Origin: a virus
Virus record (IMG/VR): IMGVR_UViG_3300007541_000101
Span: 1 to 32,336 of that record
DNA length: 32,336 nt
Direction: 5' to 3' (one strand)
Part shown: positions 1 through 32,336 of the stretch, piece after piece
How positions within the stretch are numbered: position 1 is the stretch's first letter
Layout of the letters: every line of letters starts with the position of its first letter
Program-made: the position numbers and the translations under genes
Notes under the pieces: generated by a model
What the model was told of the DNA's origin: nothing
Seen by the model: the letters and a program-made list of their open reading frames with translations, nothing else
Database searches by the model: none

Positions 1-70
1 CTGCCTGGCCTGGGGCAGGTTGCTGGCGCCGCTGGTGATGAAGCTGGCGGCCTCGAGTGGTGGCAGGTAC
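1..70. repeat. 70-bp terminal direct repeat, left copy
   Basis: These 70 bases are identical to the last 70 bases of the window. No mismatch is seen over the whole length. Because a minus-strand reading frame continues through the join in frame, the repeat is best read as the overlap of a circular or circularly permuted assembly rather than a short biological terminal repeat. The unique circle would be 32,266 bp. Confidence 0.95.
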
Positions 71-75
71 CTCAT
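1..75 (-). CDS. Lectin-like adhesin, N-terminal 25 codons (gene continues at the right end)
   Basis: An ATG at 75-73 overlaps the TGA of the upstream lipoprotein gene in an ATGA arrangement, a junction used repeatedly in this genome. The frame stays open to base 1. When base 1 is joined to 32266 the frame continues without interruption into the reading frame ending at 31550. The joined product is 263 residues, beginning MRYLPPLEAAS. The part in this window end is only the N-terminal segment; see the entry at 31550 for the body of the protein. Confidence 0.85.
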   Translation of the reverse strand, partial: MRYLPPLEAASFITSGASNLPQARQ

Positions 76-290
76 GGCGCCTCCTCGACCCAGCGCGGGC
101 TGACCAGGTAGTAGCCTTCCGGCAGGGGCACGGCCTGCCCTGACAGCTGCCAGGTGCCATCGGCCTGCAGCGTGTACAGCCTGGCCTTGGCACCAGGGCC
201 GATGCGGGCGGGCGCGGAGTCACCCACCAGCACCACCCTGGGTGCGCAGCCAATCGCGCACGCGCTGGCCAGCAGCGCGCATGCCGTCAA
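72..290 (-). CDS. Small outer-membrane lipoprotein, candidate o-spanin
   Basis: This frame encodes about 72 residues if it starts at the TTG at 290, which has AGG a few bases upstream. The resulting N-terminus is a short hydrophobic signal (MTACALLASACAIGC) with a plausible lipobox ending in Cys15, followed by a soluble tail ending VSPRWVEEAP. Its first 71 bases lie inside the upstream small membrane-protein gene in another frame, as seen for overlapped Rz/Rz1 spanin pairs. The longer frame from the ATG at 386 gives a proline- and tryptophan-rich N-terminus with no sense as a signal, so I chose TTG. The lipoprotein nature is fairly clear; the spanin role is inferred from position beside the holin candidate. 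It could be a different phage lipoprotein. Confidence 0.6.
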   Translation of the reverse strand: MTACALLASACAIGCAPRVVLVGDSAPARIGPGAKARLYTLQADGTWQLSGQAVPLPEGYYLVSPRWVEEAP

Positions 291-390
291 TGTCCTGCTT
301 CGCGTCTGTGGCAACGGTGCCTCTCTCCATGCGTCGGGCAACCCAGTCAAGCAGGGCCACGGCAAGAGCGGCCACGATGCGCTCAAGCAT
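220..390 (-). CDS. Small membrane-anchored protein, candidate i-spanin partner
   Basis: This 56-residue protein begins MLERIVAALAVALLDWVARR, a hydrophobic or amphipathic N-terminal helix of about 15 residues. A charged, probably helical tail follows (DAKQDIDGMRAAGQRVRDW) and the protein ends in glycines. It overlaps the end of the holin-candidate gene by 8 bases and its 3' part contains the start of the lipoprotein gene in another frame. That order (holin, membrane protein with soluble helix, embedded lipoprotein) fits a lysis cassette. At 56 residues it is short for an i-spanin, so it may instead be a holin accessory protein. Confidence 0.5.
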   Translation of the reverse strand: MLERIVAALAVALLDWVARRMERGTVATDAKQDIDGMRAAGQRVRDWLRTQGGAGG

Positions 391-595
391 CGGGTGCCGT
401 GGCGCCAGCCTGCTCGCTGGTGACCTGGTTGTCTCTTGCGGCCAGCAGGCCGATGCCCGCAATCACGGCAGCGGCTGCGGTGCCCCAGTCTGCCATGGTG
501 GTGGGGTCGCCGTCCAGCTCGGCCATGAGCACGGTGGCCAGGGCTGCGACGATTGACAGCACGCCTGTGACGGTGGTGCGCCAGCTCTTCTGCAT
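383..595 (-). CDS. Putative holin, two transmembrane segments
   Basis: The 70-residue product starts MQKSWRTTVTGVLSIVAALA after an AGGAGA ribosome-binding site. One hydrophobic segment covers about residues 8-26 and a second about residues 38-55 (AAAAVIAGIGLLAA). They are separated by an acidic loop (ELDGDPTTMADW), and a hydrophilic C-terminus of about 15 residues follows. Size and topology match small two-helix holins, which form lesions in the inner membrane at lysis. The neighbouring candidate spanins support the call. I chose the internal ATG at 595 because of the ribosome-binding site. No endolysin was recognised beside it. Confidence 0.65.
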   Translation of the reverse strand: MQKSWRTTVTGVLSIVAALATVLMAELDGDPTTMADWGTAAAAVIAGIGLLAARDNQVTSEQAGATAPDA

Positions 596-621
596 TGGTG
601 TCTCCTGCCGCTGTGCGGCTG

Positions 622-873
622 TTATGCCGGATCTGCCCACCAGCTCACGGCACCTGCCGTGAACGCCAGGGTGGCCTGGTCGAGCCGGATGATGCCGACA
701 TCGACGGGCTGGTTGCTGGGCAGCGTGATGGCGCTGTTGGTGTCGCCCGTCGGGTGCAGCGTGATGGCTGCCGACGAGTTGAACAGGGCCAGCCTGTGAG
801 GCTCGTCAATGTTCGCCTGCAGCACGGGCGACTGCGTGGTGGTGATTGAGATTGAGTTGATCTTGATTGCCAT
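622..873 (-). CDS. Small virion-like protein, paralogue of the next upstream gene
   Basis: The product is 83 residues starting MAIKINSISI at the ATG at 873, which lies just after the stop of the previous gene and has GAGG upstream. It is predicted mostly beta, with no membrane segment. Its second half (AITLHPT..., ITLPSNQPVDVGIIRLD..., AVSWWADP) can be aligned by eye with the protein encoded at 881-1216. The two are probably tandem duplicates of one small beta-sandwich protein. Location between the nuclease, lysis and adhesin genes suggests a minor virion or fibre-associated role, but no family was recognised. Confidence 0.6.
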   Translation of the reverse strand: MAIKINSISITTTQSPVLQANIDEPHRLALFNSSAAITLHPTGDTNSAITLPSNQPVDVGIIRLDQATLAFTAGAVSWWADPA

Positions 874-880
874 GTGAACC

Positions 881-1216
881 TCATAAAGGAGCTGGTGCTG
901 GTTTCGTGCCTCCACTCCCGCCGCCAGCTGCCGCGCCACCTGCGGGCATGGTGCCAACCCACCTGCCCAGCATGCGCATGTGTCTCTTGGGCGGTTCTGT
1001 CCACAGGCTAACCTCGCCGCTGAAGACCGTGACGCCCACAAGGTCAAGCTGTGCCAGGCCCAGCCGCATCACCTGTCCGCTGGGCAGAATGATGCTGGTG
1101 GGGCCAATGGTGATGATGGCGTTGCCCGACGCATGCACCGATAGCAGCTCGGAGCTACCCTCCGGCGCATTGGTGAACGGGCTACCCGTGGCGCTGATCT
1201 TGGTGTAGTACGGCAT
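881..1216 (-). CDS. Small beta-rich protein with Gly/Ala/Pro tail, unknown function
   Basis: This 111-residue protein starts at an ATG that overlaps the preceding stop in an ATGA junction. Residues 1-75 look like alternating beta strands (SELLSVHASGNAIITIG, IILPSGQVMRLGLAQLDLVG, VFSGEVSLWTEP). The C-terminus is low complexity (AGGAAAGGGSGG). The beta part resembles the product of the following gene at 622-873. The tail could be a flexible linker to the virion surface, which is inference. No enzymatic motif is visible. Confidence 0.6.
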   Translation of the reverse strand: MPYYTKISATGSPFTNAPEGSSELLSVHASGNAIITIGPTSIILPSGQVMRLGLAQLDLVGVTVFSGEVSLWTEPPKRHMRMLGRWVGTMPAGGAAAGGGSGGTKPAPAPL

Positions 1217-1470
1217 CAGCGCCCAGCCTCCAGGCGCTCGATGCGCTCACGCAGGTGGTCAAGCTCGCGCTGGGCGTTCGCCTGCCCGCTGGCGCTGGCC
1301 ACCTGGGCCTTCGTCAAGTCCTGCACAATGTTGGCCAGCTCCTCAACACGCACCGTGTTGACCGTGAGGCGCTCGTCGCGACGGCCTGCTTCGGCGCCGA
1401 AGTACGCCATGCCGCCCACTATGCTGCCCAGCTGCACCAGGTTGATGACGCGGTCAACGGTGACGGTCAT
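1216..1470 (-). CDS. Small membrane protein with C-terminal coiled coil
   Basis: The product is 84 residues, starting MTVTVDRVINLVQLGSIVGG at an ATG that overlaps the nuclease stop (ATGA at 1470-1467). One hydrophobic segment lies at about residues 8-25 and contains VINLVQLGSIVGGMAYFGA. The remainder is a charged, heptad-like helix ending ELDHLRERIERLEAGR. A single N-terminal membrane anchor plus a long soluble coiled coil is the layout of i-spanins and of some holin-associated proteins, so this gene is an alternative i-spanin candidate. A longer upstream start is rejected because it overlaps the nuclease gene with Arg/Pro/Gly-rich sequence. Confidence 0.6.
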   Translation of the reverse strand: MTVTVDRVINLVQLGSIVGGMAYFGAEAGRRDERLTVNTVRVEELANIVQDLTKAQVASASGQANAQRELDHLRERIERLEAGR

Positions 1471-1814
1471 AGCACCGTCTCCGCTCTTGCCCGCACCAGC
1501 TCCTCGGCCAGGTCTACGAGTCGGTCGAGCCGCACGGCTAGCACCCATCGCGTGTCACCGTCCTCTCTGTACAGCGTGACAGGTATGGCACCGCCTGGTG
1601 CGTCATGTTCGGCCTGCCGCAGGTAGTCCATGGCGGCAATGCGGCGCCGCCTCTTGACCTCAACATGCACCTGCCCAGGCACCGTCACAATGTCGGGGCT
1701 GTCCGGCCCACCACGGTGCTGGCAGCCACGATGCGACAGCAGGCCCGTGGCCTGCAACCAGGCGGCTGCAGCCTCGCGTTCACCGTTGGCACCCTTGCGT
1801 CGGGCATTGGTCAT
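1467..1814 (-). CDS. PDDEXK-type endonuclease, Holliday-junction-resolvase-like
   Basis: This 115-residue protein begins MTNARRKGANGEREAAAAWL, the GxxGE-R-E helix typical of small Hjc-like PDDEXK nucleases. It then shows a core with PDIVTVPGQVHVEVKRRRRI. The Asp after SP and the E-V-K triad are the expected metal-binding and catalytic residues, and the following helix contains MDYLRQAEHDA. Such nucleases resolve branched DNA during phage replication and packaging. The gene lies just downstream of two strong hairpins and opens the lysis/adhesin segment. The family call is good; specificity for Holliday junctions rather than other branched DNA is inferred. Confidence 0.75.
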   Translation of the reverse strand: MTNARRKGANGEREAAAAWLQATGLLSHRGCQHRGGPDSPDIVTVPGQVHVEVKRRRRIAAMDYLRQAEHDAPGGAIPVTLYREDGDTRWVLAVRLDRLVDLAEELVRARAETVL

Positions 1815-1852
1815 GCCCCCAGTCTATCGGCCAACCTAGGCCACCAATGCAG

Positions 1853-1879
1853 CAGCGGCGCCCTTGTGAGGCGCCGCTG
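1853..1879 (-). terminator. Hairpin, second of a tandem terminator-like pair
   Basis: A perfect 10-bp inverted repeat, CAGCGGCGCC and GGCGCCGCTG, surrounds a 7-base loop. It lies in the 120-base gap between the 1935-2132 gene and the nuclease gene. It has no U-run of its own but follows a stronger hairpin by 5 bases. The same CAGCGGCGCC arm occurs in the hairpin after the decoration-protein gene. Confidence 0.6.
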
Positions 1880-1884
1880 TGAAA

Positions 1885-1916
1885 GGCGCTGGCGTGCGGG
1901 TGCGCACGCCAGCGCC
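1885..1916 (-). terminator. Strong hairpin ending the replication operon
   Basis: Fourteen-base arms (GGCGCTGGCGTGCG and its complement) pair perfectly around a 4-base loop. On the minus strand the stem is followed by TTTC. It lies 18 bases after the stop of the last small gene of the early operon, so it probably ends or attenuates early transcription. The short T stretch makes termination efficiency uncertain. Confidence 0.65.
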
Positions 1917-1934
1917 CAAGAGGATAGATGCGGG

Positions 1935-2132
1935 TTATGCCTCGGGCGGCGGCTCGAGGTGTGGGCGCATGCTAGGCCGAAACTCCACCAGCCACGCATA
2001 GGCGTCACGCCACGCGGCCACATGCTTGGCGCGCTGGGGCGCGTCGGCCTCGAGCCGCATGAGCTGCTGCTTGGCCCAATGCAGGCGGCGCACGGCCACC
2101 TCGGTGCGGCGAATCAGGGTTGCCAGCCTCAC
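1935..2132 (-). CDS. Small basic helical protein, unknown
   Basis: The product is 65 residues, starting at a GTG that overlaps the preceding stop as GTGA. It reads VRLATLIRRTEVAVRRLHWA at the N-terminus and is predicted as one long basic helix followed by a Trp-rich turn (AWRDAYAWLVEF) and a proline-rich end. No family was recognised. It is translationally coupled to the gene at 2129-2320 and is the last gene before the tandem hairpins, so it shares the 2404 promoter. Confidence 0.55.
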   Translation of the reverse strand: MRLATLIRRTEVAVRRLHWAKQQLMRLEADAPQRAKHVAAWRDAYAWLVEFRPSMRPHLEPPPEA

Positions 2133-2320
2133 GCCACCACCTCCACCACCTGGTTGCGCGTGATGAACCAGCTGCTGTCGCACATGGCGCCAACGCCACA
2201 GACCCACAAGCTGACGGTGGCATCAGCGTCCAGGGCCAGCACGCGGCCCTCCAGCACGGTGCCATCGGTGTGCGTGAACCGGATCAGGCTGCTCTCGCGG
2301 AGGGTGGTAGGCTTGCGCAT
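2129..2320 (-). CDS. Small beta-barrel-like protein under its own promoter, unknown
   Basis: This 63-residue protein starts MRKPTTLRESSLIRFTHTDG, preceded by AGGAGTCAGCC, the same ribosome-binding site found at three other leaders in this genome. The rest (VLEGRVLALDADATVSLWVCG...) looks like a small all-beta fold. It has a dedicated promoter at 2409-2381, an inverted repeat at the expected transcript start and a GCCGA-loop hairpin, all within about 90 bases. That much control for so short a gene suggests an early regulatory or host-takeover role, which is inference. The upstream ATG at 2374 lies inside the inverted repeat and was rejected. Confidence 0.65.
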   Translation of the reverse strand: MRKPTTLRESSLIRFTHTDGTVLEGRVLALDADATVSLWVCGVGAMCDSSWFITRNQVVEVVA

Positions 2321-2335
2321 GGCTGACTCCTGTGT

Positions 2336-2350
2336 GCGGCTCGGCGCCGC
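2336..2350 (-). promoter_or_regulatory. Leader hairpin with GCCGA loop (copy 3)
   Basis: In the minus-strand transcript this reads GCGGC-GCCGA-GCCGC: a 5-bp stem with a 5-base loop. It ends 15 bases before the start codon and is followed by CACACAGGAGTCAGCC. Stem sequence differs from copies 1 and 2 but the loop and the ribosome-binding site are the same, as expected for a conserved RNA element. Confidence 0.7.
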
Positions 2351-2355
2351 GTGCC

Positions 2356-2374
2356 TGGCCCCAGCATGGGGCAC
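2356..2374 (-). promoter_or_regulatory. Inverted repeat at predicted transcript start (copy 3)
   Basis: The minus strand reads GTGCCCCATGCTGGGGCCA, matching the plus-strand inverted repeat at 8146-8164 at 17 of 19 positions. It begins 6 bases after the -10 box, the same spacing as at 8146. It could be an operator or a 5'-terminal RNA hairpin. Confidence 0.7.
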
Positions 2375-2380
2375 GGGTAC

Positions 2381-2409
2381 AGCCTACCTGCCGCCTGCCT
2401 GGCGGTCAA
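2381..2409 (-). promoter_or_regulatory. Sigma70-like promoter for the 2320 gene
   Basis: The minus strand carries TTGACC (2409-2404), a 17-base spacer and TAGGCT (2386-2381). The -35 is nearly consensus and the -10 matches at 3 of 6. The downstream inverted repeat and leader hairpin are placed as at the two divergent promoters near 8100, which strengthens the call. Confidence 0.65.
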
Positions 2410-2689
2410 GAGGCTTGGCCATGGATTCGGCGCGGGTGCCCACCAGCTGCAGCCAGCCCTGCCGTTCTCGCCAATGCAGCAGCCGCCAGGCGTGCAGGTG
2501 CTGCCCCACCATGGCCTGGCTGCAGCCCATAAGCTGGGCCAGCTGGTCGCTGCCCAACGGCAGGGGCGGCAGCTCGGCCAGGCAGCCAGCCAGGGTGCTG
2601 CTGTCATGCCGTTCGGTGTGGTCGTAGCCGCAGGGCGGCACCAGCGACCTCCATGCCTGCAGCACATGGTGCGCCCCCACCGTGGTCAC
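2384..2689 (-). CDS. Helix-turn-helix protein, second of a tandem pair
   Basis: The product is 101 residues from a GTG that overlaps the previous stop as GTGA. The C-terminal half carries a helix-turn-helix-like stretch (LGSDQLAQLMGCSQAMVGQH) followed by a wing-like segment (ERQGWLQLVG). It therefore probably binds DNA. It is coupled to another winged-helix gene upstream, and its 3' end contains the -35 box of the next promoter. Which sites it binds is unknown; the inverted repeats at the four leaders are candidates. It has no similarity that I recognise to CI or Cro. Confidence 0.6.
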   Translation of the reverse strand: MTTVGAHHVLQAWRSLVPPCGYDHTERHDSSTLAGCLAELPPLPLGSDQLAQLMGCSQAMVGQHLHAWRLLHWRERQGWLQLVGTRAESMAKPLDRQAGGR

Positions 2690-3015
2690 AGCGCGCCCAC
2701 AGGCCGCGCCTGCGCCGCCACGCACACAATGCGCGCGCGCCCTGCGGCGCCTGCACGGGTGCGCCCTGCGGGCACAATGGCGCCCGCCTTGCGCAGCTCC
2801 CCGCACCGTTTCCACCAGCAGCTGGTGGCTGGCAGGTCTGCCAGCTGTGCCGCCTCCTCGTCGGTCAGGCCGTCGCTGCCTGCCAGCTCATACTGGCGCA
2901 GCAGCAGCTGGTGCGCTGGCGTGGTGCAGGGCAGGCTGTCTCCGGCAGCCTGGCTGGTGGCGTGCCCGTTGCGGCGTGCCCTGCCCATGGTGGCCCACAA
3001 TGGCAGGTCAGTCAT
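2686..3015 (-). CDS. Winged-helix DNA-binding protein, first of a tandem pair
   Basis: This 109-residue protein starts MTDLPLWATMGRARRNGHAT at an ATG inside the 3' end of the preceding gene (8-base overlap). The region DGLTDEEAAQLADLPATSCW followed by KRCGELRKAGAIVPAG has the layout of a winged helix: recognition helix, then hairpin. Similar small proteins sit in replication/regulatory modules of many tailed phages. A role in early gene control or replication is inferred. The C-terminus (RIVCVAAQARPVGAL) is short and beta-like. Confidence 0.65.
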   Translation of the reverse strand: MTDLPLWATMGRARRNGHATSQAAGDSLPCTTPAHQLLLRQYELAGSDGLTDEEAAQLADLPATSCWWKRCGELRKAGAIVPAGRTRAGAAGRARIVCVAAQARPVGAL

Positions 3016-3388
3016 CCTCACCCTCCTCAAGCTCGAGTTCCCCCAGCTCGAGCTGCAGGGCTGACCAGCGCTCCTCATTCAGGCACGGGTAGACCTCGAG
3101 CCGCTCGGCCAGCCTGTCGGCAACCTGCAGCTGCTTGGCTGCATCGCTGGCAATGGCCACCCACTCAACCCAGCCGCACAGGAAATGATTCTCCCGCACG
3201 ACGGTCACAGCCTCACCGTCCTCGCCGCCAAGCTCCTCGAGCTGCACCTGCCAGTTCGATAGCTCCAGGCTGTCGCTGTCTCGGCTCCGGCCAACGGGTG
3301 CCACATAGTGGCCTTCCCAGGTGGCGCCGTGGTAGTAGCGCGGCATGCTCCACAGCCGCAGCCTGGCTGGTGTGTATGCGTTGCTCAT
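3008..3388 (-). CDS. Conserved phage protein of unknown function, acidic C-terminus
   Basis: The product is 126 residues, starting MSNAYTPARLRLWSMPRYYH at an ATG that overlaps the previous stop as ATGA. Its middle (ENHFLCGWVEWVAI) and the LNEERW motif near the C-terminus look like a conserved hypothetical protein I associate with replication regions of high-GC siphophages. The C-terminus is strongly acidic (ELGELELEEGEDD). No catalytic motif or membrane segment is visible. Function is unknown. Confidence 0.65.
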   Translation of the reverse strand: MSNAYTPARLRLWSMPRYYHGATWEGHYVAPVGRSRDSDSLELSNWQVQLEELGGEDGEAVTVVRENHFLCGWVEWVAIASDAAKQLQVADRLAERLEVYPCLNEERWSALQLELGELELEEGEDD

Positions 3389-3774
3389 CGGCAGCCCCCC
3401 ACGCACCGCGTGCCACGCTCGACTGGCGTGCCGCAGTCTTTGCAGCGCGGCCTGTCCGGCCAGCCCAGCGTCTCACGCGCCACCTTTGACAGCTCGTCCC
3501 GCCCTTCGCACACGCCGAAGTCGACGCTGTCAGTACCCCACGGCAAGCAGTCAACGGTGGCAATCTGCTCGAGCCCCTCGCGCAGGTGGTCGCACAGGTC
3601 TAGCGCTGCCTCGAGTGCGTTGGCCGCCTCGCGCATGCGCAGCTGCGCCTCGCGCAGGTCGCTGATGTGCTGGCCCTGCCATTGCCTCATCTTCGCCACC
3701 AGCTTGCGGTGCGCAGCCGTGGTGTGGCGCGTCACCTTGCGTGCAGCCGCGCCTGTCTTTGTGTCACCTGGCAT
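3385..3774 (-). CDS. Helical protein with C-terminal zinc ribbon
   Basis: The 129-residue product starts MPGDTKTGAAARKVTRHTTA after an AGGAGG ribosome-binding site. Residues 25-80 are a long amphipathic helix region (REAQLRMREAANALEAALDL). The C-terminus contains CKDCG...C-x3-C, four cysteines suited to a zinc ribbon. Coiled coil plus zinc ribbon suggests a nucleic-acid or protein adaptor; no specific family was recognised. It overlaps the CsrA-like gene by 11 bases. Confidence 0.65.
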   Translation of the reverse strand: MPGDTKTGAAARKVTRHTTAAHRKLVAKMRQWQGQHISDLREAQLRMREAANALEAALDLCDHLREGLEQIATVDCLPWGTDSVDFGVCEGRDELSKVARETLGWPDRPRCKDCGTPVERGTRCVGGCR

Positions 3775-3952
3775 TGGTCGCCTCCTGCCGCCCTTGCGGC
3801 ATTGGAACCCGTTCGATGCGAATGTCGCGCGGCAGGTCAATGGCCAGCCGGATGGTGCCGTCCTTGCGGCGGCTGACATGCAGCACGCCGATGGGCACGC
3901 CATCGCGCGACAGCACCACCTGCTGCTCGTCCTTGACTGTCACCACTAGCAT
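3764..3952 (-). CDS. csrA: CsrA/RsmA-like RNA-binding regulator
   Basis: The 62-residue protein starts MLVVTVKDEQQVVLSRDGVP and continues with strands ending IRLAIDLPRDIRIERVP. This matches the CsrA pattern: MLxLTR start, V.I.....V.V, then QVRLGIxAPxxxxVxR. CsrA dimers bind GGA motifs in mRNA leaders and block or protect them. The usual Arg after the first strand (LTR) is Val here, so RNA specificity may differ from host CsrA. It has a perfect AGGAGGTGGCAC ribosome-binding site. In the genome context it could act on the four conserved leaders with GGAGTCA sites or titrate host regulatory RNAs. Confidence 0.75.
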   Translation of the reverse strand: MLVVTVKDEQQVVLSRDGVPIGVLHVSRRKDGTIRLAIDLPRDIRIERVPMPQGRQEATNAR

Positions 3953-4389
3953 GTGCCACCTCCTGCCCCTGTAGCGCCGCCGCCCCCACTCTGACGGTGA
4001 GCAGGGGCGGCGGCAGGGGAGGCCAGCGGGTTGCCGCTGCTGGTGCTGGCCGCATCATGCGACGGTGCCTCGACACCAGCGGAGTCGGCGCCAAGTGTAC
4101 CAGCCCTGCGCGGCCATTGATAGCCGTGCCCTGCCCTGGCCTGCAGCTCGGCGGCACGGTCAACCAGCACCGCCAGCTCCTCAATGAGCCGAAGGTCAGG
4201 CACAAGCAGCTCGGTGCCCTCTTGGTCACCGTTGTCGCTGCAGGCGTTCAGCTCGCTTTCGACTGCACCCATTGCCGTGTTCAGCGCCTCTGCGAGCATG
4301 GCCACCTGCCTGCCGTCAACCTGCAGGCACAGCTCGACCACGCGGCCACGCTGCAGCAGGCGGAACCCTGTAACCTCGAATGCACTCAT
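3946..4389 (-). CDS. Unknown protein with disordered Ser/Ala/Gly-rich tail
   Basis: This 147-residue protein starts MSAFEVTGFRLLQRGRVVEL, overlapping the previous stop as ATGA. The first 90 residues appear folded, alternating strand and helix (QVDGRQVAMLAEALNTAMGA, LLVPDLRLIEELAVLVDRAA). The last 50 are low complexity and probably disordered, ending GGGGATGAGGGTC. No family was recognised. It is coupled upstream to the 4386 gene and downstream to the CsrA-like gene. Confidence 0.6.
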   Translation of the reverse strand: MSAFEVTGFRLLQRGRVVELCLQVDGRQVAMLAEALNTAMGAVESELNACSDNGDQEGTELLVPDLRLIEELAVLVDRAAELQARAGHGYQWPRRAGTLGADSAGVEAPSHDAASTSSGNPLASPAAAPAHRQSGGGGATGAGGGTC

Positions 4390-4880
4390 GGCTGCCAGCC
4401 CTCCGGCATGGTGCATCGCGCCAGCACCATGAGCGCCTTCGAGTCGCTCCAGTCCTGCACGCGCGCTGGCAGCTGCGCGCTGCCCAGCATGCGCATGGCA
4501 CGCAGGCTCTGCACCGCCTGCGCCACATTGGTGCGCGGCTGCGTGAGCAGCCATGCACGCGCAGCCTCGGCCTCGGCCTTGCGCTCGTCCTCCTGCCGTG
4601 CGCGACGGGTTTCAGCGCTCTCTGCGCGTGGCGCCGCCTGGCTGGAGCCGCTGTTGGCGATGCGCCTGTAGTGCTCGAGCAGGTCAGCCAGCCGGAACAC
4701 GGTGCTGCTGTCCGCGCACCTGTAGCTCTCGACTGCTGCGTTCAGCCAGTCCATGCGCAGGCTGGACAGCCTGTTGGCAATGAGCGCACGCTCCGCATCG
4801 GTGGGCTGGTACTTGGGCCACAGGCCCGTGATGCGCTCACGCACCGTTGCCCAGGTTGGGCGGTCTTCGGTCACAGCCAT
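4386..4880 (-). CDS. Replication-module protein, possible helicase-loader-like partner
   Basis: The product is 164 residues, starting MAVTEDRPTWATVRERITGL with AGGAAAGG upstream. It is helical: an N-terminal region with WPKYQPTDAERALIANRLSS, a central charged coil (ETRRARQEDERKAEAEAARA) and a C-terminal MVLARCTMPEGW. It directly follows the replication-initiator gene with a 10-base overlap, the position of lambda-P-type or other loader proteins. That placement is the only basis for the possible role; no Walker motif is visible, so it is not a DnaC-type ATPase. Confidence 0.5.
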   Translation of the reverse strand: MAVTEDRPTWATVRERITGLWPKYQPTDAERALIANRLSSLRMDWLNAAVESYRCADSSTVFRLADLLEHYRRIANSGSSQAAPRAESAETRRARQEDERKAEAEAARAWLLTQPRTNVAQAVQSLRAMRMLGSAQLPARVQDWSDSKALMVLARCTMPEGWQP

Positions 4881-5314
4881 GCCTTTCCTCCCTTGCGCGG
4901 CGCGCGCACACTCTTGTCTTCTCTACTCTCCTCTTCTCTAGGTGTCCGCTCTGTATTCCCGCCTGCCGCCTTCCGCTTTCGGTGGTTGCTGACAGCTCGA
5001 GCGACCTGCGCCCTGTGCTTGGCGGTCTGTCCGTTATGCTCACCGTAACGCGGCAGCATGACGCCATTGTCGCTCACCTGCAGCCAGTCGAGCTGCTGCA
5101 GCGCGGCGCTGAAACCGCCCTGCCCCACAAGCTCGTCCACCGCCTTGGGCGACACCAGCGTCAGCAGGCCGTCCGTGCTGTGCATGTCCGCATAGCTCCA
5201 CAGGCGCACCAGCATGCCCACCGCGTGCGGCACATGCACGGCCAGCTCGGTGGCCAGCCACAGCACGCGCGGGTCTTCGTGCAGGTTCGTCCTCACCTTG
5301 ATCCAGCTACTCAT
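4871..5314 (-). CDS. Phage replication initiator, replisome-organiser-like N-terminal domain
   Basis: The 147-residue protein starts MSSWIKVRTNLHEDPRVLWL at an ATG overlapping the previous stop as ATGA. The N-terminal 110 residues fit the winged-helix domain of phage replication initiators: W-I-K-V-x-T start, MLVRLWSYADMHSTDGLLTL, LVGQGGFSAALQQLDWLQ and LPRYGEHNGQTAKHRAQVAR. The C-terminal 30 residues are a charged linker encoded by a purine-rich tract that may hold the origin. Lambda O has the same layout, with origin iterons inside the gene. It is shorter than lambda O and lacks an obvious separate C-terminal partner domain, which the next gene may supply. Confidence 0.7.
   Translation of the reverse strand: MSSWIKVRTNLHEDPRVLWLATELAVHVPHAVGMLVRLWSYADMHSTDGLLTLVSPKAVDELVGQGGFSAALQQLDWLQVSDNGVMLPRYGEHNGQTAKHRAQVARAVSNHRKRKAAGGNTERTPREEESREDKSVRAPRKGGKAWL
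4911..4940. other. Candidate replication origin: purine/pyrimidine tract inside the initiator gene
   Basis: Within the 3' part of the initiator gene a 30-base run is almost purely pyrimidine on the plus strand. It includes a 9-base direct repeat TCTTCTCTA at 4917-4925 and 4932-4940 (15-base period). It is much more AT-rich than its surroundings and forces rare AGA codons in the linker. Strand-asymmetric, AT-richer repeats inside an initiator gene resemble lambdoid origins. Only two repeats are clear, so this is a candidate. Confidence 0.4.
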
Positions 5315-5562
5315 GCGTCGTTCCTTTCTTCCTTGAGCTGCTGCCACAGCCGCCCCACGCACAGCATGGTGCAGGCGGCATGCACCGCAACCAGGTTGGC
5401 GTTGAGCACCACGCAGCCAGCGTCGGCTGGCGGGTTGGCAAGTATCCGCGTGTGGCGCAGGAACTCGACCATCTCTTCGTGGGACATGCCCAGCAGCCAG
5501 CTGCGGAGGTGGGCCTCTTCCTGGTCAACTCCGGCCACAATCTGCGCCTCGTCTTTGTTCAT
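5311..5562 (-). CDS. Small acidic helical protein, unknown
   Basis: This 83-residue protein starts MNKDEAQIVAGVDQEEAHLR, overlapping the previous stop as ATGA and the initiator start as ATGA. It is acidic at the N-terminus and has a moderately hydrophobic helix in the second half (VAVHAACTMLCVGRLWQQL). No motif was recognised. Tight coupling to the initiator gene places it in the replication operon. Confidence 0.6.
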   Translation of the reverse strand: MNKDEAQIVAGVDQEEAHLRSWLLGMSHEEMVEFLRHTRILANPPADAGCVVLNANLVAVHAACTMLCVGRLWQQLKEERNDA

Positions 5563-5930
5563 TGCCTGCCTCCTCTCAAGCACCTGACGGCCACCACGAA
5601 CCGCACGGCGCGGCGCACCATGTCGAAGCGGAGGTCAGGGCACAGCTGCTCCCACAAGAGTTCAATGGCGTCCAGCTCCTCCGGCTCGAGCTTGAGCGCC
5701 CTGCACAGCCGCGCGCGCGGCACGCCTGCTGGCGTACACATGAGGTCGAACGCAATGCCCGCCTGCACGAATGCCGCAGGCAGCCCAGCCTCGTCACCCA
5801 GGGCGCGCCCTGCCTCGAGCGCCTCGGCCAGCCGCACGCGGCCAGCCCGTGCGCCCAGGGCGGTGCGGAGGGCTGCGCCCTCCACACCACCCTCGGCCAG
5901 CGTGGGTCTGCCATTAGAACGGCAGCTCAT
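5559..5930 (-). CDS. Alanine-rich helical protein, unknown
   Basis: The 123-residue product starts at the ATG at 5930, overlapping the end of the ERF gene by 17 bases. It is alanine- and arginine-rich and helical. The stretch GVPRARLCRALKLEPEELDA followed by IELLWEQLCPDL may be a helix-turn-helix-like region, but the match is weak. No other in-frame start with a better ribosome-binding site was seen. Function unknown. Confidence 0.6.
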   Translation of the reverse strand: MSCRSNGRPTLAEGGVEGAALRTALGARAGRVRLAEALEAGRALGDEAGLPAAFVQAGIAFDLMCTPAGVPRARLCRALKLEPEELDAIELLWEQLCPDLRFDMVRRAVRFVVAVRCLRGGRQ

Positions 5931-6768
5931 CGGCCACCTCCTCCGCAGGCGCCAGCGCCTTGATGCTGCGCATCACGGGCGTGAGCTCACCACGCATGAT
6001 GTACTCGACCTCGGCCATGCCGCCTGCCAGCGGCACCACCTGGATGCACATGGCATCAGGCACCACCACCTGCCGCACACCCGTGGGGCCGTCGAGCGTT
6101 GCCACCGTCCAGTCTCGGCCACCGTGGGTCTGCTTCTCGAGCTGCTGCACGCACACCTGCTCACGCACCAGCTGCTCCGCTTGCGGAGCCTGCGGCGCCT
6201 TGAGCTTGGCGTTGAGCTGCTCGAGCTGGCTGGGCGCCGCGCGCGGAGCCGGAGGCTGCTGCCTGAACCCGACGCTGGGCGGCTGCCCCTTGGGGTCATC
6301 ATTGCGCCTGTCCATGCTGCCGTCCTCGTCCTCGCGCGGCAGCAGCAGCAGGTCACGCAGGAAGTAGCCCATGCTGGTGGTGAGCGCGCCAGCCAGCGCC
6401 TTGTCGACCGGACGGCCCTTTTCCACCACCACCAGCCAGGGGCATTGGAAGCTCATCACGCTGTTGCTGGCAGGGTGCTGCAGCAGGAACTCGCTGGCCA
6501 CGGTCTGCCCGTCAGGTGACAGCTCCCACCCAATGCGGCTGAAGACCAGGCCCGCGCCGTGCAGCGCCTGGCGGCACGCGGCAATCATGCCCTCGGCGCT
6601 CGTGTAGCTGTACTTGTGGAACTGGTTGCGCGCATCCTTGCCCACGCCATTGATGCTGGCCTGCGCCACCAGCAGCGCGCCTGCCAGGCTCTGCGGCACC
6701 TCGAGCGCTGGTGCCTGGGTTGGCTGCGTGGTGTCGGCCTGTCCGGCCTGCTTGCGGTTACTCGCCAT
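5914..6768 (-). CDS. ERF-family single-strand annealing protein
   Basis: The 284-residue protein starts MASNRKQAGQADTTQ behind AGGAGGTCAACG. Residues 28-165 fit the ERF domain: LAGALLVAQASINGVGKDAR, then F-H-K-Y-x-Y and AEGMIAACRQALHGAGLVFS, and later MGYFLRDLLLLPREDEDG. A Pro/Gln/Ala-rich linker follows, and a separate C-terminal domain from about residue 225 contains RDWTVATLDGPTGVRQVVVP. ERF proteins bind single-stranded DNA and anneal complementary strands in phage recombination. The gene overlaps the upstream exonuclease by 11 bases, giving the expected exonuclease/annealase pair. Longer upstream starts run through the exonuclease gene in another frame and were rejected. Confidence 0.85.
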   Translation of the reverse strand: MASNRKQAGQADTTQPTQAPALEVPQSLAGALLVAQASINGVGKDARNQFHKYSYTSAEGMIAACRQALHGAGLVFSRIGWELSPDGQTVASEFLLQHPASNSVMSFQCPWLVVVEKGRPVDKALAGALTTSMGYFLRDLLLLPREDEDGSMDRRNDDPKGQPPSVGFRQQPPAPRAAPSQLEQLNAKLKAPQAPQAEQLVREQVCVQQLEKQTHGGRDWTVATLDGPTGVRQVVVPDAMCIQVVPLAGGMAEVEYIMRGELTPVMRSIKALAPAEEVADELPF

Positions 6769-7579
6769 CGTTGACCTCCTGTGTGGTGAATGCCCACTCG
6801 GGCATGAGCAGCGTCTGCACCGTCGAGCTGTAGCCTGGCCAGGTGTCCTCGGCCTGGCACCGCGTGAGCAGCTCGAGCAGCCTGGGCAGCGTGGCCTCCT
6901 CGCGCACCAGGTCTGCGTGGTGCAGGTGGTACATGGCTGCGCAGTAGGGGCGCTGCTTCTCGACTGCCACCAGCACGGTGGGGCTGTCCCAGCTGCCAAT
7001 GCCGTTGACCAGCATGAGCCGTCGGTAGAACGCCATCTGCAGCAGGTAGCCGAAGTCCACCACGGAACGGGTGAACGCACGCGGGCTGGCCGATTGGCAG
7101 GTCTTCACATCGACCAGCAGGCCGCTGGTTGAGTTACACGCATCGATGCGCGCCTTGCACGGGTAGCCGTCCACCTCGCCTGTCAGCACCACCTCGCGCA
7201 TGTCGCACTCGCGCAGCAGCGTGGCCGTGCTGGTGCGGGCAATGCCACGCGCCATGCCGTTGACCATGGCGGCGTCGATGTGCGTGAGCGCCGTCTGCCC
7301 CTGCGCCTCGCACCGCGTGGTGAACTCCTCCCACGCAGCGCGCCCCTCCTTCGTTCGGCGGTCGACCTGCGGCGCCACCGCGTAGCGCTGGTCGTACAGC
7401 TCCGGCTCCAGCACAGCTGTGTGCAGCGCGCGGCCCACCCGCAACGCTTCGGTGTCGACTGGCTCCTGCATGCGCGCCTGCAGGTGCGCTGGCGTCTGCC
7501 TCGCCAGCACCTTGAGCCAGCTGGCCCTGGTGCCAGGCAGCGCCTGGTACTCCTCGTCTGTCATGCCACGGTGAATCAT
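6758..7579 (-). CDS. RecE-like PDDEXK exonuclease
   Basis: This 273-residue protein starts MIHRGMTDEEYQALPGTRAS. It has the phage RecE/DUF3799-type signature: GRALHTAVLEPE (His53), a conserved Asp in CKARIDAC (Asp146), LVDVKT with Asp157 and Lys159, and QMAFYRRL (Gln181, Tyr185). These are the metal-binding and catalytic residues of PDDEXK exonucleases that resect double-stranded ends and hand 3' single strands to an annealing protein. The ERF gene follows immediately. I chose the ATG at 7579, 12 bases after the ATG at 7591, because GGAGTCAAGC is its ribosome-binding site, matching the other leaders. Confidence 0.85.
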   Translation of the reverse strand: MIHRGMTDEEYQALPGTRASWLKVLARQTPAHLQARMQEPVDTEALRVGRALHTAVLEPELYDQRYAVAPQVDRRTKEGRAAWEEFTTRCEAQGQTALTHIDAAMVNGMARGIARTSTATLLRECDMREVVLTGEVDGYPCKARIDACNSTSGLLVDVKTCQSASPRAFTRSVVDFGYLLQMAFYRRLMLVNGIGSWDSPTVLVAVEKQRPYCAAMYHLHHADLVREEATLPRLLELLTRCQAEDTWPGYSSTVQTLLMPEWAFTTQEVNDGE

Positions 7580-7591
7580 GCTTGACTCCAT

Positions 7592-7606
7592 GCGGCTCGG
7601 CGCCGC
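7592..7606 (-). promoter_or_regulatory. Leader hairpin with GCCGA loop (copy 4)
   Basis: On the minus strand this reads GCGGC-GCCGA-GCCGC, identical to copy 3, and is followed by ATGGAGTCAAGC and the exonuclease start. Unlike the other copies, no sigma70 promoter is visible just upstream, so it would act within a longer transcript from the 8074 promoter. Confidence 0.65.
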
Positions 7607-7613
7607 CACCCCA

Positions 7614-7628
7614 TGCGCAGAATGCGCA
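7614..7628 (-). promoter_or_regulatory. Inverted repeat upstream of leader hairpin copy 4
   Basis: TGCGCA is repeated after 3 bases; since TGCGCA is its own reverse complement, this is an inverted repeat with the same 3-base spacer as the repeats at 8024 and 8146 (TGC-S-CCA half-sites). It lies 7 bases from the GCCGA-loop hairpin, similar to the 4-6 bases at the other copies. Confidence 0.45.
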
Positions 7629-7634
7629 GGGCAG

Positions 7635-7661
7635 CCTGCCGCGCACCTGGTGCGCGGCAGG
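7635..7661 (-). terminator. 27-bp near-perfect palindrome between DUF7249-like and exonuclease genes
   Basis: Thirteen-base arms (starting CCTGCCGCGCACC on the minus strand) are perfectly complementary around a single central base. It starts 10 bases after the stop of the DUF7249-like gene. No T-run follows, so it is not a textbook terminator. It may be an attenuator, a 3'-end protector or a dimer-binding site. It occupies the position where a promoter sits at the other leader copies. Confidence 0.5.
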
Positions 7662-7671
7662 TTGGCCCCAG

Positions 7672-7986
7672 TCACTCCGCAGCCTGCTCGTCGCGTGGTT
7701 CCTGAATGAGGTGGTCAAATACCTCGTCCCAGTCCACATCATCGAACCGCTCGGCGTCGGGCGTCAGGTAGTGCAGCGGCTCACCGCTCATGTCCGGCAG
7801 GTACCAGCACCGCAGCTCCATGTCTGCAATGGCGTCCTCCAGCATGCGCCGCAGGTCTTCCCCGCCCTTGATGCCCTTGTGGTCACGCCGCCACTCAACC
7901 AGCTCGCAGCCCCAGTCCTGATCCAGCCACAAGGCCAGGTTCCAGGTGGCCCTGTTGCTCCAGCCATTGTACTTCTCGGTCTTCAT
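7672..7986 (-). CDS. DUF7249-like conserved phage protein
   Basis: The 104-residue product starts MKTEKYNGWSNRATWNLALW, with AGGAGTCAGGCA upstream. The NGW-x-NRATWN-x-ALW motif near the N-terminus is characteristic of a widespread small phage/plasmid protein family (DUF7249) of unknown function. The C-terminal half is acidic (DDVDWDEVFDHLIQEPRDEQ). As the first gene after the leftward promoter at 8074 it should be among the first expressed. Confidence 0.75.
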   Translation of the reverse strand: MKTEKYNGWSNRATWNLALWLDQDWGCELVEWRRDHKGIKGGEDLRRMLEDAIADMELRCWYLPDMSGEPLHYLTPDAERFDDVDWDEVFDHLIQEPRDEQAAE

Positions 7987-8000
7987 TGCCTGACTCCTGC

Positions 8001-8017
8001 ACGGCATCGGCTGCCGT
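8001..8017 (-). promoter_or_regulatory. Leader hairpin with GCCGA loop (copy 1)
   Basis: The minus strand reads ACGGCAGCCGATGCCGT: a 6-bp stem with loop GCCGA, followed by GCAGGAGTCAGGCA and the start codon at 7986. The 17 bases are identical to copy 2 on the opposite strand. Confidence 0.8.
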
Positions 8018-8023
8018 AGGCCA

Positions 8024-8040
8024 TGCGCCAGGGTGGCGCA
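8024..8040 (-). promoter_or_regulatory. Inverted repeat at predicted transcript start (copy 1)
   Basis: The minus strand reads TGCGCCACCCTGGCGCA, with 7-base arms and a 3-base spacer. It starts 5 bases after the -10 box. The half-site TGCGCCA differs from TGCCCCA of copies 2 and 3 at one base. It may be an operator or a 5'-terminal RNA stem. Confidence 0.7.
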
Positions 8041-8045
8041 GCACC

Positions 8046-8074
8046 ACCATAGGGCATGGCTGGCAGCCTGTCAA
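8046..8074 (-). promoter_or_regulatory. Sigma70-like leftward early promoter
   Basis: TTGACA at 8074-8069, a 17-base spacer and TATGGT at 8051-8046 on the minus strand. The -35 is consensus and the -10 matches 4 of 6. It faces away from the rightward promoter 38 bases away and drives the replication operon starting at 7986. Confidence 0.8.
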
Positions 8075-8111
8075 GTACGGCAGGCGCCTGTAAATCGCAC
8101 GGGTTACCTGC

Positions 8112-8139
8112 TTGACACAGGTTGCGGCTGCTGTACAAT
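8112..8139 (+). promoter_or_regulatory. Sigma70-like rightward early promoter
   Basis: TTGACA at 8112-8117, a 16-base spacer and TACAAT at 8134-8139. This is the best promoter match in the window (6/6 and 5/6). It drives the only plus-strand operon, starting at 8201. Confidence 0.85.
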
Positions 8140-8145
8140 GTGCCC

Positions 8146-8164
8146 GTGCCCCATGCTGGGGCAC
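8146..8164 (+). promoter_or_regulatory. Inverted repeat at predicted transcript start (copy 2)
   Basis: GTGCCCCATGCTGGGGCAC: perfect 8-base arms around TGC, starting 6 bases after the -10 box. The transcript would begin at or next to its first base. Nearly the same sequence is at 2374-2356 on the other strand. Confidence 0.75.
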
Positions 8165-8168
8165 GGCC

Positions 8169-8185
8169 ACGGCAGCCGATGCCGT
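8169..8185 (+). promoter_or_regulatory. Leader hairpin with GCCGA loop (copy 2)
   Basis: ACGGCAGCCGATGCCGT, identical to copy 1, followed by ACAGGAGTCAGCGAC and the start codon at 8201. The combination inverted repeat, hairpin, GGAGTCA site is thus present on both divergent transcripts. Confidence 0.8.
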
Positions 8186-8200
8186 ACAGGAGTCAGCGAC

Positions 8201-8488
8201 ATGCACAAGCACACGACGCACACGATCAACGGGAACACGGGCTACACGCAGGTCAGCGCCGTGGTGGTGAACGAGCGCTACCAGGAGCGCAGCGAGGTGG
8301 CCCGCCTGTGGGCGCTGTGCCATGAGCTCGACCGCGAGGCCGCGTGCAGCTTCGAGGTGTGCGACATGATGCAGGCGTGGCTGCCTCGCGACAGCCACTA
8401 CATGGTGGCGCAGCTCGATGCCATGACGCACCTGCTGGTCGACACGCGCACGGGCGTGGTGGTCATGCGCGCAGAGGGGAGCCGCTGA
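8201..8488 (+). CDS. First gene of plus-strand early operon, unknown
   Basis: The 95-residue product starts MHKHTTHTINGNTGYTQVSA after AGGAGTCAGCGAC. It is mixed alpha/beta with a His/Thr-rich N-terminus, a helix (EVARLWALCHELDREAACSF) and a C-terminal hairpin (HLLVDTRTGVVVMRAEG). No family was recognised. Strong promoter, divergent orientation and small size are typical of early host-takeover or anti-defence genes, but nothing in the sequence proves this. Confidence 0.65.
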   Translation: MHKHTTHTINGNTGYTQVSAVVVNERYQERSEVARLWALCHELDREAACSFEVCDMMQAWLPRDSHYMVAQLDAMTHLLVDTRTGVVVMRAEGSR

Positions 8489-8490
8489 CC

Positions 8491-8817
8491 ATGGCGCGCC
8501 ACACCAACCTACTGGCTGGCATGTTCGCCATCACGCCCACGCAGCCTGGTGCCATGAGGCACGACTACTGCGTGCGGGTCTACCAGCGCCCGCGCGGCGC
8601 TGACGGCAGGTTCCTGCCGGACGGCTGGCGCGTGCTGCGCAGCGCCTGGGAGAGCAGCATCGAGCACGCGCAGCGCAGCCTCGCGCGGCACGGCGAGCTC
8701 ACCGCGAAGCAGCGCGCCACCATCACGGCGCACCTCATGCGCTGTGACGAGCATGGCGTGTGGCTGCAGGTGTCGGAGGTGGTTGTCTTCGAGCGCTACG
8801 GCCAGGAGGTCGCATGA
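8491..8817 (+). CDS. Plus-strand early operon protein, unknown
   Basis: The 108-residue product starts MARHTNLLAGMFAITPTQPG, two bases after the previous stop. It contains a beta-rich first half (DYCVRVYQRPRGADGRFLPD), a helical middle (SSIEHAQRSLARHGELTAKQ) and a final strand (GVWLQVSEVVVFERYGQEVA). No motif was recognised. It is translationally coupled to the next gene through an ATGA overlap. Confidence 0.65.
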   Translation: MARHTNLLAGMFAITPTQPGAMRHDYCVRVYQRPRGADGRFLPDGWRVLRSAWESSIEHAQRSLARHGELTAKQRATITAHLMRCDEHGVWLQVSEVVVFERYGQEVA

Positions 8818-9140
8818 CCAGCACCAGCACCATGACCGTGCAGCTCCGCACCACCAGCCAGCTGGTGCAGGCTGACCAGCTGCTCGAGCTGCTGCCTGGC
8901 CAGGCGTGGCGGGTGGTGGCAGCCGTTGGCCATGACCACCTGGCGCCGCAGGTACTCGAGGCGGCGCGTGCCTGGCGGCGCGACGGGCGCACCCTGCTGG
9001 TGCCCAGCGGCACGCAGGTGGCCGCGTTGCTGCTCGACCTGGCGCGTGACCTGGCCGAAGACCTCGAGTCGCACGGCGCCTGCTCCCTGGCTGACCTGCT
9101 GGCTGATGCCTGGTGGTACCATCAGCGCGACGGGCGTTGA
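8814..9140 (+). CDS. Plus-strand early operon protein, unknown, leucine-rich helical
   Basis: The 108-residue product starts MTSTSTMTVQLRTTSQLVQA at an ATG overlapping the previous stop (ATGA, 8814-8817), with GGAGG upstream. The sequence is mostly helical and Leu/Ala-rich (VAALLLDLARDLAEDLESHG). No family was recognised. A UUCG-loop hairpin follows 20 bases after its stop. Confidence 0.65.
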   Translation: MTSTSTMTVQLRTTSQLVQADQLLELLPGQAWRVVAAVGHDHLAPQVLEAARAWRRDGRTLLVPSGTQVAALLLDLARDLAEDLESHGACSLADLLADAWWYHQRDGR

Positions 9141-9160
9141 TCGCCCTGGCCACTCCCTGC

Positions 9161-9188
9161 AGCGCCCTGTGCTTCGGCATGGGGCGCT
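9161..9188 (+). terminator. UUCG-tetraloop hairpin downstream of three plus-strand genes
   Basis: AGCGCCC and GGGCGCT pair, extended by two G-U wobbles and TGC/GCA to a continuous 12-bp stem closed by C(TTCG)G, an extra-stable tetraloop. A short GTTATGTT follows rather than a T-run. It may be a partial terminator or an mRNA 3' stabiliser; the next start codon is 14 bases away, so it could also affect translation of the 9203 gene. Confidence 0.6.
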
Positions 9189-9202
9189 GTTATGTTGGGG
9201 CC

Positions 9203-9610
9203 ATGCCCAGCCGCCAGCCCGTGCCGCAACCACAGCCACGCGGCGCCGTGTGGAACGACGCTGCCGCCCGCCAGGCCCAGCTCCGGCTGGCCCTTTCGCT
9301 GGCCATTGTGCAGGGCGCCCAGGGCGGCCCCCAGGGCGCCGCGCTGCGCAGGGCGGCCATGGTCGCCCTGGGCGTGCCCAGCGCCGCACGCGGGCGGCTG
9401 GCCGCCCTGCACGCCAAGGTGGCGGCAGCGGGTGTGCTGCGGGCGCGGGCGGCAGCCTGGCAACAGCCTGGCGAGGGCACGCCCACCCTGGCAGAGCTTG
9501 ATGCCCTGACGCTGGCGTGTGACCTGGAGCGCCAGCCGCATACCAGGAAATGGCTGGTTGGCATGCGCGCCACCCTCGAGGCCAGCATGTACGGGCGCCC
9601 TATGAAATGA
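9203..9610 (+). CDS. Last plus-strand gene, unknown, alanine/proline-rich N-terminus
   Basis: The 135-residue product starts MPSRQPVPQPQPRGAVWNDA. After a proline-rich leader, helices (ARQAQLRLALSLAIVQGAQG and AARGRLAALHAKVAAAGVLR) follow, then a more polar C-terminal domain. The ribosome-binding site is weak (GGGG). The middle is encoded by a GGGCGCC-rich repeat. It converges with the structural operon and overlaps its last gene by 11 bases, so no shared terminator fits between them. No family was recognised. Confidence 0.6.
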   Translation: MPSRQPVPQPQPRGAVWNDAAARQAQLRLALSLAIVQGAQGGPQGAALRRAAMVALGVPSAARGRLAALHAKVAAAGVLRARAAAWQQPGEGTPTLAELDALTLACDLERQPHTRKWLVGMRATLEASMYGRPMK

Positions 9611-10970
9611 GCGCGTCGTTGATGCTTGGCGTGCCGCTGTTGGGCAGCACCAGCCCCTTGCCATACATGTCGAACATGCGGTCGAACGCCACATTGAAGT
9701 CGCCTTCGGCGTTGTTCGTCTTGACCAGCCGGAGGTTGTCGTTCACCACGAAGTCGGTGTCGCCAGCCAGCACCACCAGCGCCTCGCCGCCTGGCGCGAT
9801 TTGCCGCATCTCTGCCAGCACCACCTCGTCCACATACATGCTGTGACCGTTGCTGACTGCGGTGGTGAGCTCCACCACCGCGTACACGGTGGACGGCAGC
9901 GACAGCGGCGCCCTGAAGGTGACGGTGCTGCGCGTCCAGGTGGCCAGCGCTGTGTAGCTGACGGTGGTGCTGGCGCCCGTGATGACCGTGCCCGCTGCGT
10001 TCTGCAGGCTGACGCGCACCACGCCCGTGGTGGCGCTGCCATCGGAGCGCCCCACGAACGACAGCACATACAGGCGGTCTGCAACCAGGGTTCCCGTGGT
10101 GCCGTCGGCTGTGCCCAGCTCCTGCCGGAGCTTCGTGAGCGTTGCGCCGTCGCCATCGAACCGCAGGCTGCTGGCGCCCCTGTAGACCACGCTGGTCTCC
10201 TCACCGAAGTCCGTGCTGGCGGCTCCCGTGGTGGCAGCCCAGCCGTCCGGCAGGTCGCTGGTGAATGCGTCGAATCCGCTGTTGCGCAGCTGGTTGGAGT
10301 AGCGCGGCCCGCTGTCAACGCCAGCATGCACGCTGGGCATGCGCATGCGCACGCCACTACCCGCAGGGAACCTGTAGTCCAGGTTGGGGTAGGCGCTGAA
10401 CCCACGCAGCTCGAAGACCTCTTCGCCGCTGCGAATGGCGCCATCCTGCGCGTCCTGCACGCACCGCACCTCGAGGCGCTCGGTGCGCACATTCGGATAC
10501 TGGGTGCCTCCGGCGCTGAACGCCAGCGGCACAAGCTCGGACGCCACGAGCGTACCCGTGCCCGTGTTCGAGCCGCCCGCAGCCACGCTGGCCTTCGTCA
10601 CCGATGTGCGGTTCACGGTTTCGCTGTCAGCCGCCATCTCGCGCATGAGATACAGCAGCGCCTGCTCGAGCGTGCGCTCCGGCAGCACGCCTCGAGTGCT
10701 GACCAGGGAATCGGCCCAGCAGGTTTCCACCAGCGTGTCGGTGCAGGCGCGCTGCAGGTCAGCCAGTATGGCGCCCGTCTGCTGCAGGCGGGCCTCGAGG
10801 TTGGCCAGCAGCGGCGCCACCATGTACATGTCGGCATCGCTGTACTCGGCCAGCACAGCCTCGGCGCGGGTCTTCAGGTCGAGCTGGTGCGTGCGGACAG
10901 CGTCCATCATGCCGAACAGCTTGCCAAGCCTGGTGAAGAGTCCGTTGGTGCCGTCGTAGGTGAGTGCCAT
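9600..10970 (-). CDS. Tail or baseplate protein with C-terminal carbohydrate-binding-like domain
   Basis: The 456-residue protein starts MALTYDGTNGLFTRLGKLFG, an N-terminus I associate with conserved structural proteins of uncultured phages. Residues 20-120 are helical. From about residue 228 a beta-sandwich appears: LRNSGFDAFTSDLPDGWAAT, then GASSLRFDGDGATLTKLRQE and YVLSFVGRSDGSATTGVVRV, the layout of CBM4/9-type carbohydrate-binding modules. The C-terminus (DNLRLVKTNNAEGDFNVAF) is a further beta region. It is the last gene of the structural operon, where receptor-binding or baseplate proteins are common. Sugar binding is inferred. Confidence 0.65.
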   Translation of the reverse strand: MALTYDGTNGLFTRLGKLFGMMDAVRTHQLDLKTRAEAVLAEYSDADMYMVAPLLANLEARLQQTGAILADLQRACTDTLVETCWADSLVSTRGVLPERTLEQALLYLMREMAADSETVNRTSVTKASVAAGGSNTGTGTLVASELVPLAFSAGGTQYPNVRTERLEVRCVQDAQDGAIRSGEEVFELRGFSAYPNLDYRFPAGSGVRMRMPSVHAGVDSGPRYSNQLRNSGFDAFTSDLPDGWAATTGAASTDFGEETSVVYRGASSLRFDGDGATLTKLRQELGTADGTTGTLVADRLYVLSFVGRSDGSATTGVVRVSLQNAAGTVITGASTTVSYTALATWTRSTVTFRAPLSLPSTVYAVVELTTAVSNGHSMYVDEVVLAEMRQIAPGGEALVVLAGDTDFVVNDNLRLVKTNNAEGDFNVAFDRMFDMYGKGLVLPNSGTPSINDALIS

Positions 10971-11264
10971 CTACTGCTCCTGTGTGCCTCTATCGACCAA
11001 TGGCAGCGCCCTGTTCAGCGCCTGCCGCCTCTGTTCGCAGCCGCAGTCTGTGCTGCCAGTCGTGGCCTCGGCCACCTTGGCCGCCGCCCAGGCCACGCCT
11101 GTGGCGCTGGTGATGCGGTGCAGTATGTCGCCCATGCCACGGGCTGGCCCGCTGTAGTGCTGGCATGACATGCACCGCTCGGCGGTGGCCTCGCCCTGGC
11201 CAGCCGACTCGTTGCGGCAGCTGCCGCACAGCTGCCACCTGCAGAGGCTAGCCGAATGACACAC
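10971..11264 (-). CDS. Small multi-cysteine (zinc-finger-like) protein
   Basis: The 97-residue product starts at a GTG (11264) with GGAGG five bases upstream, overlapping the previous gene by 17 bases. It contains CRWQLCGSC, then CMSC, and later DCGC, which could bind one or two zinc ions. The middle (ILHRITSATGVAWAAAKVAE) is a hydrophobic helix. Small Cys-cluster proteins next to tail-tip genes are known in some phages, but I recognise no family here. Confidence 0.6.
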   Translation of the reverse strand: MCHSASLCRWQLCGSCRNESAGQGEATAERCMSCQHYSGPARGMGDILHRITSATGVAWAAAKVAEATTGSTDCGCEQRRQALNRALPLVDRGTQEQ

Positions 11265-12054
11265 TTGCGCCTCCCGTGAAATCGTCTCGCGCGATGCATG
11301 GCGAGTATGAGCTCAAATTGCCCAGCAGCACATTTGAGTTGTTGACGCCCAGGTTGCCGATGTAGTTGAACGGATTGCAGCCGCCATCGGCTGGCCCCTG
11401 GCATGGCTGGTTGGGTGCGCAGTCACCAGCCCTGAACCCACCGCTGCCAAGCAGGTCGAGCTGTATCTGCTGCGTGTTCGTGCCGTCGCCACACAGGTTG
11501 AAGCTTGTGATTTGCTGCGAGCCCGTGCCATTGCCCCGGACATTGAATGCCCAGCTTCGAGGCTTGGGGCATTGGAACCCGCATTGACACCCGAAGGTAG
11601 GGTGAGGGAAGTCACATGTGCCGCAGGTGACGCGGCTCTCGGGCAGCAGGCTGCCGCCGCCGCTGATGACCGTGCTGGTGCAGAGCCTTGGGCTGCAGTC
11701 CGTGAAGTCCTCGTTCCACACCACATCGTAGGAGTCGGACACCAGGCTGTAGTACCAGCTGCCGGACAGGTCGTAGCGCACACCTTGACCCTGACCGAAC
11801 CCAGCCTGCACCAGCTGCCCTGTTGCGGTCAGGCCGATGGTGATGTGCGTGTCCCCGAAGACCTGCTCATTCGCCAGCGCTGGGTCGCAGCAGCCCAGCC
11901 CCTGCGAGATGTATGTGCCCTGCGCGGTGAGCGTGCATGTGGCAGGGAAGCTCTGCCAGTCGCTCGTGCCGAAGCAGGTCGCCTGGAAATCGTCGCAGTT
12001 GAACAGCAGCGGGCCGCCTGCGCAGCAGCAGCCGCTGGTGCGGCGCCTGCTCAT
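11248..12054 (-). CDS. Cysteine-rich tail-tip protein, unknown
   Basis: This 268-residue protein starts MSRRRTSGCCCAGGPLLFNC, overlapping the previous stop as ATGA. I count 20 cysteines, many in pairs or CxC patterns (GLGCCD, VTCGTC, GCQCGFQC), with Gly/Ser/Thr/Asn-rich beta sequence between them. There is no obvious signal peptide. Such cysteine density is unusual for a phage structural protein and suggests disulphides or metal sites in a surface-exposed tail component. The gene lies between two small tail-region genes, so a virion role is inferred. Confidence 0.6.
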   Translation of the reverse strand: MSRRRTSGCCCAGGPLLFNCDDFQATCFGTSDWQSFPATCTLTAQGTYISQGLGCCDPALANEQVFGDTHITIGLTATGQLVQAGFGQGQGVRYDLSGSWYYSLVSDSYDVVWNEDFTDCSPRLCTSTVISGGGSLLPESRVTCGTCDFPHPTFGCQCGFQCPKPRSWAFNVRGNGTGSQQITSFNLCGDGTNTQQIQLDLLGSGGFRAGDCAPNQPCQGPADGGCNPFNYIGNLGVNNSNVLLGNLSSYSPCIARDDFTGGASVSFG

Positions 12055-12416
12055 CCAACCTGCTCCTCGCCATACGCTGTGAGCGTTATGGCTGATGCGG
12101 CGCTGGCGCTGGCATAGAGCCTGTCTCCCAGCGCCATCGAGATGGGCTGGTCTACGATGACCGTGCTGCGTGCGGCAATGGCCACGCTGTACAGCAGCGC
12201 ATTGCCCTGCGTCGGGCTGGCCTTGGGCGGCACATGGTGGACGCTAACCGTGGCGCTGTTGGTGCTGCCGTTGCACAGCCACATGGTGCGCACCGTTGCC
12301 GTGTGCAGGCTGGGCGTCTCGTACAGGCTGGTGGCGTTGGTTGGCACCAGCTGCTGCACCAGCGGGCGTGGTGAGCTGTTGGAGCGGAAGAGCTGGTTGG
12401 TTGGGAATGAGCTCAT
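12051..12416 (-). CDS. Small beta-rich virion protein, unknown
   Basis: The 121-residue product starts MSSFPTNQLFRSNSSPRPLV at an ATGA overlap. After a Ser/Pro-rich N-terminus it shows a beta-sandwich pattern (ATVRTMWLCNGSTNSATVSV, YSVAIAARSTVIVDQPISMA, GDRLYASASAASAITLTAYG). The pattern is like small virion decoration or tail-attached proteins in other phages. The exact role is unknown. Confidence 0.6.
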   Translation of the reverse strand: MSSFPTNQLFRSNSSPRPLVQQLVPTNATSLYETPSLHTATVRTMWLCNGSTNSATVSVHHVPPKASPTQGNALLYSVAIAARSTVIVDQPISMALGDRLYASASAASAITLTAYGEEQVG

Positions 12417-13210
12417 GGCGGTGTGCAGGTTACGGTTAGCGTGTTACCCAAGCTGAAGTAGTGCAGGCCATTGGCGGTCTGACTCATCATCACCACGCAG
12501 CCATTCGCGACTCGAGCGTTGCGCTCGGTCACCAGGCCGCCAGCCGAACCGCCAGCGCCCACCACGCCATTGATCTCTGCGCCGTTGAACGCAGGGCCAT
12601 AGCAGCCCGTTCCACCAGTCAGCCTGCCGCAGCGCCCGCCTGGCAGCACCGTCCATTGGTAGTCGTTCTCCTGGTTGATGCGCGCCTCGTCCCAGGCATA
12701 CAGCCATTGATAGACGATGCCGTCAGTCCACGGTGTGCGCTGCTGGGCGCCCGTGATGATTGCGGGGAAGACATTGGCAGCAGGTGCAGCCACGCTCACC
12801 ACCAGCCACACGGACTGGCCGCCAGGGCGCGTGAGCTGCCGGAGCAGCACCACGCTGTCCTGCGCCAGCGGGCTGGTTTCTGTGCTGCCGAAGGTGGGCG
12901 GCTGGAACGCGGGTTCAAAGTCCTGCGTGCCCTGCGCGCCGCTGCTGGCGCCACCTTCGCGCACCTGCCAGCCCAATGCCGTCAGGGGAGACTGGGCCTC
13001 GGTGGGCACCACCTCCTCCCACTCCATCAGCCCTTCGCTGGTGCTGTCCAGTATGCGCGCCAGCAGGTAGCGCTGCGGCAGCTCACCCTCGCCTGGCATG
13101 CCAAGCAGCAACGGGCGCAGCCTGTCCAGCATGCTGAACGCATCATTGAGGTGCGACCACTCGAGCCGCCCAACCTGACCTGATGTGAAGCGTGGGAAGT
13201 CCATGCTCAC
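12413..13210 (-). CDS. Tail protein of unknown role
   Basis: The 265-residue protein starts at a GTG overlapping the previous stop (GTGA), with an in-frame ATG two codons later as alternative. The N-terminus (MDFPRFTSGQVGRLEWSHLN, DAFSMLDRL) is helical, followed by beta-rich sequence and a C-terminus rich in Gly, Asn and Val. A WLYAWDEARINQENDYQWTV segment stands out. It lies between two other tail-region genes and is likely a tail-tip component. Confidence 0.6.
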   Translation of the reverse strand: MSMDFPRFTSGQVGRLEWSHLNDAFSMLDRLRPLLLGMPGEGELPQRYLLARILDSTSEGLMEWEEVVPTEAQSPLTALGWQVREGGASSGAQGTQDFEPAFQPPTFGSTETSPLAQDSVVLLRQLTRPGGQSVWLVVSVAAPAANVFPAIITGAQQRTPWTDGIVYQWLYAWDEARINQENDYQWTVLPGGRCGRLTGGTGCYGPAFNGAEINGVVGAGGSAGGLVTERNARVANGCVVMMSQTANGLHYFSLGNTLTVTCTPP

Positions 13211-14085
13211 CAGTTCCCGCTGATGGCGTCGAAGTTACTGAACTTGGGGAACGGCTGGCGCCACAGCACCTGCTTGGCCCTGTCCTTCCCGTCGCGCTCG
13301 GCAGTCGGAATCTTGCCTGTGCTGTCTCTGTCAGGGTATTGAATCAGGTGGTAGTCATCCGCCTCCTGTATGCGGTGCTGCACCGTGTACAGGTTGACGC
13401 CCACGCGCCGGACATTGCAGCCGATGTACAGCGCCTTGCCCTTGACGATGCCGTACCAGGTCGAGCCGTTGCGCGTGCCACGGGCAGCACGCGCAGCCGT
13501 ATAGATGGCTGGCGGGCCGCCCGTGCTGGCAACGGTTTCAGAGATGAGGATGTCCGTGGTCAGTCGAACCACCGACAGCGGCACACCTTGAATGTCCACC
13601 TGCTTGCCGCCCGTGATGATGTTGGCGCCCTCGACTGCGCTGACGGCTCCGCCTGTCGGGTAGATGGGGTCTTGAATCCAACGGTCAACGAAGGTGGCGC
13701 TGATGTCCAGCGTCCACTCCACATAGCCTGGCTCCGCAGGCTGGGCGCCGCCCGTGTACTCGGCGTTCCGATATGTCCACACCACCACCCAATGGTCTGT
13801 GCCAGGCTCACGCGAAATGGCGTAGCTCTGCGCATACACATCAGTCTCGTCGGGGAACAGGTCGCCAGCCTCCGGCAGGTGCCACGGCTCAACGCCTGTA
13901 GACGGCACGCCCGTGCTGGCGGTGCCGAAGAGCTGCCGCACCTCGTATGGCGTCTCGAGTGCGCTGCCCATGACATTGGCGCTGTCCCACACCTTGAAGG
14001 TGCGAGTAGCCGTCACCTTGCCCTGGTCATACTGCCAGGTGCGGCTGCCCGCCTGCTCTTGGATAACGATGTTCGGAGTGGCCAT
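13207..14085 (-). CDS. Tail protein directly after the tape measure, distal-tail candidate
   Basis: The 292-residue product starts MATPNIVIQEQAGSRTWQYD; its ATG shares one base with the tape-measure stop. It is beta-rich with aromatic strands (TDHWVVVWTYRNAEYTG, GYVEWTLDISATFVDRW, YTVQHRIQEADDYHLIQYPD). In siphophages the gene after the tape measure usually encodes the distal tail or hub protein; that position is the basis for the call, since no motif is diagnostic. Confidence 0.55.
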   Translation of the reverse strand: MATPNIVIQEQAGSRTWQYDQGKVTATRTFKVWDSANVMGSALETPYEVRQLFGTASTGVPSTGVEPWHLPEAGDLFPDETDVYAQSYAISREPGTDHWVVVWTYRNAEYTGGAQPAEPGYVEWTLDISATFVDRWIQDPIYPTGGAVSAVEGANIITGGKQVDIQGVPLSVVRLTTDILISETVASTGGPPAIYTAARAARGTRNGSTWYGIVKGKALYIGCNVRRVGVNLYTVQHRIQEADDYHLIQYPDRDSTGKIPTAERDGKDRAKQVLWRQPFPKFSNFDAISGNW

Positions 14086-15275
14086 TATGCGAAGCCTCCT
14101 GTGCCGCCAGCCGCCGCCATTTTTTCGGTGGCCCGCATGGTGCGCTCCTGCACCTCGCGCTGCCGGAGCTTGGGGTACGGGTCGAATGTGAACGCACCCA
14201 GGGCCGTGGTGGCAGAGCTGGTCTGCGCCACGCTATCAGCTACGGCCCTGTCCGTCTCGGCCTGCTTGGCGGCCAGCTGTTCCTCAAGCTCGTACAGGCT
14301 GGTCAGAGCCTCGCGCTCGTCCTGGGACTGCGCGTCACGCAGCCTGGCCTGGTGCTCGAGGGCACGCATGGCCTGCGCCTGCTCGAGCTGCGCAGCGCGC
14401 GCTGCCTGGGCGTCGGTGCTGGCAATGGCGTCCACATACTTCAGCTCCACCTGCCGCATGGCCAGCGCGTCCTCGAGCGCCTGCACCTTGGCCAGTTGCG
14501 ACTCCTCTTCCTTGGCGGCCTGCTTGGCCGCAGCCTCGGCCTGCTTGGCCGCAGCCTCGGCCTGCTTGGCGTCCTGCTCGTCAAGCTTGTCCAGCTGTGC
14601 CTGCGCCTGCAGCTCAATCATGCGCAGCTGGCGCGCATGCCGCTCCTCAATCAGCACGCGCTCCTGGTCGCTCATCTCGCGGGCCATCTCGAACTGCAGG
14701 TCGTAGTACAGCTGCTGCGCCTTGGCCTGCGCCTCGGCAACCACAGCCGCGCGCTCGTCGCCAGCCGCGCGCACCTTGGCCACCTCCTCCTCCAGCCGCA
14801 TTCTGTAGTCCGCGTTGCGCAGGGCCAGCACGCGCTCTGCCTCGGCACGCGCCTCGGCCTCGCGTTCGGCGGCCATGGTCAGCCTGCTGGCGCGGGCAGC
14901 GGCCTCCAGCTCACGCATGTGTTCAGCCGCCTTGTCGGCTGCGCCAGCCGTGGCGTCGTAGATGGCCTCGCCCAGGTCAACGAACGCACCCGCGAAGGGT
15001 ATCGTCTTGAACATGTCCAGCAGCGCCTCGGGCGTTTCCTTGTCGCTGCGCAGGAACCCAGCCATGCCCTTGGCCAGGGTGGCTGCAATCATTGGCCCTG
15101 CCAGCGTGCCCATGACGCCGCGCGCCTGCTCGGTGAACTTGCCACCGAAGTCATAGCCGAAGCTCTTGCCCGCCTCGCCGCCCGCCTTGACGCTCTTGGC
15201 CTTGGCCTCCTCGAGACCCTTGTCGAGCATGCTGGTGCGCGCCGCGATGTCGATGTAGACGCTGCCTGCCAGCAT
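14085..15275 (-). CDS. Tape measure protein (short)
   Basis: The 396-residue protein starts MLAGSVYIDIAARTSMLDKG and lies between the frameshifted tail chaperone and tail-tip genes, the standard position. A Gly/Ala hydrophobic segment at about residues 53-75 (MGTLAGPMIAATLAKGMAGF) is typical. From about residue 115 to 350 it is a long coiled coil rich in Ala, Glu, Gln and Arg. Tape measures set tail length at roughly 1.5 angstrom per residue, which would give a tail of about 60 nm, short for a siphovirus. A 21-base tandem repeat lies in the coiled coil. Confidence 0.8.
   Translation of the reverse strand: MLAGSVYIDIAARTSMLDKGLEEAKAKSVKAGGEAGKSFGYDFGGKFTEQARGVMGTLAGPMIAATLAKGMAGFLRSDKETPEALLDMFKTIPFAGAFVDLGEAIYDATAGAADKAAEHMRELEAAARASRLTMAAEREAEARAEAERVLALRNADYRMRLEEEVAKVRAAGDERAAVVAEAQAKAQQLYYDLQFEMAREMSDQERVLIEERHARQLRMIELQAQAQLDKLDEQDAKQAEAAAKQAEAAAKQAAKEEESQLAKVQALEDALAMRQVELKYVDAIASTDAQAARAAQLEQAQAMRALEHQARLRDAQSQDEREALTSLYELEEQLAAKQAETDRAVADSVAQTSSATTALGAFTFDPYPKLRQREVQERTMRATEKMAAAGGTGGFA
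14511..14574. repeat. 21-base tandem repeat in the tape-measure gene
   Basis: The unit containing GCCTGCTTGGCCGCAGCCTC (plus strand) occurs twice in full with a third partial copy. It encodes the heptad KQAEAAA in the coiled coil. Whole-heptad repeats keep the coil register and are a plausible route for changing tail length. Confidence 0.7.
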
Positions 15276-15277
15276 GG

Positions 15278-15879
15278 TCAGCCCTGCTCCTGCAGCCAGC
15301 GCTCAACATAGTCTCGGCACGCATCGTCGCTGGCGTTGCTGCGCACCAGGCGCCCCTGGCGCACAATGGCAAGCAGGCCATTGAACTCCGCGACAGGCAG
15401 CCCCATCGGGTCAGGCACGGCGCCCTGCGTGTTCAGCAGGTGCGCCTCTGTCAGCCAGTCCCGCTGCCGCTCACGCCCGCGCGCGAGCGGCTCACCCATT
15501 TTCCCTCGGCGTCCGACCACTCGAACCCAAGCAGCTGCAGCGCAATGTGCGTGAGGTCATCCGGCGACAGCGCTGCCGCGATGGCCGTGGCCCGCACCTG
15601 GTCGCCCTCGAGCGCGCACAGCAGAATCTCGTAGGCGCCCTCGAGCTGGAACGCCCAGCGAATCAGCCAGCTGGTCAGCATGGCCTGCTCACGCACCTCG
15701 GCTGCGCGCCGCATCAGCTCGTCGGCAGGCAGCTCGGCGGCACGCCCATCGGCAATGGTGGCATCAGCCATGCGGCGCGCCAGCAGGCGCTGCATGCCAA
15801 CCAGCTCACGCACGCACAGGGGCCGCAGCAGGAGCGGCCCGTCGGGCAGGTCTACGGGCACATGGCCGATGGCCGTCAT
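15278..15879 (-). CDS. Tail assembly chaperone, long form made by programmed -1 frameshift
   Basis: The long form combines codons 1-127 of the frame starting at 15879 with 73 codons of the -1 frame ending at 15278, about 200 residues in total. The switch is predicted at GGGAAAA (15505-15499), where both tRNAs can re-pair: GGA-AAA to GGG-AAA. The -1 frame then reads MGEPLARGRERQRDWLTEAH... to LQEQG. This is the gpG/gpGT organisation of lambda-like tails: the long form helps recruit tail tube and tape measure and is absent from the mature virion. It lies directly upstream of the tape measure as expected. Confidence 0.85.
15451..15879 (-). CDS. Tail assembly chaperone, short form (gpG-like)
   Basis: The 142-residue zero-frame product starts MTAIGHVPVDLPDGPLLLRP at an ATGA overlap with the preceding gene. 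It is helical (RELVGMQRLLARRMADATIA, AMLTSWLIRWAFQLEGAYEI), with the LLGFEWSD segment just before the slip site. The last 15 residues (from W128) are made only when ribosomes do not slip. Its role in tail assembly is inferred from position and the conserved frameshift organisation. Confidence 0.8.
   Translation of the reverse strand: MTAIGHVPVDLPDGPLLLRPLCVRELVGMQRLLARRMADATIADGRAAELPADELMRRAAEVREQAMLTSWLIRWAFQLEGAYEILLCALEGDQVRATAIAAALSPDDLTHIALQLLGFEWSDAEGKWVSRSRAGVSGSGTG
15466..15505 (-). promoter_or_regulatory. Programmed -1 frameshift signal: slippery heptamer and stem-loop
   Basis: On the minus strand G-GGA-AAA (15505-15499) is in the correct zero frame. It is followed by the 7-base spacer TGGGTGA and a stem GCCGCTC (15491-15485) pairing with GAGCGGC (15472-15466) around a 12-base loop. 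Lambda uses GGGAAAG in the same gene pair. Heptamer, frame, spacer and stem are all as required for efficient -1 slipping. Confidence 0.85.
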
Positions 15880-16124
15880 GGCACCACCACCTGCGTGGCC
15901 GCCTTGGCAATGTCCTCGAATCTCCGGCAGTCCGTGTCACGCACCTGCGCGCGCAGGCGTCCAAGAGATGCACGCGCACGCTGTATGGCTGTGGACGGGT
16001 CGATGCTGCCAGGCGAGACGCGGCGCGCAACCACGCCACCATCATGCATGGTGAACCGCACGCACCAGTCGCGCGTGCTGGGGGCCACCAGCTGCGCGGC
16101 GAGAATGGCGTTGAACTGACTCAT
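15876..16124 (-). CDS. Small tail-module protein between tail tube and chaperone, unknown
   Basis: The 82-residue product starts MSQFNAILAAQLVAPSTRDW at an ATG overlapping the tail-tube stop (ATGA) and ends over the chaperone start (ATGA). It has a beta-rich N-terminal half (CVRFTMHDGGVVARRVSPG) and a helical C-terminal half (STAIQRARASLGRLRAQVRD). No family was recognised; position suggests a tail-assembly accessory. Confidence 0.6.
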   Translation of the reverse strand: MSQFNAILAAQLVAPSTRDWCVRFTMHDGGVVARRVSPGSIDPSTAIQRARASLGRLRAQVRDTDCRRFEDIAKAATQVVVP

Positions 16125-16558
16125 GTCAGGTTGGTAGACCACACCACGGTGGGGCCGTTGCTGTCGTTGAGCTCGAAGTTGAGCGTCAGGGTGGCGTCAC
16201 CGTTCTTGTCCGTGTTGAACGCCAGGCTGCTGAACAGCGCGTCGAAGGTGAGGTTGGCAGCTGACTGCGAGGCCGTGCCACCGTAGCACGACAGCACCAG
16301 CGTGCCGCCCAGCTGCTTGTTCGTCAGGTCTGTGTTATTGCCGAACGGCGACCCGTCAGAATCGCCAACGGACGGCACGCCCGCCAGGCTGCCCGTGATG
16401 TCAAGCACGCCCAGGCGGCGCGTCTTCGCAGCGTGCGCGAAGCCTGTGGTGTCGCTGCTCGTGTAGGCCACATTGGCTGACCACACCTTGACATTGAGAG
16501 CGTAGTTCGAGGGCAGGTCGACCAGCCCGTCATTTCCAACCGTGTAGATGGTGGCCAT
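16121..16558 (-). CDS. Major tail (tube) protein
   Basis: The 145-residue protein starts MATIYTVGNDGLVDLPSNYA after an AGGAGA site. It is a single beta-rich domain with strands such as LNVKVWSANVAYTS, GTLVLSCYGGTASQSAANLT and NGDATLTLNFELNDSNGPTV. Size, composition and position (after the tail-terminator gene, before the chaperone pair) match siphophage tail-tube proteins, which stack as hexamers around the tape measure. It is at the small end for the family. Confidence 0.75.
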   Translation of the reverse strand: MATIYTVGNDGLVDLPSNYALNVKVWSANVAYTSSDTTGFAHAAKTRRLGVLDITGSLAGVPSVGDSDGSPFGNNTDLTNKQLGGTLVLSCYGGTASQSAANLTFDALFSSLAFNTDKNGDATLTLNFELNDSNGPTVVWSTNLT

Positions 16559-16567
16559 GTGTGTCTC

Positions 16568-16972
16568 CTACAGTAGCGTGGCACGCAGCTCGTACTCGTC
16601 TTCAATCAGCCAGGCGTCATCATCCTGCTGCGGCACACCTTGTCGCCGGAGCCTTGTGGTGACGCGGTCGTGTCCTGCCAGGGTGGCCGTCCACCCATCC
16701 AGCAGCGCCTTGAGGCGGGTCTGCGCTGACGCCAGGTCACCCGTGGTATCGGCAGAATCGTACATGCGGAACAGGATGCCCAGCACCAGCTCGTAGCCCG
16801 CGCTGGTTCTGTCGCTGCGGTCTGTGGTGACCTCGTACACGCACACGGGCAGGGCGCAGTCGCTTGGCGCCTGGGTGGCGTACACGCGGCCATCAAAGAC
16901 ATAGGCGAACCCGCCAGCTGTGTTCGAGCTGGAGATGCGGGTGCGCAGCGCTGTCAGCACGGCCATGCTCAT
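16568..16972 (-). CDS. Tail terminator-like protein
   Basis: The 134-residue product starts at an ATG overlapping the previous stop (ATGA, 16972-16969). It contains strands and helices in the order of gpU-type terminators: AVLTALRTRISSSNTAGG, ALPVCVYEVTTDRSDRTSAG, YELVLGILFRMYDS, then RLKALLDGWT. Such proteins cap the tail tube and bind the head connector. The call rests on order in the cluster and on secondary-structure pattern. Confidence 0.65.
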   Translation of the reverse strand: MSMAVLTALRTRISSSNTAGGFAYVFDGRVYATQAPSDCALPVCVYEVTTDRSDRTSAGYELVLGILFRMYDSADTTGDLASAQTRLKALLDGWTATLAGHDRVTTRLRRQGVPQQDDDAWLIEDEYELRATLL

Positions 16973-17439
16973 CCTAGCCTCGCCACCCTTCGCATGGCGC
17001 GCGCCATTGTCGGCTCGAACAGGTCGCGCACGGCCTCGATGGTGGGCTTGATGTATGGCCGCGCGCGCACCCGCCCGAAGTTCCCTTCGATGCGCGCATA
17101 GCGCACAGGGCTGCCCAGCTGCATGCCGATGCGGTCAGGCGTGCTGTACTTGCGCACCTTGGCGCCCGTCGGCCCGCCAATCTGCCAGCTGCGCCGGAGG
17201 GTGCCTGTGTTGACCGCAGGCGGCTGCCCTGGCGCACTCGCCTGGTGCAGCCCCTGCTTGCGCATGGTCTTCGCACCCTTGCGGCCCTTGCCGATTCTGT
17301 AGATGCGGCCCGTGCCAGGCTTGCCGAGCTGCACCTTGAGCGCACGCTCAACGACCAGCAGGTAGGCGTTGACACCTTGCGTGATGGCCCAGCGCATTTG
17401 ACTGGTGGCCTGCGGGTTGCCACGCCACTCGACGCTCAT
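16969..17439 (-). CDS. HK97 gp10-like head-tail joining/tail completion protein
   Basis: The 156-residue protein starts MSVEWRGNPQATSQMRWAIT, overlapping the previous stop as ATGA. It shows the HK97-gp10 signature: an N-terminal helix, a basic loop, NTGTLRRSWQI, then SPVRYARIEGNFGRVRARPY with an IKPTIEAVRDLF helix. Proteins of this family sit at the head-tail interface. Neighbouring connector and terminator genes fit. Confidence 0.8.
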   Translation of the reverse strand: MSVEWRGNPQATSQMRWAITQGVNAYLLVVERALKVQLGKPGTGRIYRIGKGRKGAKTMRKQGLHQASAPGQPPAVNTGTLRRSWQIGGPTGAKVRKYSTPDRIGMQLGSPVRYARIEGNFGRVRARPYIKPTIEAVRDLFEPTMARAMRRVARLG

Positions 17440-17807
17440 GCCAGCACCTCCGGCGGCGGCACGCGCACCGCGTCCACAATGGTGTGCGCATTGGGGTGGG
17501 TGGTCGCCAGGTCAGGCACGCGCACGCCTGTGACCCTGTACAGGTTGCAGCTGTTGCCCGTTGGCGGCTGCGCCACCAGGTCATCGGCCTGCACATCGAC
17601 GGCGCCGTTGAAGTAGATGACGGTGCCGCGCCGCAAGCTTGTGCGCCCCTGCGCCAGCTGCTCGGCACTCGAGCGCTCCTGCACGAATGCCTGGTGCGTG
17701 GTGCTGGTATAGCTCTTCGCCACCATGCCGTATGCGTCCACCGTGGTGGTGGGGCGCCGCAGCGCCACCTGCTTGCCCATGGTGGCAATGAGCGCAGCCA
17801 CGCTCAC
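17436..17807 (-). CDS. Head closure/stopper-like protein
   Basis: The 123-residue product starts MSVAALIATMGKQVALRRPT, overlapping the connector gene as ATGA. It has a small beta-barrel pattern typical of phage head-closure proteins (VDAYGMVAKSYTSTTHQAFV, RRGTVIYFNGAVDVQADDLV, NLYRVTGVRVPDL). It lies between the gp6-like connector and gp10-like protein, the normal location. Confidence 0.7.
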   Translation of the reverse strand: MSVAALIATMGKQVALRRPTTTVDAYGMVAKSYTSTTHQAFVQERSSAEQLAQGRTSLRRGTVIYFNGAVDVQADDLVAQPPTGNSCNLYRVTGVRVPDLATTHPNAHTIVDAVRVPPPEVLA

Positions 17808-18649
17808 CGAAGCCTCCTGTACGGCGCCAGCAGCTGGAACGCCTCGCGGTCAGCCTGCGCCCTGCCCTCGAGGCTGTAGCTGTAGTCGCCCAGGCTCTCG
17901 CTGGCCAGGCTGTAGTCGCGCGCCCTGCCGTAGTAGATGCCAGCCGCCAGCATGCGCGTGGCCTGTTCAATGTCGGGCGGCACCTCCTCGTAGCCTGCGT
18001 CGTAGTCGGCCACAATGGTCTGCTTGGCGCTGGGCCACCTGTAGCCGTCATCGGGGAACCCGCCTCCGGTGAGGTACACGATGCCACGGTCAATGTCTGC
18101 ACGGGTGTCCAGCTGCGCCTGGTCAGGGTAGGTCAGCGTGGCCGTGGCGTTGAGCAGGTCGCGCCCAGCGAATCGGTGCATGTACTTGACCAGGCAGTTC
18201 GATGCCAGCGTGGCGCTGAAACCCGTCTGCTGGTTGATCCAGGCCACCAGCAGCTGGCTGGTTGGCACCTGATTGTGGTTGCGGTGCGACACCGTTTCGT
18301 TGCCGTCGGCGTCAACCCGCGTCAGGCAGAACTCGTTCTCCCGCATGGTCACCGTCGCCAGCACATCGGTGCTGACGGTGCTGCTGATGGTCAGCGCCGC
18401 CAGGCGCCCGCTGCCCAGGTAGTGGACATGGCCGATGGGCGCCCAGCGCAACAGCACCGCACCCTCGCCTCCAGCCGTTGTCCACTCAATGACGCGGCGC
18501 TGCACCACCTTGCGGCGCAGGTAGCTCTCAACCTGGTATGTGGCGGCGTCAATGGCCTGCTCGAGCTGCGTGTCGTTGTCCGACACGGTTATGCCCAGCG
18601 TGGCCTTGAGGTCAGCCAGGGAGATGATGGCATACTGGTCAACGGCCAC
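17804..18649 (-). CDS. Head-tail connector (gp6-like)
   Basis: The 281-residue protein starts MAVDQYAIISLADLKATLGI, with DNDTQLEQAIDAATYQVESY forming the N-terminal helices of gp6/gp15-type connectors. The middle has a beta-rich insertion (GHVHYLGSGRLAALTISST) and the C-terminus shows the helix IEQATRMLAAGIYYGRARDY. This family forms a ring under the portal. It is longer than HK97 gp6, due to the inserted beta segment. Confidence 0.75.
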   Translation of the reverse strand: MAVDQYAIISLADLKATLGITVSDNDTQLEQAIDAATYQVESYLRRKVVQRRVIEWTTAGGEGAVLLRWAPIGHVHYLGSGRLAALTISSTVSTDVLATVTMRENEFCLTRVDADGNETVSHRNHNQVPTSQLLVAWINQQTGFSATLASNCLVKYMHRFAGRDLLNATATLTYPDQAQLDTRADIDRGIVYLTGGGFPDDGYRWPSAKQTIVADYDAGYEEVPPDIEQATRMLAAGIYYGRARDYSLASESLGDYSYSLEGRAQADREAFQLLAPYRRLR

Positions 18650-18863
18650 GCGGCGCCCTCCTGCGTGGTTTCATCGGCTTGACGGCTGGTTCTGTTGCGG
18701 CTGGCGTCTGCGCAGGGCCGCTGGGTGCCAGTATGCGCAGCACGCCCATGGCAGCGAACCGCTCGGCCAGCTCCTTGCGCATGACCACCGTGGCGCCCAC
18801 GCGGTGCATGTTCCAGGGGCGCACCACCAGCACCACCACCATGGGCTCGGCTACGGGTTCCAT
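18639..18863 (-). CDS. Small basic-tailed protein between glycosyltransferase and connector genes
   Basis: The 74-residue product starts MEPVAEPMVVVLVVRPWNMH; the ATG overlaps the preceding gene by 13 bases. A short alpha/beta domain (MVVVLVVRPWNMHRVGATVV, MRKELAERFAAMGVLRIL) is followed by a Pro/Ala/Lys/Arg-rich tail ending PRRRAPRGR. It may be a small structural or DNA-contacting head protein; no family was recognised. Confidence 0.55.
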   Translation of the reverse strand: MEPVAEPMVVVLVVRPWNMHRVGATVVMRKELAERFAAMGVLRILAPSGPAQTPAATEPAVKPMKPRRRAPRGR

Positions 18864-20029
18864 GGCAGAGCTCCGTTGGCATTGTAGTCGCGCACATATT
18901 GGTGCCTGGGCTGCAGCTGCTCGTCCGGCCAGCTGCACATGACCTGCAGGTGGCCCACCCGTACCAGCGGCGTGATGCCGCACCGCAGGCCGTGCGCCCG
19001 CGCGTGGCTCCAAAAGTAGATGTCATCGTCCACGCGCCCGTCACCCCAGCCACCGTCCTCGGCAGGCTTGCCAACGAACAGCGGGCGGGGGAGCTTGGCC
19101 AGCGTCTCAACCCGCATGAGGGTGCAGCCGAAGTGTGCGGAGAGGCATGGCCACCATGGCTGCCGCAGGGCCGTGGCCTCCATCTCGCGCAGCGGCTGGC
19201 CGTTGCCGTCATCAAGCATGGCCAGCATGTGGTCGCGGTCGCGCGCCACCTGCAGCGGCGCCAGCACATCGAGCTGCTGCTCCTCGAGCAGGTGCCGCAG
19301 CACAAGCACATCATTGGCCTCGAAGACCGTGTCGTAGTCCACCGTCAGGATGTACTTGAACTTGCCCTCGGCGCACACCTTGTCCAGCTCACGCTGCAGG
19401 CATTGCCCCCAAAAAACGCCAGTCGTGCGCACCATGGGCATGGCCAGCTTGAAGCAGGCATGTGCCACGCATTGCATGTTGTCGCTCCACGCCAGGCGTG
19501 GCATGCTCATCACGCACAGCACATCACCCTGCGGCACCACGGGCAGCCGGACATTGGCCACCCTGCGTGCGCGCAGGTTCAGGCTGATCGGGTAGGCGCT
19601 GCAGTCATCTGCACCGTCCCAGGTTCCAACCACCTCGAGGCTTGCCATGCCCAGCAGCGCCTCGAGCTTCTGCCTGTTGAATATGGCGCCATGGCGGTCA
19701 TCGGCGTCCACATGCCCGCCCATGAGGAAAGACTCGGTCACATGGCCGCCGCCATTGTGGTAGTGCGCCAGCACCTTGTCGAAGTCAGGCACGGCCACCA
19801 GCAGCTCACCACCTAGCCGGAGCGCTCGCGCCCACTCGCGCAGCACAGCCAGCGTGTCTCTGTGGCTGGCGTGCTCAAGCACATGGCTGGCCCTGATGCA
19901 GTCAAGCTGGCCGTCGGCAATGCCCTCCAGGCATTCCATGCGGCGGCCCTGCTTGATGTCCCACGGCTCATGGCCTGGCTGTGCGGCGTCCCCGCAGCCG
20001 ATGTCGATTCGCTTGATGGTGTCCGTCAT
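18851..20029 (-). CDS. Methyltransferase-glycosyltransferase fusion
   Basis: The 392-residue protein joins two enzymes. Residues 1-150 are a SAM-dependent methyltransferase: IDIGCGD (motif I, 8-14), HVLEH (49-53), GGELLVAVPDFD (73-84). Residues 168-392 are a GT-A-fold glycosyltransferase: TVDYDTVF with a DxD at 231-233, DDDIYFW from 334, and GH at 359-360 as probable metal/nucleotide-sugar ligands. There is no signal or membrane segment. It lies inside the head module, right after the decoration protein, so virion glycosylation with a methylated sugar is an attractive inference. There is no Shine-Dalgarno site; the ATG is only 4 bases from a strong hairpin. Confidence 0.75.
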   Translation of the reverse strand: MTDTIKRIDIGCGDAAQPGHEPWDIKQGRRMECLEGIADGQLDCIRASHVLEHASHRDTLAVLREWARALRLGGELLVAVPDFDKVLAHYHNGGGHVTESFLMGGHVDADDRHGAIFNRQKLEALLGMASLEVVGTWDGADDCSAYPISLNLRARRVANVRLPVVPQGDVLCVMSMPRLAWSDNMQCVAHACFKLAMPMVRTTGVFWGQCLQRELDKVCAEGKFKYILTVDYDTVFEANDVLVLRHLLEEQQLDVLAPLQVARDRDHMLAMLDDGNGQPLREMEATALRQPWWPCLSAHFGCTLMRVETLAKLPRPLFVGKPAEDGGWGDGRVDDDIYFWSHARAHGLRCGITPLVRVGHLQVMCSWPDEQLQPRHQYVRDYNANGALPWNP

Positions 20030-20033
20030 AAGA

Positions 20034-20061
20034 CACAGCGGCGCCGCCTGGCGCCGCTGTG
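20034..20061 (-). terminator. Hairpin after the capsid/decoration genes
   Basis: Twelve-base arms CACAGCGGCGCC and GGCGCCGCTGTG pair perfectly around a 4-base loop; TCTT follows on the minus strand. It sits 24 bases after the decoration-protein stop and 4 bases before the next ATG. It could lower transcription of distal genes relative to capsid genes, or hide the start of the fusion enzyme. Confidence 0.65.
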
Positions 20062-20085
20062 CGGGTAGGTGGTGCTGGCAGTCTA

Positions 20086-20517
20086 TCAGACTGCGAACAC
20101 ATTGCGCGCATCGACGGTGCCAGCGCCCGTGGTGCCCGCGCCGTCCTGGCGCCGCCCCAGGGTGGCGTACCCCACCACCGTCGCGGAGGCGCCAGGCGTG
20201 ACGCTCAACTTGAGGTACCTCTTGAGGCCGCGCGTGTCCACCTGGATCAGGTAGTACGGCGTCGTGAGGGTGGTGGCCGTGCCGTGCGTGCCGATGGTGA
20301 AGTCGGTGCCGCCCGTGATGCCAGCAGCCACCCAGGTGCTGTCATCGTCAGACTGCTCGACCTTCAAGGTGCTGGCCGCGTTCGTCACATTCGCATGCAC
20401 CGCGATGGTGGCGTAGTCGTAGCCCTTGCAGTCGATGCTGGTGGTGGCCGTGGCGTTGGTGGCCACCGAACCCGATGCCAGCGCGTAGATGAACTTCTGA
20501 TTTGCTTCGCGAATCAT
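20086..20517 (-). CDS. Head decoration-like protein
   Basis: The 143-residue product starts MIREANQKFIYALASGSVAT after AGGAGG. It is Thr/Ala/Gly-rich and beta-rich (KGYDYATIAVHANVTNAAST, LKVEQSDDDSTWVAAGITGG, YYLIQVDTRGLKRYLKLSVT). It follows the major capsid gene by 21 bases and resembles small head-decoration or fibre proteins. Together with the fusion enzyme downstream it is a possible glycan acceptor because of its Thr/Ser content. Confidence 0.65.
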   Translation of the reverse strand: MIREANQKFIYALASGSVATNATATTSIDCKGYDYATIAVHANVTNAASTLKVEQSDDDSTWVAAGITGGTDFTIGTHGTATTLTTPYYLIQVDTRGLKRYLKLSVTPGASATVVGYATLGRRQDGAGTTGAGTVDARNVFAV

Positions 20518-20538
20518 GGTAGTTGACCCTCCTGCTGG

Positions 20539-21921
20539 TCAGCGCGTGTACTGAATGATGGGGCCAGCCGTGGTGCTGTCGCCCGTGTTCGCAGCGACGA
20601 TGTCGATGCGCTGGGTGCCGCGCACCGCCATCTCGTCCTGCTCGAAGGCGTTCAGCGCGCTGTCGGAGAGCTTGAGGCTCATTTCGCGACGGTCGCCGAA
20701 GTAGCACGCCTGCTGCAGGTCACCGAAGTACGCGAGCACGGTGCCGTCCGTGGTGGTGCTGGCCGGAGGCAGAACCTGCGAGAAGACCACCTCGTAGCCG
20801 AAGAAACGCGGCTGCACGCCAGCGGCAATCTCCGCAGCCGACACGCCACCAGCCGTCATGGCGATGCGCTCGAACAGCTGGTGATAGACGCTCTTGTGGC
20901 AGTAGAGGCGGCAATTCGGCCCCATGGCGTAGGCGGGCAGCCCAGCGAAGAGCTTGGCGATTCCCGCGTTGGTGATGGCCGTGGTCAGGTCGCCCGTGCC
21001 CGCGCCGGAGTCAACGACACCCGCGCTGCCCATGGCGTTGGCCAGGCCGACGATGCCACCGTAGCCGCTGGTGCCGTCGCCAAGGAACCCAGCCTCGTCC
21101 TCACGCTTGGAGAACTCGTAGGCGATCTCCTGCGCCAGGTCATCGGCAATGTTCACAATGGCGTCCTCGGCCAGCTCGTTGCTGACCGTGGTGAGGGTCA
21201 TCAGCTTGCGCGCCACCAGCGTCACCTGGTCGAAGGTCTGCGTCGACTCGGTGCCCTGGCGGGCCTCGCCCGTCCAGTAGCTGGTGACGGTGGCCGTGCG
21301 GCGCGGCATGGTGAGCGTGTCGCGCGACATCGGCACGACCTTCGCGTAGCGCCGGAAGACGCCATACTGCTCACGCAGGTTGATGATGGTCTGCTCGAAC
21401 TCCTCGGGCACCAGGAACCCGCCCGCGCTGTTCACACCTTCGGTGTGCGCCTTGAGCCGGAGGCCGTTGGACGCGCACCAGTCAATGCTCTTGCGGTGGC
21501 CGTTGGTCGCCATGAGCCAGCGCCCGAAGCGATAGGCGCCCTCGGCGTTGTCGAAGTTCTTCACACGCTTGAACGAGCGGAGCATGGGCGCGCCGCCAAC
21601 CTGCAGCGCCTTGCGCACGGGCACGCCAGCGTCGAGCTCGAGCTTGACATGCTCGCGCACGCTCTTGGCAACCTGCTCCTCGTTGGCCTTGGCGCCGTCC
21701 TGCTGCATGGCACCGTCCTCCATGGCGTCTTCGGTGGTGGCGCCAGCGGCGGCGCGAATGACCACCTCAACGGACTCCGGGTCGATGGGCGTGCCAGCCT
21801 CGTCAACCAGCATGGCGCCCTCGAGCATGAGGCTCTTGGCGTGCGTCACGCCAGCCTCGCCGTGCTGGTTGGCTGCGGCCTGCAGCCCCTTGCGAAAGGT
21901 CTCGATGTTGATCGTCTTCAT
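20539..21921 (-). CDS. Major capsid protein, HK97 fold
   Basis: The 460-residue protein starts MKTINIETFRKGLQAAANQH behind AGGAG. Residues 1-130 look like the scaffolding delta domain, helical and acidic (TTEDAMEDGAMQQDGAKANE). The mature shell begins near NSAGGFLVPEEFEQTIINLR, followed by YWTGEARQGTESTQTFDQVT and LVARKLMTLTTVSNELAEDA, then FLGDGTSGYGGIVGLANAMG, all classic HK97-type capsid segments. The protease encoded just upstream should remove the N-terminal domain after assembly. Several hundred copies build the head. Confidence 0.95.
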   Translation of the reverse strand: MKTINIETFRKGLQAAANQHGEAGVTHAKSLMLEGAMLVDEAGTPIDPESVEVVIRAAAGATTEDAMEDGAMQQDGAKANEEQVAKSVREHVKLELDAGVPVRKALQVGGAPMLRSFKRVKNFDNAEGAYRFGRWLMATNGHRKSIDWCASNGLRLKAHTEGVNSAGGFLVPEEFEQTIINLREQYGVFRRYAKVVPMSRDTLTMPRRTATVTSYWTGEARQGTESTQTFDQVTLVARKLMTLTTVSNELAEDAIVNIADDLAQEIAYEFSKREDEAGFLGDGTSGYGGIVGLANAMGSAGVVDSGAGTGDLTTAITNAGIAKLFAGLPAYAMGPNCRLYCHKSVYHQLFERIAMTAGGVSAAEIAAGVQPRFFGYEVVFSQVLPPASTTTDGTVLAYFGDLQQACYFGDRREMSLKLSDSALNAFEQDEMAVRGTQRIDIVAANTGDSTTAGPIIQYTR

Positions 21922-21991
21922 TCGTCTGCTCCTGCAGGTGTGTCGACTCCAGGCGCCGCCTCAAGGCCCATGCCGCCAGCGCGCGCCGCCA

Positions 21992-22651
21992 TCAGCTCCA
22001 CAGCCTGCCCATGCGCCGTGCGATTTCACGGCGCGCAATGGATGCCACATCTATCGTCTGCTTGACCTTGGGCCTGCAGGCTGGCGGCAGGTCAACCACC
22101 ACCTGCACCCGCCTGGGCGGCTGGTACCCCATCCAGCGCTGGGCGTCGGCGGCGCTGACGGCGCCCTTGCGCACGGCGCTGACCAGCGCGTCAGGGTTGG
22201 CCTGCAGGGGCGCAATGCTCACCTCGCGGAGCTTCCATTTCGAGTACACGGTGTGAACCTGCTCACCGTACTTCTTGCGGTCATCGGGCGTTGCGCGCCG
22301 CATGCCGCCCTGCTCGGGGAAGTAGCCGATGCTAATGCCACGCACAATGCCCTGCCCCACCAGGCTGGCCACGAAGTCGGGGAAGTAGGTGCCCTCGAAC
22401 CCGTCCGGCCTCTTGGCGAATGTGAACTCACCGACGATGCTGTTGGGCTGCCTCTTGAGAGACAGGCACCTGCCAACAGGCTGCTCGTAGTCGTGGTTCC
22501 AAAAAAGCACAGGGTTGCGCTCGTACTCGGTGGCGTTCATGCCCTGGGGCACCACCACCTCGAAGTCCCTGTCGAGCGCGTCGGTGGTGATGACCGCCTC
22601 AAACCCGCTGGCGGTGCTGCTGAACTTGGCATCGAGCGCCTTGCGAATCAC
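21992..22651 (-). CDS. Prohead protease (HK97-type, family U35/S78)
   Basis: The 219-residue protein starts at a GTG with AGGAGAG upstream. It has the family core: DALDRDFEVVVPQGM, then NPVLFWNHDYEQPVGR with the catalytic His, then GIVRGISIGYFPEQG with the catalytic Ser, and KLREVSIAPLQANPDAL. It matures the prohead by cleaving the capsid delta domain. A 70-base gap to the capsid gene holds an open -1 frame that could have been a C-terminal extension (see findings). Confidence 0.9.
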   Translation of the reverse strand: MIRKALDAKFSSTASGFEAVITTDALDRDFEVVVPQGMNATEYERNPVLFWNHDYEQPVGRCLSLKRQPNSIVGEFTFAKRPDGFEGTYFPDFVASLVGQGIVRGISIGYFPEQGGMRRATPDDRKKYGEQVHTVYSKWKLREVSIAPLQANPDALVSAVRKGAVSAADAQRWMGYQPPRRVQVVVDLPPACRPKVKQTIDVASIARREIARRMGRLWS

Positions 22652-22666
22652 GCTGCTCTCCTGGGG

Positions 22667-25600
22667 TCAGCCCCTGATGCGCCGCTCGGCTTCGGCGGCA
22701 ATGTCCTCGAAGTCATCGGCAAGCACGGGCAACATGGCGCAGCGGCAATTCGGGTGCAGCGGCGGCCCCTGAACATCCTCGAAGTCGAGGTTCATGCTGC
22801 CACCACCACGCACCGCCAGCGTCTCGCCCTGGCTGTAGAACGGCTGGTCGAGCGGCACGCCCGCCTTGCCATAGGCTTTCGCAGCTGCGCTGCAGAACTC
22901 ACAGGCGTCCGGCGCCAGCTCCCACCTCTTGCCAGTCACCAGGCCCGTGGCGCGCCAGGCGTCCTGGTTGGCCGTAGACGCGGCGCGTGCCGCCTCGGTG
23001 CGTGCAATGGTGGTTGCGCGGCGGCGCGTCATGTCGCCCGCAGCATCGTCGGCACCTTCGGCCCAAGCTTGCACGCGGTCAGCCAGCTCACCCACCGTTT
23101 CGCCCTTGGCCAGCCCGTCGCCAAGCAGGTCGCGCACGCGCGCCTCTGTGTAGCCGTTGACCGACGCCGCCGCCCGCTGCGCCAGCGTGGTGCTGGAGCG
23201 TGCCACATAGTCCTCGAGCTGCTGGCTGCTCCAGCCCAGCTGTGCCACCGCAGGCGTGCCCGCCACGCGCTGAAGCGTGTCCATGCCCAGCGCGGCGCCG
23301 CCCTCGAGGGCGCGCGCCAGGTACGGCTGCAGCGCCTCGGTGAGGTCGCGATTCCACTTCGCGCTGCGCAGCAGGCGCGTGACCTGGTTGACCAGCTCGG
23401 TGGTGTCACCACCGCCCGCCTTGATGGCACGCACCACCTCCTGCACCTGGGTGCGCAGCACGCTGGTGGTGCCGGACAGCCAGCGCTCGAGCAGCTCGTC
23501 ATTCACCAGGGCGCCCGTGTCGGCCTTGGCCAGCGCCTCCTGGTCGTGTGCCAACCACCACTCGCGATGGCTCTTGACATGGCTGCAGCCGCATGACTTG
23601 GCCGCCTCGCGCTCACGGTCGAACTCGGCCACCTTGCGGGCCGCCCAGTCCCAGCCCTCGTCACCACCCCAGCCCATCCAAGCCTGCCACCCTGGCCCCT
23701 GCTCGTCCCAGCTCTCGCCCTGCTTGTCGGACTCATGGCGCTCGAAGTAGGCCACCATGCGCCTGATGGTCTCTTCCGACAGGGCCACCCTGTTCTGCAG
23801 GTCGCGCGCCCTGGCCAGCCCCACCTCGGTCATGCCACGCTGGCTGGCAGGCTTGGCCTCGCGCACCTCGAGCGCGCGCCGCGCATTGTCGGCAACCTGC
23901 TGCGGCGGCACGGTGTCAATGTCCTCGAGCGCCTTGGCGCCGCCGCACATGCTGATGGCGATGGCCGTCGCCTGCTCCTGGTCGTAGCCCTCCTGCAGCA
24001 GCTTGGCAATGCCACGGGCCACGCAGTCATCCAGGCTTTCGCCTGGCTGCGGTTCAGGCTTGCGCACGGGTGCAGGTGCCGCCGCCTGCTGGGCGTCGGC
24101 CTGCGCAGGCGCGGCAGGTGCCATGGGCGTGATGGGGTCGAATATGGCGTCGAGCTGCTCGGCTGCCACGGTGGGGAAGCTGGCCCGCGCAATGGCGCGC
24201 GCCGCCTCCTTCGGCAGCTCACCAGCCTGCACAGCTGTGGCCATGTCGACCAGGCTTTGAATCTGCGCGCCGTTCAGCGCCGTGTCGGCCACCGCATCGG
24301 CCTGCGCCGCCGCGTCGGCTGGCTGCTCAACGGTGGCGTCATCGGCCTGCGGCGCCGTGTCGGGTTCAGGCGTGGGGCTGGCTGCCGGAGCGGTGTCGGC
24401 GGGCAGCGGCACGCCTGCGCCGTATGGCATGGCCATGGGCGTGCCGCCCAGCGGCTGCCCATTGACATGCAGCATGTCAGCGTGCGGGTCATCGACAATG
24501 GGTTCGAGCCCCTGCTGCTCACGCGCCTCGTTCGGCGTCATCCAGCCATTCGCCACGGCTGCCTGGCGTTCGGTCAAGTCCTGCACCCTGTTGGCAGGCA
24601 CAGGGTTGTCATAGGCCAGCGCGGCATCGTCCTCAAGGCCGAACAGGGGAAGCAGGCGCTGGTTCAGCACCTCTTCGTCCATGCGGCACAAGGGCAGCAC
24701 GGTCATCTCGCGCCAGCTGCTGAACCCAGCCTCGGCGCTGGCCAGGTTGGGGTCATTGGCCTTGAGCATGCTGACTGGCACGCCGAACACGGCTGCAATC
24801 TCCTCAACAATCTCCTCGCGCCCCTCGAGGTCTTTGCTGGGGAACTGCATCGGCTTGAGGTCTATGTCGGCTGTGGTGACAAGGAAATGACCTGTCTTCC
24901 TGTTGCCGCGCAGCTTGGCCTGAATCTGCTGCTCGAGTCCGTCCAGCTGCTCGTCGCTGGCGTTGCCCTTGACCACCAGCGCATAGTCGGGCCGCGCGTG
25001 GTTGGCGAAAAATGCCAAGTCCATTTCGTGCAGCGCGGCATTGGCCTCGGCTGCGCCCCATGCGGCCTCGAGCTTGCCCATGCCGTAGAAGAGGTCGCGC
25101 GGGTTGGGACGCTTGAAATGCAGCACCTCCGACGGGTCGAGGCGCACGCTGCTCTCGCTGCTGCGCCCATACTGGAACGCAGCGATGTAGTTCTGCTCGT
25201 CCGGCACGATGCGCGTCCATTGCGGCGGCATGGGCCACAGCTCCGACGGCACACCTAGCGCCTCGTTGGTCACGATGTGCAGGTATGCGTTGCCCGTGAG
25301 CTCCTGCCACACCACGCGCAGCACGGCCAGGTCGAACCCGTTCGTGTACGGGTTGCTGCGCGCCAGCAGCTGCATGAGCGGGTGGCTGTCGGTCACCTCC
25401 TCGAAGTCCGCGCCAAGCTCTGCCGCCTTGCGCATGACATGCTGGCTGGGCTGCTGCAGGCTGTCGCCCGCCAAATATCGCTTGACCTTGCGGCTAGCCG
25501 CCCGCGTGTTCCACAGCTTGGCACCCGTGCCGCGCGACCGGACATACATGCGCAACGGGTTGGCTGCCACCGCCTGTGCGTTGATGGTGGCCGCCGCATA

Positions 25601-25789
25601 GATCCAGCTGGAGTAGGCGGCGACGGCTGCATTGCCGTTGAACGGCTGTGGTTTCCCGTCGTGCCTCTTGTCGCCCTGCGACATGCTGGCGCGAATGTAG
25701 GTCTGTGCGGTGGCCGCCTTGGCAACCAGGTCGCCTGCCTGCGGCACAGGTGCGGACAGCCAGCGGCGAATGGTGTGGAGTAGGGGCAT
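22667..25789 (-). CDS. Portal protein fused to Mu-F-like minor head protein
   Basis: This 1040-residue protein combines two normally separate head proteins. Residues 1 to about 440 are an HK97-type portal (AAYSSWIYAAATINAQAVAA, SNPYTNGFDLAVLRVVWQEL, EVLHFKRPNPRDLFYGMGKL, FGVPVSMLKANDPNLASAEA). An Ala/Pro/Asp-rich linker follows, then helices (ALNGAQIQSLVDMATAVQAG) and two small motifs (ESLDDCVARGIAKLLQEGYD; ARARDLQNRVALSEETIRRM). The last 250 residues are Mu-F-like, ending with IARTEAARAASTANQ, CEFCSAA and LHPNCRCAMLPV. The portal forms the DNA channel; Mu-F proteins are minor internal head proteins. Start overlaps the TerL stop by one base. Confidence 0.9.
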   Translation of the reverse strand: MPLLHTIRRWLSAPVPQAGDLVAKAATAQTYIRASMSQGDKRHDGKPQPFNGNAAVAAYSSWIYAAATINAQAVAANPLRMYVRSRGTGAKLWNTRAASRKVKRYLAGDSLQQPSQHVMRKAAELGADFEEVTDSHPLMQLLARSNPYTNGFDLAVLRVVWQELTGNAYLHIVTNEALGVPSELWPMPPQWTRIVPDEQNYIAAFQYGRSSESSVRLDPSEVLHFKRPNPRDLFYGMGKLEAAWGAAEANAALHEMDLAFFANHARPDYALVVKGNASDEQLDGLEQQIQAKLRGNRKTGHFLVTTADIDLKPMQFPSKDLEGREEIVEEIAAVFGVPVSMLKANDPNLASAEAGFSSWREMTVLPLCRMDEEVLNQRLLPLFGLEDDAALAYDNPVPANRVQDLTERQAAVANGWMTPNEAREQQGLEPIVDDPHADMLHVNGQPLGGTPMAMPYGAGVPLPADTAPAASPTPEPDTAPQADDATVEQPADAAAQADAVADTALNGAQIQSLVDMATAVQAGELPKEAARAIARASFPTVAAEQLDAIFDPITPMAPAAPAQADAQQAAAPAPVRKPEPQPGESLDDCVARGIAKLLQEGYDQEQATAIAISMCGGAKALEDIDTVPPQQVADNARRALEVREAKPASQRGMTEVGLARARDLQNRVALSEETIRRMVAYFERHESDKQGESWDEQGPGWQAWMGWGGDEGWDWAARKVAEFDREREAAKSCGCSHVKSHREWWLAHDQEALAKADTGALVNDELLERWLSGTTSVLRTQVQEVVRAIKAGGGDTTELVNQVTRLLRSAKWNRDLTEALQPYLARALEGGAALGMDTLQRVAGTPAVAQLGWSSQQLEDYVARSSTTLAQRAAASVNGYTEARVRDLLGDGLAKGETVGELADRVQAWAEGADDAAGDMTRRRATTIARTEAARAASTANQDAWRATGLVTGKRWELAPDACEFCSAAAKAYGKAGVPLDQPFYSQGETLAVRGGGSMNLDFEDVQGPPLHPNCRCAMLPVLADDFEDIAAEAERRIRG

Positions 25790-26988
25790 CAGATCACCTT
25801 GAATACCAGCGGGCGTGCCTGCCTCTTGGCTGCCAGCGCCAGCGCCAGGGCGCAGACGCCATCGTCGTGGCCCGTACTTGCCTCGTATACCACGCGCCCA
25901 CCCGTATATCGGAACGCGAACGAATCCAGTTCAGCGCGGAGCCAGCCGTCAGGGTAGCGCAGCTCCCGTGCCTGCAGCGCCACGGCGAGCCCTTCCATGA
26001 GCTGCTGCTTCGAGTGGCTGGTGAACTTCCAGCCCTCGGCACGCCTGCACAGGCGGGCCAGGTCTTCCATAATGGGGTCACCCACGCCCGTGCTGTCGAT
26101 CATGGCTGGCACGCTGCCAATGAGCGCAGCCACACGGCTGCGCGTGGCACCCCAGTCGCTCTGCCACCGCTCGAGCACGCACACATGGCCGCTGGCGTCC
26201 AGGCCGCACACCACCGTCCAGTCGTGACTCTTGGCAAGGTCGACACCGTAGGCCACAGCTGGCTGCGTTGACTGCACGCCCACGCAGTCCCGTATGGCCT
26301 CCGCGCCGAACGGGTTGCTGCCATCGTCGCTGGCCTCGGCCAGGTACAGCTCACGGAACACATGCTCCGGCAGCTGCCGCTGCGCGTCACGCACCTCCTC
26401 GTCAGCCAATATGCCACCGCTCACAGCATCGGCTGCGGTGAGCTTGTGGTAGGCCATGTTGGGCGTGCCAGCCTCGGCCATGCGCGCCAACCTGTAGACC
26501 CAGTTTTTCCGCCCCTTGACATTGCCGATGATGCGGCACGGGCCACGGGTTGCGGTGAGCGTGCTGCGCACCGCGTTCCATGCCTCTTCCGGGCAGCGGG
26601 TTGCCTCGTCAATCACAGCGGCGCGCACATCGTCACCGTACAGGCTGTCAGGGTTGTCGGCGCTCTTGAACCACAGGCTGGCACCGTTGACCAGCTTGAT
26701 GCACAATGAGCTCTCATTGGCCTGCCAGGTGCGCTGCTGCGCGTCGGCCTGGCGCAGCATGGCCACCATGCGCATGTATGCCACCTGCTTGGCCACAGGG
26801 TAGGTGGGCGCCACCCACCAGTAGCTGCCAGCTCCACCGTTCCAGGCTTGGGCCAGCAGCCACAGCAGGCACCCTGCGGTCTTCCCGCTCTTGGTGCTGG
26901 CCTCGATGACCACGAAACGGGCTGGGTCACAGATGGCCGCGTGCTGCTTGGGGTAGAGCGCTGGCAGCGCAGGCGGCTGCACCAGCAT
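25789..26988 (-). CDS. terL: Terminase large subunit
   Basis: The 399-residue protein has the ATPase motor and nuclease of TerL. Walker A is ASTKSGKT (30-37), and Walker B with catalytic Glu is AAVIDEA (123-129). The nuclease has GVDLAKSHDW (Asp250), PAMIDSTGVGD (Asp298) and HDDGVCALALA near the C-terminus, the acidic triad of the RNase-H-like fold. It cuts and pumps phage DNA into the prohead. It is three bases downstream of the small-subunit candidate. It is somewhat short for the family but all motifs are present. Confidence 0.95.
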   Translation of the reverse strand: MLVQPPALPALYPKQHAAICDPARFVVIEASTKSGKTAGCLLWLLAQAWNGGAGSYWWVAPTYPVAKQVAYMRMVAMLRQADAQQRTWQANESSLCIKLVNGASLWFKSADNPDSLYGDDVRAAVIDEATRCPEEAWNAVRSTLTATRGPCRIIGNVKGRKNWVYRLARMAEAGTPNMAYHKLTAADAVSGGILADEEVRDAQRQLPEHVFRELYLAEASDDGSNPFGAEAIRDCVGVQSTQPAVAYGVDLAKSHDWTVVCGLDASGHVCVLERWQSDWGATRSRVAALIGSVPAMIDSTGVGDPIMEDLARLCRRAEGWKFTSHSKQQLMEGLAVALQARELRYPDGWLRAELDSFAFRYTGGRVVYEASTGHDDGVCALALALAAKRQARPLVFKVI

Positions 26989-26991
26989 GGG

Positions 26992-27468
26992 TCAGCCTCC
27001 GGCGCCGCCGCCTGCAACCAGGGTGATAGGTGCCAGCTGCACCAGCTCGGTGGGCTGGCCACCATCAAGGCGCTCGACCTTGTCAGCCACCTGCAGCGCC
27101 GCCAGGTTGTCGCGCTGCATGGCAACCAGCACCTCGATGGCCCGCAGCCTCTCGCGGTCATTGCGGGCGGTGGCCACCACATGGGTGGCCACGCGCGGCA
27201 GGTCGCGCAGCAGCTCGGGTGCCAAGTCCCAGCCGCCATGTATGGCACGGGCCAGCAGGCGCAGGCCAGCCCGCTCATGGGTGGGCGTCACCACCTGCTG
27301 GGCCGCCTGGGGCGCCTGGGCCGCCCAGGGCGCGGCCTGGGCGCCTGGGGCCGCCTGGGGCGCCTGGGGCGCCTGGGCCGCCTGTGGCGCCGCCTGGCCG
27401 CCCTGGCGGCCCTTGGGCGCCCGCTGCTTGCGGCGCCCGCCCTGGGTGCCCTGCTTGCCCTGCCTCAT
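26992..27468 (-). CDS. Putative terminase small subunit with low-complexity N-terminus
   Basis: The 158-residue product starts at an ATG overlapping the previous stop as ATGA, with GGAGGAG five bases upstream (a GTG two codons earlier falls within that site). Residues 1-65 are Arg/Lys/Gln then Ala/Pro/Gln repeats (APQAAQAPQAPQAAPGAQAA). Residues 70-130 are helical (ERAGLRLLARAIHGGWDLAP, ERLRAIEVLVAMQRDNLAAL). Position directly before TerL is the main reason for the call; the DNA-binding helix-turn-helix is not obvious. Confidence 0.6.
   Translation of the reverse strand: MRQGKQGTQGGRRKQRAPKGRQGGQAAPQAAQAPQAPQAAPGAQAAPWAAQAPQAAQQVVTPTHERAGLRLLARAIHGGWDLAPELLRDLPRVATHVVATARNDRERLRAIEVLVAMQRDNLAALQVADKVERLDGGQPTELVQLAPITLVAGGGAGG
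27301..27420. repeat. GC-rich imperfect tandem repeat in the small-terminase gene
   Basis: Variants of GCCTGGGGCGCC recur about ten times in 120 bases. They encode the Ala/Pro/Gln repeat of the N-terminus. Such a region is prone to slippage and to assembly error, and length may vary between isolates. Packaging recognition sites often lie near terS, so a role in DNA recognition is conceivable. Confidence 0.7.
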
Positions 27469-28385
27469 GCCCACTCCTCCAGCCTGCGGCGCATGCTGTC
27501 ATCACCAGCCCAATCACCGCGCAGGCACACCGTCACCATCTCGGCGTCAGGCTGCCGCACCCCACGGCAACCCATGCAGCTGTGGTGTGCCCTGATGGCC
27601 ACCCCAACGGCCAGGGCGCCAATGGCGCCCCCAAGGGTATCGGCTATTTCGCGGGTCAGCCGCTCCTGCAGCTGCGGCCTGTGCGCCAGCACCTCCACCA
27701 GGCGCGGCACCTTGGACAGGCCCACCACCCTGTCGCTGGGCAGGTAGGCCACGGTGGCCGTGCCAACGAACGGCAGCAGGTGGTGCTCACACATGCTGGT
27801 GAACCTGATGCCGCGCACATACACAGCCTGTCCGAACGGCTCGGTGAAGGTGGTGCCCAGCACGCTGGCAGGGTCAACGCCCAGCCCATTGGTCATCTCG
27901 CGCATGGCCTTGACCACACGCCTGGGCGTGTCGCGCAGCCCCTCGCGCGTGGGGTCTTCACCCATGCCCTCGAGCAGCCTGACCACCGCGTCCTCCGGCC
28001 CGTTGCCACGCTCCCACGGGAACTGCAGCCAGGCGCTGACCTGCTCGGCTTGCGGCGCCATGCTGGCTGGGCTGTGCCTCTTGCGATACATGGCATCGCA
28101 GCGCAGGCCAGCCTCGTGGTACGGCTGCATGGTGCGCCCGCTGTCCACCAGGTCATCAACCACCAGCACGCGCTGGCCGTCGGCCTCGAGTGCCAGCAGC
28201 TGGTTCAGGTCTGCCATGGGGAACGCCATCTCGCAGTCCAGCCAGCTTGACACCAGCATGGCCACAGGCCAGCCGCCCATGGGAATGCCGTACACGCAGC
28301 CGATGTCCGCATGCGACCAGCGCTCGGCAATGGCCGCCGCCTGCTCACGCATTTCCCCCCACTCAACTCGCAGCGGCTCGGTCAT
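27465..28385 (-). CDS. folE: Phosphoribosyltransferase fused to GTP cyclohydrolase I
   Basis: The 306-residue protein has two enzymes. Residues 1-125 are a type I phosphoribosyltransferase with the PRPP loop VLVVDDLVDSGRT (73-85) and a WLQFPWE end (119-125) like purine-base transferases. Residues 126-306 are FolE: EDPTREGLRDTPRRVVKAM, then TSMCEHHLLPF with Cys199 and His202, and HHSCMGCRGVR with Cys270 as zinc ligands. FolE converts GTP to dihydroneopterin triphosphate, the first step toward preQ0. The fused domain might salvage a purine base for GTP supply. It overlaps QueE upstream as ATGA and the terminase gene downstream by 4 bases. Confidence 0.9.
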   Translation of the reverse strand: MTEPLRVEWGEMREQAAAIAERWSHADIGCVYGIPMGGWPVAMLVSSWLDCEMAFPMADLNQLLALEADGQRVLVVDDLVDSGRTMQPYHEAGLRCDAMYRKRHSPASMAPQAEQVSAWLQFPWERGNGPEDAVVRLLEGMGEDPTREGLRDTPRRVVKAMREMTNGLGVDPASVLGTTFTEPFGQAVYVRGIRFTSMCEHHLLPFVGTATVAYLPSDRVVGLSKVPRLVEVLAHRPQLQERLTREIADTLGGAIGALAVGVAIRAHHSCMGCRGVRQPDAEMVTVCLRGDWAGDDSMRRRLEEWA

Positions 28386-29029
28386 CGCACCCTCCAGCTC
28401 TTGTGCTGCTGAACCGACAGGCGCCAGTCAGGGTGGCGCCGCACCAGCTGGAGGCACCACTCCATGGTGCGCCTGTCCACCGCCAGGCCGTCGTGCGCTG
28501 GGCTGATGAGCTGGTGGTCTGCCACCACCACGGTGCGAGGTATGGCCTGCCCGTAGCCGCGCACATACTTGACCTCATTCGCGCGGCGCTGCTTGATGGC
28601 ATGCTCGGCCACCTTGGGGCTCACCGTCACCCAGTCAAGCTCGAGGTGGTCAAGGTTGATGCTGCCGTTCGTCTCAATGGCCACGCGCATGCCAGCGTCG
28701 TGCAGCGCGGCACACAGCCTGGCGTCGACCTGCAGCCCAGGCTCACCGCCAGTCAGCACCACCCACGGGCGCCAGCCAGCTGGCGGCTCGCCGCCGATGC
28801 CGTGCCGCAGCTCGTCATGCAGCAGCTGCAGCACCTGCTCAAGCTCGAGCGCGCGCCCGCTCTCAAACTCCGTGTCGCAGTCAAAGCCTCCGGGCGACTT
28901 GTCGCCAGGCTCCACCCTGCAACGCATGTTGCACCCAGTCAGGCGCAGGAACAGGCTCATCTCGCCAGCCCTCATGCCCTCGCCCTGCGGGCTGTAGAAG
29001 CACTCGTTCACCCTGTATGTGTCAGCCAT
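28382..29029 (-). CDS. queE: 7-carboxy-7-deazaguanine synthase QueE
   Basis: The 215-residue protein is a radical-SAM enzyme converting 6-carboxytetrahydropterin to CDG. It shows YSPQGEGMRAGEMSLFLRLT, then cysteines 33, 37 and 51 (C-x3-C-x13-C, the last in FDCDTEF), VVLTGGEPGLQ for SAM and MRVAIETNGS. The third cysteine is displaced by an insertion relative to the usual C-x3-C-x2-C, as in some phage and proteobacterial QueE. It overlaps QueD by 22 bases and the FolE fusion by ATGA. Confidence 0.9.
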   Translation of the reverse strand: MADTYRVNECFYSPQGEGMRAGEMSLFLRLTGCNMRCRVEPGDKSPGGFDCDTEFESGRALELEQVLQLLHDELRHGIGGEPPAGWRPWVVLTGGEPGLQVDARLCAALHDAGMRVAIETNGSINLDHLELDWVTVSPKVAEHAIKQRRANEVKYVRGYGQAIPRTVVVADHQLISPAHDGLAVDRRTMEWCLQLVRRHPDWRLSVQQHKSWRVR

Positions 29030-29421
29030 TGCGCACAGTCCTCCAGCTGGGCCACCACGGTGGCGCTGTCCGTCTCCTGCAGCTCGAGCGCCACCACCTG
29101 CGGCAGCCGCTCATGGCAGCGCTGCAGCAGCAGCGCGGCCAGGCACTCCGCGCTCGTCGGGCACGGCAGCACCACACACTCCGGCACGGCGCACGCCACC
29201 GCGTCCTGGCGCCACGCCAGCGTGCGGTGGTCGAGCTCCTCGAACACGGGCGCGATGGCGGCGTCAATCTCCGCGAACAGCACGCCCACGGCTGCGCTGC
29301 CAGGCTGCACCTGCAGGTGAACCTCCACACCGTATCGGTGCCCATGCAGCCGCGCACACTTGTCCTGCAGCATGTGGTTGCGGTGGGCAGCGTAGAACCG
29401 GAACCGACGCTTGATGATCAC
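29008..29421 (-). CDS. queD: 6-carboxy-5,6,7,8-tetrahydropterin synthase QueD
   Basis: The 137-residue protein starts at a GTG overlapping the QueC stop (GTGA). Zinc ligands His13, His26 and His28 lie in FYAAHRNHML and ARLHGHRYGVEVHL, and catalytic Cys22 lies between them. LDHRTL and the PTSAECLAALLL segment are family features. It makes CPH4 from dihydroneopterin triphosphate, the step between FolE and QueE. Confidence 0.9.
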   Translation of the reverse strand: MIIKRRFRFYAAHRNHMLQDKCARLHGHRYGVEVHLQVQPGSAAVGVLFAEIDAAIAPVFEELDHRTLAWRQDAVACAVPECVVLPCPTSAECLAALLLQRCHERLPQVVALELQETDSATVVAQLEDCAQWLTHTG

Positions 29422-30083
29422 GCTGCACCTCCGCTGGCGTATTCGGTGTGGTCAGGCACGCCCGCCAGCTCGAACGCCTCTCGGCGCTCGACACAGGTGC
29501 CGCACCGCCCGCAATGTATGGCGCCACCCTCGTAGCAGCTCCATGACTTGTGCATGGGTGCGCCCAGCAGGTCGCCGCGCACCACAATGTCGTGCTTCGT
29601 CATCAGCACGAACGGCGCCAGCAGCTCGAACTGGCTGGCGCCCCAGTTCCCCATGCGCACGGCCTGCTGCATGACCTGCATCCACATGGGCCTGCAATCA
29701 GGGTAGATGGCGTGGTCGCCAGCGTGCGCCGCGATTGACACGGCATCCATGTCATGGCTGATCGCCAGGGCCGACGCCAGGCACACGAAGGTGGCGTTGC
29801 GGCTGGGCACCACCGTCTGCTTCATGCTCTCATGCGCATAGTGCCCATGCGGCACGCTGCCGTGCCCAGTCAGCGCGCTGCGCGTGACTGCGCACAGGTC
29901 AACCCTGACCAGCGTGTGCGGCACACCGCAGGCCGCTGCCAGCTCCTGCGCCCAGTCCAGCTCACGCCTGTGACGCTGACCGTAGTCAAAGCTGATGGCA
30001 CGCACCTCATCACCCTGCTCAAGGTGGTGCGTCAACAGCACCGTGCTGTCCAGGCCGCCGCTCAAAGACACGACTACACGCAT
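29418..30083 (-). CDS. queC: 7-cyano-7-deazaguanine (preQ0) synthase QueC
   Basis: The 221-residue protein starts MRVVVSLSGGLDSTVLLTHH. SGGLDS (8-13) is the PP-loop that binds ATP; FDYGQRHRREL and PSRNATFVCLASALA are family motifs. The C-terminal C-x7-C-x2-C-x2-C is the zinc site. It converts CDG to preQ0, the base inserted by DpdA. It overlaps the dpdA stop by 10 bases. Confidence 0.95.
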   Translation of the reverse strand: MRVVVSLSGGLDSTVLLTHHLEQGDEVRAISFDYGQRHRRELDWAQELAAACGVPHTLVRVDLCAVTRSALTGHGSVPHGHYAHESMKQTVVPSRNATFVCLASALAISHDMDAVSIAAHAGDHAIYPDCRPMWMQVMQQAVRMGNWGASQFELLAPFVLMTKHDIVVRGDLLGAPMHKSWSCYEGGAIHCGRCGTCVERREAFELAGVPDHTEYASGGAA

Positions 30084-30919
30084 GCATCCTCCGGTTCCGC
30101 AGGCAGCCTGCCGCGCAGCCTGCTGTACTCGTTCCACACCATGTCGAGGTCTACGCTGCCGCTCAAGTACATGCGCGTGCCCAGGTTGGCGCGCACCTGC
30201 GCCGACACGGCCACATGCGAGGCGACGGTGATGCGGGCCGCCAGGCTGCGCCCGCCTCGCCAGCTGCCGTCCTTGCGCAGGTCTGCAATGTCGTAGCCCA
30301 GCCTGGCGATGCCTGACGCTATGGCTGGGCTGATGCGGCCCACCAGGTCGCTGCGCTGGAACGCCTGCAGCACGCCACCACCAATGTGCAGCTCACACCT
30401 GCCATAGCGCAGGGCGCCCGTGTAGTTCGAGCTATCGCAGCTGTATGGCCGGAGCGCCTTGAGTACCGACAGCCTGTTGACGCCCAGCAGGTGGACGGCC
30501 TGCTTGGCCAGGTGGTCGCGCATGCGCATGAGGTACGGCACGGGCGTCTGCCCCTTGCGCACCAGGCCGCCAATGCACACCACGGGCGAGGTGCTGGCGT
30601 ACTCGGCCAGCGCGTCGGGGCTGTCTCCCCGCGTCCACACGGGCACGGGCTGCAGCCCCTGCGCGCGCATCTCCAGGTAGTTCTGCCTGGTGCGCACAGG
30701 GTCGCCAATGACATCGAGCGCCACATACATGTGCGGGCGCACGGGCAGCGCCTTGAGGAACGCAATGTATTCCTGCAGCACAATGGGCCGCCCTGACTGC
30801 CAGGCTGTAAAGGCGCCGCTGTCCACCATGAGCTCTACGGCGCTGCCCATGCGCGCGATGCCATCGACCGCCTTGGCGTTCAGGTACGGGTATGCGATCA
30901 GCAGGCGCAGCCTACTCAA
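30074..30919 (-). CDS. dpdA: DpdA-type DNA guanine transglycosylase
   Basis: The 281-residue protein is a small tRNA-guanine-transglycosylase relative of the phage DpdA type. MVDSGAFTAW carries the probable catalytic Asp33; MYVALDVIGDP, VVCIGGLVRKG, HLLGVNR and SCDSSNYTGALRYG follow in TGT order. DpdA enzymes swap guanine in DNA for preQ0 or derivatives. It starts at TTG (30919) with GGAG upstream, overlapping the ParB-like stop by 8 bases; no ATG is suitably placed. The C-x-C-x2-C-H zinc site of tRNA TGT is not evident. Adjacent queC, queD, queE and folE strongly support DNA modification. Confidence 0.88.
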   Translation of the reverse strand: MSRLRLLIAYPYLNAKAVDGIARMGSAVELMVDSGAFTAWQSGRPIVLQEYIAFLKALPVRPHMYVALDVIGDPVRTRQNYLEMRAQGLQPVPVWTRGDSPDALAEYASTSPVVCIGGLVRKGQTPVPYLMRMRDHLAKQAVHLLGVNRLSVLKALRPYSCDSSNYTGALRYGRCELHIGGGVLQAFQRSDLVGRISPAIASGIARLGYDIADLRKDGSWRGGRSLAARITVASHVAVSAQVRANLGTRMYLSGSVDLDMVWNEYSRLRGRLPAEPEDACV

Positions 30920-31493
30920 CCACGGCTCCGGCGAACGGCGCCACGGCTGCCCGCACGGCATCGGCCACGGCCTCGCGGTCTGCCTCGTCACAGCGCACCG
31001 TGATGGTGGCTGGTGCAGCGGCTGGTTCCAGCTGTGCCTCGAGCCGCTCCAGCTCGGCCTCCGGCAGCTCCCATGTGCCAATGACCGCCTGCAGCTCACC
31101 CTCGGTGAAGTACGGCGCCAGGTCAACCTCCTGCGCAAGCTTGCCCAGGACGGCTGCGTCCCACTCGGCCAGCTCTGCCGTTCGGTTGTCGGCCACCGCA
31201 TATGCCACGGCCTCGGCGTCAGCCAGGCTGGTGCGCACCGCGTCAATGTGCGTCCAGCCCAGGGCACGCGCCGCCTGCAGCGTGGCGTTGCCTGCCAGCA
31301 CCACGCCATCGGCGCTGACCACAATGGGCCGCTGCTGGCCGAATCGCTCCAGGCTGGCCTGCACCGCCTCGAGGTTGCGCGGCCCGTGCAGCCTGGCGTT
31401 GCGCGGGTCTAGCTGCAGCTCGCCTGTGGCCAGGCGCTCAATGCGGCTCCCTGACCCTCGCGGGCTGTTGTCTGCAGGTACGGTCTTCGCCAT
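30912..31493 (-). CDS. ParB-like protein, first gene of the DNA-modification operon
   Basis: The 193-residue protein has a ParB/Spo0J N-terminal domain: LQLDPRNARLHGPRNLEAVQ, QQRPIVVSADGVVLAGNATL (the G-H/N-x-R-like box), AARALGWTHIDAV and YAVADNRTAELAEWD. The classical ParB helix-turn-helix is not visible; the C-terminus is acidic and Ala-rich. In bacterial Dpd islands a ParB-superfamily protein (DpdB) works with DpdA, so this may be a reduced partner. Alternatives are a DNA-binding regulator or a nuclease. It starts with GGAGG-type spacing after the 31543 promoter. Confidence 0.75.
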   Translation of the reverse strand: MAKTVPADNSPRGSGSRIERLATGELQLDPRNARLHGPRNLEAVQASLERFGQQRPIVVSADGVVLAGNATLQAARALGWTHIDAVRTSLADAEAVAYAVADNRTAELAEWDAAVLGKLAQEVDLAPYFTEGELQAVIGTWELPEAELERLEAQLEPAAAPATITVRCDEADREAVADAVRAAVAPFAGAVVE

Positions 31494-31505
31494 GTTGCCT
31501 CCGCG

Positions 31506-31517
31506 CTGTGCGCACAG
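31506..31517 (-). promoter_or_regulatory. Palindrome at the start of the late operon transcript
   Basis: CTGTGCGCACAG is a perfect 12-base palindrome beginning 2 bases after the -10 box, thus over the probable transcript start. It differs from the TGCSCCA repeats at the early promoters, so the late promoter may answer to another regulator. Confidence 0.5.
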
Positions 31518-31519
31518 GC

Positions 31520-31548
31520 ATCATGCACCGCTCATGGCGGGCCGTCAA
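31520..31548 (-). promoter_or_regulatory. Sigma70-like promoter for modification and structural genes
   Basis: TTGACG (31548-31543), a 17-base spacer and CATGAT (31525-31520) on the minus strand. The 56-base gap between the adhesin stop and the ParB-like start holds nothing else. All genes from 31493 to 9600 follow without another clear promoter. Confidence 0.65.
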
Positions 31549-31549
31549 C

Positions 31550-32336
31550 CTATCGGCTGACCACCATGCGCAGCGCCAGCAGGTCTGTGTAGGCCAGCCT
31601 GGCGGTGGTGCCTGCGGTCTTGATGAGGCCAACGGTCACACCAGTCTCGCGCCCGCTGCCGCTGGGCAGGCCGCTGGTGGCCTGGTAGACCAGGCTGCCG
31701 TCGATGTAGAAGTCAGCGCCGCTGGCGTCAGCGGCAACCACGATTCGGAAGCTGTGCCAGCTGGTGTCGCCTGGCACGCCCGTGTCCTGGGGGCCAGCCG
31801 ACACGCCCGCGCTGTAGACCTCAACCTGCCAGTTCCCGCTGCCCACGCTGTGCGTGTAGCTGAAGAAAGCTCCATCGAGCGGGTTGGTGGCGTTCCTGCG
31901 GTCGAAAAAGCCCACGCGCGCGCTGAACCCATTGGTGGCGTCCGACAGCGCGCCCAGCCGGAACACGCACAGCAGGTCATGCAAGCTCGTGCCGAATCGC
32001 GTGTCGGCCACGCTGGCGCTGCCCACGCCCGCGTAGCCCGTGGCCGTGGTGCCCGTGCTGTGGCTGATGATGCCCTGGTGGGTGCCGTCGCCCGTGTTCG
32101 AGAAACTGTTGGTCGCGCCTGTGCCTGCGCCGTGGTTGATCCAGTCACCGAAGTTCACGAAGTCGCTGTACAGCTGCACGACGCGCGACCAGTCGGGCAA
32201 CCACTCGAGCTGCAGGCTGCCCTGGGCGCCACCGTCGGTGAGCTGCACATGGTCGCCAGCCGTCAGCTGCCTGGCCTGGGGCAGGTTGCTGGCGCCGCTG
32301 GTGATGAAGCTGGCGGCCTCGAGTGGTGGCAGGTAC
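31550..32336 (-). CDS. Lectin/jelly-roll adhesin, main part of a gene spanning the contig join
   Basis: With the 25 codons at 75-1 this forms a 263-residue protein. The N-terminal 40 residues (MRYLPPLEAASFITSGASNL...) look like a virion-attachment segment. The rest resembles a concanavalin-A-like sandwich: RVVQLYSDFVNFGDWINHGA, LHDLLCVFRLGALSDATNGF, GNWQVEVYSAGVSAGPQDTG, WHSFRIVVAADASGADFYID with GSLVYQ, a typical laminin-G/LamGL pattern. Such domains bind glycans, so it is probably a tail-fibre or receptor-binding protein. No signal peptide is seen. Confidence 0.75.
   Translation of the reverse strand, partial: YLPPLEAASFITSGASNLPQARQLTAGDHVQLTDGGAQGSLQLEWLPDWSRVVQLYSDFVNFGDWINHGAGTGATNSFSNTGDGTHQGIISHSTGTTATGYAGVGSASVADTRFGTSLHDLLCVFRLGALSDATNGFSARVGFFDRRNATNPLDGAFFSYTHSVGSGNWQVEVYSAGVSAGPQDTGVPGDTSWHSFRIVVAADASGADFYIDGSLVYQATSGLPSGSGRETGVTVGLIKTAGTTARLAYTDLLALRMVVSR
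32267..32336. repeat. 70-bp terminal direct repeat, right copy
   Basis: This is the right-hand copy of the 70-base sequence at 1-70. It lies inside the coding frame of the lectin-like adhesin gene in both copies, so trimming one copy restores a single intact gene. Confidence 0.95.

Follow-up and report, generated by a model that had tools for sequence, protein, structure and literature searches.

A divergent CsrA-family gene and a probable leader pseudoknot in a clade of uncultivated phages

Does a small open reading frame (ORF) behind the replication genes of an uncultivated phage encode a CsrA-like regulator, and does this regulator control the hairpin-bearing leaders of the same genome? 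The question is raised by positions 3764-3952 (-) of the viral DNA described here, the whole 32,336 nucleotides of which we refer to as ‘the window’. To our knowledge, CsrA homologues of phages are known from surveys, and have hardly been tested. They have been reported in 30 phages (PMC7366521), and a homologue carried by a plasmid, RsmQ, reprograms its host (PMC9928087). The answer that we consider on balance the probable one is that two separate things are present, a core gene of the CsrA family and a cis-acting leader pseudoknot, and that the leaders do not serve as specific CsrA sites.

The window ends as it begins, with an exact direct repeat of 70 bp (1-70 and 32267-32336), and therefore probably represents a complete genome, circular and about 32.27 kb long. 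The 62-aa protein alone, used as a query, found no relatives in viral contigs or in INPHARED; these were reached by way of the terminase, which retrieved 54 related viral contigs, and then by way of the family alignment. In this sample, made up of the terminase-related contigs and of others added afterwards, CsrA-like homologues were identified with the CsrA profile or the family profile in G004, G012, G019, G022, G023, G046, G049, G050, G051 and G052. Because the protein is near-identical among G012, G019, G022 and G050, these amount to about seven lineages beside the window. One of them, G046, first surfaced in an initial pattern scan for leaders whose matches were otherwise mostly due to chance; it is a true relative, with a CsrA-like gene of its own. 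A related terminase (58%) occurs at L258 10001-11119, within a chromosome of Bryobacterales (Acidobacteriota), where it probably belongs to a prophage distantly related to this phage; searched for leader modules, that terminase stretch yielded none.

The ORF starts with ATG behind a good Shine–Dalgarno sequence (Table 1), and scans for the leader module found none in this upstream region. Its translation scores 27.6 bits against the Pfam family CsrA (PF02599), where the cut-off is 27; the six-frame translation match, at 25.7 bits, lies under that cut-off. All nine aligned members of the family match Pfam CsrA (E <= 0.1), and the PDB chains matched by the family profile are exclusively those of CsrA, RsmA and RsmE (E 0.002 to 0.08). 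A phmmer search of the PDB with the single sequence gave no CsrA match, and the scores stay below the equivalog cut-offs of TIGR00202 and NF002469 (21.5 vs 73 and 16 vs 70.1 bits). PHROG 9500 is matched weakly by 5/9 members (best E 0.00018; window protein E 0.012), and the family looks like a separate branch beside it. Judged by these comparisons, the ORF is a real, divergent CsrA-family protein, borderline as a single sequence, and is not an orthologue of bacterial CsrA. That the phage encodes a CsrA-like protein here, as originally predicted, is borne out by the Pfam score, by the agreement of all nine members and by the uniform PDB matches.

R48 of the window protein corresponds to R44 in strand beta-5, the key RNA-binding arginine of CsrA, and is invariant in the family alignment; the equivalents of CsrA R31, P37, K/R38 and V/I42 are among the other invariant positions. 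The arginine of strand beta-1, R6, is missing, as had been noticed at the outset: the window protein has V6, and the members have V, I, A or C there. H43 is lost in all members. The E46 position is occupied by P in the window; E46 is lost in the window and in G046, and kept in most relatives. The salt bridge between R6 and E46 has been described as indispensable in RsmE (PMC6692469). Since R6 and H43 are both lost, RNA binding may be altered. Compared with CsrA, RsmA and RsmE (PF02599), the protein is alike in length and in the strand pattern of its model, and shares the core motif R-x-A/G-x-x-x-P-R/K-x-I/V-x-I/V-x-R, the R44 equivalent included; it differs in the two lost residues, in a longer turn between beta-1 and beta-2, and in falling far under the equivalog cut-offs. 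An AlphaFold2 model of the monomer (pLDDT 83) has three strands, beta-2 to beta-4, and leaves both edge segments free, an arrangement that would fit one protomer of a domain-swapped dimer. The balanced TM-score of this model against CsrA chains is 0.53-0.60; Foldseek gave E about 1, which is not significant, in a list that mixes CsrA with acetyltransferase fragments, and the balanced TM-scores alone were used.

In relatives, the CsrA-like gene lies just behind a replication-initiation-like gene and a conserved gene for a 164-aa protein. Both have counterparts in the window, in a run of genes that also specifies a DUF3799 exonuclease-like protein and ERF (Table 1). In this clade of uncultivated phages, the CsrA-like gene belongs to the core and keeps its syntenic place behind the replication genes. 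Contig G020 stops short of its expected position, which leaves the clade with no known phage that lacks it. A whole clade, in other words, possesses a CsrA-like core gene whose product has a changed RNA-binding edge in every member.

Table 1. Coordinates in the window of the CsrA-like gene, its neighbours and the four leaders
Feature	Position	Strand	Details
CsrA-like protein, 62 aa	3764..3952	-	Pfam match, family alignment, PDB profile matches, AlphaFold2
Upstream region of CsrA-like gene	3953..3970	-	Shine–Dalgarno CAGGAGG
Replication/recombination genes upstream of CsrA-like gene	4386..7579	-	Pfam, PHROGs; order kept in relatives
Leader A	2321..2372	-	hairpin 1 2372-2358; linker GGC 2355-2353; start codon 2320
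Leader A, hairpin 2	2350-2336	-	loop GCCGA 2345-2341; GGAGTCA 2330-2324; hairpin 2 with GGAGTCA 2324-2350
Leader B	7580..7628	-	hairpin 1 7628-7614; start codon 7579 (DUF3799 exonuclease-like gene)
Leader B, hairpin 2	7606-7592	-	loop GCCGA 7601-7597; GGAGTCA 7589-7583; hairpin 2 with GGAGTCA 7583-7606
Promoter of leader C	8046..8074	-	TTGACA, 17 nt, TATGGT; 10/12 consensus matches
Leader C	7987..8040	-	hairpin 1 8040-8024; linker with GGC; start codon 7986
Leader C, hairpin 2	8016-8002	-	loop GCCGA 8011-8007; GGAGTCA 7997-7991; hairpin 2 with GGAGTCA 7991-8016
Promoter of leader D	8112..8139	+	TTGACA, 16 nt, TACAAT; 11/12 consensus matches
Leader D	8144..8200	+	GGAGTCA 8189-8195; start codon 8201
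Leader D, hairpin 1	8144-8166	+	core 8146-8164
Leader D, linker	8165-8167	+	GGC, complementary to loop GCC 8175-8177
Leader D, hairpin 2	8170-8184	+	loop GCCGA 8175-8179; hairpin 2 with GGAGTCA 8170-8195

Four leader modules had been proposed in the window, and four there are: the pattern GCCGA-N-GGAGTCA matches 4 times, with 0.06 matches expected, and a descriptor that includes linker–loop pairing, the Shine–Dalgarno sequence and the start codon returns exactly these four leaders, with 0.05 expected. The layout across the clade is TTGACA, 16-17 nt, TANNNT, hairpin 1, a short linker, hairpin 2 with its pentaloop, a Shine–Dalgarno sequence and ATG. The element, about 60 nt in length, extends from behind a consensus promoter to the start codon, and the position of hairpin 1 is likely to be that of the transcript start. 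Leader A has a weak promoter match only. In leader B (7577-7591, -), the first ATG overlaps the Shine–Dalgarno sequence; 7579 is the more likely start of the exonuclease-like gene, rather than the position further upstream at which the longest ORF begins. A strict scan found about 75 modules, spread over 30 records among which some contigs are present in duplicate, against about 4 for control loops. The window has 4; G012, G022 and G023 have 5 each, G019 has 6, G052 has 5-6 and G051 has 11, and a fragment, G009, has 3. Pattern scans of the viral collection, followed up with a promoter-plus-hairpin test, gave further modules, all of them in contigs of the clade, and the covariance models of Rfam gave no match to the window up to E 1. 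When GCCGA was sought at a fixed distance from the promoter, with pairing not required, a perfect 5-bp stem flanked 39/49 sites; those failures that were listed were out-of-register second copies in the same module, or such a module whose loop was GCAGA. Hairpins that resemble the leader but depart from it in the loop (GGAGA or GCAGA) also occur at L223 about 3965 (-) and 5921 (-), and at L191 12895 (-).

Hairpin 2 has 10 different stems among 33 distinct modules, all of them fully paired in a set for which stem pairing was an entry condition. Its loop is a pentaloop of the form GNNGA (GCCGA, GGCGA, GGTGA, GCTGA and GCAGA were found), and in 32 of 34 distinct modules the first three bases of this loop find their complement in the linker. 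When the loops were permuted, an average of 24.3 modules remained complementary, and 32 was never reached in 5000 trials; shuffling the linkers left 6.2. The linker/loop pairs are compensatory: mostly GGC/GCC, they become GCC/GGC in G004 and G051, and ACC/GGU in G023. Leader B of the window can form the pairing solely as GGU, with a wobble, and the GCAGA loops of two modules break it. Covariation scores were 0.711 for linkers with a 2-nt gap (0.188 shuffled, at most 0.11 slid) and 0.515 for those with a 3-nt gap (0.153, and at most 0.12), but complementarity was an entry condition for these rows and the hairpin stem contributes to the scores, so that loop permutation and linker shuffling are the fair test of linker pairing. 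Two of the three linker–loop pairs vary on both sides in both gap sets, and the third is invariant. The crossing helices comprise 3 and 5 bp, and the loops 2-3 and 2 nt. From these patterns, the leader is probably a 3+5-bp H-type pseudoknot just upstream of the Shine–Dalgarno sequence; the linker–loop and hairpin 2 pairings could, instead, alternate as a switch. A DNA operator in place of an RNA structure is unlikely, as the stem sequences vary with pairing kept while the loop is constant.

If gene and leader are separate, the CsrA-like protein most likely forms a CsrA-type dimer, and would act post-transcriptionally on mRNAs with an accessible GGA, those of the host and possibly those of the phage, perhaps in the manner of the plasmid-borne RsmQ. 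The leaders would be a distinct cis-acting RNA element of the phage gene units, reading from promoter to hairpin near the transcript 5' end to H-type pseudoknot to Shine–Dalgarno sequence, and the pseudoknot would stabilise the mRNA and set or gate its translation. Something similar is known from gene 32 of T4 and T2, a phage mRNA whose leader also contains an H-type pseudoknot and whose translation is controlled (PMC3014915). That leader serves one gene, whereas there are up to 11 copies per genome here, joined to the Shine–Dalgarno sequence and preceded by a 5' hairpin. A review of 2010 could name no viral pseudoknot for translational autoregulation other than that of T4-type gene 32 (PMC3014915). 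Among multi-copy elements at ribosome-binding sites, the nearest are the SAS and ESAS repeats of the cluster K mycobacteriophages, which likewise precede non-structural phage genes (PMC3203893). The SAS is a fixed 13-bp sequence, whereas here there is covariation in the stems and pairing between loop and linker; RNA hairpins are unsupported for the ESAS (PMC3203893). The SAS sequence, GGGATAGGAGCCC, was not found at the start codons of the window leaders, which read CAGGAGTCA or ATGGAGTCA. Occurring up to 11 times per genome, the pseudoknot would amount to a conserved RNA element of phages that Rfam does not list, and its compact form, from promoter to start codon, allows reporter study without phage or host.

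Might the two nevertheless work together? The CsrA-fold protein, deprived of its beta-1 arginine, could have been retooled as a clade-specific trans regulator of the multi-copy leader, reading not GGA but the pseudoknot or the invariant loop G and GA, and although we think this unlikely, several observations point to it. CsrA-like gene and leaders are both present in every phage of the clade in which the relevant region is covered, and the outgroup records (terminase about 51% identical) yielded neither. The loss of R6 and H43 affects all members, and T4, with RegA, already provides a case in which a replication cluster includes the gene of a small repressor (PMC3014915). A working pair would show this pattern, but the co-occurrence belongs to one clade and hence is one event. 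The known mode of CsrA, moreover, is to read GGA, and the clade has other conserved proteins that could equally well be the partner. The analogy with RegA is functional only: both are small phage proteins encoded beside replication genes, but the folds are unrelated, and the targets of RegA are unstructured A+U-rich start regions (PMC3014915).

The original prediction was a different one, namely that the CsrA-like protein controls the leader genes by binding, at the ribosome-binding site, the GGA next to hairpin 2. The GGA itself is where it was said to be, 2-5 nt past the second hairpin stem in all four window leaders, and it follows hairpin 2 in G023, G051 (9/11) and G052 as well. Furthermore, the protein has kept the R44 equivalent, and E. 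coli CsrA is known to block the Shine–Dalgarno sequence of glgC (PMC7652899). As a sign of CsrA regulation, however, this GGA does not hold up. GGA lies upstream of 35 of the 50 candidate starts of the window and ANGGA of 2, by start calls that are crude (hand-picked or longest-ORF) and were used for Shine–Dalgarno usage only, several of the 15 starts without GGA being doubtful calls. GGA is the generic Shine–Dalgarno core of most window genes, leaders included, and the leaders are therefore not specific CsrA sites. CsrA sites read ANGGA, and are best placed in a hairpin loop (PMC7652899, PMC6692469); ANGGA is present in one window leader, the other three read CAGGA, and no hairpin loop of the four contains GGA, that of hairpin 2 being GCCGA throughout. 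The leaders have the Shine–Dalgarno GGA only, not the glgC-like layout in which a loop GGA accompanies it. In G012, G019 and G022, all of which carry the CsrA-like gene, the leader Shine–Dalgarno sequence is AGGGGT, and GGA occurs in none of 16 leaders between the expected transcript start and ATG; these are close relatives, and the 16 are not independent events. One of the two leaders of G049 also lacks GGA. Across the clade, conservation falls on hairpin 1, on the linker and on the hairpin 2 pentaloop, not on GGA; by crude counts, the stretch that follows hairpin 2 seems to track each phage's own Shine–Dalgarno usage. We have rejected GGA as a specific CsrA site in the leaders, and regard control through it as improbable.

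We give slightly less credence again to the idea that the hairpins serve antitermination, in the way of put in HK022 or nut in lambda, and are unrelated to the CsrA-like protein. As in putL, two stem-loops come directly downstream of a promoter, an early promoter in HK022 (PMC9378689), and the GNNGA pentaloop is reminiscent of boxB. This loop is complementary to the linker, however, so that the likeness to boxB is probably accidental, and that reading of the loop was dropped. The put RNA is about 70 nt long and acts on RNA polymerase (PMC9378689), whereas the leader is shorter, has linker–loop pairing, and is always joined to a Shine–Dalgarno sequence. Many units, too, consist of one short gene, several of them with a terminator-like hairpin before the next promoter, which argues against antitermination. 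Tandem units of promoter, leader and small gene are found in relatives at L189 12948-15387 (-), L197 8439-11168 (+) and L230 2092-3662 (+), often with a terminator-like hairpin after the one small gene. Just upstream of TTGACA, these have a conserved TGTCCAA-like box that is absent from the window and may act as an additional promoter or activator element.

That the ORF is an unrelated small protein resembling CsrA by accident is very improbable: the single-sequence score barely above the Pfam cut-off, the failure of phmmer to find CsrA and the Foldseek E-values would all allow it, but the nine members that match CsrA, the PDB matches of the family profile and the invariance of the CsrA core and R44 speak against it.

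Two other features of the window deserve mention. Positions 27465-31324 (-) encode a GTP cyclohydrolase I fused to a phosphoribosyltransferase-like part, QueE-like, QueD and QueC proteins, and a protein like queuine tRNA-ribosyltransferase (DpdA-type), a gene set that is likely to serve 7-deazaguanine DNA modification and is common to the window and G046 only. Beside the terminase, 26992-27474 (-) encodes a small protein with a repeat rich in proline, glutamine and alanine, visible in the DNA as a period of about 9 bp at 27298-27420.
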